A stretch of DNA of 64,000 nt from Propionicimonas paludicola (GTDB taxonomy: Bacteria > Actinomycetota > Actinomycetes > Propionibacteriales > Propionibacteriaceae): the NCBI RefSeq assembly GCF_002563675.1, contig NZ_PDJC01000001.1:558001-622000 (forward strand), given 5' to 3'. How positions within the stretch are numbered: position 1 is the first letter of the stretch; every line of letters begins with the position of its first letter. The notes below the pieces were generated by a model. That model was not told where the DNA came from. It saw only the letters and a list, made by a program, of their open reading frames with translations, and searched no databases. The position numbers and the translations under genes are program-made. This document shows, piece after piece, positions 1-64,000 of this stretch.

Positions 1-540
1 GGTGTCGTCACCGACACTCGGATTGCGCTCGATGATCCGGAAGCCAAGTTCGTCGTGGACGACAAGGTGTACACCGGCTCGGCGATCAAGTCCGGGTTCA
101 CCGTGACCCTGGGTGACCGGCGACTGTACGAAGGTGTCGACTTTGCGACCAGCACTAGCGGCGCCAACACCACGGTCGGCAAGGGTTCGATCACCATCAT
201 CGGTAAGGGCGACTACTCCGGCACTGCGGTGCTTGAGTTCAAGATCCTGCCGACGAAGCTCAGCGTCTCCAGCGCCAAGGCGGCGAAGGGCAAGGTGACG
301 GTTTCCTTCAAGCGAGCGTCCTCCGGTCAGCAAGTCTCGGCCTACCGGGTCGAGTACCGGGTGAAGGGGACGTCTTCCTGGAAGGGCGTGACCGTCTCGG
401 CTTCGAAGTCCAGTGTGACGATCAAGAAGCTGAAGAAGGGCAAGGTGTACCAGGTTCGGGTTCGGTCCTCCAAGACCGTCTCCGGAGTGGACTACTACTC
501 GGAGTGGAGCTCCAGCAAGTACTCCGCGAAGGTCAAGTAG
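1..540 (+). CDS. C-terminal part of a secreted surface protein (Fn3-type tail), 5' end outside window
   Basis: The frame is open from base 1 with no convincing start, so this is the last 179 residues of a longer protein that begins upstream of the window. It contains a strand-rich module (KVYTGSAIKSGFTV ... YEGVDFAT) followed by a fibronectin-III-like domain (YRVEYRVKGTSSWKGV ... VRSSKTVSGVDYYSEW) and ends in lysine-rich SAKVK. It aligns almost residue for residue with the last 170 residues of the GH3 protein encoded at 3576-7883, so the missing part may also be a secreted glycosidase. This is an inference from the tail only. A GC-rich hairpin follows the stop. The module probably mediates surface or polysaccharide association; no catalytic residues are visible in this fragment. 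Confidence 0.85.
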   Translation, partial: GVVTDTRIALDDPEAKFVVDDKVYTGSAIKSGFTVTLGDRRLYEGVDFATSTSGANTTVGKGSITIIGKGDYSGTAVLEFKILPTKLSVSSAKAAKGKVTVSFKRASSGQQVSAYRVEYRVKGTSSWKGVTVSASKSSVTIKKLKKGKVYQVRVRSSKTVSGVDYYSEWSSSKYSAKVK

Positions 541-1017
541 TCCAGTAGTGATCGTGGGGAGCGGCCCCTTGCCGCTCCCCACTCCGCTCGAGGCTCCACG
601 ACCTCGAGCAAGGGTGGTGGGGGTCAGGTACGGCGTGGGTTCCTCCGCGCCGTACCTGGCTGACCACCTGTCTCGCCGCCGTCCGGGCTGGGCGAGACTT
701 CATCCGCACAAGCCGCTTTGCTGTGCTCGTCACCGCTCAGCCATTAGTCGGGCATGACAACAAACGCCCCTGATGGCGCCACTCCCAGCCTCTCCGCCGG
801 GTCCGTGTGAGGGCGTCCAGGGCCCGAAAGGCAGGCCGCCGTGCCCGTCAATGAAGCTCTCTGGCTTGGAGTTTCATCGCGTTTTTCATCCCGTTTCACG
901 CAGAGATCATGAAGCTGGGCGATTGGCGGTCGTACCCCCGATGAATATGGTTTGGATCACCACAAATACGGCCATTTGGAGCGCTCAGTGGCCTGGGGTT
1001 CAAGGAGGAACGTCGTA
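541..1017. other. Intergenic region without a gene, with second hairpin
   Basis: About 480 bases without a supported gene. Besides the hairpin at 556-580 it holds a perfect 11-bp inverted repeat CAGGTACGGCG (625-635) / CGCCGTACCTG (648-658) with a 12-nt loop. Outer GGTC/GACC bases could extend it around a bulge. Its role (second terminator, attenuator or binding site) cannot be told. Several TTTCAT-like stretches around 870-900 precede the next gene, but I do not see a clear promoter. Confidence 0.5.
556..580 (+). terminator. Rho-independent-like hairpin after the first gene
   Basis: Perfect 10-bp stem GGGGAGCGGC / GCCGCTCCCC with a 5-nt loop, starting 15 nt after the stop codon. There is no T tract, as is common in GC-rich actinobacteria. 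The sequence leading into it (GATCGTGGGG) is the same as that leading into the hairpin after the GH3 gene. Confidence 0.7.
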
Positions 1018-1020
1018 GTG

Positions 1021-3429
1021 ATGGCTAGTCTTCGCAGAAGATCAACACGCTTGAGCCTGGTGGCGGGTATCACCGCGCTGGCTCTGGCCGGAGGAGTGGT
1101 CACTGCAGTGCCGGCCCAGGCCGCCGGCTCCATCGACCTTTCGACAGTCGACCTGACCTCACTCGCCTCGTCCAGCGGCGGGGCTTTCAGCGTGTCCGGA
1201 CCGACCGCCACCGATGATCTGACGATCAGCGGTGACGTGACCTTGACCGGTACCGCACCCATCGGCCGGACGATCACCATCTCCGGCGGCACTTCGAGCG
1301 CCCCCCGACAGATCACCCTGCAGGCGGTGACCGCTCACGCCGGCGCCGACAGCGCCGCGATCCAGCTTGCCGCAGGCGCATTCGCGAAGTTCACCCTGGT
1401 GGGCACCAGCGGCCTGGCTGGCTCCGACACTCGTCCCGGGCTGGGCATTCCGGTGGGTGCGGGGGCCGAGCTGGCCGCTGCCGGCCTGACCGGGCGTATC
1501 GACGTGACCGGCACCGGCAATGCGGCGGCCATCGGGGGCGACGGCAACGCCGTGCTCACCGAGCCAGCTGTGAAGCCGATCACCATCACCGGTCTTGCCG
1601 GTGCGAGCTGTGGCACCCTCACCATCAGTGGCGGCACCATCAATGCTCTGATCGGCAGCGACTCCGGCACGGGCGCAGCCATCGGCGGCGGACGCTTCGG
1701 CTCGGGCTGCACCGTGAACATCAGCGGCGGTGTGGTCAACGCCACCGGCAAGGCTGGCGCCGGCATCGGCGGCGGGATCGGCAAGGATGCCGCCAACGGC
1801 TATCTGAAGGACTCCCCGGGCGGCGCCGGCGGCAACGTGACGATCTCCGGCGGCACGGTCACCGCGACCTCCGCGGGAAGCACCGTCACCGGCGAGTCCG
1901 AACTGCGCTACTCGGCTGCCATCGGCGGTGGCCGTGGTGGTGGCGGCGGCGCCGAGGACCAGGGCTCGAATGGTGCTCCCGGAACGCTCATCATCACCGG
2001 CGGCTCGGTCAAACTGTCGCCCCGCCTGGCCTCGGACCTCAAGCCGGATCCCAAGAACGGCCCCGCGATGTTGGCCCAGGTGAAGGTGAACAACGCCGCC
2101 TCGGTCTCGCAGGTGGTGGTGACCCCGGAGGGCGGCGTCGCGACTCCGTTCGCGGTGTCGTCGAACCACCCCAGTGACGCGGCGCTGTACCTGTACCTGC
2201 CCTATCCGAAGACCTACTCGATCGCCGTGACGGCCGGTGGCAACACCACCACCTATCGGGCAGTCACGCAGAGCACGGGCGCGGACGCGACCGCCTACGT
2301 ACCCGCTCCGGACCCGGCCAAGCTCTCCCTTTCTGGTGTCACCTTCGAGCCGGCCACCTGGGGTTACTCCGCTCAGGCTGCGCAGGCAGTGACCATTCAG
2401 AACACCGGCGGCACGGCCGCCACGATCACCGGAGCTTCGGTGAGCCCGAGCGGTGCCTTCACCGTGGACAAGCCGGCAACGGTCAGCGTGCCGGCCGGTG
2501 GCAGCAACTCCTCGATCACGGTGACCCCGGTGACCGGACTCGCTGCCGGCGTCCATGAGGCAACGCTGACCCTCACCTCTGCCGCGGGAACCCTCACCAC
2601 TCCGCTCTCCTTCACGGTCAACGGAGTTCCGGAGTTGGCCTTGACGGCACCGTCGTTCCCGAACGTCACCGTGGGTGCCTACACCCCGGTCGGCCAGGAT
2701 CTGACGATCACCAACACCGGCTCGGCCCCGGCAACGCTGTCCAGCGTGACCTCCTCGAGCTCGGCGTTCGCGGTGGCCACCAGCTCGGCAGCCATTCAGC
2801 CCGGTGGTTCGGTCAAGGTGAAGGTGACTCCGGCGGCCGGACTGGCCGTGGGCAACTACCAGTCCACCATCACCGCGAACTTCAACGGTCGGACCGCCAC
2901 GGCGAAGGTCTCGCTGACCGTCGCCCCGGTGCCGGTGGTCGACATCAGGGCCGGCCAGACCACCCTCACCCTGGTGAAGGGGTCGAGCGTCGCGATTTCG
3001 GCCTATGGCTACTTGGCCAACGGCCAGTCGGTGGCGGTGACCTGGTCGGTATCCAACGCCGCAGTGGCCACCGTGTCGAGCTCGGGTTCGATCAAGGGGA
3101 TCAACGCCGGAAAGGCCACGGTCACCGCGACCTCCGGCGGCAAGAGCACCTCGATCAGCATCACGGTGCTGGCGAAGAAGTCCAAGACCAAGGTCAAGTC
3201 GGTTTCCGGAAGCGTCCCCAAGACGATGAAGGTCGGCGCCCGCGCCTACGTGACCGGCAAGTACTCACCGACCTCGGCCCCCAGCGCCAAGGTGACCTAC
3301 TCCTCGTCCAGCAAGTCGGTGGTGACTGTGGACGCGGCGGGTGCGCTGACGGCCAAGAAGAAGGGCAAGGCGAGCATCACCATCAAGGCCGGTGGCAAGT
3401 CCAAGAAGTACACCGTCACCGTCAAATAG
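1021..3429 (+). CDS. Secreted ISGG-rich / Ig-like multidomain surface protein
   Basis: Predicted 802 aa. ATG 1021 was chosen because AAGGAGG lies at 1002-1008; GTG 1018 is an equally close alternative. Residues 1-35 form a signal peptide (MASLRRRSTRLS, hydrophobic core, then AQA-AG). Residues about 40-350 carry repeated TISGG turns (ITISGGT, LTISGGT, VNISGGV, VTISGGT) and glycine-rich IGGG runs, which suggest a parallel beta-helix or carbohydrate-binding fold. Two roughly 100-residue Ig-like repeats follow, of the kind with LTITNTGSAPATL (abnormal spindle/choice-of-anchor style). Two BIg2-like domains close the protein (ATVSSSGSIKGINAGKATVTA and the last 80 residues), ending in lysine-rich KKYTVTVK. 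No catalytic motif is recognised. It is probably a surface-exposed adhesin or glycan-binding protein, flanked by other secreted proteins. Confidence 0.85.
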   Translation: MASLRRRSTRLSLVAGITALALAGGVVTAVPAQAAGSIDLSTVDLTSLASSSGGAFSVSGPTATDDLTISGDVTLTGTAPIGRTITISGGTSSAPRQITLQAVTAHAGADSAAIQLAAGAFAKFTLVGTSGLAGSDTRPGLGIPVGAGAELAAAGLTGRIDVTGTGNAAAIGGDGNAVLTEPAVKPITITGLAGASCGTLTISGGTINALIGSDSGTGAAIGGGRFGSGCTVNISGGVVNATGKAGAGIGGGIGKDAANGYLKDSPGGAGGNVTISGGTVTATSAGSTVTGESELRYSAAIGGGRGGGGGAEDQGSNGAPGTLIITGGSVKLSPRLASDLKPDPKNGPAMLAQVKVNNAASVSQVVVTPEGGVATPFAVSSNHPSDAALYLYLPYPKTYSIAVTAGGNTTTYRAVTQSTGADATAYVPAPDPAKLSLSGVTFEPATWGYSAQAAQAVTIQNTGGTAATITGASVSPSGAFTVDKPATVSVPAGGSNSSITVTPVTGLAAGVHEATLTLTSAAGTLTTPLSFTVNGVPELALTAPSFPNVTVGAYTPVGQDLTITNTGSAPATLSSVTSSSSAFAVATSSAAIQPGGSVKVKVTPAAGLAVGNYQSTITANFNGRTATAKVSLTVAPVPVVDIRAGQTTLTLVKGSSVAISAYGYLANGQSVAVTWSVSNAAVATVSSSGSIKGINAGKATVTATSGGKSTSISITVLAKKSKTKVKSVSGSVPKTMKVGARAYVTGKYSPTSAPSAKVTYSSSSKSVVTVDAAGALTAKKKGKASITIKAGGKSKKYTVTVK

Positions 3430-3437
3430 CAGGTCTT

Positions 3438-3478
3438 CCGCACCGGCCCGGCCCGTCCTTTCCGATGGCCCGGTGCGG
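3438..3478 (+). terminator. Hairpin after ISGG-rich protein gene
   Basis: Stem CCGCACCGG (3438-3446) / CCGGTGCGG (3470-3478), 9 bp and perfect, with a 23-nt loop, beginning 8 nt after the stop. No T tract. A plausible but weak terminator. Confidence 0.45.
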
Positions 3479-3575
3479 AGCCCTGGCCGAACACTCAAAG
3501 AAGAAGTAGCGCCAGGGCTGGGCCGGGTCGTCAGACCCGGTGGACGGACAACATCCCTACAAGGAAGCTGGAGAA

Positions 3576-6500
3576 ATGAGTTTGCCAAAATTCACTCTGC
3601 GCCCTAAGTCAGGAAGGGCACTGGTCATCGCTTTGGTGGCCGCGGGCCTGACCTTCACGGGCACTCCGCTTGTGCAAACAGCACAGGCGGCTGACACTCC
3701 GACGTGGATGAACACGTCGCTTTCGTTCGAAGAGCGCGCCGCTGCTCTGGTTTCCCAGATGACGGTCGCCGAAAAGATCAACCAGCTGCGCGACACCGCC
3801 CCGGCCATCACCCGGCTGGGCCTGCCGTCCTACAACTACTGGAGCGAGGCTCTGCACGGCGTCATGGCCTCGGGAACCACCATGTTCCCCTCGGCCACCG
3901 GCATCGCGTCCACGTGGAACCGCGGCCTGGTCTCCAAGCTCGGCACTGTCATCAGCGACGAGGCGCGGGTTCTGAACAACACCCAGAACAAGGGCCTGAC
4001 CTACTGGTCGCCGACTCTGAACATCTACCGTGACCCCCGCTGGGGCCGCGCCGACGAGTCCTACAGCGAGGATCCGTACCTGGTCGGCCAGATCGGCGAG
4101 CAGTTCATCAAGGGGCTGCAGGGCAACGATCCGAAGTACCTGAAGGTCATCTCGACCCCCAAGCACTTCATGGCCAACAACTCCGAGTCCAACCGTCGCA
4201 GCGGCGACTCCGAGATCACCCAGCGCGAACTGCGCGAGTACTACACCCCGGCCTTCGCTCACGCGCTGAGCCCCGAGGTCGGCGCCTACTCGGTGATGAC
4301 CGCCTACAACCGGGTCAACGGCGTGCCGATGTCTGCCTCGAAGGAGTACATCGAGACGCTGGCCAAGCGGACCTGGGGCTTCAAGGGCTTCGTCACCACC
4401 GACTGCTCGGCCATCAAGGATGAGTTCCAGCGGCACAAGTGGGTCCCGGAGGGCTGGGATCACAACGTGACCCCGCAGGAGGCCACCGCCTGGTCGCTGA
4501 AGGCCGGCTCTGACATCGACTGCCAGGGCTTCAGCTACCGCGACTACCTGCAGGGCGCGTACAACGCGGGCCTGGTCAGCGACGCTGACCTGGACTCCGA
4601 GCTGACCTCGCTGCTCACCGGCCGGTTCAAGCTGGGAGAGTTCGACCCGGCTAGCCAGGTGCCGTTCAAGGGCGCCGACTACAGCAAGGCCGCGAAGTTC
4701 GCGACCCCGGAGAACCAGCAGGCAGCACTGCAGACCTCTGAAGAGGCCCCGATTCTGCTGAAGAACGACCTGGTCACCAGCACCACCCACCGCGGCTTGC
4801 CGCTGGGCAGCGATGTCAAGAACATCGCCGTGGTCGGCTACATCGGCAATGCCTTCAATGCCGGCGGCTACTCGGGATACTCTCCCGTCGATAGCCGAAA
4901 GATCATCGACGGCATCACCCAGGTGGCCAAGGACGTCAACCCGGCCGCCACCGTCACCTACATCGGCGACGGCGTGACCCCGGCGGGCTCGTCCGGCAAG
5001 CCGGGCGTGCAGAACGTCACCTTCAAGAGCGCCGGCACCGTGGTGCAGACCATCAAGGCGTCCGACACTCAGGATGGCTACCCGACCAACACCCAGGCGA
5101 ACCCGGCCCCCGGCCAGTTCATCAAGTGGGAAGGCTGGATGGGCATCAACTGGGGCTACAACGACTACATGCGGGCCAGCTCGGTCTGGGGTGGCTACAT
5201 CCAGGTCCGTACCGATCTGCCCAGCACTGTCGACTCCGTCTGTGTGACCCAGTCCGGCAATGCCGCCACCGCACCCAAGGGTGGCGTCTTCGACGTCTTC
5301 CTGGACTCGATGACCGGCACCAAGGTGGCGAGCATCCCGGCTGAGGGCGCGGCGTCCACCTGTGGCACCGTTGCTGACAGCGCACTGGCTGCAGCCGCGA
5401 CCGGTGGCGTGCACGATCTGTACTTCGTGTACAACCCGGGCACCCTGGGTGACTACGGCACGGCCGGCACCGAGGGACATCCGTGGGCGTACAACCTGAC
5501 GACCGACCAGGAGGCGACGATCAAGGCGGCTGACGCAGTCATCGTCGTGACCGGCACCAACACGGCCGAATCCGCAGAGGAGATGGACCGGACCAACATT
5601 GATATGCCGCGTTTCCAGGACGTCATGACGAGCAAGATCGCCGCCCTGAACCCGCGTACCATCTCGTGGATCCAGTCCGTCGGTCAGATGAATATCGAGG
5701 CATTCCGCACTAACAAGTCGGTGCCCTCGATCGTCTGGTCGAACTACAACGGCCAGTCGCAGGGCATCACCGCCGGTGAGATCCTCTTCGGCAAGGTCAA
5801 CCCGTCCGGCAAGCTGCCCTTCACCTGGTACACCAACGCGAAGCAGCTCGGCACGATTTGGGATTACCGAATCACGCCCAGCAAGACGGACACGAGCATC
5901 AAGGGCCGCACCTACGAGTACTTCAACGGTGACGTCTCCTACAACTTCGGGTTTGGCCTGTCCTACTCGAAGTTCAGCTACTCCGACCTGAACATCGACA
6001 AGTCCTCCTACACCGGCGATGACACCATCACCGCCCAGGTGGACGTGACGAACTCCTCGACCGTGCCCGGTAAGGAAGTTGTCGAGCTGTACGTCTCTTC
6101 TCCGAACGCGGACGGTTACGACCGGCCGAAGCGTCAGCTCAAGGGCTTCACCAAGGTTTCCCTGGGTTCCATGGAGACCAAGACCGTGACCATCAAGGTT
6201 CCGGTCAAGGAGCTGTGGTTCTGGGATGCCGACGCCAACAAGAAGGTCTGGGACAAGGGCGCCTGGAAGCTGCAGGTTGGTCCTCAGGCGAACTCCGGTC
6301 CGACCAAGGCCTTCAACCTGACCGCTGACCCGACGCCGTACCTGGACGTGGTGGCTGCAGTGAACGACGGCACGGTGCTCAACACCGCTGCTCCGGACAC
6401 TGTCATCCACTCCAACCTGTCGGCGACCCGCAACGACCAGTCGTTCCTCGATCTCGACAGCCGCAGTGTGAAGGTGGAGTACTCCAGCTCCAACCCGTCG

Positions 6501-7883
6501 GTTGCCGCAGTCGACAAGAACGGTGTGGTCTCGGCCAAGGGTGAGGGTGTCGCCACCATCACCGGCAAGGTCACCGCGCTGGGCTCCAGCAAGACCGACG
6601 ACTTCGCCGTCGTGGTGAACGGTCCGGCCTCGTCGCCGGCTCCGATCATCAACATGGCCGATCAGACGGTTGAGCTGCATAACGCTGCCTCGATTCCGAT
6701 GAACGCGAAGCTGGCCCTGGTGCCGGAGAGCGCTCAGGCAACCTCGATCACCTACCTGATCGCGGGCATGGATGAGAACAGCGCCGGTGCGACCATCACC
6801 GCTGAGGGTGTGCTCACTGCAACCAAGGAGGGCAAGGTCCGAGTCACCGCTGTCGGTGACGTGGACGGCGTCAAGGTCTCCGGCGCCGCAGAGGTCACCA
6901 TCGTCAAGGATGGCGCTCTGGCTGCCGACAACAGCGCTCTGAAGGCTGCCATCGCGGCTGCCGAGGCGCTGGTGAAGTCCTCTACCCCGGAATCAGCCGA
7001 GGCCAGTGGACTGCCGTCGGCCATTGCGGACGCCAAGGCTGCTCTTGACTCGACCGATCAGAAGGAGCTGGACAAGGCTCTGGGCCTCCTGGGTGACGCG
7101 GTTGCCGCGGCTCAGGACAAGCTCGTCCTGATCGATACCCCGTCTGCGCGTGCCGCAGCCGTGGCCGGGCTCAAGGGCGTCATCACCAAGGCGGAGGCCA
7201 TCGATCCGACCACCTTCAACGCCGAGTCCTTCAAGGCCCTTCAGGCCGCGCTGGACGACGCCAAGAAGGTGGCGGCCGATCCGGCTTCGACCGTCGAGCA
7301 GATTCAGGCTGCAACCGCCAAGGTTCTGGACGCGATCTTCAGCGCCCCGTCCACCGGCGGACGCACTGCCCTGGATGCGGCCAACGCCAAGTTCACCGTT
7401 GTGGACAAGGCCTACACCGGCTCGCCGATCACCTCCGGGTTCAGCGTGACGATCGACGGCAAGCGGCTCTATGAGGGTGTCGATTTCGCCACCAGCACGG
7501 CCGGTGCCAACACTGAGATCGGCAAGGGCTCGATCACCATTGTGGGTAAGGGCGACTACTCCGGCACCAAGGTGCTCGAGTTCAACATCGTCCCGAAGAA
7601 GACCAGCGTGTCCAGCGCCAAGGCGGGCAAGGGCAGCGTGAAGGTCTCCTACAAGAAGGTCTCGGCCTCGCAGAGCGTGTCCAAGTACCAGGTCCAGTAC
7701 CGGGTGAAGGGCACCTCGACCTGGAAGACAGTGTCGGTCTCGGCTTCGAAGTCCAACGTGACCATCAAGAAGCTGAAGAAGGGCAAGGTCTACGAGGTGC
7801 AGGTGCGGTCCTACAAGACCGTCGCCGGTGTCAACTACTACTCCGCTTGGAGCGCCACCAAGGCCTCCGCGAAGGTGAAGTAG
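3576..7883 (+). CDS. Secreted glycoside hydrolase family 3 (beta-xylosidase/beta-glucosidase type) with Fn3, BIg2 and FIVAR modules
   Basis: Predicted 1435 aa. ATG 3576 gives a clean signal peptide (SGRALVIALVAAGL ... TAQA-ADTP) with a purine-rich site just upstream; the in-frame ATG at 3540 would add 12 residues before it. The GH3 N-terminal barrel covers about 45-350, with the nucleophile D276 in GFVTTDCSA. The C-domain is interrupted by a CBM6-like insert (about 480-620) and resumes with VVTGTNTAE and EEMDR near 668, where GH3 acid/base residues usually sit. Next come the GH3 Fn3-like domain (about 800-885), BIg2-like domains (about 940-1110), two FIVAR-type helical repeats (about 1115-1260) and a tail paralogous to the protein at 1-540. 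Family knowledge suggests hydrolysis of terminal xylose or glucose from plant oligosaccharides outside the cell; the exact substrate is unknown. Confidence 0.93.
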   Translation: MSLPKFTLRPKSGRALVIALVAAGLTFTGTPLVQTAQAADTPTWMNTSLSFEERAAALVSQMTVAEKINQLRDTAPAITRLGLPSYNYWSEALHGVMASGTTMFPSATGIASTWNRGLVSKLGTVISDEARVLNNTQNKGLTYWSPTLNIYRDPRWGRADESYSEDPYLVGQIGEQFIKGLQGNDPKYLKVISTPKHFMANNSESNRRSGDSEITQRELREYYTPAFAHALSPEVGAYSVMTAYNRVNGVPMSASKEYIETLAKRTWGFKGFVTTDCSAIKDEFQRHKWVPEGWDHNVTPQEATAWSLKAGSDIDCQGFSYRDYLQGAYNAGLVSDADLDSELTSLLTGRFKLGEFDPASQVPFKGADYSKAAKFATPENQQAALQTSEEAPILLKNDLVTSTTHRGLPLGSDVKNIAVVGYIGNAFNAGGYSGYSPVDSRKIIDGITQVAKDVNPAATVTYIGDGVTPAGSSGKPGVQNVTFKSAGTVVQTIKASDTQDGYPTNTQANPAPGQFIKWEGWMGINWGYNDYMRASSVWGGYIQVRTDLPSTVDSVCVTQSGNAATAPKGGVFDVFLDSMTGTKVASIPAEGAASTCGTVADSALAAAATGGVHDLYFVYNPGTLGDYGTAGTEGHPWAYNLTTDQEATIKAADAVIVVTGTNTAESAEEMDRTNIDMPRFQDVMTSKIAALNPRTISWIQSVGQMNIEAFRTNKSVPSIVWSNYNGQSQGITAGEILFGKVNPSGKLPFTWYTNAKQLGTIWDYRITPSKTDTSIKGRTYEYFNGDVSYNFGFGLSYSKFSYSDLNIDKSSYTGDDTITAQVDVTNSSTVPGKEVVELYVSSPNADGYDRPKRQLKGFTKVSLGSMETKTVTIKVPVKELWFWDADANKKVWDKGAWKLQVGPQANSGPTKAFNLTADPTPYLDVVAAVNDGTVLNTAAPDTVIHSNLSATRNDQSFLDLDSRSVKVEYSSSNPSVAAVDKNGVVSAKGEGVATITGKVTALGSSKTDDFAVVVNGPASSPAPIINMADQTVELHNAASIPMNAKLALVPESAQATSITYLIAGMDENSAGATITAEGVLTATKEGKVRVTAVGDVDGVKVSGAAEVTIVKDGALAADNSALKAAIAAAEALVKSSTPESAEASGLPSAIADAKAALDSTDQKELDKALGLLGDAVAAAQDKLVLIDTPSARAAAVAGLKGVITKAEAIDPTTFNAESFKALQAALDDAKKVAADPASTVEQIQAATAKVLDAIFSAPSTGGRTALDAANAKFTVVDKAYTGSPITSGFSVTIDGKRLYEGVDFATSTAGANTEIGKGSITIVGKGDYSGTKVLEFNIVPKKTSVSSAKAGKGSVKVSYKKVSASQSVSKYQVQYRVKGTSTWKTVSVSASKSNVTIKKLKKGKVYEVQVRSYKTVAGVNYYSAWSATKASAKVK

Positions 7884-7916
7884 TCGTAATAAGGTCAGAC
7901 TGACCTCACTGTGATC

Positions 7917-7945
7917 GTGGGGGGCGGACAGGTTCCGCCCCCCAC
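7917..7945 (+). terminator. Strong hairpin terminator after GH3 gene
   Basis: Perfect 12-bp stem GTGGGGGGCGGA / TCCGCCCCCCAC with loop CAGGT, followed by a short TTTCGCGTTT stretch. The entry sequence GATCGTGGGG matches the hairpin after the first gene, so the duplicated tails share 3' flanks as well. Confidence 0.8.
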
Positions 7946-8334
7946 TTTCGCGTTTCGCTCGGGCCGGTCCAGGACGCCCCGGCTCACGGCCAATTGGGTG
8001 GGGGATGATGACTGGATTAGCCCCGTTTTTAGCCCCGACTGGGGCACAGGTCATGAAGGTGAGTTATTGGCCTACTCACAGCCGGATCCTAGAGTTCTGG
8101 ACGTCTGAGAGTCTGGTCACCTCACCGGGATGTGGGCGGAGCGGGTGGCCATCGATGAGCGATGCGGGTTCCGGGGCACAGTGCAGTGCGTTTCGGCCTT
8201 CCCTGGGCTGGCTACCCCTTATCGGTGGGTGCAGAGGCGTACGTGCGGCCGTCCCGAGGATCTGAACTCCAGCAGCGCCGCGTACGCGACGCACACAGCC
8301 GGGTTGCGGGAAGACGAGGAAAGGGAGTCCGAAC
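7946..8334. promoter_or_regulatory. Upstream region of LuxR-type regulator, with likely promoter
   Basis: No gene in about 390 bases. A candidate sigma-A promoter has -35 TTGGCC at 8067-8072 and -10 TAGAGT at 8090-8095 (17-nt spacer), which would give an unusually long leader of about 230 nt. Just upstream are the direct repeat TAGCCCCG (twice, near 8018-8037), a GCCCC-GACT-GGGGC hairpin that includes the second copy, and GTGAG/CTCAC arms (8059-8063 / 8075-8079) that could be a protein-binding site. Function is inferred only. Confidence 0.4.
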
Positions 8335-10290
8335 ATGGAAGCGGAACAGGTCCTGATCGTCGCCTCGGAGCGTGCGGACGCGAGCATCGGGCAGAGTCTT
8401 TCCGACCAGTTGACCGGCACCGCATTGTCGGCCGTGACCGCGGCCTGGCGCAGTGTCACACCGGCCACCTTCCGGCTGATTCGATCGGCCATGGGGGATC
8501 AGCTCCCGCCGCTCGGCTGGCCGGAGTACCGGGCCTGGGCTCTGGGCAGCGGAATCGCTGTCCCGCGGGGCGGCAATGAGCTTGAAGTGGTGCCGACGGT
8601 TCGCGCCGGCCAGGAGCTGGACCCGACGTCCCGCCAGGCCTACCGCCTGCTTCTGAACTGCTGGGTTGCTCACCCCGAGCCGAGTTTTGCGGCCGATGCG
8701 GTGGCCTGGGCGATCGGACTTCGTGCGTGGGCGGAGCTCAGCGAGTTGTGGCTCGGCCAGCTACTGCCGGCCGGGAGCTGGCGAGACCCCGAGGTGATCA
8801 GGCTGTTGTCCGGGTTGCCGCCGGAAGCGCGACGGAAGGGTCCATTGCTGACGATCGCCTGGGCCAGAGCCCGCGCTCAGGCGCTGGGTGGCAGTGCGGG
8901 TGAGCGCCAGCGTCAGCGGGATCAGCTCGCCGACGCGACGCTCCTGCATGCGCGCTGGCGCGAGGCCGACGGGTTGGACGCCATGCTGCTCAGCGCGTCG
9001 CTCTGGATGAACTCGCAGCGCGAGGTGCCCGGCATTGATCCCACCAGTGCCTTGGAGTTGGCCTGGGATGGGCAGAAGGAGGCTGCGCTCTTCCTGGAGC
9101 GCCGCCGGGCGGAGGCGACCGGCTTCAGTGGCCGTGCCGAAGCGATCTTCCGGGCCTCATCGGCGCAGATCTCATTGGCCCGCGGCGACCTTGAGCGCGC
9201 TGTGATCGAGGCCGAGCGTTCGGCGATGCTCGATCCGGAGATCTCGGCGGCCATCGCCGACGGTGTCGCCGCCCTGGCCCGGGAACTGGCCGGTGGGCGG
9301 GACGTCGCGGCGCAGCCGGGACGGGACCGGGCCGACCTGCATCACGAGTTGCCCCGTGGCCTTTCCGCTGCGGACTCCCGCGCCGCCGTGTTGGCAGAGG
9401 CGCTGCGCGCGATTCGGACTCTCGATCAAGAGGCCGCCGAGCGGGCCATGGCGCAGCTGCGGACCATGCCTACCGGTGCCACCCTGTGGCCGGTGGTGCT
9501 GTTCGCTGAGTCGCTCCAGGCGGCTCTGTGGGGCGATCCGGAGTGGGCCCTGGCTGAACTCGACGACGCTCGAGCCCAGCACTCGATGGGATCGGTGGAG
9601 CAGCTCGAGCCGCTGGGTCGGAGTCTGCTGCAGCGGGCGCGGGTGACCCTGCTGGAGCGACTCGGAGCGACCGCCACCGCCCGTTCGGCGGCCCGAGAGC
9701 TCTCGCCGGAGTGGCGGGCACTGGCCGAGGCCCGCTGCCTGATCTGGGCCGGTGACCACGACGCGGCGCGGCGGGTGGCCGATGAAGGCATCTTCGATGC
9801 CGGCACCTGGCTGGGGGATCGGTTGGCGCTGCGGGCGATCCGGGTCGGTGCCCAACTGCTGGATCCGGCTGCCGGTGAGTCCATTCGAGCGGACGCCGTT
9901 CAGGAGGTGATCGCGATCTGCCTGAAGCGACACTCGCTGTTGCCGGTCGCGCTGCTGCCGGTGGAACTGCGCTCCCGGATGATCGCCACCTACCTCTCCC
10001 GGGCGCAGTCCGCGGTGATGTCGCCGGTCGAGTCGGTTCTGCTGGAGCGGCTCCGGGCAGTCTCTCCGCTGTCGTCCTCCGCAGCTCCTCCGGTGCGGCT
10101 GACTCGCCGCGAGAAGCTCCTGCTACCGCTGCTGGCCAGCGCGGACGCGGTTCCGGACATTGCGGCCAGCCTGCATGTGTCGCCCAACACCGTGCGCACC
10201 CAGGTGGTCAACCTGCGCAAGAAGTTCGGGGCGGCCAGCCGAACCGAGCTGGTCCGCAGCGCGCGCAACGCCGGCCTGCTGCAGATGTGA
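8335..10290 (+). CDS. LuxR-type transcriptional regulator without recognisable ATPase domain
   Basis: 651 aa; ATG 8335 is preceded by AAAGGGAG. Only the last roughly 65 residues are recognised: a LuxR/GerE helix-turn-helix (LTRREKLLLPLLASA, IAASLHVSPNTVRTQVVNLR), which binds DNA. The preceding 580 residues are alanine- and leucine-rich helices with TPR-like character and no Walker A motif, unlike full-length MalT/LAL regulators, which have an AAA ATPase at the N terminus. It stands alone between the secreted glycosidase genes and a permease, and ends at a strong shared terminator. Targets are unknown; the glycosidase genes next door or the GH1-symporter pair are reasonable candidates by position only. 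Confidence 0.82.
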   Translation: MEAEQVLIVASERADASIGQSLSDQLTGTALSAVTAAWRSVTPATFRLIRSAMGDQLPPLGWPEYRAWALGSGIAVPRGGNELEVVPTVRAGQELDPTSRQAYRLLLNCWVAHPEPSFAADAVAWAIGLRAWAELSELWLGQLLPAGSWRDPEVIRLLSGLPPEARRKGPLLTIAWARARAQALGGSAGERQRQRDQLADATLLHARWREADGLDAMLLSASLWMNSQREVPGIDPTSALELAWDGQKEAALFLERRRAEATGFSGRAEAIFRASSAQISLARGDLERAVIEAERSAMLDPEISAAIADGVAALARELAGGRDVAAQPGRDRADLHHELPRGLSAADSRAAVLAEALRAIRTLDQEAAERAMAQLRTMPTGATLWPVVLFAESLQAALWGDPEWALAELDDARAQHSMGSVEQLEPLGRSLLQRARVTLLERLGATATARSAARELSPEWRALAEARCLIWAGDHDAARRVADEGIFDAGTWLGDRLALRAIRVGAQLLDPAAGESIRADAVQEVIAICLKRHSLLPVALLPVELRSRMIATYLSRAQSAVMSPVESVLLERLRAVSPLSSSAAPPVRLTRREKLLLPLLASADAVPDIAASLHVSPNTVRTQVVNLRKKFGAASRTELVRSARNAGLLQM

Positions 10291-10333
10291 GTTGACCGTC
10301 GCGCTGATGTCGGGACTTGCCCATCGGACGCGA

Positions 10334-10367
10334 CAGTGGGGCCGACCGGCTTCGGTCGGCCCCACTG
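10334..10367. terminator. Bidirectional terminator between convergent LuxR and permease genes
   Basis: Perfect 15-bp inverted repeat with a 4-nt GCTT loop; the arms contain GTGGGGCCGACCG and CGGTCGGCCCCAC. It sits in the 83-bp gap between two converging stop codons, so it can serve both strands. Confidence 0.85.
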
Positions 10368-10373
10368 CGTTGT

Positions 10374-11867
10374 TCAGTCGTCGGTGTTCAGGCCGCCGTT
10401 GAGTGCGTACTCCTCTTCGGGGGACAGGACGAGGACGTGCCGTCCGTGGATGGCGAAGTAGGCCAGTGCCAGGACGTACAGCACCACCACGGTGTAGATG
10501 GCGATCGTGTAGGCCGGGTTGGCCAGCACACCGATGAAGATGGCCAACGCCAACAGGCCGGCGATCACGGCGCCCGGGATGCCGAACGGGCTCAGATGCG
10601 GACGGCTGGCGTTGGGTGCCTTGAACCGCAGGATGACGAATGAGGTCATCTGAAGTAGGTAGGAGAGCACCGCACCCCAGACCGCGATGTTCAGCACCAC
10701 CGAACCGGCCTCTGTGCTGCCGTACCGCACGACGAACAGAGACAGGAAGCCGATCACGGCGCCGACGATGAGGGCCAGGTACGGAGTCTGGCGCTTGCCG
10801 GTCAGGGAGAGTGCCTTCGGGTAATAGCCGGCCCGGGACAGCGAGTACATGTTGCGGCCGTAGGCGTACATGATGCCCTGGACGCTGGCCAGCAGGCCGA
10901 TCAGGGCGAAGGCCGACAGCACGGCAGCGGCCTGCTCGCCGACCATGGCGCGGAAGCCGTCCAGCAGCGGTTCGGTGGACGCGCCGATGGCCGACGAGCC
11001 GAGCACGCCCGGGTTGAGCACGACCACGATCGCCCCGGTCAGGATCAAGGTGAGCAGGCCACCACGTCCGGCGCGAGGGATGTCGCGCTCGGGGTTGTGC
11101 GCCTCCTCGGCGGCCAGCGGAAGCTCTTCGATGCCCAGGAACAGCCACATGGCGAACGGCATGGCGAACAGCACGGGGGTCCAGCCGAAGGGCAGGAAGG
11201 CGGAGTTTCCGTCAATCGGTGCGATGTCGAACAACGAGCCGAGGTTGAGCTGCCCGGAGAAAGCGGCCATGACGCCGAAGAGCACCAGGATGCCGATGGA
11301 GATGAAGGAGACCACGACGGCGAACCGGAAGGAGATCTGCGCGCCGGTGGCATTGAGCGCTACGAAGACGGCAAAGAGGACTGCCCACCAGACCCAGACC
11401 AGGCCAGCCTCAGCCAGACTGAAGCCGGTCAGGGTCTTCATGATCGAGTCGGCATAGCCGGCTGAGTAGTAGATCACCACGGCGGCGGTCATCACGTACT
11501 CGATGGTCTCGGCCAGCCCGGTGATGAAGCCGCCCCATGGCCCCATGGCGGCCCGGGCGAAGGAGTAGGCGCCGCCGGTGTGCGGCATGGCCGAAGCCAT
11601 CTCCGAGATCGACTCGATCATCAGGACGTACATGGCCACCACGATCAGGCCGGCCAGGACGAAGCCGCCCCATCCGGCGCTGGCGATACCGGTGTTCCAG
11701 CCGGAGAAGTCGCCGGAGATGACCGCGGCCACGCCCATGCCCCACAGTCCCCAGAATCCGGCGGTTCGCTTCAGCTTCCGCTTCTCGAAGTAGTCGGCCT
11801 CCGCGCGCTGATAGGTGACCCCGGATACCGCGACTGTGTCAGAGTCGCTGTCGGTGACCGTACTCAT
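10374..11867 (-). CDS. APC-superfamily amino acid/amine permease (ethanolamine permease-like)
   Basis: 497 aa, integral membrane protein with about twelve hydrophobic segments. ATG 11867 has GAGAGGAA upstream. The APC-family first helix region (GFWGLWGMGVAAVISGDFSGWN) and PHTGGAYSFAR motif resemble ethanolamine permeases (Eat) and related amine/amino-acid exchangers, but no ethanolamine-utilisation genes are nearby, so the substrate stays open. The N terminus (first 35 residues) is polar and cytoplasmic; the C-terminal tail is acidic. Two conspicuous inverted repeats lie upstream (11902-11933 and 11973-11992), pointing to specific transcriptional control. Confidence 0.88.
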   Translation of the reverse strand: MSTVTDSDSDTVAVSGVTYQRAEADYFEKRKLKRTAGFWGLWGMGVAAVISGDFSGWNTGIASAGWGGFVLAGLIVVAMYVLMIESISEMASAMPHTGGAYSFARAAMGPWGGFITGLAETIEYVMTAAVVIYYSAGYADSIMKTLTGFSLAEAGLVWVWWAVLFAVFVALNATGAQISFRFAVVVSFISIGILVLFGVMAAFSGQLNLGSLFDIAPIDGNSAFLPFGWTPVLFAMPFAMWLFLGIEELPLAAEEAHNPERDIPRAGRGGLLTLILTGAIVVVLNPGVLGSSAIGASTEPLLDGFRAMVGEQAAAVLSAFALIGLLASVQGIMYAYGRNMYSLSRAGYYPKALSLTGKRQTPYLALIVGAVIGFLSLFVVRYGSTEAGSVVLNIAVWGAVLSYLLQMTSFVILRFKAPNASRPHLSPFGIPGAVIAGLLALAIFIGVLANPAYTIAIYTVVVLYVLALAYFAIHGRHVLVLSPEEEYALNGGLNTDD

Positions 11868-11901
11868 GTGTGTTCCTCTCCTTCACCTGGCCCGAATATG
11901 C

Positions 11902-11933
11902 AGAATCGGCGCCGATGTATCGACGCCGATTCT
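11902..11933. promoter_or_regulatory. 10-bp inverted repeat upstream of permease
   Basis: AGAATCGGCG (11902-11911) and CGCCGATTCT (11924-11933), perfect, separated by 12 nt, 35 nt before the permease start. It could be an operator or an mRNA hairpin in the 5' leader; the sequence alone does not decide. Confidence 0.5.
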
Positions 11934-11972
11934 TGGACGCTAGACCCGCCTGACCAGGGCAGAAGCCGGGTC

Positions 11973-11992
11973 CGAGGTCGTTAACGACCTCG
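11973..11992. promoter_or_regulatory. 20-bp perfect palindrome, probable operator
   Basis: CGAGGTCGTTAACGACCTCG, a perfect palindrome without spacer, about 105 bp upstream of the permease start. It is followed by GTTAC ... GTAAC arms (11992-12016). The length and symmetry are typical of a dimeric repressor site, and the binding protein is not identifiable here. Confidence 0.6.
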
Positions 11993-12026
11993 TTACCGCG
12001 GGTGGTCGCTTCGTAACATCCGCAGC

Positions 12027-12275
12027 TCACCTGAGGTGACTGGCCCGCAGGTACGAGAGCACCATGGCCCGCTGGAAGTCGGCCTCGGCCAACTCCCGGC
12101 GCAGTTCCAGGGCCCGGACGGCCCGCTCTCGCTCGGTGGTCAGCCGGAACTCATGTGCGGCGGCAGTGCGCTGGGCCCAGTCACACAGGGCTGCGCCGAG
12201 GCGTCCGATGAGGTACACGGCCTGGCGCCGTGCGGGGAATAGAGGCGGATGGGTGGAGTCGCTGAGAATGGACAT
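12027..12275 (-). CDS. Small hypothetical protein, helix-rich, arginine-rich
   Basis: Predicted 82 aa from ATG 12275, chosen because AAAGG sits 7 nt upstream; an in-frame upstream start would add 14 residues without a ribosome site. Residues 20-75 look like a long amphipathic helix pair (YLIGRLGAALCDWAQR ... RERAVRALELRRELAEADFQR). No family recognised. It lies between the permease and the 31-aa micropeptide, on the same strand, so all three might be read together. Its stop overlaps a 6-1-6 inverted repeat (TCACCT-G-AGGTGA). Coding status is plausible but not proven. Confidence 0.5.
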   Translation of the reverse strand: MSILSDSTHPPLFPARRQAVYLIGRLGAALCDWAQRTAAAHEFRLTTERERAVRALELRRELAEADFQRAMVLSYLRASHLR

Positions 12276-12443
12276 GATTGTGCCTTTAGGCTTGTTTTCG
12301 GGCATGGCAGAGCGCATTGAAAAATGCGTGCAGAAACGACGACCAAATGTGACGACGTGGTCAGGTCGAGGTAACGTGGATTGGTCGCGCGGAGACGCTG
12401 AGCCTCACATGGCTACCGCTATTGCCCCTAGTTGGGGCCAGAT

Positions 12444-12539
12444 TCAGCGCTGCTTGGCGCTGCCAGCGGTCACGCCGATGAGGTCGGCGACTGCGGTTGC
12501 GGGGTTGCCCGTCCAACCTCTGTTGATCTTCAACTCCAT
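12444..12539 (-). CDS. 31-residue micropeptide with consensus ribosome-binding site
   Basis: A 31-codon frame starting ATG 12539 and ending TGA 12444-12446. A full AAAGGAGG lies 8 nt upstream (12548-12555, minus strand), among the best ribosome sites in the window. A candidate promoter precedes it: -35 TTGCAT (12603-12608) and -10 TAACGT (12579-12584), 18-nt spacer. The peptide begins MELKINRGWTGNPATAVADL, continues IGVTAGSAKQR, and has no signal peptide or Cys. No family recognised. It may be a secreted or modified peptide precursor, a regulatory leader peptide for the downstream 82-aa gene, or a small cytosolic protein. A weak GCCCC/GGGGC hairpin follows (12424-12438). Confidence 0.6.
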   Translation of the reverse strand: MELKINRGWTGNPATAVADLIGVTAGSAKQR

Positions 12540-12547
12540 CTGGCCGA

Positions 12548-12608
12548 CCTCCTTTCGTGTGGGTGACGTGCGTCGAACACGTTAGTCCCATTACTGCAAT
12601 GAATGCAA
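12548..12608 (-). promoter_or_regulatory. Promoter and Shine-Dalgarno of the micropeptide
   Basis: -35 TTGCAT at 12603-12608, -10 TAACGT at 12579-12584, spacer 18 nt; ribosome site AAAGGAGG at 12548-12555. The predicted 5' leader is about 33 nt. The direction is divergent from the GH1 gene starting at 12719. Confidence 0.5.
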
Positions 12609-12718
12609 ATCCAGTGCGCCGCCTCCGCCAGATGTGTCGCAGATTGGTGCGGCGCGCTCTGCCGAACCAGTGGGCCGCTGCGATAGCGTCGCGGTGAATC
12701 CGCAAGATAGGCGGCGAT

Positions 12719-14002
12719 ATGAGAGCTTTCGAGCTGGCCGGCTGCGAGCTCGGCGTGGCCACGGCGGCCACCCAGATCGAGGGCGGCCACGTCGACACCA
12801 ACTGGCACCGCTGGGCCGCGGCCGGGCGCATCAGCGACGGCTCGTCGCCGGCCCGGGCGTCCGGGCATTGGCAGCGCGTCACCGAGGACACCGCACTGTT
12901 GGCCGAGCTGGGGATCCGGCACTATCGGATGGGAGTCGAGTGGGCGCGGGTCGAACCCCGCGCGGACGTCTGGGATGAGGCGGCGATCGCCCACTATCGC
13001 GATGAGGTTGCCGGGCTGGTCGCAGCCGGAGTGCGTCCGCTGGTGACCATGCACCACTTCAACCTGCCGGGCTGGCTGGAGGAGGCCGGCGGTTGGCTGA
13101 ACCCCACCACCCTGGAGCGATTCGATCGGCTGGTCGCCAAGCTGGTCACCGAACTGGCGCCCTGGGTGAGGGAGTGGATCCCGATCAACGAGCCCAATGT
13201 GTACGCGACCAACAGCTACCTGTTCGGTGACTGGCCGCCGGGTCAGCGCTCGCTGGGACGGACGCTGTCGGTGATGGCAGCCTTGGCCCAGGCCCACATT
13301 CGGGCCTACCAGCTGATCCACCAGCTGCAGCCCGAGGCACGGGTCGGCTCGGCCTCCCACCTGCGGGTGTTCGCCCCGGCCAATCCACGCAATCCGTGGC
13401 ATCGGCTCTCGGCCCGGCTCACCGACCACCTGTTCCAGCGGGCCCAGCTGCACGCCATGAACACCGGGCAGTTCCGCCTGCCCTTCCGGCAGCCGCGCGG
13501 CGTGCGTCCGGGCCGCTACTACGACTTTCAGGGAGTGAACTACTACACCCGCAGCACCGTCCGCTCGATCGGGGACGGGGTGGCCGCCGATGTCGACGTG
13601 AACGACCTGGGCTGGGAGATCTACCCGGCTGGTCTGATCGAGGTCTGCCGCTGGGTCCATGAGGCGTACCCGGCGCCGATCTACATCACCGAGAACGGCA
13701 CCTGCGACAACACCGACGCCTTCCGCTCCCGCTACCTGTACGAGCACCTGGCCCAGATTGCCGCCAGTGACCTGCCGATTCAGCGCTACTACCACTGGTG
13801 CTTCACCGACAACTGGGAGTGGGTCGAGGGAGAGGCCGCCCGGTTCGGCATCGTCCACACCGACTACCCCAGTCAGCAGCGCACGGTGAAGGACTCCGGA
13901 CGCTTCTTCGCCGACATCATCAGCCACCGCGGGGTCACCGAGGACGCCTATGCCCGCTGGGTGGCCGGCCAGACCTACCCGACCAACAGGGGAGCCCGAT
14001 GA
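12719..14002 (+). CDS. Glycoside hydrolase family 1 (beta-glycosidase)
   Basis: 427 aa, cytoplasmic (no signal peptide), slightly shorter than usual GH1 enzymes of about 450 aa. Acid/base E158 sits in INEPN and nucleophile E325 in ITENG; other GH1 landmarks are TAATQIEGG at the N terminus, MHHFNLPGWL, and NWEWVEGEAARFGIV near the C terminus. ATG 12719 has only a weak purine stretch upstream; a TAGCGT -10 candidate lies at 12684-12689. The stop overlaps the start of the GPH symporter (ATGA), so the pair is an import-and-hydrolyse unit: the transporter brings in a beta-glycoside and this enzyme releases the terminal sugar. Substrate (glucoside, xyloside or galactoside) cannot be assigned. Confidence 0.92.
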   Translation: MRAFELAGCELGVATAATQIEGGHVDTNWHRWAAAGRISDGSSPARASGHWQRVTEDTALLAELGIRHYRMGVEWARVEPRADVWDEAAIAHYRDEVAGLVAAGVRPLVTMHHFNLPGWLEEAGGWLNPTTLERFDRLVAKLVTELAPWVREWIPINEPNVYATNSYLFGDWPPGQRSLGRTLSVMAALAQAHIRAYQLIHQLQPEARVGSASHLRVFAPANPRNPWHRLSARLTDHLFQRAQLHAMNTGQFRLPFRQPRGVRPGRYYDFQGVNYYTRSTVRSIGDGVAADVDVNDLGWEIYPAGLIEVCRWVHEAYPAPIYITENGTCDNTDAFRSRYLYEHLAQIAASDLPIQRYYHWCFTDNWEWVEGEAARFGIVHTDYPSQQRTVKDSGRFFADIISHRGVTEDAYARWVAGQTYPTNRGAR

Positions 14003-15369
14003 GTGAACCGCTCAGCTCTACCGAACGGCGCAACAAGTGGACGTTCGGGATCGGCACGGTCGGCCGGGACATGGTTTACACCCTGGTCAGCATGTACTTG
14101 GTGTTCTTCCTCAGCGACGTGCTCAAGCCGTCCACGCAGGAGTTCCTGTGGGCGAGCTCACTGATCCTGGTGGCTCGGCTGTTCGACGCCGTCGCCGACA
14201 TCGTGATGGGGGCGATCGTCGACAACACCCGGACCCGCTGGGGCCAGTACAAGCCGTGGATCGCCATCGGAGTGGTGGCTTCCGCGATCTTCACCGTGCT
14301 CATGTTCACCGACTTCGGCACTCACGGAGTGGCCTTCGTGGTCGGCTTCGCACTGGTCTACCTCGCCTGGAGCCTGTCCTGGACCGCCAACGACATTCCC
14401 TACTGGGCGCTGCTGCCGGCGCTGAGCGTCGATCAGAAGAAGCGGGAGAGCTTCGGCGCCATCGCCAAGATCTTCGCAACCGTCGGGTTGTTCGTGGTCG
14501 TGGTGGCCGTGATTCCGGTCACCAAGGCGCTCGCCCCGGTGGTCGGCGAGGTGCCGGCCTGGACGATCTTCGCCGTGGGCGTGGTGGTGATCATGCTGCT
14601 CGGCCAGCTGGTCACCCTGGTCGGCGTGAAAGAGCCGAAGCTGGCCGTCGAGCAGGAGCGGACCAGCGTCCGTGACCTGGTCCGGGCCGTCTTCGGCAAC
14701 GACCAGTTGCTGTGGACGGCGATCGCCATGGTGCTGTTCATGACCGGCTACCTGACCACCACCACCTTCGGCACCTACTACTTCAAGTATGTGTATGGCG
14801 ACGAGGCCATGTACTCCCCGTTCGGGGCAGTGCTGGTGGCCAGCCAACTGCTCGGCTACGGGATCTTCCCGCTGCTCAGCCGCCGGTTCTCCCGGGCCCG
14901 GCTGTACAGCCTCTCGATCGCGCTGATCCTGCTCGGCTACCTGATCTTCTTCTTCAGCCCGGTCAACATCGCCTTCATCGCCGTGGCCGGGCTGTTGATC
15001 TTCGTGGGGGATGCCTTCATCACCTTGCTGATGCTCGTCTTCCTGACCGACACCATCGAGTACGGGCACTGGAAGCTCGGTCGGCGCAACACCGCGGTCA
15101 CCTTCGCGCTGCAGCCCTTCATCAACAAGGTGGGGGCCGCGCTGTCGACCCAGATCGTCGCGGTGGCCATCGTGCTCGCCGGGGTGATCCCGGACCGCCC
15201 GGCCGACACCTCAGCGGCCGGCCTGTTCACGATCAAGGCCGGGATGCTGTTGCTGCCGGCCGTGCTGATCGTGATCAGCTACCTGATCTACCGCCGCAAG
15301 TACCGGATTGACGAGGCCTTCTACGCCCGAATCGTTGCGGACCTTCGAGAGCGCGGACAGCTCCTCTAG
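13999..15369 (+). CDS. GPH-family glycoside:cation symporter
   Basis: 456 aa, about twelve membrane segments. ATG 13999 overlaps the preceding GH1 stop (ATGA), with AGGGGAG at 13988-13994. Family features of glycoside-pentoside-hexuronide:cation symporters (MelB/XylP type): KWTFGIGTVGRDMVY near the N terminus, DAVADIVMGAIVDNTRTRWG in the loop after helix 2 and PFINKVGAALSTQIV late in the protein. It imports glycosides with sodium or protons. The translational coupling to a GH1 enzyme supports a beta-glycoside or plant oligosaccharide as substrate, which fits the secreted GH3 enzyme nearby. Confidence 0.92.
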   Translation: MSEPLSSTERRNKWTFGIGTVGRDMVYTLVSMYLVFFLSDVLKPSTQEFLWASSLILVARLFDAVADIVMGAIVDNTRTRWGQYKPWIAIGVVASAIFTVLMFTDFGTHGVAFVVGFALVYLAWSLSWTANDIPYWALLPALSVDQKKRESFGAIAKIFATVGLFVVVVAVIPVTKALAPVVGEVPAWTIFAVGVVVIMLLGQLVTLVGVKEPKLAVEQERTSVRDLVRAVFGNDQLLWTAIAMVLFMTGYLTTTTFGTYYFKYVYGDEAMYSPFGAVLVASQLLGYGIFPLLSRRFSRARLYSLSIALILLGYLIFFFSPVNIAFIAVAGLLIFVGDAFITLLMLVFLTDTIEYGHWKLGRRNTAVTFALQPFINKVGAALSTQIVAVAIVLAGVIPDRPADTSAAGLFTIKAGMLLLPAVLIVISYLIYRRKYRIDEAFYARIVADLRERGQLL

Positions 15370-15438
15370 GTCGGTCCGCGCTCGGCGGTGAACCAGCCGG
15401 GCGCCCAGGCGAGATACCATCTTGGTCGCGTCAGTTCG

Positions 15439-15511
15439 GCCCCCGTAGCTCAGCGGATAGAGCAGCAGCCTTCTAATCTGTCGGTCCCAGGTTCGAGTCC
15501 TGGCGGGGGCG
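15439..15511 (+). tRNA. tRNA-Arg (TCT anticodon)
   Basis: 73 nt cloverleaf: acceptor GCCCCCG/CGGGGGC, D-stem GCTC/GAGC, anticodon loop CTTCTAA (anticodon TCT), T-stem CCAGG/CCTGG around TTCGAGT, discriminator G. CCA is not encoded. The anticodon stem GCAGC/TCTGT closes with a C31-U39 mismatch and one G-U pair. A TACCAT -10-like box is 18 nt upstream (15415-15420). Reads AGA/AGG codons, rare in such GC-rich genomes. Confidence 0.95.
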
Positions 15512-15513
15512 CG

Positions 15514-16140
15514 TCAGTCTTCGGCGGCGTCGGTGGCCCGGATCCGCTCGTAGATGCCGTTGACGGCAGTCGCGAGCGCGGTCGGGTAGTCCACCTTCTC
15601 GGGCAGCTGCAGCCACAGTTCCCGCAGGCCGCTGTTCATTGCCAAGACCTCCAGGACGACTTGGGTGGGGTCCAGATCTGCGCGCAGTTCACCGCGATCG
15701 CGGCAGGCTTCGAGGAAGGGCACCAGCCCGGCCAGGGCCTGCTCGAGCTTGCCGGCCAAGTACCCCTCGGCGGGGTGCCCCTCAAGCTGTGCAGCTGCCG
15801 AGAGAGTGCCGCGGAATCGCGTCAGATCGCGGTCGGCCGCGGCGATCCGCACCGCCTCGATGTAGGCGTCGAACATCTGACGGGCGGTCACATTCGCCGG
15901 ATCCCACATGCCTGCGTAGGTGCTGTCCCGGCGAGCCACCACGGCCTCGAAGAGGGCCTTCTTGGTGGGGAAGTGATGGAGCAACCCGGCGTCGGTGACT
16001 CCGGCCTCGGCGGCGATGTCGACCAATCGGGCACCGCCGTAGCCGCGTCGCCCGAAGTGCACAGTGGCTACCTGCAGGATGCGGTCGCGGCGCAGCTCGC
16101 CGCGAACCTTGCGCTGGTCGGGGCCGGCCGGGGGCCTCAC
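15514..16140 (-). CDS. TetR-family transcriptional regulator
   Basis: 208 aa from GTG 16140. N-terminal TetR helix-turn-helix: ILQVATVHFGRRGYGG, DIAAEAGVTDAGLLHHFPTK, LFEAVV, residues about 20-66; a helical C-terminal ligand-binding/dimer domain follows. The gene ends 2 bp after the tRNA-Arg, in the opposite direction. The start is uncertain, since no good ribosome site is seen. The epimerase gene 156 bp upstream points the same way, so an adjacent divergent target is absent; its regulon is unknown. Confidence 0.88.
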   Translation of the reverse strand: MRPPAGPDQRKVRGELRRDRILQVATVHFGRRGYGGARLVDIAAEAGVTDAGLLHHFPTKKALFEAVVARRDSTYAGMWDPANVTARQMFDAYIEAVRIAAADRDLTRFRGTLSAAAQLEGHPAEGYLAGKLEQALAGLVPFLEACRDRGELRADLDPTQVVLEVLAMNSGLRELWLQLPEKVDYPTALATAVNGIYERIRATDAAED

Positions 16141-16295
16141 CGGACGATCCGAATCGGCAATCCTGTGGACGGGGATACCGTCAGGGACGCGGCCGAAGCC
16201 GGTCTTGTTTCGCCGTGGTGCAACACGGAAATGATCCTAAGCAATTCATCACCTGTTGCGGCGGAGCCGTCCCGCCTCCGAGAACGACGATTCGG

Positions 16296-17405
16296 TTACG
16301 ACGCACAGTGGCGCCGGGCCGTCCATTCGCCCAGGTTGTCGCTGACCCGTTCCACGGCCGAGCTCAGGCCGACGCTGGCGGCCACCTGGAGCTGCGCGCC
16401 GCGATAGGGGGTGCCGGGGTCGGTGGCCGGATCGATCGACCACCAGGCGGCGTCCAGATCATGGGTTCCGGCCGGGGCGATCACCGCGGCAAGTGCGGCC
16501 GCCGCGCTCACGCCCAGCTCGGACTCCATCATCGACCCGACCATCACCCCTAGCCCTGAGGCTTTCGCGAGATCGGAGATGGCCAGTCCCGGGCGTAGGC
16601 CGCCACACTTGGCCAGCTTGATGTTGACGATGTCGGCCGCCTCGGCGTCGATCGTCCGGCGCAGGTCGTGGATCGAGAAAACCGACTCGTCGACAACGAT
16701 CGGGGTGGGGATCCGGCGGCGCAGCTCGGCCAGCCCGGCGAGGTCCCAGGCGGGCAGCGGCTGCTCCAGGAAGCCGAGGTCGACTCCGGCGGCCAGCCAG
16801 CTCTCGACGGCCCGACCGGCCGTGGCGACGTCCCAGGCCTGGTTCGCGTCGACCCGGATCGACAACGGCACCGGTGAGTTCTGGTGGATCCGGATCACCC
16901 GGTCGACGTCATCGGGATCCAGGCCGACCTTCACCTTCACCTCGGTGAAGCCGGCCGGGGCCTCGTCCACCGCATCGGGGGCGGTGGCGGCGGCCATGGT
17001 GACGTCGGTGGTCACTTCGGTGGCGACCGCCCCGAGGCTGGCGGCCAACGACAGCCCCCGCCGGCGGGCCGCCAGGTCATGGGCGGCGATCTCACAGGCT
17101 GCGCGGGCTCCGGTGTTGCCGGCCACTGCCTGGTCCAGCGCAGCGGCCACGGTGGCGGCGTCGTCCACTTCGAGGCCGAGTAGCGCCTCGGCCAGGGGGC
17201 CGAGCACGCAGGCTTCGATGCTGGCCAGCGACTCGCCAGTGACCCGCCAGATCTGTGGCGCCTCGCCGTAGCCGACCACGCCGTCGGCGTCGGTCAGCCG
17301 GACGGCCATGCTGTAGACGAAGCCGGTCCGGCGCAGGGCGGTGACGAACTCGGTGTGCAGCGGACGGGTCAACGTGGCGATCGCCACCTCGACTAGCTGT
17401 GCCAT
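16296..17405 (-). CDS. Dipeptide epimerase (enolase superfamily, L-Ala-D/L-Glu epimerase-like)
   Basis: 369 aa from ATG 17405. Enolase-superfamily residues are all visible: KVKVG (the acid/base lysine pair), RVDANQAW, FLEQPLP, VVDES (three metal ligands), NIKLAKCGG (second catalytic lysine) and GSMMES. This arrangement matches muconate-lactonising-subgroup dipeptide epimerases, which convert L-Ala-D-Glu from murein peptides to L-Ala-L-Glu; o-succinylbenzoate synthase or N-acylamino acid racemase are alternatives, but no menaquinone genes are near. The start lies 13 bp inside the upstream serine hydrolase gene, so the two are translationally linked, favouring a peptide-recycling role in the cytoplasm. 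Confidence 0.85.
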   Translation of the reverse strand: MAQLVEVAIATLTRPLHTEFVTALRRTGFVYSMAVRLTDADGVVGYGEAPQIWRVTGESLASIEACVLGPLAEALLGLEVDDAATVAAALDQAVAGNTGARAACEIAAHDLAARRRGLSLAASLGAVATEVTTDVTMAAATAPDAVDEAPAGFTEVKVKVGLDPDDVDRVIRIHQNSPVPLSIRVDANQAWDVATAGRAVESWLAAGVDLGFLEQPLPAWDLAGLAELRRRIPTPIVVDESVFSIHDLRRTIDAEAADIVNIKLAKCGGLRPGLAISDLAKASGLGVMVGSMMESELGVSAAAALAAVIAPAGTHDLDAAWWSIDPATDPGTPYRGAQLQVAASVGLSSAVERVSDNLGEWTARRHCAS

Positions 17406-18223
17406 CTGTTCCAGTGCTCCCAGGTGATGCGGCTCAGTTCGGCGACCAGCGCACAGCCCGCATCATGGCTGAGTCCGGTGCTCGTGCAGATGGCTAACAC
17501 GTAGTCGGGGGCTGACTCCGGACGGACAAGGGCGACGTCGTGATTGACTCCGTCCACCCAGCCGCCCTTGCTGGCGCTCCAGGTTCCGACCGGCAGCCCG
17601 GCCGGGATCATCTCCTGGTGGGTCTGCCCGGCCAGCAGTCGGGTCGCGAAACGAGTGTCGTCCTCGCCCAGCAGCGAGCCGTCGGTCAGACCCGCCACCA
17701 GCCGGGCCAGGCCGGCCGCAGTGACCGTGTTGGAGATGCCGGACGCCTCGGCGCTGGAGTCACCGATCAACCGTCGGACGACCACCGCTTCACTCAGCCC
17801 CGCACCGGCCAGGAAGCGGGTGATCGGCTCGAACCCGAGCTCGGTGAGCAGCAGATCGGTGGCCAGGTTGGAGGAGAGCACGATCATCCGCTCGGCCAGC
17901 TGGTCGACCTCGACCGGCTCGCCCAGTCGGGCCCAGGTCAGGTCGTCCTGGTCGTCAGCCTGGAGCAGCGTGAACCCACCACCTACGGCGGAGGTGAACT
18001 GATCGGTGACCACGAGCTGCCGCGCAAAGCCGGAGCGAGATCGGGACTGCAGCAGCGCCCCCAGCACGGTCAGCTTCATGGTGCTGGCCGCATAGTGTCG
18101 GTGATCGGGTCGGCGCTCGGCGACCACCTGGCCGGCTGAGCGCAGGTGCAGGCTCACTGGTCCGCTCAGCCCCGACAGCGGCTTCTCCCAGGCGTCGAGG
18201 AGATCGAGGGACGCGGATTGCAC
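17393..18223 (-). CDS. Serine hydrolase of the class A beta-lactamase fold, lacking the omega-loop glutamate
   Basis: 276 aa from GTG 18223. Class A/penicillin-binding motifs: S47-T-M-K50 (SxxK), S117-S-N119 (SDN-like), K219-G-G (KTG-like). The segment before NTVTAAGLARL that should carry the E166xxLN deacylation motif is short and reads EASGISN, so a true penicillinase mechanism looks unlikely. No signal peptide is seen at the N terminus, so it may be cytoplasmic. It overlaps the dipeptide epimerase gene by 13 bp, a pairing that suggests cleavage or transfer on murein- or diet-derived peptides rather than drug resistance. TAACGT sits 6 nt before the GTG, indicating a leaderless transcript. 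Confidence 0.82.
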   Translation of the reverse strand: MQSASLDLLDAWEKPLSGLSGPVSLHLRSAGQVVAERRPDHRHYAASTMKLTVLGALLQSRSRSGFARQLVVTDQFTSAVGGGFTLLQADDQDDLTWARLGEPVEVDQLAERMIVLSSNLATDLLLTELGFEPITRFLAGAGLSEAVVVRRLIGDSSAEASGISNTVTAAGLARLVAGLTDGSLLGEDDTRFATRLLAGQTHQEMIPAGLPVGTWSASKGGWVDGVNHDVALVRPESAPDYVLAICTSTGLSHDAGCALVAELSRITWEHWNRWHS

Positions 18224-18229
18224 CGGCTC

Positions 18230-18235
18230 ACGTTA
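18230..18235 (-). promoter_or_regulatory. -10 box of leaderless serine hydrolase transcript
   Basis: TAACGT on the minus strand, 6 nt before GTG 18223; no ribosome site is present between them. Confidence 0.5.
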
Positions 18236-18279
18236 CCGCGACCGAACCCGGCCGTCGGTCCGGGGTCATGACGCTCGGC

Positions 18280-18726
18280 TCAACCGGCGGCGGCGTCCCG
18301 GAGTGCGGTGGCCTGGGCTCGGGCCAGGCTGTCGACCAGCTCGTTGAGGGGATGCCCGGAGTGGCCTTTGACGTGCTCCCACACGACATCGCGCCCGGCC
18401 AGCCGGTCAGCGATCAGCTCGATGGCCTCTCGGTTGGCCACCGGTTTGCGATCGGCGGTCAGCCAGCCGCGGGCCACCCAGCCGCGGATCCAGCGCGTGA
18501 AGATGTTGATCACGTACTGGCTGTCGGCCTGGATCAGCAGGGGAGTGCTGGCCGAGTGGGCGCCGAGCACCTCGTAGACCGCACGCAGTTCCATCAGGTT
18601 GTTGGTGGTCACCGCGTGGCCGCCGGAGTCCTGACGTCCGTCCGGGCAGGCCCAGGCCCAACCGCCGGGCCCCGGATTACCGAGGCAGGAACCGTCGGTG
18701 GCCACTATCACGCGCTGCTCAGACAC
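18280..18726 (-). CDS. rnhA: Ribonuclease HI
   Basis: 148 aa from GTG 18726 (VSEQRVIVATDGSC); an earlier in-frame start would add 23 residues unlike the family. The four catalytic acids are visible: D in ATDGSCLGNPG, E in NLMELRA, D in QADSQYV, D in NELVDSLA, plus the HVKGHSGHPLNE handle region. It cleaves the RNA strand of RNA-DNA hybrids (R-loops, Okazaki primers) in the cytoplasm. The length equals that of stand-alone RNase HI enzymes. TACGAT is 8 nt before the GTG, so the mRNA has little or no leader. Divergent from the VanZ-RDD gene. Confidence 0.93.
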   Translation of the reverse strand: MSEQRVIVATDGSCLGNPGPGGWAWACPDGRQDSGGHAVTTNNLMELRAVYEVLGAHSASTPLLIQADSQYVINIFTRWIRGWVARGWLTADRKPVANREAIELIADRLAGRDVVWEHVKGHSGHPLNELVDSLARAQATALRDAAAG

Positions 18727-18777
18727 GATCCCCGATCGTAGCCAGCCGGAGTCGCCGGACGCGCACGCCGAACCGGC

Positions 18778-18783
18778 TAGCGT
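18778..18783 (+). promoter_or_regulatory. -10 box upstream of VanZ-RDD gene
   Basis: TAGCGT, expected start of transcription about 18790, giving a leader of about 17 nt that contains ACAGGA before ATG 18807. Confidence 0.4.
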
Positions 18784-18806
18784 GGGGTTGTGCATACAGG
18801 ACGGCC

Positions 18807-19901
18807 ATGCTGAAGCAGTTCGGACCCAGTACCTTCGTGGCGATCTTCGTCGGGATCGGGTTGGCCTTCCTGGCCTTCGTCCCCGTGGCCGTCTACCGCT
18901 ACCGCCGGCACGGACGGCTGCGCTTCTTCGACGTGGTCACCCTGGTGCTGGTCGCCTGTTATGCCGTGGCGCTGTGGAGCTACACGCTGATTCCGCTCCC
19001 GGAGTCAAAGCACTTCAGCTGCATGAGCGCCCAGCTGCACCCGTTCCAGTTCGTCGCCGACATCGCCGAGGACGGCCGGACGCCCTGGCGCAACCGCGCC
19101 CTCCTGCAGGCGGTGTTCAACGTCGTCCTGTTCGCCCCGCTGGGCTACTTCCTGCGGGTGCTGGCCAAGCGGGGCTGGATCGTGGCCACGGCCAGCGGTG
19201 CGGTCATCTCGCTGCTGATCGAGCTGACCCAGAAGACCGGAGTGTGGGGCTTCTATCGCTGCGCCTACCGGGTCTTCGACGTGGACGATCTGATGCTGAA
19301 CACCGTCGGAGCGCTGGTCGGATCGCTGGTCGCGATCCCGGTGGTGCTGGTTCTGCAGCGTCGCCGGCCACCGGCTGCGGTGACCGCGGTGACGCTGGGC
19401 CGCCGGGTGATCGGCATCGTGGTCGATCTGACCGTGATCGCGGTGATCGGGGCCGGGTTGACCGTCGCCTGGCGGATGTTCTGCTCGGGGATCCTGGGCT
19501 GGTCGCTGGATCAGCTTCCGGGCTGGGTGGACCTCGTTCTGGGCGTGGGAGTCCCGGCGGTCGTCGAAGGCTACTGGGTGATCGTCCGGGGGCGGACGAT
19601 CGGCGAGGCTGCGGTACAGCTGCATCCGGTCCCGGGCTCGCTGGCCGAGCCGGCGTCCCGGGTGCTCAAGTTCTGCTTCGGCGTGGGTGGCTACCTGGCC
19701 GTGACCAATGTGTCGATTCCGGTGCCGCTGCTCGGGTTCGGCTTCGTGGTGGCCAGTGTGGTGCTGCTCGGCCCGACTCGTAGCCATCGTGGACTCAGCC
19801 ATCTGGTCTCCGGAATGGAGCTTCGCCTGGAGGATCCCGACCCGGAGGCCGAGTCGGAGGTGCCGGCGCCGACGCCGACCCCGATGTCCCCGGAAGGCTG
19901 A
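18807..19901 (+). CDS. VanZ-like / RDD-family fusion membrane protein
   Basis: 364 aa. Residues 1-190 match the VanZ family (membrane helices with LIPLPE, NVVLFAPLGYFL, LIELTQ and FDVDDLMLNTVGALVG); residues about 195-345 match an RDD domain (LGRRVIGIVVDLTVIAVIGAG ... GRTIGEAAVQLHPV). The tail is proline- and acid-rich and cytosolic. VanZ proteins confer low-level teicoplanin tolerance in enterococci and are otherwise uncharacterised; RDD proteins are membrane proteins, some acting in ion or substrate transport. Fusion of the two in one chain suggests they work on the same membrane or envelope step. No experiment can be inferred from sequence. Confidence 0.85.
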   Translation: MLKQFGPSTFVAIFVGIGLAFLAFVPVAVYRYRRHGRLRFFDVVTLVLVACYAVALWSYTLIPLPESKHFSCMSAQLHPFQFVADIAEDGRTPWRNRALLQAVFNVVLFAPLGYFLRVLAKRGWIVATASGAVISLLIELTQKTGVWGFYRCAYRVFDVDDLMLNTVGALVGSLVAIPVVLVLQRRRPPAAVTAVTLGRRVIGIVVDLTVIAVIGAGLTVAWRMFCSGILGWSLDQLPGWVDLVLGVGVPAVVEGYWVIVRGRTIGEAAVQLHPVPGSLAEPASRVLKFCFGVGGYLAVTNVSIPVPLLGFGFVVASVVLLGPTRSHRGLSHLVSGMELRLEDPDPEAESEVPAPTPTPMSPEG

Positions 19902-19962
19902 CCTGGCCGGATTGGGCGCGTCATTCGGGGATCGGCTTGTCCCAGGCAGCACCATTGACCTT

Positions 19963-20598
19963 GTGAACACCGAAGTCTCGAGCCGTCCTGATCGTCGCGC
20001 CGTGCGCGCCCGTGCCCTGGTGGGCGTCGGGGTACTGGGCCTGGCCCTGAGCGGATGTTCCTACTTCGGGGTTCAGGTGGCTGGCCCGCAGACGCCGGTG
20101 GCGACACCCACTGTCACCGAAACCAGCCCCACACCGACCCCCACCCCGACCACGGCGACGCCGACTCCTACCCCGACCACCCCGACGCCGAGCGCAGCCG
20201 GGGTGAAGGCCACCGGCAACCTGAACTTCTACTCCGAGGTCAGTTCGGCCATGGAGGGCACCTGCACCCGCAAGGACGGCCGACCGGTGATCACCGTCAC
20301 CGACGAGGCCAACGACTTCTTCACGAAGGTCACTCTGACCGCGGAACTCGCTCCGGCAAAGGATCGGTTGCTCTCCTTCGCCGTCGAGACGGGGGAGGAC
20401 TCCGAAGAGATCACCTGGCACCTGAGCTACAACTCGTCCAAGCCGGCCAAGGGCACCTCAGCCAAGCTGGTCGTGAACGGCTCGACCTATCGGATCTCGG
20501 GCAACACCACTGCCGTCGAGATCGACTCCGATGGAACCAAGACGACCGAGATCATTCCGTTCGGCGCCACTGTGAAGTGCGCCGATCAGGAGTGGTGA
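19963..20598 (+). CDS. Putative lipoprotein with Thr-Pro linker
   Basis: 211 aa from GTG 19963. Signal peptide and lipobox LALSGC give a lipidated Cys32, so it is anchored on the outer face of the membrane. Residues about 47-80 are a (TP)n-rich linker typical of wall-spanning tethers. The remaining 130 residues form a beta-rich domain with two cysteines (GTCTRKDG, VKCADQEW) probably paired, resembling the small lipoprotein antigen type of actinobacteria; exact family not recognised. It converges with the cell-wall hydrolase gene, whose stop is only 8 bp away. The start choice is tentative because no strong ribosome site is present. Confidence 0.78.
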   Translation: MNTEVSSRPDRRAVRARALVGVGVLGLALSGCSYFGVQVAGPQTPVATPTVTETSPTPTPTPTTATPTPTPTTPTPSAAGVKATGNLNFYSEVSSAMEGTCTRKDGRPVITVTDEANDFFTKVTLTAELAPAKDRLLSFAVETGEDSEEITWHLSYNSSKPAKGTSAKLVVNGSTYRISGNTTAVEIDSDGTKTTEIIPFGATVKCADQEW

Positions 20599-20605
20599 CC
20601 AGCCG

Positions 20606-21946
20606 TTACTTGATCTTGACGCTCACCGTCACGCTCACCGTCTGGTAGCCGGACTTCGAGCCGGTTACCTTGAAGGTCAGCGTCTTGCCGCGATCGGCGG
20701 TCGAGGTGATGTAGCTGGTCTTGGTGGCCCCGGTGATCGCGGTGCCGTTGCGGTACCAGCGGTACTTCAGCGTGACACCACCGGGCTTCCAGCTGCCGAC
20801 CTTGGCCTTCAGCAGGTGGTTCACCCCACGGATCCCGTCCACCTTCGGCTTCGGAGTGGCGCTCAGCCGCTCCAAGGTGATCTCTGTCGGGGCCGAGGAG
20901 ACCTTGGTGGTGGCGTAACCGGACTTGGTTCCGGTGACGACGACCGTGAGCGACTTTCCGCCGTCGCTGCCGGACACCTTGTAGCTGGCCTTGGTGGCGC
21001 CCTTGATCGCCGAGCTGCCCCGGTACCACTGGTAGCTCAGCGTGACGCCGCCTGGCTTCCACTCCCCGGCCGTCGCGGTGAGAGTGGAGCCGACCTTGGC
21101 CGTACCGCTGATGGTGGGAGCCGGAGCCGACTCGAAGGTGGCCTTGACCACGGAGGCCAGCGGGGCGGACTCGACGCGGACGGTCTTGTAGCCGTCCTTG
21201 GAACCGGTCACGGCAACCTTGATGGTCTTGCCGCTGTCCTCGGTGGCCAGCTTGTAGGTGCTCTTGGTGGCGCCCTTGATCGCGGTGTTGCCGCGGTACC
21301 ACTGGTAGCTCAGGGTGACCGGAGCCGGAGCCCAGGCGCCGGCGGTGGCGGTCAGTGTGCTACCGACCTTCGCCGTCCCGGTGATGCTCGGCTGAGGGGT
21401 CGTGGTCAGGTCGGCCACAGCGACCTTGGCAGTGCCGGCCGAGGTCTTGGTCACCGAGTTGTAGCCGGCCTTGTTCCCGGTCACGGCCACCTTGATCACC
21501 GCACCGATGTCGGAGAGCTGCAGCTGGTAGGTGGCTGCGGTTGCACCGCTGATCGGCTTGCCGTCGCGCAGCCACTGGTAGCCGAAGGTCACCGGAGCGG
21601 GGGCCCAGGTGCCGGGCACAGCGGTGAGGCTGGTGCCGGCCTTGGCGGTGCCAGTGATCGTGGGGGTGGGGGTAGTGCTCAGGTTGGCCTTGGCCACCGC
21701 CGGGCTGGAGGCCTTGCGCGTCACCGACGTCATGGCCGGCTTGGAGCCGGTTGCCGCGAAGGTGACCACGGTCCCGGCGTCCTCGGGCTGCAGGGTGTAG
21801 CTGGTACCGGTGGCTCCGCTGATCGCGGCCCCGTTGCGGTACCACTGGTAGCGCAGGGAGGCACCCGACAGCCAGGTCCCGGGGTCCGCCTGCAGGGTCT
21901 TGGTGACCTGCGGGGTGCCGGTCAGCAACGGCTGTGGGGCCGGCGT
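20606..21946 (-). repeat. Five tandem Ig-like coding repeats (about 270 bp each)
   Basis: Within the hydrolase gene the protein repeats ITGTAKVGSTLTA ... YQWYRG-x-AIKGATKSTY ... VTGSKxGY five times. Repeats 2-4 are the most alike and repeats 1 and 5 diverge most, suggesting expansion from the middle. Such arrays act as spacers or surface-adhesion modules. Confidence 0.8.
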
Positions 21947-23347
21947 GATCGACATGAAGAGCTTCTTCCAGGTGTTGGCATCCACATCGCCGCTGGCACT
22001 GAGCCCCTGGGCGGTGCGGAACGCCTTCACTGAGGTAGCGGTGTCGCCGGCCAGCTTCGTCCCGCTCGCGACCGGGTAGCCGACCAGGGTGAGCAGAGTC
22101 TTGGCCGCACTGACGCCGTCGCCGGACGCACCGGACTTCACGCTGCCGAACAGCGCATCGAAGGTCTTCGGGCCGGCCTCTCCATCAGCGCCGAGCTTCT
22201 TGCTCGACTGGAACTTCTTGACTGCGGCCACAGTGGCCGAGTCGAACTTGCCGGTCACGGACACGCTGACGCCGGCCTTCTTCAGCAGGTACTGCAGGGC
22301 CGTCACCTTCTCTCCGGTCTTGCCGGAGGTCAGGACCAGGTTGAACGGGACGACGTCGTAGTCACCGAGGTTGTACTCGGCCATCACCGCGCGCAGCTTC
22401 TTCGCGTAGTCGCCGGCGCCCTTCGGCTCCTCGATCGTGGCGAGCGCGTCGATGAAGGCGGACTTGTCGTCCATCACCGCACGGGCGGCCGCGTAATCGG
22501 GGGAGTTGACGACCTGATCGGCGTGCTCGGCGAAGGAGTAGGTGGGGGAGGAGTACTTGCTGTAGCGGATGGTCTTGCCGCCGCTGGTGATCGAAATGCA
22601 GCCGGACTGCTGGCTGTAGGAGTTGGCGGCGAGCACCACGCCTTCGGTGCCGGCCAGGATGAAGTTGGACGAGCGGCGAAGGCCCGCGTAGTAGCTCCGG
22701 GTCTTCCAGTAGGACAAGGTGGTCCGCACGACGCCGTAGGCGCGTCCGCGGGCTTCGATGATCCGCCAGTCGCCATTGGCGAGCTTGCCGGTCAGGATCG
22801 CCACGTGACCGATGCCGTTCGAGCGGGCCGGGTTGTTGCGCAGGAAGACCAGGTCGCCGACCTTGGGGCTGCCGCTGACCGGCTTGGTGGCGTTGTACTG
22901 CGCAGCGGCCAGGTCGGTGATCTTGTTGCCGGAGCGGGAGTACAGCCACTGGACGAGCTCGGAGCAGTCGAACTTGGACGGGTTCGGGTTGCTGGCCAGG
23001 GCTTCGGCCCCCAACACATAGGCCTTGCCCACCTGGGCGTCGGCCAGGGCTGCGAACTGGCTCGGAGTGAGCGACCGGGTGCAGCGGGTGTCCCAGAAGT
23101 TGTTGGCGGACTTGGCCAGGGTGGAGGTGCCCCAGTCGCTGTTCACGATGGCCTGGGCGATAGAGACCGAAGCCGGCACCCCGTACGCGCGCTGGCTCGA
23201 CTGAGCCGCGCTGACCACGCTAGCGATGAAGGACTTCTTGGCGGAGTCCGAAACAGATGCAGCATTGGCGGGGGTGCTGTTCGTGAACGCGACGAGGACA
23301 GCCAGGGACCAACCCAAGGCAACGGCAAGTACTCGTGACGGCTTCAC
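20606..23347 (-). CDS. Secreted cell-wall hydrolase: NlpC/P60 nested in a glucosaminidase-like domain, two peptidoglycan-binding domains, five Ig-like repeats
   Basis: 913 aa from GTG 23347, which starts directly on a signal peptide (KPSRVLAVALGWSLAVLVAF ... ANA-A). Residues 38-94 match the first half of a glucosaminidase domain (VSIAQAIVNSDWGTSTLAKSANNF), but the catalytic Glu of the usual LESGWG is Asn69. Residues about 107-225 are an NlpC/P60 peptidase (C128 in FDCSELV, H181 in IGHVAIL, third site E198). Residues 228-333 then supply the second half of the glucosaminidase fold (RYSKYSSPTYSFAEHADQVV ... YAKKLRAVMAEYNLGDYD). Two PG_binding_1 domains (336-400, 401-468) and five 85-90-residue Ig-like repeats end in VSVKIK. 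It likely cleaves murein stem peptides outside the cell; the glycan-binding half may only position it. Confidence 0.88.
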   Translation of the reverse strand: MKPSRVLAVALGWSLAVLVAFTNSTPANAASVSDSAKKSFIASVVSAAQSSQRAYGVPASVSIAQAIVNSDWGTSTLAKSANNFWDTRCTRSLTPSQFAALADAQVGKAYVLGAEALASNPNPSKFDCSELVQWLYSRSGNKITDLAAAQYNATKPVSGSPKVGDLVFLRNNPARSNGIGHVAILTGKLANGDWRIIEARGRAYGVVRTTLSYWKTRSYYAGLRRSSNFILAGTEGVVLAANSYSQQSGCISITSGGKTIRYSKYSSPTYSFAEHADQVVNSPDYAAARAVMDDKSAFIDALATIEEPKGAGDYAKKLRAVMAEYNLGDYDVVPFNLVLTSGKTGEKVTALQYLLKKAGVSVSVTGKFDSATVAAVKKFQSSKKLGADGEAGPKTFDALFGSVKSGASGDGVSAAKTLLTLVGYPVASGTKLAGDTATSVKAFRTAQGLSASGDVDANTWKKLFMSITPAPQPLLTGTPQVTKTLQADPGTWLSGASLRYQWYRNGAAISGATGTSYTLQPEDAGTVVTFAATGSKPAMTSVTRKASSPAVAKANLSTTPTPTITGTAKAGTSLTAVPGTWAPAPVTFGYQWLRDGKPISGATAATYQLQLSDIGAVIKVAVTGNKAGYNSVTKTSAGTAKVAVADLTTTPQPSITGTAKVGSTLTATAGAWAPAPVTLSYQWYRGNTAIKGATKSTYKLATEDSGKTIKVAVTGSKDGYKTVRVESAPLASVVKATFESAPAPTISGTAKVGSTLTATAGEWKPGGVTLSYQWYRGSSAIKGATKASYKVSGSDGGKSLTVVVTGTKSGYATTKVSSAPTEITLERLSATPKPKVDGIRGVNHLLKAKVGSWKPGGVTLKYRWYRNGTAITGATKTSYITSTADRGKTLTFKVTGSKSGYQTVSVTVSVKIK

Positions 23348-23668
23348 AAGGGCTTTCGTACCTATCGTGGCCGGGATCGGCAACCCCCACCCTGCGGTGT
23401 TACTTGAGAGTTTGAATTCTTGAGTAGCGGCTGACTAGGGGTTTTGATGATTTCCCCAGGAAGTCTCGGCTGAGGTGGCCGTTGAGGGTTGAGAGCCGGC
23501 TGTGAGGCTAGGGGCAGGCCGGATCTCGGGCGGATCGACCGCCCCGGAGTGCGCGGGTGGCGTACCGAAATCCCGCTTCGCGCCTGGCGTAGCCTTGGCG
23601 ATGGCCCACAATGGGTGAAACTGCAGCCGGAACCCATCAGGGGCGCTGGCGTGGAAGGAGCAAGCCTG
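23348..23668. other. Divergent intergenic region between wall hydrolase and tatA
   Basis: About 320 bases without a gene. A TAGCCT -10 candidate for tatA lies at 23590-23595. A GGGCGG-ATCGA-CCGCCC hairpin is at 23528-23544. CTTGAG is directly repeated near 23403-23422, close to the hydrolase start, and could be a regulator half-site pair. I looked for a c-di-AMP (ydaO-type) riboswitch, often found before such hydrolases in actinobacteria, and did not see its conserved core. Confidence 0.45.
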
Positions 23669-23866
23669 ATGCCGAGTCTTGGCGGTTGGGAATGGGTCGT
23701 CCTTGCTGTGGTTGCGCTGGTGCTGTTCGGTGGCACCAAGCTGTCGACCTTCGGCAAGAACGCGGGGAAGGCGATCCGCGAGTTCAAGGAAGAGTCGGGC
23801 GTGGGCGACAAGCAGCTCCCGAAGCCGGCCGACGAAACCAAGCCCGACGACTCCACGCCTGCCTGA
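23669..23866 (+). CDS. tatA: Sec-independent protein translocase subunit TatA/E
   Basis: 65 aa from ATG 23669 with AAGGAG at 23655-23660. Typical TatA: an N-terminal membrane helix (GGWEWVVLAVVALVLFGGTKL, with the FG hinge), an amphipathic helix (FGKNAGKAIREFKEESG) and a short charged tail. TatA oligomers form the pore that exports folded, twin-arginine proteins. It is encoded alone, without tatC or tatB; in actinobacteria tatA and tatC are usually near proteasome-accessory genes, so this may be a second or isolated copy. Confidence 0.93.
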   Translation: MPSLGGWEWVVLAVVALVLFGGTKLSTFGKNAGKAIREFKEESGVGDKQLPKPADETKPDDSTPA

Positions 23867-23883
23867 GGCTCCTTCCGCAGCAT

Positions 23884-23908
23884 CGACGGCCGGTTCGGCC
23901 GGCTGTCG
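23884..23908 (+). terminator. Hairpin after tatA
   Basis: GGCCG-GTT-CGGCC core stem with outer CGAC/GTCG pairs across a 4-nt bulge, 18 nt after the tatA stop and before the GH1 start. Confidence 0.4.
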
Positions 23909-23940
23909 TGGGCTTGCACGTCCATCAGTGAGGATCAACG

Positions 23941-25296
23941 ATGACCATCCAGTTCCCTGACCACTTTTTCTTCGGAACGGCAACCGCTGCCTACCAGATT
24001 GAGGGCGCGGCCGACCTCGACGGTCGCAAGGAATCGATCTGGGACGTGTTCAGCCGGGTTCCGGGCGCCGTGGCCAACGGTGACAACGGGGACGTGGCCT
24101 GCGACCACTACCACCGCTACCGCGAGGACGTCGCGCTGATGGCGGACTTGGGGATGTCCACCTACCGATTCTCGGTTTCCTGGCCTCGGGTGATGGACGG
24201 CGACCGGATCAACCCGGCCGGCATGGACTTCTACTCCCGACTGGTCGACGAGCTGCTGGAGAAGGGCATCGACCCGTGGCTGACCCTCTATCACTGGGAT
24301 CTGCCGGCCGACCTGCCGGGCGGGTGGACGAACCGCGACACCGCCAAGAAGTTCGTCGACTACAGCCTGGCCGTCCACGACCGGCTCGGTGATCGGGTCC
24401 GGACCTGGACCACCCTCAACGAGCCGTGGTGCTCGGCCTTCCTCGGCTACGGCAGCGGTGAGCACGCCCCCGGCCACAAGGATCCTGTGGAGGCATTCCA
24501 GGCCGCGCATCATCTGCTGCTGGCTCACGGCTGGACGATCCAGGCGCTCCGCCAGGCTGATCCGGAGGCCAGTCTCGGAATCACGCTGAACTTCTCCCCG
24601 GCGCTTCCGGCCACCGACGATCCGGCTGATCGGGACGTCACCCGGCGGATCGACCAGACCTTCTTCCGCATCTTCACCGAGCCGATCTTCCACGGCGCCT
24701 ACCCGTCCGATCTGCTGGAGGACGCCAAGGCGTACTGGCCGGCGGACCTGGTGCAGGACGGCGACCTGGCGGCGATCAGCGCACCCATCGACGTCCTCGG
24801 GGTCAACTACTACTCGACGAGCGTGTTCCGGGCCGGTGAGCCGTCCTGGGGCGGGCCGCATCTGCTGGCGCCGGACGCCGCCTACGTCTCCCGCGGGCTC
24901 CCGGTCACCGACATGGGCTGGGATATCGACCCGGGCGGACTGCGGGACCTGCTGGTCCAGTTGCAGGAGGAGTACGTGGGCCCGGCCGGAGCGGCCCTGG
25001 TGATCACCGAAAACGGCAGCGCCTGGGCCGAGGAGCCCGACGCCGACGGCTTCGTTGACGACACCGACACCCGACTGGCCTACCTGCGCGATCACCTGAT
25101 CGCCTGCCGGGAGGCGATCGACGCCGGGGTGAACTTGCGCGGCTACCTGACCTGGTCGCTGATCGACAACTTCGAGTGGTCCTTCGGCTACGCCAAGAAG
25201 TTCGGCATCGTGGCCATGGACGCCGACCTCAACCGGGTGCCCAAGGCCAGTGCGCTGTGGTACTCGCAGGTGGCCCGGACGCATCAGTTCGGCTGA
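23941..25296 (+). CDS. Beta-glucosidase, glycoside hydrolase family 1
   Basis: 451 aa, the normal GH1 length, cytoplasmic. N-terminal FFFGTATAAYQIEGA signature, acid/base E161 in TLNEPW, nucleophile E357 in ITENG, and the aglycone/sugar pocket WSLIDNFEWSFGYAKKFGIV. GAGGATCAACG precedes ATG 23941. It resembles BglA/BglB-type cellobiases more than the divergent GH1 at 12719. It hydrolyses beta-1,4-linked glucosides taken up from outside. No transporter is adjacent; a candidate symporter is the GPH gene 9 kb upstream. Confidence 0.94.
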   Translation: MTIQFPDHFFFGTATAAYQIEGAADLDGRKESIWDVFSRVPGAVANGDNGDVACDHYHRYREDVALMADLGMSTYRFSVSWPRVMDGDRINPAGMDFYSRLVDELLEKGIDPWLTLYHWDLPADLPGGWTNRDTAKKFVDYSLAVHDRLGDRVRTWTTLNEPWCSAFLGYGSGEHAPGHKDPVEAFQAAHHLLLAHGWTIQALRQADPEASLGITLNFSPALPATDDPADRDVTRRIDQTFFRIFTEPIFHGAYPSDLLEDAKAYWPADLVQDGDLAAISAPIDVLGVNYYSTSVFRAGEPSWGGPHLLAPDAAYVSRGLPVTDMGWDIDPGGLRDLLVQLQEEYVGPAGAALVITENGSAWAEEPDADGFVDDTDTRLAYLRDHLIACREAIDAGVNLRGYLTWSLIDNFEWSFGYAKKFGIVAMDADLNRVPKASALWYSQVARTHQFG

Positions 25297-25603
25297 TCGA
25301 GCGCAGTCTCCACCACTGGTTGAGAAAATCGTGGTGGCTGATACGGCCGTGAAATAGCCCATTTCTGGCCGATTTGTCCCCCCATCGGGTGACCGTTCGG
25401 GTGTCCACTTGGACCAATTTTGGCCGTGAAATGCCCCTCATCCGGGGGGCACAAGGTGTTACCCGCTTGGGGACTCCAGACAATCGGCTGAGCGTGGAGT
25501 AGCGTTTTCCCCAAGAGATCTCATAGCTGGCCGCGCTCAGCGATGACTCTCGGCCCCCCCGGCCACACCGATTCCCGCCCCCCGGGATCAGGAGGAGTTT
25601 GAC
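25297..25603. other. Intergenic region with direct repeats before a small membrane protein
   Basis: About 305 bases without a gene. A CCACCAC/GTGGTGG stem (25310-25316 / 25331-25337) may end the GH1 transcript. GGCCGTGAAAT occurs twice, at 25345-25355 and 25422-25432, each followed by GCCC-rich sequence, and CATCCGGGGGG/CCCCCC runs are frequent. The paired repeats suggest a binding site or structured leader for the 54-aa gene at 25604. Confidence 0.4.
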
Positions 25604-25768
25604 ATGACGGTAGTTTCGCGTCGGGTAATTGCCCGGCGGCACCCCATCGGATGGACTGTCGTAGCAGGCCTGGCCCTGCTGGCCACTGCGGCTGCGTTGG
25701 TAGTCGTGAACTGGCCCACCGCGGTCCACGAAGTCTCGTTCGCCTTCTCGTTCGCGATTGGCGCCTAA
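25604..25768 (+). CDS. 54-residue single-pass membrane protein
   Basis: ATG 25604 preceded by AGGAGG at 25590-25595, a very strong ribosome site. The product has a basic N terminus (SRRVIARRHPIG), one hydrophobic helix (WTVVAGLALLATAAALVVV) and a short outer segment rich in aromatic residues (SFAFSFAIGA), predicted N-in. Family not recognised. It stands alone, with a repeat-containing upstream region of its own. The translation signal and the clean helix make it a likely real gene despite its size. Confidence 0.65.
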   Translation: MTVVSRRVIARRHPIGWTVVAGLALLATAAALVVVNWPTAVHEVSFAFSFAIGA

Positions 25769-25850
25769 ACCCGTAGCGGCTTGGACGGCCGCGCGATCAC
25801 CCCAGCTTCGGAATCCCCTATCCCGGCGCCCCCCAACGGCGTTCGAAGCC

Positions 25851-26636
25851 TCAGTCGATCGGGTCGGCCTCCAAGTCGAGCGCGGGTAGCCCGTGCACCG
25901 GGTAGCTCACCGGACGTGCCGGAACCCCGGCCACGGTGGTGAACGCCTCGACGTCCTCCAGGACCACTGAGCCTGCGCCGATCTTGGCGCCCTCGCCCAC
26001 GCGGATGTTGCCGAGCACCTTTGCGCCGGCACCGATCATGACGCCCTTGCCGATCTTGGGGTGGCGGTCGCCGCCGATCTTTCCGGTGCCACCCAGGGTC
26101 ACTTCGTGCAGCATCGAGAAGTCGTCCTCCACCACCGCCGTCTCGCCGATCACGATCGAGGTGGCGTGGTCGAACATGATGCCCTTGCCGATCCGCGCGC
26201 CGGGGTGGATGTCGACGGCGAACACCTCCGAGATCCGGCTCTGCAGATAGCGGGCCAGGGTCGGGTGCTGGTTCGTCCAGTAGAAGTGGGCGACTCGGTA
26301 GGCCTGCAGGGCGTGGAATCCCTTGAAGTAGAGCAGTGGCGCGGAGTAGCCGCGGGAAGCCGGATCCCGGCTCAGCACCGCCCGGAGATCTTCGCGGAAG
26401 GCCACCCCGATCGACGGGTCGGAGTCGAAGGCCTCCCGAATGAACTCGCGCAGGCTCAACGCCGTGATGTTCGGGCTGCCGAGCTTCTCGGCCAGGATGA
26501 AGCTGAGCGCATCCTCCAGGCGCTGGTGGGAGAGCACTGTGGCGTGGAAGAAGCTGGCCAGCGCGGGCTCATTGGCGGCGTCGGCCTCGACCTCGGTGCG
26601 GATCCGGTTCCAGATCTCGTCGCGGCTGGTGGTCAT
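25851..26636 (-). CDS. cysE: Serine O-acetyltransferase
   Basis: 261 aa from ATG 26636, preceded by AGAGGA. An N-terminal helical SATase domain (residues 1-130, DEIWNRIRTEVEADAANEP, LREFIREAFDSDP, GFHALQAYRVAHFYW) is followed by a left-handed hexapeptide-repeat helix (DIHPGARIGKGIMFDHATSIVIGE, MLHEVTLGGTG, HPKIGKGVMIGAGAKVLG). It transfers acetyl from acetyl-CoA to L-serine, the first step of cysteine synthesis. Length and layout match the E. coli enzyme class, so it should be feedback-controlled by cysteine at the C terminus. No cysK is adjacent. Confidence 0.94.
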   Translation of the reverse strand: MTTSRDEIWNRIRTEVEADAANEPALASFFHATVLSHQRLEDALSFILAEKLGSPNITALSLREFIREAFDSDPSIGVAFREDLRAVLSRDPASRGYSAPLLYFKGFHALQAYRVAHFYWTNQHPTLARYLQSRISEVFAVDIHPGARIGKGIMFDHATSIVIGETAVVEDDFSMLHEVTLGGTGKIGGDRHPKIGKGVMIGAGAKVLGNIRVGEGAKIGAGSVVLEDVEAFTTVAGVPARPVSYPVHGLPALDLEADPID

Positions 26637-26880
26637 GAATGCGTCCTCTGCGGTGATTCGGCGGTGCCCGCCAAGCGGGGAGTGATCGTCGAGTGTGGTG
26701 TTCTTCGGTTGGTGCTGGCGGTCGGGGTGACCGGCATGGACGGGCCCGGGTACTGCGAGGTCAGCCGCAACAACAACACCGCAGCGCGCGCACCGATTCC
26801 GCGATTGCCGAAACTCGGGGGCAGCTGTGCATAGCTCAAGGCTACCAGCACCGAATCGCGCGCGGCCGAGTGGTCGCGGG

Positions 26881-27771
26881 TCAGCGCAGCTCCCGACCGA
26901 TCGCGGCCAGCTGGTCCAAGGCGAGCCGGACCGCGGCCCGCTCGACCCGGTCGGGGCGGGCAATCGCGACGATCTGACGGGTGGACCGCACCTCGGCCAA
27001 CGGGATGGTGACCACGCCATGCCGCGGGCGGGTGGAGAACCGGGGCAGTAGCCCGCAGCCGATCCCCTTGGCCACCAGGGCCTCCACCAGTCGGTTGTCC
27101 CGGACCCGCTGCACCACGTTGAGGCTGCGCCCGCAGCGGTTCTCGATCGCGATCCGCACTGTGTCGAACGGGAAACCGATCGGCACTCCGATCCAGTCCT
27201 GGTCGGCCAGATCGGACGGGGTGAGCTGGCGTCGACCGGCCAGCCGGTGGCCGATGGGCACGGCCACGTCCAGCGGCTCGGTGGCCAAGGTGACCACCAG
27301 CCGGTCGCCGGCCCCGGACGGGATCGCGGCCAGGCTGTGGGCGATCACCAGGTCGTAGTCGGCGGTGAGACCGGCGAAGTCCGCCTCGGCGATGTCCTCG
27401 TCGGCCAGGTTGATGCGGACCTGGGTCTGGGCCAGTCGTCCGATCAGCTCAGGGACCAGGAGCTCGGTGGCACTGGGCAGTCCGCAGATCCGGACGGTGC
27501 CCTGCGCCTCTCCGCGGAGTTCGTCCAGCTGTGCCTGCAGCATGGCCAAGGTGATCGCCACCTGCTGGGCGCCGTCGGCGAGGAGCCGGCCGGCCTCGGT
27601 GAGCCGCAGGCGGCGCCCGTCCGGCTCGACCAGGCGCAGCCCGAAGGCGCGCTCCGCGGTGCGCAACTGCTGGCTGACCGCAGAAGGGGAGCGGAAGCCG
27701 GCTGCGGCCACAGCGGTGATGGTGCCGCGGTCCCGCAGCTCGCGGAGCAACTCCAGATGCTGCAAGTCCAT
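26881..27771 (-). CDS. LysR-family transcriptional regulator
   Basis: 296 aa from ATG 27771. N-terminal winged helix-turn-helix (LELLRELRDRGTITAVAAAG, SPSAVSQQLRTAERAFG) and a C-terminal periplasmic-binding-like effector domain. TAGTCT lies 6 nt before the ATG with no ribosome site, so the mRNA is probably leaderless. A dyad CTAA-N4-TTAG overlaps this -10 box, fitting autorepression and control of the divergent EamA exporter gene 71 bp away. Such LysR/EamA pairs commonly control metabolite export; the inducer is unknown. Confidence 0.92.
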   Translation of the reverse strand: MDLQHLELLRELRDRGTITAVAAAGFRSPSAVSQQLRTAERAFGLRLVEPDGRRLRLTEAGRLLADGAQQVAITLAMLQAQLDELRGEAQGTVRICGLPSATELLVPELIGRLAQTQVRINLADEDIAEADFAGLTADYDLVIAHSLAAIPSGAGDRLVVTLATEPLDVAVPIGHRLAGRRQLTPSDLADQDWIGVPIGFPFDTVRIAIENRCGRSLNVVQRVRDNRLVEALVAKGIGCGLLPRFSTRPRHGVVTIPLAEVRSTRQIVAIARPDRVERAAVRLALDQLAAIGRELR

Positions 27772-27777
27772 GAAGGA

Positions 27778-27792
27778 AGACTAAAGCATTAG
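27778..27792. promoter_or_regulatory. LysR-type dyad overlapping leaderless -10 box
   Basis: CTAAAGCATTAG at 27781-27792 (CTAA-N4-TTAG). The minus-strand -10 TAGTCT occupies 27778-27783, 6 nt before ATG 27771. Binding here would block the regulator's own promoter and could act on the divergent transporter gene. Confidence 0.5.
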
Positions 27793-27842
27793 CTCGAGAT
27801 TCCGCGATGGACCTTCAACATCATTGCGGCAAGGATGGGGAC

Positions 27843-28757
27843 ATGCCCGTTCGCCACCGCCTGATCGCCATTGCCGTTGCCGTGATCTGGGGAGTGAACT
27901 TCCTGGCTATCCACGCCTCGCTGGGCAGCTTCCCGCCCTTCCTTCTGGTCGCCATCCGGTTCACCTTGTTGGCCATCCCCACCCTGCTGCTGGTCCCCCG
28001 ACCGCAGGTCCCGCTGCGCTGGCTGATCGGCTACGGCTTGGGCTTCGGGGTGATCCAGTTCACCTTCCTGTATGCCGGAATGGCCGCGGGACTGCCGACC
28101 GGGCTGGCATCGCTGGTGTTACAGGCGTCCGGGCCGATCACCCTTGTGCTCGGCGCGATCCTGCTGTCGGAGAAGGTGACCGCCATGCAATGGCTGGGGA
28201 TCGCGGTGGCGGTGACCGGAATGGCTCTGGTCGGCTGGTCCCGAGCCCAGGCGGCCAGTCTGCTTCCCTTCCTGCTGGTGTTGATCGGGGCGCTGGGCTG
28301 GGCGTTCGGCAACCTGTCCTCGCGACTGGCCAAGCCGCCCAACCCCCTGCATCTGACCATGTGGATGTCGGTGGTGGTACCGCTGCCGATGCTCGCGCTG
28401 TCGCTGATCTTCGAAGGTCCCGCGCAGATCGGGGCTGCCTTGGCCGGTTCGCTGAGTATGGCCGCGGTGCCGGCCTGGGTGGGACTGGCCTACACCTGCT
28501 TGATCGGAACGGTGGTCGGTTCGGGGCTGTGGACCTGGCTGATGGCCCGGCATCCGGCCGGAGTGGTGGCCCCGTTCTCGATGCTGGTGCCGGTGGTCGG
28601 CATCCTCACCGCAGCGCTCGTGCTGGGCGAGTGGCCGAACTGGCTGGAGTTGCTGGGTGGACTGATCGTGGTCGGCGGGGTGCTGATCGGCGCCGTTCGG
28701 CGTCCGGTGGTGGTGGCCGCCACCGAGCCGGCCCTGCCTCAGGCCTCCGGGGTCTGA
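27843..28757 (+). CDS. EamA/DMT-family exporter
   Basis: 304 aa from ATG 27843, with GGATGGGG just upstream; an in-frame ATG at 27807 would add 12 residues unlike the family. Ten hydrophobic segments in two EamA repeats (WGVNFLAIHASLGSFPPFLLVAIRF early; LWTWLMARHPAGVVAPFSMLVPVVGI late). Drug/metabolite transporter of the RhaT/EamA type, likely exporting amino acids or related metabolites through the inner membrane. It is divergent from the LysR gene, which probably regulates it. Its last 19 bases overlap the tail of the converging PLDc_N gene. Confidence 0.92.
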   Translation: MPVRHRLIAIAVAVIWGVNFLAIHASLGSFPPFLLVAIRFTLLAIPTLLLVPRPQVPLRWLIGYGLGFGVIQFTFLYAGMAAGLPTGLASLVLQASGPITLVLGAILLSEKVTAMQWLGIAVAVTGMALVGWSRAQAASLLPFLLVLIGALGWAFGNLSSRLAKPPNPLHLTMWMSVVVPLPMLALSLIFEGPAQIGAALAGSLSMAAVPAWVGLAYTCLIGTVVGSGLWTWLMARHPAGVVAPFSMLVPVVGILTAALVLGEWPNWLELLGGLIVVGGVLIGAVRRPVVVAATEPALPQASGV

Positions 28758-29116
28758 TCCGGCGGCTGGTCCTCGGTCTCCCGCAGTTCGGCTTCACGCC
28801 GGCGCAGGTCGGCCTCCCACTGGTTGAGCAGCCGCTCATGGTCGGCCTGCGGCTTGAGCTTGGCCAGGAAGTCGGGATCGTCGTCGGGGGCCCGCGGCGG
28901 ACGTGGTGCGGCGGTGGGAGCCTTCGGTGGCGTGCCGACGATCGGACGTCCGCCGAACAGCCAGGCGATCGGCCCGGCCAAGGGCACCAGCAGGATCAGC
29001 AGCAGCCAGACCCACTTGGGCAGGTTGCGGACCCGGGCATCGGGCGATTGGGCGCAGTCCACCAAGCTGAACACCAGCAGTAGTAGCGCGGCAATCACCG
29101 GTAGCACGCGAAGCAT
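28739..29116 (-). CDS. PLDc_N-domain small membrane protein
   Basis: 125 aa from ATG 29116, chosen for AAGGAGG 6 nt upstream. Residues 1-60 hold two membrane helices separated by a DCAQSPDARVRNLPKW loop, the phospholipase-D N-terminal (PLDc_N) motif also found before cardiolipin synthases. The C-terminal half is a proline linker plus a charged coiled-coil helix (LLNQWEADLRRREAELRETE). No catalytic domain is present, so it is probably a structural or regulatory membrane protein. Its 3' end overlaps the EamA gene by 19 bp on the opposite strand. Confidence 0.85.
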   Translation of the reverse strand: MLRVLPVIAALLLLVFSLVDCAQSPDARVRNLPKWVWLLLILLVPLAGPIAWLFGGRPIVGTPPKAPTAAPRPPRAPDDDPDFLAKLKPQADHERLLNQWEADLRRREAELRETEDQPPDQTPEA

Positions 29117-29167
29117 CGAACCTCCTTGGCCTGTCTCCAAAGATAGGCCATCGGCGAAGCGGTCGAC

Positions 29168-29884
29168 TCAGGCGGCCAGGGCCCGTGACCGCAGTTGCCC
29201 GGCGAACGCCTGAGCGAGCAGGCGCCCGTTGCGGGACAGGTCGGTGTCCATTCGGTGCAGTGAGCGGCGCATCTCGCGTCCGTCGCCGCCGTCGAGCTCG
29301 GTCCAGCGACCCATCAGCTCCGGCGATGCCTCCGGATGGAACTGGACGCCCAGTGCCGAACCGACCCGGAACGCCTGGTTCGGGTACAACTCACTGCTGG
29401 CCAGGGTGGTCGATCCCGGCGGCAGGACGGTCACGGCGTCGTCGTGCGACTCCAGTAGCAGGGAACTGCCGTGGTCGGCCAGCCTCCCCAGTACGGGGTC
29501 CTCGGCTGCGCCGGGGTGCCAGGAGACCTCGTAGGCGCCGTGTTCGCCACCGGCCGGATCGGACACTGTCACCTGGCCGCCGAAGGCCTCGGCCAGCAGC
29601 TGGTGGCCCAGGCAGATGCCCAGCACCGGCACGTCGGCTTCGACCAGTTGGACCAGCAGCTTCTTCAGCGGATCGATCCAGGAGAACGTGGCGCCGTCAT
29701 GGGCGCTCATCGTGCCGCCGAGCAGCAGCACGCCGTCGCCGATCTCGGCCAGGCTCGGTACGTCCACCTTCCACAGCGGGACGCCGCGGACCATGATCCG
29801 GTTGATTCCCAGCCAATGGCCGAATCGATCCAGAGGGACGTGCGGGTCGGGCTGGATGATGGTGGCGCGGACCGGAGTTGCCAT
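29168..29884 (-). CDS. Type 1 (class I) glutamine amidotransferase
   Basis: 238 aa from ATG 29884. Nucleophile C91 in GICLGHQ and H183/E185 in VQFHPEAS form the class I triad; GGTMSAHD forms the oxyanion region. It resembles stand-alone GATase1 proteins (GMP-synthase-like or gamma-glutamyl-hydrolase types acting on amines) rather than a subunit of a known synthetase. TACCCT lies 6 nt before the ATG without a ribosome site, so the transcript is probably leaderless. Substrate unknown. Confidence 0.88.
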   Translation of the reverse strand: MATPVRATIIQPDPHVPLDRFGHWLGINRIMVRGVPLWKVDVPSLAEIGDGVLLLGGTMSAHDGATFSWIDPLKKLLVQLVEADVPVLGICLGHQLLAEAFGGQVTVSDPAGGEHGAYEVSWHPGAAEDPVLGRLADHGSSLLLESHDDAVTVLPPGSTTLASSELYPNQAFRVGSALGVQFHPEASPELMGRWTELDGGDGREMRRSLHRMDTDLSRNGRLLAQAFAGQLRSRALAA

Positions 29885-29890
29885 GCAGGC

Positions 29891-29896
29891 AGGGTA
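29891..29896 (-). promoter_or_regulatory. -10 box of leaderless amidotransferase gene
   Basis: TACCCT on the minus strand, 6 nt before ATG 29884. Confidence 0.45.
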
Positions 29897-29918
29897 GTCC
29901 GGTGATCTGACGGCTGTG

Positions 29919-31148
29919 TTACGAACGCGAAAGAGGCTGATCGAGGGGTAAACCGACGGTCGGAGGGTCGACCCGGGGGCTGACCATCAGGGCGAGCAGG
30001 AGGCCGATCAGCACCACCAGCATCGAGTGCTGGGCACCCAGGGCTGCGGCGATGAAGCCGACCATCGGAGCGGCCACCAGCGCGGCGATCGAACCCATGG
30101 AGGCGACCACCGAGACGCGGCCGGCAGCGAGGCTGGGCTCGTCGGACGCGGCCGCCACGGCGATCGGGAAGCAGAGCGCGGCCCCCAGGCCCCACAGGGC
30201 GGTGCCGACCACGGCCAGCCCGGCCGAACTGGCCAGGCCGAACAGGGCCAGTCCGACCACCGAGGCGATCAGCGAGAGCTGGAGGGTGCGGGCGCGTCCG
30301 AGCCAGTCGATCAGCCGCGAGCCGAAGACCCGCAGCAGGGTCATGGCGCCGATGAACACGCCCAGGGCCAGGCCGGCGATGGCCTCCGGTTCGGCGAAGT
30401 CCTGCACGAACGAGACGGTCAGCCAGTTGTTGGCGACGCCTTCGCTGAAGGCGGCCACGAAGGCGACCAGGGCGATCTGCATCGTCCGCCTCTCGGTCCA
30501 CGCCGAGAGCTCGGCGCGCAGTTTGACGTGCCAGCGGCCGTCGGTGTGGGCGGCCAGGCTCCGTCCGGGCAGGACCAAGCCTGTGCGCAGGGCGGCCAGT
30601 CGCAAGCCGCCGGAGAGCACGGCGATGGCGATGAACTGGGTGCCGACCGGAATGCTCAGCGACGAGGCTCCGGCCCCGATCAGCGAGCCCAGCACGGCGC
30701 CGATCGAAAAACCGGCATGGAAGTGCGGAATCACCGTCCGACCCAGAGCCTGCTCGATCCGGGTCGACTCCAGGTTCACCGACACGTTCAGCAGGGCACC
30801 GCCGATGCCGCTGATGATGATTCCGGCCGTGAACACCCAGACCGAGGCCAGCGCCGGGCCAACGCCCATCAGGGCGATGCCGAGGGCATTGATCACGGTG
30901 CCGAAGGCGAACAGTCGGACGGTCCCGAAGCGGTTCAGCAGGCCGCCGGAGGCGACCACGGTGACCACCGAGCCGACCGAGCCGACCAGCAGCACGGCGC
31001 CGAACTGCGGTGCGGTCAGACCCAGGGCACTCATCACCGAGGGGATCCGGGCCATCCACGAGAACGCCACGATCCCGGTGATGGCGAAGGCGGCGATCAG
31101 CAGCAGCCGGGCGCGCTGTGGCGTCGTGGTGGCGGCTGGCCGAAGCAC
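29919..31148 (-). CDS. MFS transporter
   Basis: 409 aa from GTG 31148 with ACGGAG upstream. Twelve predicted helices; the first segment (LLLIAAFAITGIVAFSWMARIPS) and the GAVLLVGSVGSVVTVVASGG region are typical of the sugar/fucose-permease-like MFS branch with MARIP near helix 1. Solute and direction cannot be given. It is divergent from the nitroreductase gene and 34 bp upstream of the amidotransferase. Confidence 0.88.
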   Translation of the reverse strand: MLRPAATTTPQRARLLLIAAFAITGIVAFSWMARIPSVMSALGLTAPQFGAVLLVGSVGSVVTVVASGGLLNRFGTVRLFAFGTVINALGIALMGVGPALASVWVFTAGIIISGIGGALLNVSVNLESTRIEQALGRTVIPHFHAGFSIGAVLGSLIGAGASSLSIPVGTQFIAIAVLSGGLRLAALRTGLVLPGRSLAAHTDGRWHVKLRAELSAWTERRTMQIALVAFVAAFSEGVANNWLTVSFVQDFAEPEAIAGLALGVFIGAMTLLRVFGSRLIDWLGRARTLQLSLIASVVGLALFGLASSAGLAVVGTALWGLGAALCFPIAVAAASDEPSLAAGRVSVVASMGSIAALVAAPMVGFIAAALGAQHSMLVVLIGLLLALMVSPRVDPPTVGLPLDQPLSRS

Positions 31149-31314
31149 TGCGAACTCCGTCCTGGGAGGAGTGGACCCTCAGGTCACGGGAATGGCGAGG
31201 TTCGGCCAGTGCAGAGCGGACGCGGCTTCGCCGATCGTCCATTCGACTCCGGCTCGAACGACGTTGTCAAACCATCCCGCCGCGATGCGAGCGGAGTACG
31301 ATTGAGATATAGTT

Positions 31315-31327
31315 TAGTTCTCAACTA
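31315..31327. promoter_or_regulatory. Inverted repeat upstream of nitroreductase
   Basis: TAGTT-CTC-AACTA, perfect 5-bp arms, in an AT-rich patch (GATATAGTTTAGTTCTC) that stands out from the GC-rich surroundings and ends 14 bp before the start codon. The form resembles MarR/HxlR-type operators. Confidence 0.45.
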
Positions 31328-31341
31328 CATCACGGAGCATG

Positions 31342-31935
31342 ATGATCGACACCGGCAATCAGCCCACCGCCGAGGGCATTTTCACCGACCGCCACACCGC
31401 CTACAGCTTCACCGCTGAACCGGTCACCGACGCCGAGTTGGCTCATCTGTACGAGCTGGCCAAGTTCGCGCCCACCGCCATGAACAGCCAGCCGTTGCGG
31501 ATCACTTTCGTCCGCACCGAGGCCGGCAAACAGCGTCTGCTCCCGCTCCTGGCTGAGGGTAACCGGGCCAAGGCCGAGTCGGCCCCGGTGATCGCGATTC
31601 TGGCTGCCGACACCGACTTCCACGAGCACCTGCCCGTGCTGCTGCCGCAGAACCCGAGCGCCAAGGACGGCCTGGCGGCCAACGACGAGCGCCGCGCACA
31701 GATGGCGCTGAACAACGCCTGGCTGCAGTCGGGCGCCTTCATCCTGGCGGTCCGCGCGGTCGGCCTGGACGCCGGCCCGATGGGTGGCATCGATGCGGCC
31801 GGGATCGATCAGGAGTTCTTCGCCGGAACCTCGCTGAAGACCATCCTGGTGGTCAACATCGGCCACGTGGCCGACGGCGGCAGCTTCCCGCGCAACCCGC
31901 GGCTGAGCTTCGGTGATGCGGTGTCGCTGGCCTGA
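31342..31935 (+). CDS. Nitroreductase-family oxidoreductase (malonic semialdehyde reductase RutE-like)
   Basis: 197 aa from ATG 31342; ATG 31339 is directly before it and less well spaced from CGGAG. Nitroreductase fold with flavin-binding residues: HTAYSF near the N terminus, APTAMNSQPLRITFV, and GLDAGPMGGID. This set matches the RutE/HadB group that reduces malonic semialdehyde or nitro compounds using NADPH and FMN. No rut uracil-catabolism genes are near, so a general detoxifying reductase is equally possible. A palindromic AT-rich site upstream suggests inducible expression. Confidence 0.88.
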   Translation: MIDTGNQPTAEGIFTDRHTAYSFTAEPVTDAELAHLYELAKFAPTAMNSQPLRITFVRTEAGKQRLLPLLAEGNRAKAESAPVIAILAADTDFHEHLPVLLPQNPSAKDGLAANDERRAQMALNNAWLQSGAFILAVRAVGLDAGPMGGIDAAGIDQEFFAGTSLKTILVVNIGHVADGGSFPRNPRLSFGDAVSLA

Positions 31936-31982
31936 ACTTCGGTCCGGTGCTCTGGGCGCCGCAGGCACGGCACACTGGGGAC

Positions 31983-32690
31983 GTGGATCTGGTCATCGAG
32001 TTCTGGCGTCGGCTGACCCAGCTCGGACCGCGCCTCCCGCTGGAGTGGGCGCTCGGCTGTGGGCTGGTGGCGCTTGCCCTGGTCCTGGTCGCCTGGCCGG
32101 CCGTCCGTCTGCTGGCCACCATCAGTCACGAGGCGGGCCACGCGTTGGTTGCGCGGCTCTGCGGACGCCGGCTGTCCGGCATCCGGGTGCACTCCGATAC
32201 CTCCGGGCTTACGGTGACGCGCGGACGTCCGGGCGGCCCGGGAATGGTGGCCACCCTGTTGGCCGGTTACGCCGCACCCGGGCTGGTCGGCCTGGGCCTG
32301 GCCTGGCTGGTCAGCATCGGGCATGCCGCCGCGGCGCTGTGGCTGACCGTGCTCGGACTGGCCGCAGTCCTGGTCTGGACCCGCAACCTGTACGGCTTGT
32401 TCGTGGTGGCCCTGCTCGGTGCCGGGATCGCGGCGGCCTCCTGGTATGCCCAGCCGCTGCTGCTCGGGGTGCTCGCCAGCCTGCTGGCCTGGCTGCTGTT
32501 GTGGTCCGGGCCGCGTCCGGTGATCGAACTGATCGGCCACCGCGGCGCCGGCTCGGACGCCGCGCAGCTGGCTGCGATCACCAGGGTGCCCGGCTTGGTC
32601 TGGTGCCTGGGCTGGCTGGGCGTCACGGTGGCCGCGCTGCTCGGCGGTGCGGTCCTACTACTCCCTGATCTGGCCGGACTGCTGCGCTGA
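31983..32690 (+). CDS. M50-type membrane metallopeptidase
   Basis: 235 aa from GTG 31983 (VDLVIEFWRR). H49-E50-A-G-H53 in TISHEAGHALVARLCG is the zinc motif of site-2-protease-like (M50B) peptidases, embedded in the second of about six membrane helices. The usual second motif with the third metal ligand is not obvious, so activity is uncertain. Members of this small actinobacterial group are predicted intramembrane proteases. CACACT lies 6 nt before the GTG, the same spacing as leaderless genes elsewhere in the window. It converges with the efflux operon, stop codons 3 bp apart. Confidence 0.85.
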   Translation: MDLVIEFWRRLTQLGPRLPLEWALGCGLVALALVLVAWPAVRLLATISHEAGHALVARLCGRRLSGIRVHSDTSGLTVTRGRPGGPGMVATLLAGYAAPGLVGLGLAWLVSIGHAAAALWLTVLGLAAVLVWTRNLYGLFVVALLGAGIAAASWYAQPLLLGVLASLLAWLLLWSGPRPVIELIGHRGAGSDAAQLAAITRVPGLVWCLGWLGVTVAALLGGAVLLLPDLAGLLR

Positions 32691-32693
32691 GCC

Positions 32694-33698
32694 TCAGCGC
32701 TGCCGGGCCACCAGGCTCAAGAACACATCCTCGATGCTGGCCTCGGTGGCGCTGACCGTTGCCGGAAGGCCGGCCGTGGCCAGCCGGGCTTGCAGCTGCG
32801 CTGCTTGCAACGTCGAGGTGGCCGGCACCACCGCCCGCAACGAGGCGCCGGCCAGATAGGCCTCACTGATCCCGTCGGCCTGCTCCAGCCAGGACAATGC
32901 GGCCTCGTTGTCCGCGGTCGAGATGGCCAGGATCCGCTGGTCGAAGTACGTCGAGCGGATCTCGGAGGGGCTGCCGGACGCGATGATGCGCCCCCGGTAG
33001 ATGAAGGCCAGCCGATTGCAGTGCGCGGCTTCGTCCATGTAGTGCGTGGTGACGAACAGGGTCACTCCTCGTCCGGCCAGCTCGTAGAGCAGATCCCAGA
33101 ACTGACGCCGGGCGACCGGATCGACCCCGGAGGTCGGCTCGTCCAGGAACAGCAACTCCGGCTCGTGGATAGTGGCCGCACCCAAGGCCAGCCGCTGCCG
33201 CCACCCAACCGACAGGTTCCGGGTGAGCTCGTGCTCGCGTCCGTTCAAGTCGGCCATCTCCAAGATGTACTCCCGCTGCCGGGCGAACTGCTCATCGGTC
33301 AGGTCGTAGACCCCGGCGTAGAACTTGAGGTTCTCGGCCACCGTCATGTCCTCGAACAGCGAGAACTTCTGGCTCATGTACCCGATCCGGCGCTGCACCC
33401 GGTCCGGGTGCCGGATCACGTCCTCGCCGAGCACGCGCGCCCGTCCGGCCTTGGGCCGCAGGTTCCCGGTCAGCATCCGGATCGTGGTGGTCTTCCCCGA
33501 GCCGTTCGGGCCGAGGAAGCCGAACACCTGGCCGCGCGGGACGTCCAGGTCGATCCCGTCCACGGCGGTGAAGTCACCGAAGGTCTTGGTCAGCCCGTGC
33601 ACCGAGATGGCCAGCTCGCTCTCGGTGGCCGTGGTCGGTGCCTCCCGGCGAAAGCGGGAGGTCAGCCCGCCGCGTTCGGTCCGCTCTTCGTTGCTCAT
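32694..33698 (-). CDS. ABC transporter ATP-binding protein (YbhF-like half, last gene of efflux operon)
   Basis: 334 aa from ATG 33698 with GAGGAGGG. Walker A G63PNGSGKT70, Q-loop YMSQKFSLFEDM, a signature reading LSVGWRQR in place of LSGGQ (a form known from YbhF-type ATPases), Walker B LLFLDEPTSGVDP, and a C-terminal extension of about 90 residues. It energises export through the two ABC-2 permeases encoded just upstream. It is similar to, but distinct from, the first ATPase of the operon (35968-36936), so the pump probably uses a heterodimeric ATPase. It lies 9 bp after the second permease gene. Confidence 0.9.
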   Translation of the reverse strand: MSNEERTERGGLTSRFRREAPTTATESELAISVHGLTKTFGDFTAVDGIDLDVPRGQVFGFLGPNGSGKTTTIRMLTGNLRPKAGRARVLGEDVIRHPDRVQRRIGYMSQKFSLFEDMTVAENLKFYAGVYDLTDEQFARQREYILEMADLNGREHELTRNLSVGWRQRLALGAATIHEPELLFLDEPTSGVDPVARRQFWDLLYELAGRGVTLFVTTHYMDEAAHCNRLAFIYRGRIIASGSPSEIRSTYFDQRILAISTADNEAALSWLEQADGISEAYLAGASLRAVVPATSTLQAAQLQARLATAGLPATVSATEASIEDVFLSLVARQR

Positions 33699-33707
33699 CG
33701 GCCCTCC

Positions 33708-34829
33708 TCAGTCCGAGATCCGACGACGGGTGGCCACGACGGCCGCGGTGAAGATCACCACGGCGAAGCCGGCCAGTACGACCAGTGGCACGGTCAGGGC
33801 GGCGAAGTCGCTGCCCTTGACGAAGGAGTTGCGCAGCACGATCAGCGCCCAGGTCATCGGGATCAGCTTGGTGAACGGCTGGATCAGGTCCGGCATCGAC
33901 TCGATCGGGAAGATGAAGCCGGACAGGATCATGGTGGGGATCATCAAGAAGGCCATGGCCTGCTGGGCCTGCTGCCGGGTCCGGGAGACCAGCGAGACGA
34001 ACAGGCCCATCCCGATGTTGGTCAGCATGAACAGGGCCAGGCCGGTGAGCACGACCCAGACATTGCCGCTGAACGGCACTCGGAACCAGAGCATCCCCAC
34101 CACGGCGACCACCAGCATCTGGGCGGTGGCCAGCACGGCATAGGGGGTGACCTTGCCGATCAGGTACTCCTCGGCCTTGATCGGGGTGACGAACATCTGC
34201 TCCAAGGTGCCCGACTCGCGCTCCTTCACCACGGCCTGGGACAGGATGGCCATCAGCGAGATCATCATGATCACGGCAATCAGCCCGGGGATCATGGTGT
34301 TCACCGGATCCATGGTCGGGTTGAACATCACCCGGATCCGGGCGTCCACGCCCGGTGGGCTGAGGCTGACCCCGGCCGCGTCCCGCAGTTCGGCGTTGAA
34401 GCCGGCGATGATCTGGGACGCATAGCCCGAGCCGACCGCGGAGATCTGCGAGTCCGAGCCGTCCACCACGATGCCGACCGGCGCCGTCTGGCCGGTGATC
34501 AGTCGGTCCTCGGTGCCCTCCGGGATCACGATGGCCACCGTCACCGTGCCGCGATCCAGCAGCGGACGCAGTTCGTTCTCGCTGGCCGGGTGGGAGACGA
34601 TCCGGAAGTAGCCCGAGCCGGTGAAGGCCGCCTCCAACTTCTGGGAGGTGGCGCTGTGGTCCAGATCCACCACGGCGGTCGACAGGTTGCGGATGTCGAC
34701 GGCCACCACATAGCCGAACAGGATCAGCTGGAGCACCGGCATCAGCATCAGCAGCCGGATCAGCATCGGGTCGCGGCGCAGCTGGAGGAACTCCTTCCAG
34801 ATCAACAGTCGAATGCGCTTGCCGCTCAT
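33708..34829 (-). CDS. ABC-2 type efflux permease (YbhS/YbhR-like), second subunit
   Basis: 373 aa from ATG 34829, which overlaps the previous stop by ATGA. Layout of the YbhS/YhhJ group: one N-terminal helix (MPVLQLILFGYVVAVDI), a large extracytoplasmic domain (about 45-170), then five helices with VKERESGTLEQMFVTPIKAEEYLIGK, the conserved ABC-2 cytoplasmic motif. Together with the upstream permease it forms the membrane channel of the exporter. Substrate unknown; relatives export drugs, cephalosporins, rhodamine or cations. Confidence 0.9.
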   Translation of the reverse strand: MSGKRIRLLIWKEFLQLRRDPMLIRLLMLMPVLQLILFGYVVAVDIRNLSTAVVDLDHSATSQKLEAAFTGSGYFRIVSHPASENELRPLLDRGTVTVAIVIPEGTEDRLITGQTAPVGIVVDGSDSQISAVGSGYASQIIAGFNAELRDAAGVSLSPPGVDARIRVMFNPTMDPVNTMIPGLIAVIMMISLMAILSQAVVKERESGTLEQMFVTPIKAEEYLIGKVTPYAVLATAQMLVVAVVGMLWFRVPFSGNVWVVLTGLALFMLTNIGMGLFVSLVSRTRQQAQQAMAFLMIPTMILSGFIFPIESMPDLIQPFTKLIPMTWALIVLRNSFVKGSDFAALTVPLVVLAGFAVVIFTAAVVATRRRISD

Positions 34830-35971
34830 CGCCGGGCCCTCCGTCCGTGCAGGGCGCTGGAGACCAGGATCATCACGGTGGCGTAGCCGGCCAGGGCCAA
34901 CAGCTCGGGCCAGACCTCGGCGAAGCCGCCACCCTTGAGGAAGACCACTCGGGAGATGGTGACCATGTAGCGAGCCGGGAAGGCGTAGCTCAGCCACTGC
35001 AGGACAACCGGGATCTGATCCAGGGCGAAGGCCAGCCCGGACAGCAGGAAGGACGGCAGGAAGGCGATCAACAGGGCCAGGATGTTGGCGGTGTCGGTGG
35101 TCGGGGCGATCGCCGAGACCAGTAGGCCGAGGCCGAGGGCGGCGAAGACGAATAGCGCTGAGCCGACCGCCAGAGCCCCGATATCGCCGCGCAACGGGAC
35201 GTCGAAGAGCCATTGCCCCAGGCAGATGATCACCGCCACGTCCAGGAAGGCGATCGCCGTCCAGGGCAGCAGCTTGGCGACCATCAGCTCGACTTTGCGC
35301 AGCGGGCTGACGTCGAGCTGCTCCTCGGTGCCCAAGTCCCGCTCGCGGACCAGGGTGACCGCGGTCTGCTGGACGGTGACGATCGCGATGATCACCACCA
35401 TCAGGCCCGGGATCAGGAAGTCCGAGGATCGCCGTTCCGGGTTGTACCAGGTGCGCACTCGCGGCTCGAGGCCGCCCAGGCTGGACAGATCCAGCCCCTG
35501 TGCTTGTGCCCACTGGCGGGTCAGCTGCTGGTTGTAGAGCTGGTTGGCCGCGACCGTGTAGGCCTGCGAGATCCGCGCCGAGGTTGGCTCACTGCCGTCC
35601 ACCAGGACCGCCACCTGGCCGGTGCCGCCGCTGGCAAGTTGCCGGCCGAAGCCGGCCTCGATCACGATCGCCAGGTGGGCCTGGTTCAGGTCGAAGGCCT
35701 GATCCACGGCGTCCATGGTGTCGGCTTCGGACACCACAGTGAAGAAGGTGGAGCCTTCGTACAAGCGCAGATAGTCACGAGACTGGGTGGTGCGATCCAG
35801 GTCGACCACAATGGTCGGGACGTGATCGACATCGAAGCTGATGGCGTAGGCGAACAGCAGCAACTGGATCACCGGAGTGATCACCACGGCCAGCAGTGCT
35901 CGCGGATCCCGGCCGAGATGCCGAAACTCCTTGATCACGATGGCCGCGATCCGGTCCAGGGACGCTCTCAT
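34826..35971 (-). CDS. ABC-2 type efflux permease (YbhS/YbhR-like), first subunit
   Basis: 381 aa from ATG 35971, overlapping the previous ATPase stop (ATGA). Same architecture as its neighbour: helix 1 (ALLAVVITPVIQLLLFAYAIS), a periplasmic-type domain of about 140 residues that faces the wall, then the membrane domain with VRERDLGTEEQLDVSPLRKVELMVAK. The two permeases are paralogs, with clear sequence similarity across the whole length. Coupled translation in both directions suggests fixed stoichiometry of the pump. Confidence 0.9.
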   Translation of the reverse strand: MRASLDRIAAIVIKEFRHLGRDPRALLAVVITPVIQLLLFAYAISFDVDHVPTIVVDLDRTTQSRDYLRLYEGSTFFTVVSEADTMDAVDQAFDLNQAHLAIVIEAGFGRQLASGGTGQVAVLVDGSEPTSARISQAYTVAANQLYNQQLTRQWAQAQGLDLSSLGGLEPRVRTWYNPERRSSDFLIPGLMVVIIAIVTVQQTAVTLVRERDLGTEEQLDVSPLRKVELMVAKLLPWTAIAFLDVAVIICLGQWLFDVPLRGDIGALAVGSALFVFAALGLGLLVSAIAPTTDTANILALLIAFLPSFLLSGLAFALDQIPVVLQWLSYAFPARYMVTISRVVFLKGGGFAEVWPELLALAGYATVMILVSSALHGRRARR

Positions 35972-36936
35972 GCCGCACCAGCGCTCTGGGACGAGTGGGC
36001 CGACGACTCGGCCAGGAAGGCGAAGGCGCTCTCCATGTCCATGGCGGCCGGCCGGACCGTGGCCCCGGGCACTCCGGCCCTGGCCAGCGCCGGGATCAGC
36101 AGCGCGGCCGGATCGTCCGGCTGCTGCCACAGCACCCGAACCACATCGCCGAACAGATGCGGGGACGCGGCCTCGGGCAGTGTGCGGAGGGCGGCCAGAG
36201 CGGCCCGCGGATCGGCGGCGATCACTTCCAGCAGCCGGCCCGGCACCAGTGCCTTGATCTGGGCCGGAGTGCCCTGATTCTGGATTCGGCCGCGGTCGAT
36301 GAAGGCGATCTGGGTGCAGCGTTCGGCCTCGTCCATATAGGGGGTGGCCACGATCACCGTGGTGCCGTCCTGATGCAGGCCGGCCAGGATCCGCCAGAAC
36401 TCGCGCCGGGAGACCGGGTCGACGCCGGTGGTGGGCTCATCCAGCAGCAGGAGCTCGGGGGAGTGCATCAAGGTGGTGGCCAGCATCAGCTTCTGCTTCA
36501 TTCCTCCGGACAGGTGCTGCGCCTGGCGATCGGCGAACTCGGCCAGGCCCATGCTCTCCAGCAGGGACGCGGCCCGGCGGTGGCGCTCGCTGCGGCCGAC
36601 GCCACGGACCCGGGCGAAGAACTCCAGATTCTCGGCGATCGAGAGGTCGGGGTACAGCGAGAACCTCTGTGACATGTAACCGATGAGTGGCGTGACCGCG
36701 TCCCGCTCGGTGATCACGGAGCGTCCGAAGACCTCCGCCGATCCGGTGTCGGGCAGCAGAACCGTGGCCAGCATCCGGATCAGGGTCGACTTGCCGGCCC
36801 CGTCCGGCCCGAGCAGGCCGAACACCGCGCCGCGGGGGACGTCCAGATCCAGCTCGGCGACGGCCACGGTGTCACCGAAGCTGCGGCCCAGGCCGGAGGC
36901 CCGGACAGCCAGAGGAGGGCTGGTCGGAGTGGTCAT
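35968..36936 (-). CDS. ABC transporter ATP-binding protein (YbhF-like half, first)
   Basis: 322 aa from ATG 36936. Walker A G43PDGAGKS50 (Asp instead of the common Asn), Q-loop YMSQRFSLYPDL, canonical signature LSGGMKQK, Walker B LLLLDEPTTGVDP, and a switch-histidine region reading IVATPYMDEAERC, in which the usual TTH/STH histidine is replaced by P. A C-terminal DrrA-like extension follows. In E. coli YbhF both ATPases are fused in one chain; here they are separate genes at opposite ends of the permease pair. The altered switch residue could make this the less active site of a mixed dimer. Confidence 0.9.
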   Translation of the reverse strand: MTTPTSPPLAVRASGLGRSFGDTVAVAELDLDVPRGAVFGLLGPDGAGKSTLIRMLATVLLPDTGSAEVFGRSVITERDAVTPLIGYMSQRFSLYPDLSIAENLEFFARVRGVGRSERHRRAASLLESMGLAEFADRQAQHLSGGMKQKLMLATTLMHSPELLLLDEPTTGVDPVSRREFWRILAGLHQDGTTVIVATPYMDEAERCTQIAFIDRGRIQNQGTPAQIKALVPGRLLEVIAADPRAALAALRTLPEAASPHLFGDVVRVLWQQPDDPAALLIPALARAGVPGATVRPAAMDMESAFAFLAESSAHSSQSAGAA

Positions 36937-36938
36937 GT

Positions 36939-37739
36939 TCAGTCGAGGCTGACGTCCACCGGCATGCCGGCCTTCAGGCCACCGGACGGGTCGCTGACCT
37001 TCACCCGCACCTCGTAGACCAGCTTCACCCGCTGCTCGGCGGTCTGGACGGTGTTCGGGGTGAACTCAGCCTCACTGGCCACATAGCTCACTGTTCCGGT
37101 GAACCGGGTGCTGAGGGAGTCGGTGCTGACCGTGGCCGGCGCTGCGACCTTCACCTGACCGATCCGGGTCTCCGGCACGAACACTCGGACGAACAGATCG
37201 GTCGGATCGGCGATGGTGAGCAGAGTCTTGCCGGGGGCGGCGTTCTGGCCGGTGTTCGCGGTCACCGAGATCACCACGCCACTGCGCGGAGCGGCGATCT
37301 TGGTGTAGCCCAGCTGAACGTCGGCCAGTTTGACGGCAGCCTCGGCCTGGCTGAGCCGCGCCTTCGCTGCGGTGATGTCGGCCTTGGTGGAGTCGTCGTC
37401 GTTCTTGGCATTGGTCAGCGCGGCCTTGGCGGCCACCACTCCCTGTTGGGCCTGCTGCTTCTGCAGGGTGAACGCGGCAGCGTCCAGCTCGACCAGGGGC
37501 TGGCCCTTGGTCACCTGGTCACCCTCGCTGACCTTGACCGCGGTGATCCGCCCGGCCAGCGCTGAGCCGACCTGGTACTGGTTGCTCTCCACGGCGCCGG
37601 TGAAGTCCAGTCCGGTCGTGGACGGGTTCGGCTGGGTGGAACTCCACCACCACCAGCCGCCGGCTCCGGCCAGCAGGGCGACCACCAGGATGATCACCGG
37701 GATCGGGGGGTGCTTGCGCGCTTTGGCCATTGTGGTCAC
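36939..37739 (-). CDS. HlyD-family membrane fusion/adaptor protein (YbhG-like)
   Basis: 266 aa from GTG 37739, overlapping the previous stop (GTGA). One N-terminal helix (IPVIILVVALLAGAGGWWWW), a barrel-sandwich hybrid (GSALAGRITAVKVSEGDQVTKGQPL ... YTKIAAPRSGVVISVTANTGQ), a coiled-coil hairpin (about 95-150) and a beta-barrel domain. In Gram-negative relatives this subunit bridges the pump to an outer-membrane channel; in a monoderm it would cap or extend the pump into the wall. An internal ATG at MAKARK is an alternative start. Confidence 0.9.
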   Translation of the reverse strand: MTTMAKARKHPPIPVIILVVALLAGAGGWWWWSSTQPNPSTTGLDFTGAVESNQYQVGSALAGRITAVKVSEGDQVTKGQPLVELDAAAFTLQKQQAQQGVVAAKAALTNAKNDDDSTKADITAAKARLSQAEAAVKLADVQLGYTKIAAPRSGVVISVTANTGQNAAPGKTLLTIADPTDLFVRVFVPETRIGQVKVAAPATVSTDSLSTRFTGTVSYVASEAEFTPNTVQTAEQRVKLVYEVRVKVSDPSGGLKAGMPVDVSLD

Positions 37740-38998
37740 CTGTCCATCTCGAGAGTTGCTGCCGGGTGGCAGCCATGGATGCTGAGTTCGACGGGGCTGC
37801 CGGCCGGCAGCTGGTCGGTGGCGGTGAACTCCACCTGGACGGCTCTGGTCAGGTGGATCTCATCGGTGCCGGTGCTGGACGGCGGGTAGTCCGCACTGGG
37901 GGCGATCCGGGTCAGGGTGGCGGCGATCGTGGTGTCGCCGGCCAACCAGTCGGCATGGACGTCCGCCGCATCGCCGAGGCAGACCGTGGCCAGCTGGGAC
38001 GGCGACAGCCAGGCGGTCACGGTGCTCGGCCGGTCTGGACGAATGGCGACCGCATCGGCGCCAGCGGCCAGCTGCTCACCGGGCTGCGCCACCCAGACCA
38101 CGACCCCTGCGCGCGGCGCGACCAGTTCGGCCAGATCGAGTTGCACCGAGGTCAGGTCTACCGGGACCTTCATGGTGTCGGCACCGATCCGAGCCAGTCC
38201 GAGCAGATCGCACAGGCTGGCTCGGCCGTCGGTGAGCTTGGCCCGGGCATTGTCGAGTCGGGTTCGTCCGGCGCGGGCCTTCTTCAGCCCGGCGGCCAGC
38301 TTCGGCAGGGCGGCGTCGATCTTCTTCAGGCCGGCCTTCAGTTGGCTGCGGGCCGCGGTCAGTTGCTGCTGCTTGGCGATCAGCTCGGGTGGCACCGGCA
38401 TCCCCGGCGGGAGCGCAGCGATGGCCTGCTGCACCGCAGCCAGTCCGTCCTCGACCTGGCTGAGCTTGTGGCGCAGCGTGGGACGCGTCTTGAGCAGCTT
38501 GCTGCGGGTGGACTCCAGCTGGCTGATCGCATCACTCACCTTGGCGCGGGCATCGGCCAGGTCGTGTTGGGCGTCGTAGGTGCTGTCGATGGCTGCCTGG
38601 AGCACCCCGATCTGGGCCGACGCCACGGCGGCGTCCGCCTTCGCCGAGGTGAGCTGGGCGGCCAAGGCCGCGGTATCCACCGAGCCCAACGGCTGGCCGG
38701 TACGGACGTGGTCACCGACGGCCACCTTCAGCTCGTCCAGAGTGGCCGTGGTGCCCAGGCTGTAGCGCGCGGCCACCCCGCTGGTGGTCTGGGCCTGGCG
38801 TCCGCTCACCGGGTCGATCGGACCGGACGCGCGGGTGAAGCCGGCATCCAGGTTCACCGCGGGCATGGCCAGGGCCGGCATGGCGACGACGTCTTGCTCG
38901 TCGGTGACGTTGCCGATCACGCGCAGCTCGGGGCTGCTGCCGCAACCGCTCAGTGCCACGGTGGCGGCCAGCGCGAGGACGAGAGTGGGCTGGTGCAT
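37736..38998 (-). CDS. HlyD-like adaptor lipoprotein with long coiled coil
   Basis: 420 aa from ATG 38998, overlapping the TetR stop by one base. Signal peptide with lipobox VALSGC (Cys19), so it is lipid-anchored outside. A biotinyl-lipoyl-like half (VAARYSLGTTATLDELKVAVGDHVRTGQPLG) precedes about 150 residues of heptad-rich coiled coil (LADARAKVSDAISQLESTRSK ... LKKIDAALPKLAAGLKKAR). The second half (APRAGVVVWVAQPGEQL) and a beta-barrel follow. It is a second, larger adaptor beside the membrane-anchored HlyD protein, an uncommon combination for a Gram-positive exporter. Confidence 0.87.
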   Translation of the reverse strand: MHQPTLVLALAATVALSGCGSSPELRVIGNVTDEQDVVAMPALAMPAVNLDAGFTRASGPIDPVSGRQAQTTSGVAARYSLGTTATLDELKVAVGDHVRTGQPLGSVDTAALAAQLTSAKADAAVASAQIGVLQAAIDSTYDAQHDLADARAKVSDAISQLESTRSKLLKTRPTLRHKLSQVEDGLAAVQQAIAALPPGMPVPPELIAKQQQLTAARSQLKAGLKKIDAALPKLAAGLKKARAGRTRLDNARAKLTDGRASLCDLLGLARIGADTMKVPVDLTSVQLDLAELVAPRAGVVVWVAQPGEQLAAGADAVAIRPDRPSTVTAWLSPSQLATVCLGDAADVHADWLAGDTTIAATLTRIAPSADYPPSSTGTDEIHLTRAVQVEFTATDQLPAGSPVELSIHGCHPAATLEMDR

Positions 38999-39612
38999 CA
39001 GGCCTCCACCAGCGTCAGGAAGGCGTCGACCATCTTCTCCAGTTGGCGCACGCTGGGTGGGTTGGCCGGTTCGGCGCTGAGGAACCCGTCCAGAGCGATG
39101 TAGGTCATCAGCGGGCCGACGAACATCCGGGCGGCCAGGTCGGGATCGGACAGTCGGATCAGACCCTGCCCAGCAGCCCGGATCAGGATGGCCTGGACCT
39201 GAGCCAACAGCTGGCCCGGCAGGGCGTCCCGGAAGACCTTGCGCAGCTCGAGCACTCGGAACACCTCGCCCAGCACCAGGCGGACCAGGGCGATGGCCTC
39301 CGGTTCGAGCAGGTTGCGGGTGATCTGCACCGAGAAGCCGACCAGGAGTCGCCGCAAGTCGTCCCGGCTGTTGAGGGCGACCGGTTCGCCGCTGGGCAGG
39401 CTGATCTCGCTGATTCCGCCGTACAGCACTGCAGCCAGCAGTTCGATCTTGGTGGGGAAGTAGGTGTACAGGGTCTGCTTGCTCACCCCGGCCTCGGCCA
39501 CGATGGCGTCGATCGAGGTGCCGGCGAAGCCGTTGGCCAGGAACATCCGATGCGCCGCATCGATGATCTGCGCCCGCTTCGCCCGCTGTCGTTCACTGAG
39601 GCCCTCAGTCAC
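38998..39612 (-). CDS. TetR-family repressor of the efflux operon (CecR-like position)
   Basis: 204 aa from GTG 39612. TetR helix-turn-helix ANGFAGTSIDAIVAEAGVSK, QTLYTYFPTK, residues about 25-60, and a helical drug-binding-type C-terminal domain. It is the first gene of a seven-gene operon, as CecR is next to ybhGFSR in E. coli. A 35-bp palindrome covers its promoter and even its start codon, so it almost certainly represses itself and all downstream pump genes until a substrate binds. There is no ribosome site, and the transcript appears leaderless. Confidence 0.93.
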   Translation of the reverse strand: MTEGLSERQRAKRAQIIDAAHRMFLANGFAGTSIDAIVAEAGVSKQTLYTYFPTKIELLAAVLYGGISEISLPSGEPVALNSRDDLRRLLVGFSVQITRNLLEPEAIALVRLVLGEVFRVLELRKVFRDALPGQLLAQVQAILIRAAGQGLIRLSDPDLAARMFVGPLMTYIALDGFLSAEPANPPSVRQLEKMVDAFLTLVEA

Positions 39613-39644
39613 GAATCAAACTGTACCGTACAGTTTGATTCGTG
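39610..39644. promoter_or_regulatory. 35-bp palindromic operator of the efflux operon
   Basis: Two perfect 17-bp arms around a single C at 39627; the central part is AAACTGTAC-C-GTACAGTTT. It includes the -10 box and the GTG start codon of the TetR gene, and a repressor dimer pair here would exclude RNA polymerase. Confidence 0.85.
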
Positions 39645-39647
39645 CAA
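39620..39647 (-). promoter_or_regulatory. Leaderless promoter of the efflux operon
   Basis: -35 TTGCAC (39642-39647), 16-nt spacer, -10 TACAGT (39620-39625), then 7 nt to GTG 39612. Both hexamers are within or at the edge of the palindrome. Confidence 0.65.
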
Positions 39648-39681
39648 GGGGTGCGCCACGAGAGCCGTCCCGACGCCCAAG

Positions 39682-39687
39682 TAGGCT
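39682..39687 (+). promoter_or_regulatory. -10 box of leaderless PrsW-type gene
   Basis: TAGGCT with 7 nt to ATG 39695; no ribosome site between. Divergent from the efflux operon. Confidence 0.55.
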
Positions 39688-39694
39688 GTGCGGC

Positions 39695-41113
39695 ATGACC
39701 AAATCGGTGGCAGAGCTGGCCAGGCGCCGTAATGGCCTGCCGGGCACGACTGCCGCACCGACCGGTCCGCTCTGGCAGCGCGTCCTGCGCTCGGGCTGGA
39801 CCTGGCTCCTGCTCGGCGCCACCGCGGTCTTCGTGGCCGCCCTGGCCGCCCAATGGCAGCTCCTCACTGCGGACATTCCGGTCGAGGGTGGCGTCATCGA
39901 GGGAGTGAATGCTTCTGCCATCCGCACCTCTGCCTGGCTGGCCTTGCCCACTCTTGCGGTCTGGACGGTGTTGTTCCTGCTCGCTGATCGCTACCGCCCA
40001 CAGCGGTTCGCCATCTGGTACCTGGCCCTGGGCTGGGGGGCGGCGATCGCCACCTTCCTCTCGATCTACGCCAACACCTGGGCCGGCCAGCACCTGTCGA
40101 TCGCCGGCGATGGGGATCCGGCCAGCTCGGCGCGGGCGGCGATCTTCGTGGCGCCCTTCGTCGAGGAAGCGGCCAAGGCCACGGTGCTCTTCGGGATCGC
40201 CATCCTGGCCCGCTACCGGCTCACCTCGAAGGTCTCCACGATCGTCCTGGCTGGCCTGTCGGCGGCTGGCTTCGCCTTCACCGAGAACATCATTTACTAC
40301 TCGCGAGTGATCGTGTTCTCCTCACAGAACATCGGGGTCGGTGACGCGGACGCCGCGTTGTCCCAGATCGTGCTGCTCCGCGGTGTGCTCACCGCCTTCG
40401 GGCACCCGCTGTTCACCATGATGACCGGGATCGGCCTGGCCGTCGCCCTGCGCACGCGCAGCAAGGTGGTCCGGGTGCTGGCCCCGCTGGCCGGCTACCT
40501 GGCCGCAGCCGGGTTGCACATGCTGTTCAACTCACAGGCCACCCTCGCCGACGGACGCACCCAGATGGTCCTCTACTTCGTGATCGCATTGCCGATGGTG
40601 CTGGGCGCCCTGGTCTACGTGATCCGGCAGATCCTGGCCGAGGGCCGGCGGATCCGAACCCGGCTCGGCGACTACGTCCAACTCGGCTGGCTGCCGGCCG
40701 CCGACCAGCTGGTCAACGCCAAGCTGCGCACCCGGGCCTGGGCGCTGCTGATCGGGATCACCCACGGGCCCAGGGTCTGGTGGGCCACGGTCCGGCTGCA
40801 GCGGACGCTGACCGAGCTGGCCTACCTGCGTGACGGTCAGGTGCGCGGCCTCTACGACCAGGCCGCCACTGTGCGGGCCCGGGAGCTGATCGAACTGGCC
40901 CACCAGTTGCGTCCGGTGGCGATCGCCGATCCGCGTGGGCGCCGGCTGAACCTGCCTCGGCTGCGCCGACGGCAGCCGAGCGCCTACCAGCCACCGAACT
41001 ACCCCGGTCCGGCCGGCCTTGGCGGGAACTGGCCAGCGCCGGGCCAGTCGTCGCAGCTAGGATCACCTGGGTATTCGGCCGTGGATCCCCGCTGGGGACC
41101 GCCGAAAGGCTAG
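39695..41113 (+). CDS. PrsW-family membrane protease
   Basis: 472 aa from ATG 39695. About eight membrane helices in the first 300 residues with PrsW (M82) landmarks: FVEEAAKATVLFG (paired glutamates), GFAFTENIIYY, and GHPLFTMMTG and AGLHMLFNS (histidines). In Bacillus PrsW clips the anti-sigma factor RsiW; here the substrate is unknown. The C-terminal 130 residues are basic and then proline-, glycine- and tyrosine-rich, likely disordered and cytosolic. The GTPase gene starts 9 bp after its stop, with the ribosome site AGGAGG overlapping the stop region, so these belong to one operon. Confidence 0.9.
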   Translation: MTKSVAELARRRNGLPGTTAAPTGPLWQRVLRSGWTWLLLGATAVFVAALAAQWQLLTADIPVEGGVIEGVNASAIRTSAWLALPTLAVWTVLFLLADRYRPQRFAIWYLALGWGAAIATFLSIYANTWAGQHLSIAGDGDPASSARAAIFVAPFVEEAAKATVLFGIAILARYRLTSKVSTIVLAGLSAAGFAFTENIIYYSRVIVFSSQNIGVGDADAALSQIVLLRGVLTAFGHPLFTMMTGIGLAVALRTRSKVVRVLAPLAGYLAAAGLHMLFNSQATLADGRTQMVLYFVIALPMVLGALVYVIRQILAEGRRIRTRLGDYVQLGWLPAADQLVNAKLRTRAWALLIGITHGPRVWWATVRLQRTLTELAYLRDGQVRGLYDQAATVRARELIELAHQLRPVAIADPRGRRLNLPRLRRRQPSAYQPPNYPGPAGLGGNWPAPGQSSQLGSPGYSAVDPRWGPPKG

Positions 41114-41122
41114 GAGGAACCG

Positions 41123-42970
41123 ATGAGCGTGGAGAGCCTCTCGGCTGCGCTCGTCAGGTTGCGGGAAGCCTTGGGTGCGGTCCGGCTGCCGCTGGATCTC
41201 CCGGACGCGCAGGCCGTGCTGAGCCGGGCCCGGGAACAGGCTGCTCAACTCGACGATTACGTGCTGCCCCGACTTGGACGACTGGACGCCCCGCTGCTGG
41301 CCGTGGTCGGCGGCTCCACCGGAGCCGGCAAGTCGACCCTGGTCAACTCGTTGATCGGACGTCCAGTGACCGCAGCCGGAGTGATCCGTCCGACCACCCG
41401 GGCCGCCGTCTTGGTGCATCATCCCGACGATGCCGCCTGGTTCACCTCGTCCCAGGTGCTGCCCGGGCTGGCCCGCAGCGACGGGCCGACGCAGGACGTC
41501 CGCGCGCTGCAACTGGTGGCTGAGCCCAGCCTGCCTCGCGGGCTGGCCGTGCTGGATGCTCCCGACCTGGACTCGGTGGTCGCCGAGAACCGGGCGCTGG
41601 CCGGACAGTTGCTGGCTGCCGCCGACCTGTGGCTGTTCGTCACCTCGGCGGCCCGCTACGCCGATGCCGTGCCCTGGGACTACCTGCGCTCGGCCGCCGA
41701 GCGCAAGGCCGTGGTCGCGGTGGTCCTGGACCGGCTGCCACCAGCAGCCGTGGACGATATCCCGGCCCACCTGGGCCAGATGATGAGCCAGCGCGGGCTG
41801 GCCGAGTCGCCGCTGTTCGCGGTGCCCGAGACCGAGGTGGACGCCGACGGGCTGCTGCCGGCCGCTGCGGTGGCGCCGATTCGCTCCTGGCTGGCCGAAC
41901 TGGCCCACAGTGCTGTGCGCCGCAATGAGGTGGTCGTGCAGACCCTGGACGGTGCGATCACCGCGCTGGCTGCGGCGGCCCCGCAGGTGGCCGAGGCCGT
42001 TGAGGCCCAGCAGGATGCCGTGGCCACGCTGCGTGGCGATGTGGAGTCGATCTTCGCCATGGCTGCCGAGTCGATCTCGGCCCAGACCGCGGACGGAACC
42101 ATGCTGCGCGGTGAGGTGCTGGCCCGCTGGCAGGACTTCGTCGGGACCGGTGAGTTCTTCCGTGCGGTCGAGCAGAAGATCGGCCGGATGCGAGACCGGC
42201 TGACCGCCGCCGTGAAGGGCGAGCCTCGCCAGGCCGCCCAACTGAAGATCGCCGTGGAGTCCGGGCTGGAGATCCTGCTGCGCGAAGAGGGCGAGGCTGC
42301 CGTCCGCCGCGTCGTTGCCAGCTGGCAGGCCCACCCGGCCGGACGCCGGCTGTTGGCCGAGCATGAGGAGTTGGGGCGCACGCTGCCCGAGTTCGGCCCG
42401 GCCGCGGCTCAGGCCGTCCGCGACTGGCAGGGCGATGTGCTCACTTTGGTGACCAGCGAGGGCCAGCAGAAGAAGGCGAAGGCGCGCTACCTGGCGCTCG
42501 GCCTGAACGGCATCGGGGTGGCCCTGATGATCGTGGTCTTCTCTCAGACCGGCGGCCTGATCGGCGCCGAGGTGGGCATCGCCGGCGGCACCGCGGTGCT
42601 GGCCCAGCGGTTGTTGGAAGCGGTCTTCGGGGAGGACGCCGTCCGACGCCTGGCCCGGCAGGCCAAGCAGCAGTTGGACGCCCGCACCGCCCAGGTGCTG
42701 GCACCGGAGTCGGCGCGGTTCCAGGCTGTCCTCGATCAGATCGAAGTGCGTCCGGGCCAGGCGGAGGAGTTGCGGGCCGCCGTGGCCGAACTGGATCGGG
42801 CCCGTGCCGAGGCCGACCGCTTCACCAGCGCTCCGGTGCCGAAGGCCCCGGCCATTCCGGTGCCCACCGAGCTGGCCGCGTTGGCTGCGGAAGTGACGCG
42901 TCGTCCGCAGCCGCAGCCGGCTGAGCGGGACGAGGAGTCGACGCCGGTCGAAGAGGTGGAGCACTCGTGA
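41123..42970 (+). CDS. Dynamin-like / YfjP-type GTPase, first of a pair
   Basis: 615 aa from ATG 41123 with AGGAGG. P-loop G64STGAGKS71, threonine switch (RPTTRAAV), a DAPDLDS G3-like motif, but no clear N/TKxD (the region reads VVLDRLPP). A long helical middle part is followed by one or two membrane-active helices around residues 455-495 (LNGIGVALMIVVFSQTG, EVGIAGGTAVLAQRLL), then a charged tail. Family knowledge points to membrane remodelling or stress functions for bacterial dynamin-like proteins, always with a partner gene. The next GTPase starts inside its stop codon. Confidence 0.88.
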   Translation: MSVESLSAALVRLREALGAVRLPLDLPDAQAVLSRAREQAAQLDDYVLPRLGRLDAPLLAVVGGSTGAGKSTLVNSLIGRPVTAAGVIRPTTRAAVLVHHPDDAAWFTSSQVLPGLARSDGPTQDVRALQLVAEPSLPRGLAVLDAPDLDSVVAENRALAGQLLAAADLWLFVTSAARYADAVPWDYLRSAAERKAVVAVVLDRLPPAAVDDIPAHLGQMMSQRGLAESPLFAVPETEVDADGLLPAAAVAPIRSWLAELAHSAVRRNEVVVQTLDGAITALAAAAPQVAEAVEAQQDAVATLRGDVESIFAMAAESISAQTADGTMLRGEVLARWQDFVGTGEFFRAVEQKIGRMRDRLTAAVKGEPRQAAQLKIAVESGLEILLREEGEAAVRRVVASWQAHPAGRRLLAEHEELGRTLPEFGPAAAQAVRDWQGDVLTLVTSEGQQKKAKARYLALGLNGIGVALMIVVFSQTGGLIGAEVGIAGGTAVLAQRLLEAVFGEDAVRRLARQAKQQLDARTAQVLAPESARFQAVLDQIEVRPGQAEELRAAVAELDRARAEADRFTSAPVPKAPAIPVPTELAALAAEVTRRPQPQPAERDEESTPVEEVEHS

Positions 42971-44565
42971 GTGAAGACCGACTGAACCGTCGGATCGAGG
43001 CGTTGCGTACGGCCACCGAGTTGGCTGCCGGGCGCAGCGACGAGGCCGTGCTGACCGCGGCCGGTCAGGTGATCGAGCGGGCCGGGACCCGGGTCGCGCT
43101 GAGCGGCTCACACACGGTGATCGCGATCGCCGGATCAACCGGCTCGGGCAAGTCGAGCCTGTTCAACGCCATCAGCGGCACCGAACTGGCCGAAGTGGCG
43201 CTGCGCCGTCCGACCACCTCGAAGGCCATGGCGGCCAGCTGGGGGACCAAGCTGCCCCACGAGTTGCTCGACTGGCTGGACATCACCCGACGGCATCTGA
43301 TCGCCGCCGAGCCCGGGGAGCTGTCCGATCTGGTCCTGCTGGACCTGCCCGACCACGACTCGGCCGACCTCGGCCACCGGCTCAATGTGGACCGGCTGAT
43401 CGAGCTGGTGGACGCCATGATCTGGGTGGTCGATCCGCAGAAGTATGCCGATGCGGCTCTGCACGATGGCTACCTGCGGCGGCTGGCCAGCCATGCCGAG
43501 GTGATGCTGGTCGTGCTCAACCAGGTGGATCTGCTGCCACCGGACCAGCTGGACAACTGTGTGGCCGACCTACGTCGGCTGTTGGACGAGGAGGGCCTGC
43601 GGGCCACCCCGCTGATCGCGGTGTCGGCGGCCACCGGACGCGGCGTCCGGCAGTTGCGGGACTCGCTGGCCCAGACCGTGGCGAACAAGCAGGCCATGAC
43701 CCGGCGGCTGGCCGCCGACGTCACCGTCTCCGCCGAGGCCCTGACCCGCGATCTCGGCCCCGAGGCGCCGGCCCGGGTGAACCCGAGCCTGGTGCGGCAG
43801 GTGGACTCGGCGCTCGCGGAAGCTGCGGGGGTGTCCCTGGTCGTCGAGGCGACCCGGACGTCCTGGCGCCGGCGCGGCGCGATCGCCACCGGTTGGCCCC
43901 TGGTCAGCTGGATCGGACGGATCAAGCCCGACCCGCTCAAGCGGTTCCGGCTCGAGCTGGCACCGGCCGAGCCGCAGCCCACCGAGGTGAACCGGACGTC
44001 GCTGCCGCCGGCCACGGCCGTCCAGAAGGCGCTGGTGGACAAGGGAATGCGGCTGCTGGTCGACCATGCCCGCACCGGGCTTCCGGCCGGCTGGGCGCGG
44101 GCAGTCGAGGCCGCCGCGCACGCCAACGACGCGATCCTGGCCGACCGGTTGGACAAGGCCGTGGCCGAGGTCAGCCTGGACCGGCGCCGGTGGGCCTGGT
44201 GGTGGCCGCTGATCGGGCTGCTCCAGTGGGTGCTGATCATCGCGGCCGTGGCCGGGGCGCTGTTCCTCTTCGCCGGCTCCACGCTGACGTCATGGGGCGT
44301 TCCGCCGCTGCCCGCACTGACCTGGTACGGCTACCCGTTGGGCTTCTGGCTGCTGGCCGGGGGAGTCGGCGGTGGCCTGGTGCTGGCCGGAGTGTCCCGG
44401 CTGCTGGTCTGGGCCGGTGCGGCCCGGCGCGCGGCCAAGGCCCGGCGCGAGCTGTCCGCCGCGGTGACGACCGTGGTCGCCGAGCTGGTGATCACACCGC
44501 TGCAGGCCGAGCTGGACCGCTACCACGAGGTACGTCGGCAGCTGCGGACCGCGGCATCGTCCTGA
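42967..44565 (+). CDS. Dynamin-like / YfjP-type GTPase, second of a pair
   Basis: 532 aa from GTG 42967, overlapping the previous stop (GTGA). P-loop G56STGSGKS63, switch RPTTSKAM, G3 LLDLPDHDS, and a proper G4 LNQVDLL, so nucleotide specificity for GTP is better supported than in the first partner. Two membrane helices near residues 405-475 (WWWPLIGLLQWVLIIAAVAG; FWLLAGGVGGGLVLAGVS) anchor it. The pair probably forms a heteromeric membrane GTPase, as with other bacterial dynamin pairs. It is read with the PrsW gene and perhaps ssb, 116 bp further on. Confidence 0.9.
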   Translation: MSEDRLNRRIEALRTATELAAGRSDEAVLTAAGQVIERAGTRVALSGSHTVIAIAGSTGSGKSSLFNAISGTELAEVALRRPTTSKAMAASWGTKLPHELLDWLDITRRHLIAAEPGELSDLVLLDLPDHDSADLGHRLNVDRLIELVDAMIWVVDPQKYADAALHDGYLRRLASHAEVMLVVLNQVDLLPPDQLDNCVADLRRLLDEEGLRATPLIAVSAATGRGVRQLRDSLAQTVANKQAMTRRLAADVTVSAEALTRDLGPEAPARVNPSLVRQVDSALAEAAGVSLVVEATRTSWRRRGAIATGWPLVSWIGRIKPDPLKRFRLELAPAEPQPTEVNRTSLPPATAVQKALVDKGMRLLVDHARTGLPAGWARAVEAAAHANDAILADRLDKAVAEVSLDRRRWAWWWPLIGLLQWVLIIAAVAGALFLFAGSTLTSWGVPPLPALTWYGYPLGFWLLAGGVGGGLVLAGVSRLLVWAGAARRAAKARRELSAAVTTVVAELVITPLQAELDRYHEVRRQLRTAASS

Positions 44566-44681
44566 TCCTGCGCTGCGTGCGGGATCCACAGCCGGTTCGG
44601 CTCGTCCACAGGCAGCCCAGTTCGCTGACCGTGAGGAGCTCTCACCCCCCACTGTGAAGGGCATCCGAGGAAGGGATCGAC

Positions 44682-45095
44682 ATGGATGCCATGGTCTGGA
44701 TGACCGGTTACGTCGGCGGTGACGTGGAGTTCCGCACCGTGAAAGAGGAGTACACCTTCGCGAGCTTCCGGCTCGCCTGCACCCCGCGGCAATGGCGGGG
44801 CGGGGAGTGGGTGGACGCGGAGACCACCTGGATCGTGGTCAGCTGCAGCCGCGGGCTGGCCGAGAACGTCCGCTCCAGCATCGGCAAGGGTGACCCGGTG
44901 GTGGTGGCCGGCAAGCTGCGCACCGACCGCTGGACCGACGGCCAGGGTGGATCGCACGAGCGCCTGGTGATCGAGGCGCTCAGCGTCGGCCACGACCTGA
45001 GCCGGGGGACGTCGGTGTTCCGTCGGGCCAGTCGGGCCACTCCGGAGGCCGAGCCGGTCGCCGAGGTGACCGAGGTGACGGAGTCGGCTGCCTGA
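44682..45095 (+). CDS. ssb: Short single-stranded DNA-binding protein (SSB paralog)
   Basis: 137 aa from ATG 44682 with GAGGAAGGGAT upstream. OB-fold of SSB: TGYVGGDVEFRTV, TFASFRLACTPRQW, TTWIVVSCSRGLAENV, IGKGDPVVVAGKLRTDRW. The C terminus (EVTEVTESAA) lacks the acidic DDIPF-like tip that main SSBs use to bind partner proteins, and the usual Gly-rich linker is missing. It is therefore more like the second, SsbB-type paralog of actinobacteria, used in segregation or competence, than the replicative SSB. Its stop codon lies in the first unit of a 27-bp repeat array. Confidence 0.88.
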   Translation: MDAMVWMTGYVGGDVEFRTVKEEYTFASFRLACTPRQWRGGEWVDAETTWIVVSCSRGLAENVRSSIGKGDPVVVAGKLRTDRWTDGQGGSHERLVIEALSVGHDLSRGTSVFRRASRATPEAEPVAEVTEVTESAA

Positions 45096-45197
45096 GACCG
45101 CGGGACGGCGTTGACTGCCTGGGTCCGGGGGACGGCGTTGGCCGCCTGAGTCCGGGGCGGGAGCCGGCGGCCTGAGCTCGCGGGACAGCGTCGGCCC
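45091..45197 (+). repeat. Four degenerate 27-bp tandem repeats starting at the ssb stop codon
   Basis: Units start at 45091, 45118, 45145 and 45171, each CCTGAG/CCTGGG followed by CCGCGGGACGGCGTTG-like sequence. Period 27, 27, 26. The first unit contains the ssb TGA. Copies 1 and 2 are most alike. Confidence 0.75.
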
Positions 45198-45863
45198 GCC
45201 CCCGCGGCGCACCCGCTCTTGGAGCGAACCTCGTGCTGTGGGGCGGGAGCGCCTCGGGCGTGAGGCTGGTTCGACCGAGCCCCGGGCTGGGCCGAGCAGC
45301 TGAGTTGTGTGGCGGGCGGGCTGGCTCCTGTGGCGGGTTCGACTGGGGCGTGGGGCGGGTTCGACTGGGGCGTGGGGCGGGTTCGACTGGGGCGTGGGGC
45401 GGGTTCGACTGGGGCGTGGGGCTGGATCGGTTGGGCCGTGGGCTGGGTCCGCGAGCCGGGTTGACCAGCTGGGTCGCGATGTCGGGCTCGTGGGGTCGGG
45501 ATCGCTTGGCCGTGAGGCGGGCCAACAGGGCCATGAGGCGGGTTCGACTGGGGCGTGGGGCTGGGTCGACTGGCTTGTGGGGCGAGGTTGGCGGGTTCCT
45601 GAGGCAGGGACGGCAGACCTCGAGTGGCTCCGAGTCGGCGGCCGAGGCCCGCCGCCGGGGTCGTACGACTGCGCTTCGCGTACAGCGCGTTGCCGCGTCG
45701 TAGGGCACCCGGTGTGCTTCCATCGAGGTGGATCGTCGCGGGAAGCCGACGCATCCGACTCCAGGAAGTCACACCGCCGCAGCTCCTGAGAGGGTAACTT
45801 CGCCGAAGCCCGGCACCTGACCGACTGAAGCCGCCACTGCTCCTTACCCCGAGGAGTTGTCTG
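45096..45863. other. Repeat-rich gene desert between ssb and the next gene
   Basis: About 770 bases. Long open frames exist on both strands (45233-45703 plus, 44980-45723 minus), but they consist of translated repeats, lack ribosome sites and the period breaks the frame, so I do not call them genes. Contents: the 27-bp array, the 22-bp array and a final 150 bp that probably carries the promoter of the gene at 45864. Confidence 0.7.
45335..45422 (+). repeat. Four exact 22-bp tandem repeats, with diverged copies around
   Basis: Unit GGGTTCGACTGGGGCGTGGG plus GC, at 45335, 45357, 45379 and 45401. Further variants (GGTTCGACCGAGCCCC near 45262, GGGTTCGACTGGGGCGTGGG near 45540, GGGTCGACTGGCTTGTGG near 45563) spread the family over about 350 bp. 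A 22-bp period is not a multiple of three, so the array is not coding in any conserved frame. Confidence 0.9.
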
Positions 45864-46550
45864 ATGTCTGTCTTGCTGGATGAGTCGGCTCCGGGCCTGG
45901 CCCGGCAGGGCGCTCGGGCTGGCCAGGGTTGGAGCCCGGTCGCCCGTCGTTCCATGGCGAGCCGCGTGACAGCTGATCCTCGGCCGATGTCGGTGGTGCT
46001 GCCACGACCGGGGGCGCCCCGGAGGGCCGTCATTCCGGCCGTGCCCCTAGGCGCGGTCGCTTCAGGTTCCGATCAGCCGAGCAGGTGGCGGTGGTGGTCG
46101 CCGGCCCTCGTGCTGGTCGCGGTGCTGGTTGCCGGCGGGCTCAACTCGTCCGCGATCGGATCCGGGCAGCGTCCGGGCTGGCCGGGGGTGATCGCCTCGG
46201 TGCTCTTCGTGGTGTCGTGGGTGGGCTACCTGGCTGCGGCCGGACGCCCGCAGCGGCTGGCCACGCTGCGACGCCTGAACGCCTGTTGGGCGGCGATCAT
46301 CGCCGGCAGCGCCTTGACCGCCTCGCTGGTCGGCCTGCCGCTGACCGGCCAGAACGCGGCCGAAGGTGCGTTCGCCATTACTTCACTGCTCTTGGCCGCA
46401 CCGGTCTACGGCCTGACCGGCCTGGTGGGCGGTGAGCACTTCCCGCTGGGCATGTCCGGCTTGGCGGTCGCCTGTTACCTCGGACTACTCGCCTTCGCGA
46501 TCGCCCGACTGCGCGCTCCGCGCGCGAAACTCGCGGCTAGCCGCGGGTGA
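45864..46550 (+). CDS. Hypothetical membrane protein
   Basis: 228 aa from ATG 45864, preceded by GAGGAG. The first 75 residues are polar, arginine- and proline-rich and probably cytosolic; about five helices follow (78-95, 107-125, 139-157, 168-187, 198-214). No family recognised. It has its own upstream region after the repeats. Its last 14 bases overlap the end of ettA on the opposite strand. Confidence 0.75.
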   Translation: MSVLLDESAPGLARQGARAGQGWSPVARRSMASRVTADPRPMSVVLPRPGAPRRAVIPAVPLGAVASGSDQPSRWRWWSPALVLVAVLVAGGLNSSAIGSGQRPGWPGVIASVLFVVSWVGYLAAAGRPQRLATLRRLNACWAAIIAGSALTASLVGLPLTGQNAAEGAFAITSLLLAAPVYGLTGLVGGEHFPLGMSGLAVACYLGLLAFAIARLRAPRAKLAASRG

Positions 46551-48219
46551 GCTTGCGGTGCGCGGTGCGGTGCGGACGCGCCGCGTCCACTCCGAGCCGC
46601 GCGACCTTGTTCTCCTCGTAGTCGGCGTAGTTGCCCTCGAACCAGAACCAGACCGCGTCGTCGGCGTCGGTGCCCTCCCAGGCCAGGATGTGAGTTGCCA
46701 CCCGGTCCAGGAACCAGCGGTCGTGGGAGATCACCACGGCACAGCCCGGGTACTCCAGCAGCGCATCTTCCAGTGACTGCAGGGTCTCCACGTCCAGGTC
46801 GTTGGTCGGCTCGTCCAGCAGCAGCACATTGCCGCCCTGCTTCAGGGTGAGGGCCAGGTTCAGCCGGTTCCGCTCACCACCGGACAGCACGCCGGCCAGC
46901 TTCTGCTGGTCGGGGCCCTTGAAGCCGAAGGAGGCCACATAGGCCCGGGACGGCATCTCGAAGCTGGCCACCTTGATGTGGTCCAGGCCGTCGGAGACGA
47001 CCTCCCAGACGTTCTTGTTCGGGTCGATCCCGGAGCGTCCCTGGTCGACATAGGAGAACTTGACGGTGCCGCCGACCTTCAGGCTGCCCGAGTCAGGCTG
47101 CTCCTGGCCGACGATCATCTTGAACAGCGTGGTCTTGCCCACACCGTTGGGGCCGATGATGCCGACGATGCCGGCCCGCGGCAGAGTGAAGCTGAGGTTC
47201 TCGATCAGCACCCGGTCGCCGAAGCCCTTGGTCAGCTTGTTGGCCTCCATCACGTCCGAGCCCAGGCGCGGGCCCGGCGGGATGTTGATCTCGGCGAGAT
47301 CGACTGCGCGGTTCCGCTCGGCCTCGGCTGCGAGCTCCTCGTAGCGGGCCAGGCGGGCCTTGTTCTTGGCCTGGCGGGCCTTCGGGTTGGCCCGCACCCA
47401 CTCCAGTTCCTTCTCCAGGATCTTGGCGCGCTTGGCGTCCTTCTTGCCCTCGATCTGCAGCCGGGACCGCTTGGTCTCCAGGTAGGTGGAGTAGTTGCCC
47501 TCGTAGGGGTGCAGCTGGCCGCGGTCGATCTCGCAGATCCACTCCGCGACGTTGTCCAGGAAGTAGCGGTCGTGGGTGACCGCCAGGACGGCGCCCGGGT
47601 AGCTCTTCAGGTGACCCTCCAGCCAGCTGACGCTCTCGGCGTCCAGGTGGTTGGTGGGCTCGTCCAGCAGCAGCAGGTCGGGCTGGGCCAACAGCAGCTT
47701 GCACAGCGCCACCCGGCGCCGCTCGCCACCGGAGAGCACATCGACGATGGCATCCGACGGCGGGCACTGCAGGGCGTCCATGGCCTGCTCGAGCTGGGAG
47801 TCCAGGTCCCAGGCGTTGCGGTGGTCGATCTCGGTCTGCAGCTTGTCCATCTCGGCCAGCAGCGCGTCGAAGTCGGCGTCCGGCTCGCCCATGGCCAGGG
47901 AGACCTCGTTGTAGCGGTCGAGCAGCGCCTTGGTGTCGGCCACGCCCTCGTAGATGTTCTCCAGGACGGTCTTGCCCTCGGTCAGCGGTGGTTCCTGCAG
48001 CAGGATGCCGACCGTCTTGTCCTTGGCCAGCATGGCATCACCGTTGTCGGCCTTGAGCATGCCGGCCATCAGCTTCAGCATTGTCGACTTGCCGGCACCG
48101 TTGGGGCCGACCACGCCGATCTTGGCGCCCTCGAAGAAGGAGAGGGTGACGTTGTCCAGCACCAGCTTCTCGCCCAGCTTCTTGCGGACGTTGTGCATGG
48201 TGAACACGAACTCAGGCAT
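46537..48219 (-). CDS. ettA: Energy-dependent translational throttle protein EttA (ABC-F)
   Basis: 560 aa from ATG 48219 with GAGGAA. Two ABC domains: Walker A GPNGAGKST and GPNGVGKTT, signatures VLSGGERRR and VLSGGERNR, Walker B LLLLDEPTNHLD and VLLLDEPTNDLD. A basic linker (GKKDAKRAKILEKELEWVR ... KARQAKNKARLARYEEL) sits between, which includes the P-site tRNA interaction motif. EttA binds the ribosomal E site and gates elongation by the ATP/ADP ratio. Soluble, no membrane partner. Length and motif set are those of E. coli EttA (555 aa), so assignment is firm. Confidence 0.96.
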   Translation of the reverse strand: MPEFVFTMHNVRKKLGEKLVLDNVTLSFFEGAKIGVVGPNGAGKSTMLKLMAGMLKADNGDAMLAKDKTVGILLQEPPLTEGKTVLENIYEGVADTKALLDRYNEVSLAMGEPDADFDALLAEMDKLQTEIDHRNAWDLDSQLEQAMDALQCPPSDAIVDVLSGGERRRVALCKLLLAQPDLLLLDEPTNHLDAESVSWLEGHLKSYPGAVLAVTHDRYFLDNVAEWICEIDRGQLHPYEGNYSTYLETKRSRLQIEGKKDAKRAKILEKELEWVRANPKARQAKNKARLARYEELAAEAERNRAVDLAEINIPPGPRLGSDVMEANKLTKGFGDRVLIENLSFTLPRAGIVGIIGPNGVGKTTLFKMIVGQEQPDSGSLKVGGTVKFSYVDQGRSGIDPNKNVWEVVSDGLDHIKVASFEMPSRAYVASFGFKGPDQQKLAGVLSGGERNRLNLALTLKQGGNVLLLDEPTNDLDVETLQSLEDALLEYPGCAVVISHDRWFLDRVATHILAWEGTDADDAVWFWFEGNYADYEENKVARLGVDAARPHRTAHRKLTRG

Positions 48220-48268
48220 GTGATGATTCCTCGCTAGTTGGGCGGCGTCCAGTATGCCAGCGTCCCGC

Positions 48269-51058
48269 TCAGCTTCCCGACGTCGGCCCACCGACAAGCA
48301 GCTCAGCCAGCGTGATGGCCGACCGACCGCGCAGATCTGCCACCTGGTAGCGGCAGGAGAACCCGTCAGCCAGGACGATGGCATCCGGCCCGGCGGCCTC
48401 GATGGCCGGCAGCAGATGCAGTCCGGCGACCGCGACCGAGGTGTCGTAGTGGGTCATCCCGAAGTCTCCGGCCATTCCGCAGCAGCCCTCGATGGTGACC
48501 AGGCGGGCTCCGGTGCGGGCCAGCAGCGCGGCATCGGTGGCCCAGCCCAGCACCGCGGCATGGTGGCAATGCGGCTGAGCCACCACGGTGAGCCCGCTCA
48601 GGTCCGGCGGCGTCCAGTCGCTGGTGCTCAGGATCTCGGCCAGGGTGTGCACGCCGGCCGCAACCGCCTCCAGCCGGGGGTCGGCGATCAGGCTGGCAGC
48701 GTCGTGGCGCAGCGCGGCGATCTCGGACGGCTCCAAGCCAACGATCGGTACCCCAGCCGCGGCGATCGGATGCAGCACGTCCAGCGTGCGGCGGAGCGCT
48801 CTGGCCGCGCGCCGGCGCTGCCCGGTGCTGATCAGCGCGACCCCGGCGTCCACCCGGCGGCGCACCAGCAACGGGGTCAGCCCGGCCTGACCCAGGACCT
48901 GGGTCAGCGCAACGAGCTGCTCAGCCTCGGCCGCATCGGTGAATGGGTCGATCCAGATCGCCACCGGGCGCGGCACCGTGCTCAGCTCGGTCCGGTCCAC
49001 GAACGGCAGTCCCACTCTGCGGTGCGCCGGACGACGGCTGAACCGAGGCAGCCGGCGGCGGTGGTCGACCCCGGCGACCGCAGCCACCAGGCGACGCAGT
49101 CCAGACGCGGCCAGGGTGGCATTGGCCAAGTCGGGAAGTCCGGGGAGCGAGCCGATCAGCCCGGCCCAGGTCTGCAGCCGGCCCAGGCTGTAGTGCACCC
49201 GTGGCCGCAGCCGGCCGCGGAAGGCCTCGTCCAGCACCTGCGACTTGGCAGCGGCCAGATCGGTGCCGGTCGGGCACTCGCTGACGCAGGCCTTGCAGGA
49301 CAGGCAGAGTTCAAGGGCCTCGGCGACCTCGGCCGAGCGCCAGTCGGGCGCGATCAGCTCACCGTCGATCAGTTCCTGCAGCACCCGAGCCCTGCCCCGG
49401 GTCGAGTCCTGCTCGGCCCCGGTGGCCTGGTAGGACGGGCACATGGCACCGTCCGGCGTCAGACACTTGCCGACCCCGGTGCAACGGTGCGCCTGCTCGA
49501 CGAACTCCGGACGCAGCCGCGGCAGCCGCGAGGCTTCGGCCCGCGGTCGGCGCAGGTCCAGATCGAGCGGACGCGGCTCGACCAACACTCCGGGGTTCAG
49601 CAGGTTGTTCGGGTCGAAGATCTGCTTGACGGCGGCGAACAGGTTCAGCGCCGCGGGGGAGTACTGCCGGGCCAACAACTCTGAGCGCGCCCGGCCGTCC
49701 CCGTGCTCTCCGGAGGCCGATCCGCCGAACTCGGCTGCCAGATCGGCGGCCTCCTCGACGAAGCGTCGATAGCCGGCCACCCCGTCCGGGCTGCTCAGCG
49801 CGAAGTCGATCCGGACGTGCAGGCAGCCCTCACCGAAGTGTCCGTACGGCACCCCGTGCAGGCCGTGCGCGGCTAGCAGCCGCTCGAAGGCACGCAGGTA
49901 ACCCCCCAACGCGGCCACCGGAACTGCCGCGTCCTCCCAGCCGGCATGGGACGGACGCGCCCCGCTGATCGCGGCCAGCCCGGCGGCGTCCGCGCGGAGC
50001 CGCCAGAGCCCATCGGCCTGCCGGGGATCGGTGATCGGGCTCCCGGCAAGCCCGTGCACCGCCCGGCTCAGCGACTGGGCTCGCTCCTGGAGCTCGGCGG
50101 GGTCGTCCCCGGCCAGCTCGACCAGCAGCCAGCCGTCGCCCGGCGGCAGTGGCAACCCGGGGCCGAGCCGGTCCCCGGCAGCCTGCAGCAGCCGCCGGTC
50201 GAGCCCTTCGATCGCGGTCGGGCCGAAGCCGGTCACCAGTGCGGCGTCGTCGGCCGCTGCAGCCATGTCCGGGTAGCCGATCGGGACCAGGGTGGTCAGC
50301 CTCGGCACGGGCACCAGCCGGAGCCGGGCACCCAGCACCACGGCCAGAGTGCCCTCCGAGCCGGCCAGGAAGCGGGCCACGTTGAAGCCGTTCTCCGGTA
50401 GCAGGTGCTCCAGTGCGTATCCGGAGACCTGCCGGGAGAACCTCCCGAACTCGGTGCGGATCAGGCCGAGGTTGGCCGCTACCAGCTGCTGCAGGGCGTC
50501 CAGGATCGGTGAGTGCGGCTGTCCGGCCCCCAGGCTGAGCCGATCGCCGGTGCCGGTGATCACTTCCAGGCCGAGCAGGTTGTCACTGGTGCGTCCGTAG
50601 CCCAGCGCGCGGGCTCCACAGGCGTTGTTGCCGATCATCCCGCCGATCGTGCAGCGGTCGATGGTGGACGGATCCGGCCCGAGTCGCAGTCCGTGCCGTC
50701 CGGCCGCGGCGTTGAGGCGTCCGCCGACCACGCCGGGCTCGACGATGGCGGCTCGTCCGCTGGGATCCAGATGGGTGATCCGGGTGAGCTTCGAGCAGTC
50801 GATCACCAGGCCGGTTCCGATCGCGTTGCCAGCGATCGAGGTGCCCGATCCTCGGCTGGTGATCGCGATTCGGGCATCGAGGGCGGCCCGGGTGAGCCGG
50901 GCGAGTTCGTCCACCGACGTCGGACGGGCCACAGCGGCCGGGATCACTCGATACAGGGAGGCGTCGCCCCCATAGAGGGCTCGGGTCAGCGTGGTCCGAT
51001 CGAGGTCGAACCCTTGGGCAGCCAGCCGGTCCAGGGCAGTGTTCGCTCCGGCCGGCAC
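48269..51058 (-). CDS. FAD-binding and (4Fe-4S) oxidoreductase, D-2-hydroxyacid dehydrogenase (YdiJ/Dld type)
   Basis: 929 aa from GTG 51058, 4 nt after the MarR stop. Residues 1-500: FAD-linked oxidase (SRGSGTSIAGNAIGTGLVID, PGVVGGRLN, GGMIGNNACGARALGYGRT, and the C-terminal cap ending NPGVLVEPRP). Residues 520-600: ferredoxin-type cluster ligands C526, C532, C540 and C585, C588, C591, C595. Residues about 690-929: cysteine-rich CCG domains (EGCCGMAGDFGM). YdiJ relatives oxidise D-lactate or D-2-hydroxyglutarate and pass electrons to the respiratory chain. The MarR gene in front suggests inducible expression, perhaps by the hydroxyacid. Confidence 0.9.
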   Translation of the reverse strand: MPAGANTALDRLAAQGFDLDRTTLTRALYGGDASLYRVIPAAVARPTSVDELARLTRAALDARIAITSRGSGTSIAGNAIGTGLVIDCSKLTRITHLDPSGRAAIVEPGVVGGRLNAAAGRHGLRLGPDPSTIDRCTIGGMIGNNACGARALGYGRTSDNLLGLEVITGTGDRLSLGAGQPHSPILDALQQLVAANLGLIRTEFGRFSRQVSGYALEHLLPENGFNVARFLAGSEGTLAVVLGARLRLVPVPRLTTLVPIGYPDMAAAADDAALVTGFGPTAIEGLDRRLLQAAGDRLGPGLPLPPGDGWLLVELAGDDPAELQERAQSLSRAVHGLAGSPITDPRQADGLWRLRADAAGLAAISGARPSHAGWEDAAVPVAALGGYLRAFERLLAAHGLHGVPYGHFGEGCLHVRIDFALSSPDGVAGYRRFVEEAADLAAEFGGSASGEHGDGRARSELLARQYSPAALNLFAAVKQIFDPNNLLNPGVLVEPRPLDLDLRRPRAEASRLPRLRPEFVEQAHRCTGVGKCLTPDGAMCPSYQATGAEQDSTRGRARVLQELIDGELIAPDWRSAEVAEALELCLSCKACVSECPTGTDLAAAKSQVLDEAFRGRLRPRVHYSLGRLQTWAGLIGSLPGLPDLANATLAASGLRRLVAAVAGVDHRRRLPRFSRRPAHRRVGLPFVDRTELSTVPRPVAIWIDPFTDAAEAEQLVALTQVLGQAGLTPLLVRRRVDAGVALISTGQRRRAARALRRTLDVLHPIAAAGVPIVGLEPSEIAALRHDAASLIADPRLEAVAAGVHTLAEILSTSDWTPPDLSGLTVVAQPHCHHAAVLGWATDAALLARTGARLVTIEGCCGMAGDFGMTHYDTSVAVAGLHLLPAIEAAGPDAIVLADGFSCRYQVADLRGRSAITLAELLVGGPTSGS

Positions 51059-51062
51059 GTCC

Positions 51063-51521
51063 TCAGTCTGTCACGCTGAGTACGGCCTGCATGGCGCGAC
51101 CGAGCGCAGTGAAGTCGGCCTTCGAGACCGGGTCGACCAGAATCCGACGGACCGACTCGACATGGTAAGGAGCAGCCTCGACCAACAGCGCGTAGCCGGC
51201 CTGGGTCATGTTCGCGATCACGCCGCGCCGATCGGACGGGCAGGACAGCCGACTGATCAGGCCTTTTGTCTCCATCCGCGCCACCGTGTGGGTCAGCCGG
51301 GAACGGGACTGCCGGACCCGGGACGCCAGATCGGACATCCGCAACTGGTGGTCGGGGGACTCCGACAGGTGCACCAGAATCTCGTACTCGCCCAGATCCA
51401 GGCCGAACTGACGCAGCTCCGCGTCGAGTACTTCGGTGATCTTGGCCACGCCGTTCAGGTAGAGCCGCCAAATCCGCTGCTGGTCCTCGCTGAGCCAGCG
51501 CGGGACGATCTCGGTTGCCAT
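51063..51521 (-). CDS. MarR-family transcriptional regulator
   Basis: 152 aa from ATG 51521 (GTG 51527 is possible). Winged-helix MarR signature: LRMSDLASRVRQSRSRLTHTVARMETKGLISR ... DRRGVIANMT, residues about 55-105. It is followed by the FAD/FeS oxidoreductase 4 nt on, so the two are co-transcribed and the regulator probably controls that enzyme and itself. A TTGTACC-GGTTTCAA partial dyad at about 51540-51554 lies just upstream. It is divergent from the acyl-CoA synthetase gene, which it may also control. Confidence 0.92.
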   Translation of the reverse strand: MATEIVPRWLSEDQQRIWRLYLNGVAKITEVLDAELRQFGLDLGEYEILVHLSESPDHQLRMSDLASRVRQSRSRLTHTVARMETKGLISRLSCPSDRRGVIANMTQAGYALLVEAAPYHVESVRRILVDPVSKADFTALGRAMQAVLSVTD

Positions 51522-51539
51522 AAGCACATTCTCTCAAAC

Positions 51540-51554
51540 TTGTACCGGTTTCAA
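51540..51554. promoter_or_regulatory. Possible MarR operator
   Basis: Imperfect dyad TTGTACC / GGTTTCAA between the MarR gene and the divergent acyl-CoA synthetase gene. Weak, positional support only. Confidence 0.35.
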
Positions 51555-51638
51555 CAAACCTAGCGCAGTCGGCAACCGGTCCGCTGCGGCGACCCACCGT
51601 GAATCCCACCAATCAGTGAACCGGGCCGGTAGCTTGCC

Positions 51639-51666
51639 TTGTCCGGAGCGCCACCCGCTCTAGACT
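51639..51666 (+). promoter_or_regulatory. Promoter of acyl-CoA synthetase gene
   Basis: -35 TTGTCC (51639-51644), 16-nt spacer, -10 TAGACT (51661-51666); start of transcription near 51673, then GAGGGG before ATG 51703. Confidence 0.5.
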
Positions 51667-51702
51667 GCCATGACGAGTCCAAGGGCGGATGAGGGGATTT
51701 TC

Positions 51703-53550
51703 ATGATCGACGTCGCTGCAACCTTGCGGGAGGCGCCGCAATCAGTAGGAGCGATGCTCCGGTGGCGAGCAGCCAAGACGCCTGCCAAGGAGGCGTTCCG
51801 CTACCCAGGTCCGAACGGTGACTGGCTGTCTATCGACTGGGCGGAGACCAGCAAGCGGGTGGACGAGTTCGCCGCCGGCCTGCTCGCCCTCGGGCTGCGT
51901 CCGGAGGAGCGGGTCTCGATCGTGGCGAACACCAGGATCGAGTGGATCCTGATCGACTACGCGATCAACACCGCTGGTGGCGCCACGACGACCATCTACC
52001 CGAACACCCAGGGCGACGACTTCACCTACATCGTGACCCACTCAGGCTCGGTGATTCTGGTCGCCGAGAACGCCGAGCAGCTGGCCAAGCTCGATGCGAA
52101 CCCGGAGGCGTCCGCAGGGGTACGCAATGTGATCCTCATCGACGGTCACGGCGACGGCGATCGAGTGCTCGACCTGGAGCAGCTCGCCGAGCGCGGCCGG
52201 ACGGCGCTGGTCGCCGACCCTGAGCTGGTGAACCGGTCGATCGGCGGCAGCGGCCTGGACACCTTGGCCACCCTGATCTACACCTCGGGCACCACCGGAC
52301 GTCCGAAGGGCGTCGAACTGACCAACCGCTGCTGGGTCTACCAGGCATTCGTCCTGGACCAGATGGAGATCATCTCCGACAGCGACCTGCAGTACCTGTG
52401 GCTGCCGTTGTCCCACGTGTTCGGCAAGGACCTGCTCACCATTCAGCTGGCGATCGGCTTCAGCACGGCCGTGGACGGCCGGATCGACCAGATCGTGCCC
52501 GGCCTGGGTGCGGTGCATCCGACCTTCATGTGCGGGGCTCCGCGCATCTTCGAGAAGGTCCGCGCTGCGGTGATGCTGTCCTCGCCGCGCAGCGGGATCA
52601 AGGGCCGAATCGCCCGCTGGGCGTTCTCGGTCGGACGTTCGTCCCGGGAGGACCGGCTGGCCGGCCGGGAACTGCCGCCGGTGCAGCGTTTCGCCTACTC
52701 CGTGGCGGATCACTTGGTGTTCAGCAAGCTCAAGGAGCGGATGGGCGGCAACATCAGCTTCTTCATCTCGGGCTCGGCCAAGCTGAACTCGCAGGTGCAG
52801 TCCTGGTTCTACTCGGCCGGCCTGGTCGTGGCCGAGGGCTACGGCCTTACTGAGACCGGCGCGGTCAGCTGCGTGAACCTGCCGCTGCCGCCGCGGTTCG
52901 GGACGGTCGGCCCGGCCCTGCCCGGCACTGAGGTCAAGATCGCCGAGGACGGCGAGATCCTGATCAAGGGACCGGCGGTGATGCGCGGCTATCACAACGA
53001 TCCCGAGCGTACCGCCGAGGTCCTGGTGGACGGCTGGTTCCACACCGGTGACATCGGTGAGTTCGACGCCGACGGCTTCTTGAAGATCACCGATCGCAAG
53101 AAGGACCTGATGAAGACCTCCGGCGGCAAGTACGTCGCCCCGGCCAAGGTCGAGGGCGTGATTGCGGCCACCATTCCCTATGTGTCCCAGGTGGTCGCCG
53201 TGGGCGATGGCCGCAAGTACATCTCGGCGCTGCTCACCATGGATCGGGACAACCTGGCCAAGTGGGCCGCCCGCAAGGGATTGTCCGACATCTCCTACGA
53301 GACGCTCACCCAGCATCCGGAGTTGCGGCGCACCCTGGAGCGCTTCATCAACTCGGCCAACGCCAAGCTGGAGCGCTGGGAGACGGTCAAGCGGTTCGCG
53401 GTCCTGCCATCGGAGTTCAGCATGGACGACGGCGGCATGACGCCGAACATGAAGGTGCGGCGCAAGGTGATCACCGACCGCTACGCCGACGTGGTCGAGT
53501 CGCTCTACGACTCCGACGAGCCTGAGTACCTCGATCCTGACGCGAGGTGA
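51703..53550 (+). CDS. fadD: Long-chain-fatty-acid-CoA ligase (AMP-forming, FadD15-like)
   Basis: 615 aa from ATG 51703, chosen for GAGGGG and because the in-frame ATG 51670 lies before the predicted start of transcription. AMP-binding P-loop LIYTSGTTGRPKGVEL, the GYGLTETGAVS adenylate motif, DGWFHTGDIGEFDADGFL, and the hinge KDLMKTSGGKYVAP. Cytoplasmic or membrane-associated enzyme that activates long-chain fatty acids with ATP and CoA, close in length and motifs to mycobacterial FadD15. Its stop overlaps the start of a thioesterase gene (GTGA), so acyl-CoA making and acyl-CoA hydrolysis are made together. Confidence 0.94.
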   Translation: MIDVAATLREAPQSVGAMLRWRAAKTPAKEAFRYPGPNGDWLSIDWAETSKRVDEFAAGLLALGLRPEERVSIVANTRIEWILIDYAINTAGGATTTIYPNTQGDDFTYIVTHSGSVILVAENAEQLAKLDANPEASAGVRNVILIDGHGDGDRVLDLEQLAERGRTALVADPELVNRSIGGSGLDTLATLIYTSGTTGRPKGVELTNRCWVYQAFVLDQMEIISDSDLQYLWLPLSHVFGKDLLTIQLAIGFSTAVDGRIDQIVPGLGAVHPTFMCGAPRIFEKVRAAVMLSSPRSGIKGRIARWAFSVGRSSREDRLAGRELPPVQRFAYSVADHLVFSKLKERMGGNISFFISGSAKLNSQVQSWFYSAGLVVAEGYGLTETGAVSCVNLPLPPRFGTVGPALPGTEVKIAEDGEILIKGPAVMRGYHNDPERTAEVLVDGWFHTGDIGEFDADGFLKITDRKKDLMKTSGGKYVAPAKVEGVIAATIPYVSQVVAVGDGRKYISALLTMDRDNLAKWAARKGLSDISYETLTQHPELRRTLERFINSANAKLERWETVKRFAVLPSEFSMDDGGMTPNMKVRRKVITDRYADVVESLYDSDEPEYLDPDAR

Positions 53551-54410
53551 GCTTCGACAGTTCGGTTCCGCTGCGCTGGGTGGACGTTGATGCCCAAGGC
53601 CACGTCAACAACGCCCTGATCGCGGACTACCTGCAGGAAGCCCGGGTCGATTGGCTGCAGTCCGGCGCCAACGCGCATCTGCTCGGCGACGCCACCATGG
53701 TGGTCTCCCATCAGGTCGAGTACCTCGGTCCGGTCTTCTTCTCCACGACGCCGCTGCGGGTCAGCCTGGACGTCGGAGTGGTCGGTGCGGCTCGCTTCGT
53801 CCTGGGCTATCAGGTGTTCCAGGACGAGCGACTGGTATCCCGGGCTCGCAGCACTCTGTGCCTGTACGACTATCGGGCGGCCCGGATTCGACGGATGACC
53901 GGTGCCGAGCGGGAGTGGTTCGCCGCCCAGTCCGTGGCCCTCGAGCCGTTCCGGGCGATCGACGGCTGGCGGGTGGGTCCGGACGCCTCCGAACACACCT
54001 TCACCGTGCGGTGGTCCGATCAGGACGCCTACCGCCACGTGAACAACGTCCGAGTCTTCGACTACTTCGCCGAGGCCAGGGTGCGACTGACCCCCGAGCC
54101 GGGACCGGATCGGATGACCCAGGCCGCCGCCGAGCAGCTCACCTGGATGGTGGCCCGGCAGGACGTCGACTATCTCGGCCAGATCGTCCAGCGCCCCGAG
54201 CCCTATCGGGTGCGCACCGCGGTCGCGAAGCTCGGCCGCACGTCGGCCACGCTGGTCGCCGAAGTGCAGGACCCGCTCGATGATCGCGTGCTGGCAAGGG
54301 CGCATACCGTCCTGGTCAGCGGCGACGTGAGTGGACGTCCGGTTCCACTGCCGAAGGTGATGCACGACTCGGCAGCGGCCTGGCCGGCGGTTCGCGCGGT
54401 TCGCGCCTAG
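53547..54410 (+). CDS. Acyl-CoA thioesterase, double hotdog
   Basis: 287 aa from GTG 53547, overlapping the synthetase stop. Two 4HBT-like hotdog domains in one chain: domain 1 has VDVDAQGHVNNALIADYLQEARVDWL, domain 2 has SDQDAYRHVNNVRVFDYFAEARV. Both retain the D-x-x-x-HVNN active-site core. It hydrolyses acyl-CoA to free acid and CoA. Pairing with an acyl-CoA synthetase can tune CoA pools or recycle acyl chains. Its stop overlaps the end of pyrC by 4 bases on the opposite strand. Confidence 0.9.
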   Translation: MSFDSSVPLRWVDVDAQGHVNNALIADYLQEARVDWLQSGANAHLLGDATMVVSHQVEYLGPVFFSTTPLRVSLDVGVVGAARFVLGYQVFQDERLVSRARSTLCLYDYRAARIRRMTGAEREWFAAQSVALEPFRAIDGWRVGPDASEHTFTVRWSDQDAYRHVNNVRVFDYFAEARVRLTPEPGPDRMTQAAAEQLTWMVARQDVDYLGQIVQRPEPYRVRTAVAKLGRTSATLVAEVQDPLDDRVLARAHTVLVSGDVSGRPVPLPKVMHDSAAAWPAVRAVRA

Positions 54411-55675
54411 CGGGAGTAGGTCTGCCGGCCCCGCCAGTAGGTGGCCACCACCGGGTCGGGCAAGTCCCGTCCGTGGTACGGGTTGTTCCGGGACCGTGAC
54501 TTGGACGCCGCGGCATCAACAGCGGCCCGGGCGGTCGGGTCGACCAGGACCAGGTTGGCCGGCTCACCGATCGCCAGCGGACGGCCCTGGCCGGGCACCT
54601 GGCCGAGCGCGGCCGGAGTGGACGACATCCGCTGCACCAGCGTCGGCCAGTCCATCCGTCCGGTGTTGATCATCACCTCGATCACCACGGCCAGCGCCTG
54701 CTCGAGGCCGAGCATGCCGGGCAGGGCGATGTCGAAGGGGTGGTCCTTGTCCTGACGGGCGTGCGGGGCATGGTCGGTGCCGACCACGTCGATGGTGCCG
54801 TCGGCCAGCGCCTCCCGGATCGCCTCCACGTGTTCGGAGGTGCGCAGCGGCGGGTTCACCTTGAAGGTGGTGTCGTAGGACGCGACCAGCGGGGTGTCCA
54901 GCAGCAGGTGGTGCGGAGTGGCCTCTGCGGTCACCTTCACCCCGCGCTTCTTGGCCCAACGGATGATCTCGACGCTCTCGGCGGTTGACACGTGGCACAC
55001 ATGCACCCGGGAGTCGGTGAGCGCGGCGAGTTCGACATCGCGGGCCACGATCACGCTCTCGGCCTGGGACGGCCAGCCGGGCAGGCCGAGTCGTCCGGAC
55101 CATTCGGACTCGTGGCAGCAGGCGGTCGAGCCGGCCAGCCGGGGATCCTGGGAGTGCTGGGCCACCATGCCGTCGAAGGCCTTGACGTAGGTGAGCGCTC
55201 GGCGCATCAGCAGCGAGTCGGAGACGCACTTGCCGTCGTCGGAGAAGACCCGCACCTTCGCCTTGGAGTCGGCCATCATGCCGAGCTCGGCGAGTTCCTC
55301 ACCGGCCAGCCCCTTGGTGACCGCGCCGACCACCTGCACCTGGCAGTGGCCCTCGCGCTCGCCGAGGGCGTGGACGTACTCGGCGGCCTCTGCGGTGTCG
55401 GTGACTGGACTGGTGTTGGCCATGGCGTGCACGCAGGTGAAGCCACCGCGGGCGGCGGCATCGGTGCCGGAGTCGACGGTCTCGGCGTCCTCGCGTCCGG
55501 GCTGGCGCAGGTGGGTGTGCAGGTCGACTAGACCCGGGATGGCCAGCAGCCCGGCGGCGTCGAACCGCTCCACGCCGGCCGGGGCACTGGCCGGGTCGGC
55601 GAGAACACCGTCCTTCAGGTAGAGATCGGTGATCGTCCCATCGGCCAGTCGGGCGCCGTTGATCAGCAGGCTCAC
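54407..55675 (-). CDS. pyrC: Dihydroorotase
   Basis: 422 aa from GTG 55675, overlapping the pyrB stop (GTGA). Zinc ligands H53 and H55 in [22 protein letters not shown] in the second metal site region, [17 protein letters not shown] and GTDHAPHA. This is the larger, class I (Bacillus/Aquifex type) dihydroorotase. It closes N-carbamoyl-L-aspartate to dihydroorotate, the third step of pyrimidine synthesis. Last of three coupled genes pyrR-pyrB-pyrC; carA/carB are not in the window. Confidence 0.96.
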
Positions 55676-56610
55676 CGCATCGCTCCTTCGTCAGAACCCA
55701 GTAGGTGGTACAGCACACTCATCCGGACCGCGACGCCGGAGGCGACCTGATCCAGGACCAGCGAGTTGGCCGCGTCGGCGGCGGCGCTGGAGATCTCGAC
55801 GCCGCGGTTCATCGGCCCGGGATGGCAGATGCCGGCTCCCGGCTTGAGCGCCCGCAGCCGTTCCTCGGTGAGGCCGTAGCCGGCGGTGTACTCGCGTTCG
55901 GTGGGGAAGTAGCCACCGGCCATCCGCTCGCGCTGGACCCGCAGCATCATCACGATGTCGGCCTCGGGCAGCACGGCGTCGAAGTCGCTGGTCACCTGGC
56001 AGCCCCAGTTCTCGACCCCGGTGGGCAGCAGGGTGGGCGGCGCGACCAGGACCACCTCGCCGCCGAGCAGGTTCTGCAGCAGGACGTTGCTGCGCACCAC
56101 CCGGGAGTGCAGCAGGTCGCCGACGATGGCGATCTTCTTCCCGGCGAAGCCCTCGCGACCGAGGCTGCGGAAGTGCTTGCGCATCGTGTAGGCGTCGAGC
56201 AGGGCTTGGGTGGGGTGCTCATGCTGGCCGTCGCCGGCGTTGACCACCTGGGCTCGGACCCAGCTGGCCACCTGGGCGGCAGCGCCGGAGGAGGGGTGTC
56301 GGATCACGAAGCAGTCCACGCCCATGGCGTCCAAGGTGAGCATGGTGTCGCGCAGCGACTCGCCCTTGCTGACGCTGGAGCCCTTGGCCGAGACGTTGAT
56401 GGTGTCGGCGGACAGCCACTTGCCGGCGATCTCGAAGCTGGTCCGGGTGCGGGTGGAATCCTCGAAGAAGATGTTCACGATGGTGCGGCCGCGCAATGCA
56501 GGCAGCTTCTTCACCGGACGGGACTGCACCTGCTGCATCTCTTCGGCGAGGTCGAGGATGGCATTCGCATCGGTTGCCGAGAGGTCGGCGCAGCCGAGGA
56601 GGTGGCGCAT
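55672..56610 (-). CDS. pyrB: Aspartate carbamoyltransferase catalytic subunit
   Basis: 312 aa from ATG 56610 with AAGGAG, its first base overlapping the pyrR stop (TGATG). Carbamoyl-phosphate loop [13 protein letters not shown], second loop [19 protein letters not shown], and the C-terminal GPMNRGVE aspartate site. Length fits the catalytic chain alone; no pyrI is present, as in most Gram-positive bacteria. It forms N-carbamoyl-aspartate and commits carbon to pyrimidines. Confidence 0.97.
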
Positions 56611-57185
56611 CAGGACTCCTTCCCGGTTCGGGTGATCGTGATGGCGTCGGTGCCGTCGAGCTCGGCCAGTTGTACGGCCACGCGCTCGTCATCGGCGGCC
56701 TGGATGGTGCGGCCCACGGTGTCGGCGGCGATCGGCAGCTCCCGGTGCCCCCGGTCGACCAGGACGGCCAGCCGGACGGCCCGCGGTCGGCCCAAATCGC
56801 GCAGGGCGTCGAAGGCGGCCCCGATGGTGCGTCCGGAGTAGAGGACGTCGTCCACCAGCACCACCACCGAGTCGTCGATCGAGCCGGGGATCGCCGTGCG
56901 CCCGGGGTTGCGGGTCGGGTTGGCCCGCAGGTCGTCGCGGTACATGGTGATGTCGAGTTCGCCCTGCCGGACCGGACGCCCCTCGACGCTCTCGATCAGT
57001 GCGGCCAGTCTCTTGGCCAGTGGGACCCCTCGGGTCGGAATGCCGAGCAGCACCAGATTCTCCGCGCCGTGGTTGGCTTCGAGGAGTTCGTGAGCCATTC
57101 GGGTCAATGCCCGAGCAACTTCCGACTCGTCGGCCACCACTCGGGAAAACTGGGGAGTCGGGGTGTCGGTTGCTGGATCAGCCAC
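56610..57185 (-). CDS. pyrR: Bifunctional pyr operon regulator / uracil phosphoribosyltransferase
   Basis: 191 aa from GTG 57185, with GAGGAG 7 nt upstream. PRTase motif [39 protein letters not shown]. PyrR senses UMP/UTP versus PRPP and binds the operon's own leader RNA; in mycobacteria this blocks translation start rather than causing attenuation. A small hairpin with a CCTGG loop region (57218-57239) lies in the leader, next to the ribosome site, and would fit the translational mode. First gene of the pyrRBC operon. Confidence 0.95.
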
Positions 57186-57217
57186 GCAGCGCTCCTCGGT
57201 CGTGAGCCGGGCGCCAT

Positions 57218-57250
57218 CTCGAGGCCACCAGGCTTCGAGCGGCCAATCTA
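57218..57250 (-). promoter_or_regulatory. pyr operon leader: -10 box and candidate PyrR-binding hairpin
   Basis: -10 TAGATT at 57245-57250, then a leader of about 55 nt. The hairpin CTCGA-AGCCTGGTGGCC-TCGAG (57218-57239) closes to inner GCC/GGC pairs around TGGT. PyrR of Bacillus recognises a loop with CC-G-GAGG; the match here is partial. It is 33 nt before GTG 57185 and about 20 nt before its ribosome site. Confidence 0.4.
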
Positions 57251-57774
57251 TCGGACCCAGCGACCGACCGCTGTCGCTGCCCGGTCTGTGTCGGTGCCGC
57301 GACTCTGCTTGTGCCAGTGCCGCCGCCCGACGTGTGGCGGTGGCACACACGGGCGAACCCGCGCGTGGTGGCCAGGTCAGCGTGGCGGAACCGTACTGCC
57401 CTGGCGGCCAAGCCGACGTCGGTTCCCGGTAGTGGAGGTCGGCGGCCGTAGAAGCCAGCAGGCCTCGACCACCGCTGGGCAGGCGGAGCGAGCGAGTATC
57501 AAGAGAAGGCAGTCGCCAGCGGACAGCCAGCCCCAGCGCCCAGGAGCTCTCAGCCACCAACCACCAGCGGCATCAGCAGGCAGGCCCCGCCCAGCGTCCA
57601 CCAGCGTCCATCGGCCACCCGCAGGTATCAGCGGGCGGGCAGACAGCCACCAGCAGGTGTCAGTGGGCAGCCGGTGGCCTAGGAGCTCTCAGCCGGCAGA
57701 TAGAGCCCAGCATCTAGTTGCAGCCACAACCGGTAGCCGGCGCCTGCCCGCCTGCGACGTGGTGGCTGCCCGAC

Positions 57775-57828
57775 GGTGCCGGCAGTTGTCCTGCTATCGC
57801 TGGTGCCGGCAGTTGTCCTGCTATCGCT
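57775..57828 (+). repeat. Exact 27-bp tandem duplication
   Basis: GGTGCCGGCAGTTGTCCTGC plus TATCGCT, twice, head to tail (57775-57801, 57802-57828), followed by a partial GCCATCGCTGGTGTCGCTATC copy. It ends 25 bp before the stop of the HNH protein on the opposite strand. Confidence 0.85.
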
Positions 57829-57852
57829 GCCATCGCTGGTGTCGCTATCCAG

Positions 57853-59214
57853 TCAGGCGCACAGTGCCGGGTCCCCGCGGGCTCCCGCCGGCGCTCGACC
57901 ATCCGCCAGCCGTCCGCTGCCGCCGAGCCGCCGGTGGCGCACCGGTCTTCGCGATCGATCCAGCCGGGCCGGCGGGATGAACTCCGGTAGCCCGTCCTGA
58001 GCGATCCGGATCTCCCATTGGTCGCGGGTGCCGAAGGTGGCCGGCTCGACCAGGGCATGGTGGTGATGGCAGAGCAGTGCCAGGTTCGACAGCGAGGTTC
58101 GGCCTCCGGCCCACCACGGGGTCAGGTGATGCGCCTCACAGGTCTGTTCCGGGACGTCGCAGCCCGGGAAGGTGCAGCCCCCATCGCGCTGGCCGAGAGC
58201 CACCCGGATACCGGGAGTCACCAGGCGACTGGCCCGGCCCACATCGAGCACCTCGGAGGCCGTGCCGAGCACAGTTGGCAGCAGATCGGCCTCGCAGCAG
58301 ATCCGGCGCAGCTCGCCGGCGCTGAGGGCTTCGCCTTCGCGGATCAGCCCGGCGCCGGCCGCAGCCGCCTGCAACGTGGCGTAATCCAGCCGCACGACCA
58401 CTCGGGCCTGGCCGACTCCCGGCTCGGGCCGGGTCTGTCGGGCAGCGCGCAGCAGCGAGATCAGCGCGTCGGCCCGGCGCTGCTCGGGACTGAGTTCGCT
58501 GAACGCATCCCGAGCCTCGATGGCCGTACGCCTCAGGGCCTCTCCGTGCGCGCTGACCAGCGCCACGAAGGCTTCCCCTTCGAGCTGGGGCAGCACTCCT
58601 TCGAACCGGATCACTCCGGGCTCTCGGAAGAAGCGCAGGCTGCGTCGGCGATGGGCAGCCTCGGCCAGCTGCTGCAGGCGCTGCTCTTGGCTCTGCTCGG
58701 CCGACGGGGTCAGTTCGGCGAGCACGCGGTCGGCGCACCGACTCAGCTCCGCCGAATCGAGGTGCTCGGCCAACCCGACCAGCAGGTCCTCGGCCTCGGC
58801 GCGACGCTCCGGAGCGAGCCGGGGTGCGACCTCGGCCAGCACCCGTCCGATGGCCTGCGCCTGCCCGGGGCTGACCTGTCCGTCGGTGGCCGCCTGGCCG
58901 AGCCGAGGGTGGTCGGCGATCGTCCGCGCCTGCATGACGGCGGACGCCGCCTCGCGGCGGGACAGGTTCTCGCCGATGCCGAGCCAGGACGCCAGCGGCG
59001 TCCCGGTGGCGCGCACGGACGCCTGGTTCTGCTCGGCCTCCGCAGTGAGTTGGACGGTCAGCGCCTGCACCCGGCCCTGTACCCGACGGGCCAGCCGAAG
59101 CCAGGCCAGCCGGGTCTCCGGCGCGAGGTCATCGCGGCGAGGATCGACCAGATCGAGCGACTGCTCGATCCTGGCCAGCGCCTCGCCGGCGGTCACCATG
59201 CTGTGTTCGTCCAC
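57853..59214 (-). CDS. DUF222 / HNH endonuclease domain protein (13E12 repeat family)
   Basis: 453 aa from GTG 59214 (ATG 59199 is an alternative; both lack a clear ribosome site, and GACACT lies 6 nt before the GTG). The N-terminal two thirds are DUF222 (helical, ending near DALISLLRAARQ). The C-terminal HNH nuclease has CTFPGCDVPEQTCEAHHL, WWAGGRTSLSNLALLCHHHH with the zinc cysteines and catalytic histidines in place. These multi-copy actinobacterial proteins are linked to mobile or repetitive loci (REP13E12 in mycobacteria); a specific function is unknown. The gene ends at the edge of a repeat-rich desert. Confidence 0.88.
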   Translation of the reverse strand: MDEHSMVTAGEALARIEQSLDLVDPRRDDLAPETRLAWLRLARRVQGRVQALTVQLTAEAEQNQASVRATGTPLASWLGIGENLSRREAASAVMQARTIADHPRLGQAATDGQVSPGQAQAIGRVLAEVAPRLAPERRAEAEDLLVGLAEHLDSAELSRCADRVLAELTPSAEQSQEQRLQQLAEAAHRRRSLRFFREPGVIRFEGVLPQLEGEAFVALVSAHGEALRRTAIEARDAFSELSPEQRRADALISLLRAARQTRPEPGVGQARVVVRLDYATLQAAAAGAGLIREGEALSAGELRRICCEADLLPTVLGTASEVLDVGRASRLVTPGIRVALGQRDGGCTFPGCDVPEQTCEAHHLTPWWAGGRTSLSNLALLCHHHHALVEPATFGTRDQWEIRIAQDGLPEFIPPARLDRSRRPVRHRRLGGSGRLADGRAPAGARGDPALCA

Positions 59215-59442
59215 GCATCTAGTGTCCCGCACAGCAAGGACAAAATCGAACACAGATTCGAATCTGTGGATAACCGGAGATGCCATCCACAGATTCCACG
59301 AAACGTGAACTCGCCCCACCCGCGCGCGCCCTCAAGCGGCTCTCACGAGATGCCCGATCAGACCCTCGCGAGCCCCGACAAGCCGCTCACTCAAGCCCTC
59401 AGGAGCCCTCCGCAGGCCTCAGCACCGTCGCCGGCGCCGGGA

Positions 59443-59458
59443 GCGTTCAGCTGAACGC
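59443..59458. repeat. 16-bp perfect palindrome across the pepN stop codon
   Basis: GCGTTCAGCTGAACGC, no spacer, covering the last codons and stop of pepN. With no loop it is a poor hairpin; a binding site or chance are both possible. Confidence 0.4.
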
Positions 59459-62035
59459 CTCCTGGCAGCGCAGCGCCCGCTCGGCGTCGTCGCGACGCTC
59501 GAGCACCTGCCGGGCCACGGCATCGGTCAGCGAGACCGACTCCAGCCAGGCGTCGAGCTCGGCCAGCGCCGTCCGATCCATCAGGGTCCGGGGGAAGAGC
59601 AGTCCCAGCACGTGCTGCCGCAACGCCGAACTGCGGTCCGCCCAGCCGTCCCGGCCGGCCGAGATCGCCTCGGCCACCTCGCGATAGGCGCCCAGGTAGG
59701 GCTTCAGGACCGCGTCTGCCCCGAACTGCCAGAAGTTCGAAGTGATCTGGTAGTGGGTCTCGTTCGGTACGTCATCGTCGGCCGTGGCGAGCCGCCAGGC
59801 CTGGATCTTGGCTTCGGCACTCGGCAGTGCGGCTCGGGCCCCGGCAGCGCGTTCGGCGCCTTGGGCGGTCGGGTCGAGGGCCAACTCGGCCTCGATCTCC
59901 GTGGCCCCGATCGCTCCCAGCCGGGCCAGGTTGGTGATCAGGTGCCAGCGCAGGTCGGTGTCCACGGCCAGCCCGGACGGCACCGCCGACCCGTCCAGCC
60001 AGGTGTTCAGCACCGCCGCCGTCGCCGACGACTCCGCGGACGTGGCCAGTGCGCGGGCCAGCGCCAGCTGGTGGTCCGACTCCGGCTCGGCCTCTGCGAG
60101 CAGCCTGCTCAGCCCGTCCACGAAGAACTCGTTGAGCTCACCCCGGTCGGCCTCGGGCGTGAAGTAGTCGATCGCCGTGCGGGCCTGGGCGAGTACCGAA
60201 CCCACCGCGGTCAGGTCGGTCTCGACGCCGACCCCGGCCAGCACCAGGGCTACGAAGTCGTGGGACGGCAGCTCGGCATCCCGGCACATGTCCCAGGCCG
60301 CGGCCCAGCACAGGGCGCGGGTCAGCGCGGAGTCGATGGTGCCCATCGAGGCCACCAGTGCGGCCAGCGACTCCGGATCCAGGCGCAGCTTGGCGTAGGT
60401 CAGGTCGTCGTCGTTGGGCAGCACCAGGGTGCCGCGCGCACGTCCGATCAGCTCGGGAAGCTCGGTCAGCTCGCCGGCGATGTCCACCTCGACCCGGTCC
60501 CGTCGGACCAGCCGTCCGTCCACCAGGTCGTACAGCCCGATCGCCAGCCGGTGGTGACGCAGGGTCGGCCACTGGTCCGGCGCGGTCTGGCGCAGCGCGA
60601 AGCGGGTGAACCGGCCCTCGGCGTCCACCTCGAACTCGGCGCGCAGGGTGTTCACCCCGGCCACCTGCAGCCATTCGGCGGCGAAGAAGGACAGATCGCG
60701 CCCGGAAGCCTCGGTGAGCGCGTTCAGCAGGTCGCACAGCTGGGTGTTGCCCCAGGCATGCTTCGCGAAGTAGGCCCGCACTCCGGCCAGGAACGCGTCT
60801 TGGCCGACGAAAGCCACCAACTGCCGCAGCACCGAGGCGCCCTTGGCGTAGGTGATGCCGTCGAAGTTCAGCTCGACGGCCTCCAGGTCGACCATGTCGG
60901 CGGCCACCGGATGGGTGGACGGCAACTGATCCTGCCGGTAGGCCCAGTTCTTGCGGGCGTTGGTGAAGGTCGACCAGGGGTCGTCGCCGACGCCGGTCTT
61001 GTTCCGGATCTCGGCCTGGCAGAAGTGCGAGGCGAACTCGGCGAACGACTCGTTCAGCCACAGGTCGTCCCACCAGGTCATGGTGACCAGGTCGCCGAAC
61101 CACATGTGGGCCAGCTCATGCAGGATCGTGTTGTCCCGGGTCTCGTAGGACGCCTGGGTGACCCGCGAGCGGTAAAGGTACTCGTCGCGGATGGTCACGC
61201 AGCCGGCGTTCTCCATGGCCCCGGCGTTGAACTCGGGGACGAACACCTGCGCGTAGTCGGCGAACGGGTACGGCATCCCGAAGTGCTCTTCGAAAACCTC
61301 GAAGCCGGCCTTGGTGGTGGCCAGCAGCCGGTCGGTGTCGAGGTAGTCCACCAGCGAGCGCCGGCAGGCCAGCGACAGCGGGATCTCGGCGGCCTTGCCC
61401 TGGTGGGCGTCGCGGACGACGTGGAAGTGCCCGGCGATCAGCGCGGTGATGTAGGTGGAGATCGGCGGAGTCGGAGCGAAGGTCCAGTGTGCGGTCCCGT
61501 CGCCGAGGTCGACCGGGGCGACCTCGGGGGAGTTCGACAGCACCGTCCAGCTCGCGTCGGCGCGGACGTCCAGGGCGAAGGTGGCCTTGAGATCGGGCTG
61601 CTCGAAGCAGGCGAACAGCCGGCGGGCGTCCGCGGTCTCCAGCTGGGTGTAGCAGTAGACCAGGTCGTCGACCGGGTCGACGAAGCGGTGCAGGCCCTCG
61701 CCGGTGCGGCTGTAGCGGCACAGCGCGGTGACCACCAGCTCGTGCTCGCCGGCGGCAGCCTCGAAGGCCACCCGGTGGTCGTTGAAGGCCTCGGCCGGCA
61801 GCAGAACCCCGTCCAAGGTGGCCGAGAGGACGCGATCGGCAATCAGGTCGAGGTGGCTGGCGCCGCCGGTGCTGGCGAAGCGTACGGCCGAGCGCGACCA
61901 GAAGGTGGCCGTCGCGTCATAGCCGCCAGGGACGTCTGCCGTTCCGGTCAGATCGACGCTCACCTGGTAGCTGTGGGAGCGGATCTGCCGGGCCCGACGG
62001 GCCGCCTCTTCGCGGGTGATATTCGCTGGATACAT
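59447..62035 (-). CDS. pepN: Aminopeptidase N (M1 family)
   Basis: 862 aa from ATG 62035, with CGAGG upstream. Exopeptidase motif G272AMEN276, zinc motif H306ELAH310 with third ligand E329 in WLNESFAEF, and the C-terminal helical ERAP1-like domain. Full length for actinobacterial PepN (about 850 aa). It removes N-terminal residues from peptides in the cytosol. The motif MWFGDLVTMTWWDDLWLNE is fully conserved, so the enzyme should be active. Monocistronic by position. Confidence 0.96.
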   Translation of the reverse strand: MYPANITREEAARRARQIRSHSYQVSVDLTGTADVPGGYDATATFWSRSAVRFASTGGASHLDLIADRVLSATLDGVLLPAEAFNDHRVAFEAAAGEHELVVTALCRYSRTGEGLHRFVDPVDDLVYCYTQLETADARRLFACFEQPDLKATFALDVRADASWTVLSNSPEVAPVDLGDGTAHWTFAPTPPISTYITALIAGHFHVVRDAHQGKAAEIPLSLACRRSLVDYLDTDRLLATTKAGFEVFEEHFGMPYPFADYAQVFVPEFNAGAMENAGCVTIRDEYLYRSRVTQASYETRDNTILHELAHMWFGDLVTMTWWDDLWLNESFAEFASHFCQAEIRNKTGVGDDPWSTFTNARKNWAYRQDQLPSTHPVAADMVDLEAVELNFDGITYAKGASVLRQLVAFVGQDAFLAGVRAYFAKHAWGNTQLCDLLNALTEASGRDLSFFAAEWLQVAGVNTLRAEFEVDAEGRFTRFALRQTAPDQWPTLRHHRLAIGLYDLVDGRLVRRDRVEVDIAGELTELPELIGRARGTLVLPNDDDLTYAKLRLDPESLAALVASMGTIDSALTRALCWAAAWDMCRDAELPSHDFVALVLAGVGVETDLTAVGSVLAQARTAIDYFTPEADRGELNEFFVDGLSRLLAEAEPESDHQLALARALATSAESSATAAVLNTWLDGSAVPSGLAVDTDLRWHLITNLARLGAIGATEIEAELALDPTAQGAERAAGARAALPSAEAKIQAWRLATADDDVPNETHYQITSNFWQFGADAVLKPYLGAYREVAEAISAGRDGWADRSSALRQHVLGLLFPRTLMDRTALAELDAWLESVSLTDAVARQVLERRDDAERALRCQEAFS

Positions 62036-62240
62036 GGAGCCTCGCTGAGATGCTTCGGTGAACTGGCGGGTCCGCAGAAAGTGGGTGGTGCTGCGGGCCG
62101 GAGGTTACTAGCAGTGTCGCGACCTCCCCAAACCCGAAGCTGTGACAAGGGTGGACGCTGACGGCCCGGACGGGCCTCGACGCGCATCTCGTTGGGCGTG
62201 GCGGCCACCGTGAACAGGCTTGGTGCCGCAAGCTGTAGGG

Positions 62241-63692
62241 GTGCAACCCACCGTGAGCCCCGCTGTGCTGCTGTTCGGTGGCGGCGAAGTGCGGGTGGCC
62301 GCCGACGGCCTGACCACCCGGCTGATCCGGGGCAAGGAACTGGTCGCCGAGCTGAGCTGGGTGGGCGCGGCTCCGTCCTCAGTTGAGCTGATCGCCGACG
62401 ACGAGGTTGAGCACGTCCTGGCGTCCGGGGGAGCGCGGCTGCTGCAACGGGTGACCGTCGCCGAGACCTGGCGGACGCGGTGGGTGCTGGTCCGCGATCA
62501 CGGCGGCGATCAGGCAGTGGACGAGCGGCTGCGGGTCCAGCCCGGACCCGAGTACACCTTGTGGAGCTGGGCCACCGGCGTCACCGCCCTGCTAGCCATC
62601 GCGCCGGCGCACGGTGCCGGCCCGGTGCTGTGCCTGCGGCTGGAGCAGGGCCACTTGGAGCTCGTCGATCCCGAGCCCGGACGGGTGGCCGCGGAGTTCC
62701 AGATCGCGGCTCCCGGGACGATGCTGGGCACCGGCGAGCGACTGGTCACGGTGATCGAGGGCAGCTGGCAGCCGAACCTGGCTGCCCTGGAGACCCGGCT
62801 GCCCGCCTGGCTGGGCGATACCCAGCTGGATCACGGCTGCCCGTGGCGCGCAGATCTCGCCGACTTCGGCATCACCGCCCCTGACGACGTCGAGTTGGGC
62901 TTCAGCGAGGGCGCCGTACTGCTCGACGGGCCACCCGGACGGCGCCTGATCGAGGTGCACACTCCGCGCGGACTGAGCCGGATCCCGGTGGAGTGGGTAC
63001 CGCCGGCCGAGCAGGTCCTGCATCAGGTGGCGGTGGCCGCGCTGGACTCCGCCCGTCCGCTGAGTGGGGCGGCCGCCCTGTGCATTCAGCGGGCCGCCGA
63101 GCGGCATGCGGTCTGGCTGGAGGCCGGCGCCCACGATCGGCTGGACCGCTTCGACTGGGCCAATGACGACTCCATCTTTGCGGCAGCATTCGCCCTGGCC
63201 AGAGGCCGGAGTGAAGGCGAAGCCGCAGTGGTCTCGGACGGTCTGAGAGTGCTCGGCGCCCGGGCCACCGGAGTCGGCTTCGGACGGCTGGCCATGGCCG
63301 GCTGGCTCGCCTCATTGAGCGTGGGCCTGGACGCCCGCGAGCGCTGCCTGGAACTGCTCGGACGTCCCGCCGTCGGCCGGACCGCGGCCCTGGAGAGCTC
63401 GCTGCTCCATTACCGCAGCATCGACTTCGGCCAAGCCGAACTGGCCGGCGTCTACCACCGGCTCGGTGGGACCTTGCCCGGACGCGCCCCGCTGCTGTCC
63501 TGGTCCGAGATCGCCTCTTTGGTCGGCCTGCTCGAGCTCTGCCCGCCGGAATGGCCCGGTGCCGTCGACTACGCCCAGGCCGCCGAGAAGGCCCGCGGAC
63601 AGATCCTGTGCGCCTACCTGGACGGCGAGATCACCGACCCCGAGCCGTTGGCCTGGCTGCTGTTCACTCCAGAACTAGTCGCCGCTGGCTAG
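62241..63692 (+). CDS. Hypothetical protein, not recognised
   Basis: 483 aa if started at GTG 62241; GTG 62223 would add six residues. No ribosome site is seen; CAAGCT lies 6 nt before GTG 62241, matching the leaderless spacing used elsewhere here. Residues 1-260 look beta-rich and have the feel of a glycogen-debranching N-terminal domain (YTLWSWATGVTALLAIAP, ETRLPAWLGDT), and residues 280-480 are helical like an alpha/alpha toroid, but no catalytic motif is visible and I do not assign a function. Divergent from pepN and followed by tRNA-Pro. Confidence 0.7.
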   Translation: MQPTVSPAVLLFGGGEVRVAADGLTTRLIRGKELVAELSWVGAAPSSVELIADDEVEHVLASGGARLLQRVTVAETWRTRWVLVRDHGGDQAVDERLRVQPGPEYTLWSWATGVTALLAIAPAHGAGPVLCLRLEQGHLELVDPEPGRVAAEFQIAAPGTMLGTGERLVTVIEGSWQPNLAALETRLPAWLGDTQLDHGCPWRADLADFGITAPDDVELGFSEGAVLLDGPPGRRLIEVHTPRGLSRIPVEWVPPAEQVLHQVAVAALDSARPLSGAAALCIQRAAERHAVWLEAGAHDRLDRFDWANDDSIFAAAFALARGRSEGEAAVVSDGLRVLGARATGVGFGRLAMAGWLASLSVGLDARERCLELLGRPAVGRTAALESSLLHYRSIDFGQAELAGVYHRLGGTLPGRAPLLSWSEIASLVGLLELCPPEWPGAVDYAQAAEKARGQILCAYLDGEITDPEPLAWLLFTPELVAAG

Positions 63693-63710
63693 GTAGTCGG
63701 GTGGCCATAG

Positions 63711-63740
63711 TTGGTGGGCCGGGTCGGCTCACCGTAGAGT
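63711..63740 (+). promoter_or_regulatory. Promoter of tRNA-Pro
   Basis: -35 TTGGTG (63711-63716), 18-nt spacer, -10 TAGAGT (63735-63740), 10 nt before the mature tRNA. Confidence 0.5.
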
Positions 63741-63750
63741 GGCCGCGATC

Positions 63751-63826
63751 CGGGGCGTAGCGTAGTGGCTAGCGCGCCTGCTTTGGGAGCAGGAGACCGC
63801 AGGTTCGAGTCCTGTCGCCCCGACCA
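63751..63826 (+). tRNA. tRNA-Pro (TGG anticodon)
   Basis: Cloverleaf: acceptor CGGGGCG/CGCCCCG, D-stem GCGT/GCGC-type arm with AGTGGCTA loop, anticodon stem CCTGC/GCAGG around TTTGGGA (anticodon TGG), T-stem GCAGG/CCTGT around TTCGAGT, discriminator A, and an encoded CCA (63824-63826). Unlike the tRNA-Arg in this window, CCA is genomic. The C1-G72 end pair is typical of tRNA-Pro. Confidence 0.96.
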
Positions 63827-64000
63827 TTTCGGCACTGCCGATGTGCCTAGGGATTGCTGCTCCGCCACTAGGGCTATGTCCGAACGGCAGTATCACGAGT
63901 GATCAGAACATGCCTCTCACGGACACCCTTCACCCCAAATGGGCTCTGAGAAGTGATCGTTAGGGCGCGCGTTTCCCCTAGTCAGCGAGATCGGGCTGGA
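63827..64000. other. Region after tRNA-Pro, no gene seen
   Basis: 174 bases to the window end, less GC-rich than the surroundings, with no supported gene. tRNA 3' ends are common integration sites, but no integrase or second copy of the tRNA end is visible within the window. Confidence 0.4.

Follow-up and report, generated by a model that had tools for sequence, protein, structure and literature searches.

The usual picture of a peptidoglycan hydrolase is a chain along which the domains are strung like beads. In RipA-type enzymes the NlpC/P60 domain lies at the chain end, not inside another domain, and we take its family to cut D-Glu/diaminopimelate bonds in stem peptides. According to excerpted text on RipA, alanine mutation of each of the catalytic Cys, His and Glu abolishes activity, and the Glu is called unusual there too (PMC6628586; see also PMC12067865). 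For the GH73 glucosaminidases (PF01832), excerpts of PMC7170848 report that mutating the catalytic Glu inactivates several enzymes; in Staphylococcus aureus AtlA this mutation abolishes activity, and mutations in the YATD region, which the authors link to substrate binding, lower it. In FlgJ, a putative second carboxylate is placed on a beta-hairpin (PMC4752226, in excerpt). Here we describe a gene in the window, the 64,000-nucleotide stretch of Propionicimonas paludicola DNA that was analysed, in which a GH73 fold is interrupted by an NlpC/P60 domain; judged from 31 aligned proteins, this nest is a real and conserved arrangement of two known domain families.

The nested hydrolase gene occupies 20606..23347 on the reverse strand, as do all of its features given below, and encodes 913 aa when read from the GTG at 23347; translation might also begin at an in-frame TTG at 23383. 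Given the GTG start, the coordinates and residue numbering of the initial annotation are correct. By reading of the sequence, residues 1–30 (23258..23347), ending TPANAA, resemble a signal peptide. The N-terminal half of the GH73/PF01832 fold, residues 33–89 (23081..23251) by profile and alignment, contains residue 69, an Asn (23141–23143), and ends with C89 (23081–23083). It is followed by the inserted cassette, residues 90–233 (22649..23080; limits chosen from the alignment), with C128 (22964–22966), H181 (22805–22807) and E198 (22754–22756), and then by the C-terminal GH73 half, about residues 234–330 (22358..22648; profile and alignment), in which C250 (22598–22600) closes the loop opened at C89. 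Pfam places PG_binding_1 downstream in two stretches, one domain at residues 344–399 (22151..22318) and a second, with approximate limits, at about 405–472 (21932..22135); residues 340–463 of this region match a peptidoglycan hydrolase model. Ig-like repeats, also assigned by Pfam, take up about residues 475–913 (20609..21925). The length of this tail appears to be variable among relatives: most of the complete open frames have 668–950 aa, and that of L082 has 1453 aa.

The initial annotation had claimed a glucosaminidase split by a complete NlpC/P60 domain, and this is confirmed. In the whole protein, Pfam finds Glucosaminidase PF01832 in two stretches (56 bits, cut-off 30.2) with PF00877 (NLPC_P60) between them at residues 107–217 (44 bits, cut-off 23; E 2.3e-11 for the family), and all 31 aligned proteins share the nest. 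Each half matches separately: residues 30–99 scanned alone match profile positions 2–41 (E 5.3e-11), and residues 243–342 match positions 60–123 with an E of 1.8e-4 and 22.6 bits, which is below the cut-off of 30.2. The C-terminal half is also matched separately in relatives, at profile positions 59–123 in G548 (E 3.5e-6) and 50–123 in G028 (4.9e-5), and in G007 a single PF01832 match (4–123) bridges the insert. A chance two-part match is implausible because the same split recurs in other genomes of the family, for example G548, G022, G003, G018, G028 and G025.

The two halves are joined at a conserved place. C89 and C250 flank the insert and are invariant in the 31 nested proteins (alignment A2, in which the start of L082 is missing and one residue of L093 is masked); they likely form a disulfide. 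Uninterrupted GH73 proteins of the family carry both Cys at 21 loci, with 9 or 10 residues separating the first from the [GN]C that holds the second, the loop C-x9/10-[GN]C having been part of the pattern by which these loci were searched for; it is also present in 18/18 uninterrupted GH73 proteins of an ES.WG-based set. The loop reads S-P-x-Q in 10 of the 21 loci, and SPYQxGC is still present after the insert in two nested proteins (L070 and L092). These remnants therefore place the insertion point directly after the first Cys of the loop.

An AlphaFold2 model of the nested region, made from 30 sequences, has a mean pLDDT of 86.8 and a pTM of 0.61. In a Foldseek search with this model, NlpC/P60 structures rank at the top and GH73 catalytic domains lower: Auto (3fi7; 309 columns, TM by target 0.63, E 4.6e-4), AtlA (7qfu; 308 columns, 0.64, 1.8e-3) and FlgJ (5dn5; 291 columns, 0.60, 8.6e-3). 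Column counts include gaps and, for the GH73 alignments, are close to the query length, from which we read these alignments as probably spanning the insert. With an rmsd of 9.7–12.7 and TM by target of 0.60–0.64, the matches of the predicted model are moderate, and the two halves would resemble one GH73 domain, though not closely. Two unrelated domains on either side of the peptidase, the outcome against which the initial annotation had set its claim, were not seen when the predicted model was compared with GH73 structures, 3fi7 and 7qfu covering about the whole query.

The nest has a narrow distribution. Of 198 family genomes searched, 25 carry it full length or nearly (E up to 1e-20), and these belong to two of the 29 genera: the window's own (Propionicimonas-like), with 19, and Micropruina, with six. 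The query for this search was alignment A1, with 22 of 24 nested proteins (L004 and L011 left out). When 60 relatives were searched with the 310-aa nested region of the window, full-length matches were found only in the window's genus, at 53–100% identity. A scan of contigs with two insert motifs, which nests with a different insert would escape, yielded 41 loci, of which 30 are nested; the other 11, from Bacillus/Gottfriedia, have just the NlpC/P60 part. Wider draws, with 394 sampled genomes for the class and 396 for the phylum (E up to 1e-15 in each case), yielded no full-length match apart from that of the window itself; the remaining matches (5 and 1, respectively) covered the NlpC/P60 part, positions 46–173 of the model. 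A described PF01832/NlpC nest was not found in open-licence PMC text, as judged by titles and the first part of abstracts. Nineteen genomes of the window's genus bear the nest, and in these each listed PF01832 match sits in a nested gene. Micropruina-like genomes (G547, G548, G550, G551 and G552) have a frame with two tandem uninterrupted GH73 matches, and no such frame is listed in those 19.

Within the cassette, D127, C128, H181 and E198 are invariant in 31/31 nested proteins; the C128 and H181 recognized earlier are thus present throughout. The third residue, E198, had been thought unusual, but it is not new, Cys-His-Glu being the RipA triad published in PMC6628586 (in excerpt), and we rejected E198 as a new catalytic residue on these grounds. 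It aligns with the His of VHA in 8er5 but is offset by one residue from the His of IHA in 7cfl. The insert has a mean pairwise identity of 0.72, compared with 0.59 for the N-terminal and 0.48 for the C-terminal flank (465 pairs). In eight close pairs, dN/dS is 0.07–0.47 for the flanks and 0.06–0.32 for the insert, the insert being lower in 6/8; the flanks are under purifying selection in all eight. The peptidase therein looks intact as far as its residues tell.

The glycosidase active site has fared differently from its uninterrupted relatives. Residue 69 does lie opposite the catalytic Glu, as the initial annotation had proposed: Glu, together with the hairpin T-x-E and GYAT[DS], is present in 21/21 matched uninterrupted GH73 loci of the family. 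The Asn is correct for the window protein but is not a fixed replacement, the 31 nested proteins having A in 16, N in 11, E in two (L088 and L089 only), and D and G in one each; because the position varies in this way, we rejected Asn69 as a new catalytic residue. The uninterrupted loci were found with a pattern free of residue 69 and containing the Cys loop, which recovered 21 of 23 loci tried (19 distinct, L022/L131 and L026/L127 being identical places); an earlier pattern, which picked up 18/23 loci, required ES.WG, and its 18/18 for this motif is by selection. Pattern searches found ES.WG in 2/31 nested proteins, and YAT[DS] and the hairpin Glu motif in 0/31, which leaves all three absent in 29/31 and two of the three in the other two. 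Other positions of the fold are kept (N83 and G73 in 31/31, W72 in 27/31), and residue 71 is Asp in 22/31, reading SDWG in the window. Taken at face value, the GH73 part seems to have lost its catalytic machinery.

On a tree rooted on 18 uninterrupted GH73 proteins, a branch supported at 100/100 sets the nested proteins apart, and they share one origin on the trees made. The Glu-keeping L088 and L089 branch first among the nested rows, with weak support (88/60). The simplest reading would be that insertion came first and Glu loss later, and that the YATD and hairpin Glu motifs were probably already gone in the last common ancestor of the rows seen.

The nearest relatives of the insert that we found are phage NlpC proteins. 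It is 63–67% identical to NlpC/P60 domains on four viral contigs (L133/L134, L135 and L043), compared with 40% over 126 residues for the best-scoring match to bacterial NlpC/P60 that is not of the nested family; among such bacterial matches, identity over some 70 residues reaches 45%. On L133 and L135 the NlpC/P60 gene comes after genes for the tape measure and the tail, and the PHROG families matched by the L133 protein are those of minor tail and tail proteins. The L133 protein (7695–9068, forward strand) continues after NlpC/P60 with an endonuclease/exonuclease/phosphatase domain (PF03372, 26.8 bits, cut-off 24.5), and the L043 protein (1197–2357, forward strand) has the same order with a PF03372 score of 20.7 bits, below the cut-off of 24.5. 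A 430-aa frame (G015:C263:19794-20495) is 40% identical to the phosphatase-like half of the phage protein. Among known mobile elements, 101 phage and 389 plasmid records gave matches, and in none of them did a single place cover more than 80% of the query.

Insert and flanks tell different histories. On the insert tree, L087, L090 and L091 group with the phage and L088/L089 inserts (100/99), whereas on the flank tree they fall inside a 12-row clade (99/97). Forcing this clade on the insert tree was rejected (p-AU 0.0001), and forcing the five rows L087–L091 together was rejected on the flank tree (p-AU 0.0008) and on the PG-binding tree (p-AU 0.004); the 12-row clade was not rejected on the PG-binding tree (30 rows, L072 being too short to include; p-AU 0.35). 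The groups for these AU tests were named after the trees were seen, and the flank tree carries a long-branch warning for L082, L093 and L071, and for L088/L089 meeting L093. The conflict between the trees, together with the AU tests, therefore suggests that the insert was swapped independently of its flanks at least once. Phages may have been the source of the cassette; a grouping in which all 31 host inserts are held apart from the three phage inserts was not rejected (p-AU 0.33), and we do not take the phage-to-host direction as settled because this grouping is left standing.

Convergent with the nested gene lies an LpqH-like lipoprotein gene (19963..20598, forward strand; GTG start and lipobox LSGC by reading), the two stop codons being 7 nt apart, tail-to-tail. 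A VanZ-domain gene (18807–19901, forward strand) and, by reading, a TatA-like gene (23648–23866, forward strand) flank the pair. The lipoprotein matches PF05481 (Myco_19_kDa; 30 bits, cut-off 23), and the nine PDB structures that best match the fold of its model (pLDDT 96.4) are LpqH entries or an orthologue. With neighbours taken from a tblastn list, it adjoins the nested gene on the opposite strand in 22 of 30 named nested loci, that is, in 22 of the 27 that can be judged (L072, L080 and L082 lie at contig ends). Each of the five loci without such a neighbour (L081, L084, L087, L090 and L091) is an extra copy, and the same assembly has another copy that is paired (L075; L076; L079). Near three Micropruina nests (L067, L071 and L093), the lipoprotein was the only one of the window genes tested that was found beside the nest. 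One genome (L034 and G021) has four nested genes; two of these lie on the same contig at a distance of about 12 kb, have phage-like inserts and lack an adjoining lipoprotein gene.

A single-sequence search found the lipoprotein in 23 of 177 family genomes, all 23 nest-bearing. With the phage protein as query, nested genes were matched in 24 of the 177, namely those 23 and G552, in which both nested frames run off contig ends (L072 and L080); in G551 the lipoprotein is on another contig, the nested frame stopping 153 bases from the end of its own (L082). From neighbourhood and co-occurrence we infer that the lipoprotein is a candidate partner or regulator of the nested hydrolase. A special bond between them is weakened by the narrow phylogenetic range that both share, and because PF05481 also occurs without the nest (33/177 genomes and 8/29 genera overall).

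We believe, with a probability of about 0.7, that the protein is a secreted, wall-bound DL-endopeptidase (autolysin) built on a dead GH73 scaffold. The NlpC/P60 cassette, with its Cys-His-Glu triad, would be the working part of the enzyme and would hang from the C89–C250 loop of a GH73 fold that has presumably given up glycan hydrolysis and now acts as scaffold and spacer, while the two PG_binding_1 domains and the Ig-like repeats would hold the protein in the wall. Against this explanation, the C-terminal half of the window protein scores below the PF01832 cut-off when scanned alone (22.6 bits) and the GH73 matches of the model are moderate. Purifying selection on the flanks could also mean more than a scaffold, and some glycan contact may remain in L088 and L089, which keep the Glu.

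These last points lead to the alternative suggested in the initial annotation, a clamp in which glycan strands would still be bound by the groove of the dead GH73 domain, and the stem peptides beside them offered to the peptidase that its loop carries. The fold looks kept in the predicted model, the flanks are constrained in 8/8 close pairs, and N83, G73 and W72 are conserved, all as a clamp would have it; nevertheless we think it unlikely, because the YA(S/T)D substrate-binding and hairpin Glu motifs are absent in 31/31 and not the Glu alone, the corresponding region of AtlA being tied to substrate binding in excerpts of PMC7170848, and wall binding is already supplied by the two PG_binding_1 domains. 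A broader scheme that joins the neighbouring gene to the phage relatives is more speculative still, and in our opinion improbable: a two-gene wall module, in which the dead lysozyme-like fold would be a socket whose Cys-closed loop holds a peptidase cassette occasionally replaced by the tail peptidase of phages attacking the same hosts, and in which the former groove would be read by the tail-to-tail LpqH-like lipoprotein, anchoring or restraining the enzyme. We give very little credence to a protein in which neither domain is catalytic and which only binds the wall, as described for RipD; the fold matches do include RipD (4jxb, titled a non-catalytic NlpC/P60 protein), but the four cassette residues are invariant and the insert is the more conserved part of the region (0.72 versus 0.59 and 0.48). 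Finally, a bifunctional enzyme whose GH73 part still cleaves glycan through other residues might draw on the Glu of L088 and L089 or on the Asp at position 71 (22/31), but is scarcely credible when all three motifs are missing in 29/31 and two of three in the other two, and when Glu mutation inactivates several GH73 enzymes (excerpts of PMC7170848).

The nested hydrolase can be set against four kinds of described protein. It is like the GH73/PF01832 glucosaminidases (FlgJ, Auto, AtlA and NCBIfam GsmA) in the profile match of both halves and, with moderate scores, in the fold of its predicted model, and shares the two-Cys loop with GH73 relatives of the family, but differs from them in lacking the catalytic Glu, the hairpin Glu and YA(S/T)D and in having a 144-residue domain in the loop; the GsmA model scores 70.6 bits against a cut-off of 240. 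The insert has the same Cys-His-Glu residues and fold as RipA and the NlpC/P60 (C40) DL-endopeptidases. The best PDB sequence matches, 4hpe and 4fdy, are tandem glycosidase–C40 autolysins, about 30% identical and matched over their C-terminal NlpC/P60 part only; their domains are presumably in tandem order, which is absent in the window protein, where the PF00877 match lies between two PF01832 parts. The phage NlpC/P60 domains are close to the insert in sequence, but are not nested. The candidate partner gene has the profile, fold and, by reading, lipobox of LpqH, the mycobacterial 19 kDa lipoprotein, and differs in adjoining a nested hydrolase gene. The LpqH family has long been known mainly as an antigen, and the tight pairing seen here is a testable lead on what this lipoprotein family may do. 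Both domain families and the Cys-His-Glu triad are known; what appears to be new is the nested arrangement, in which the peptidase looks active and the GH73 fold around it looks dead. One catalytic domain thus sits inside another, apparently inactive one; the two relatives that retain the Glu let the order of events be studied, and the conflict between the trees indicates that the outer fold can persist through a change of the domain nested in it.
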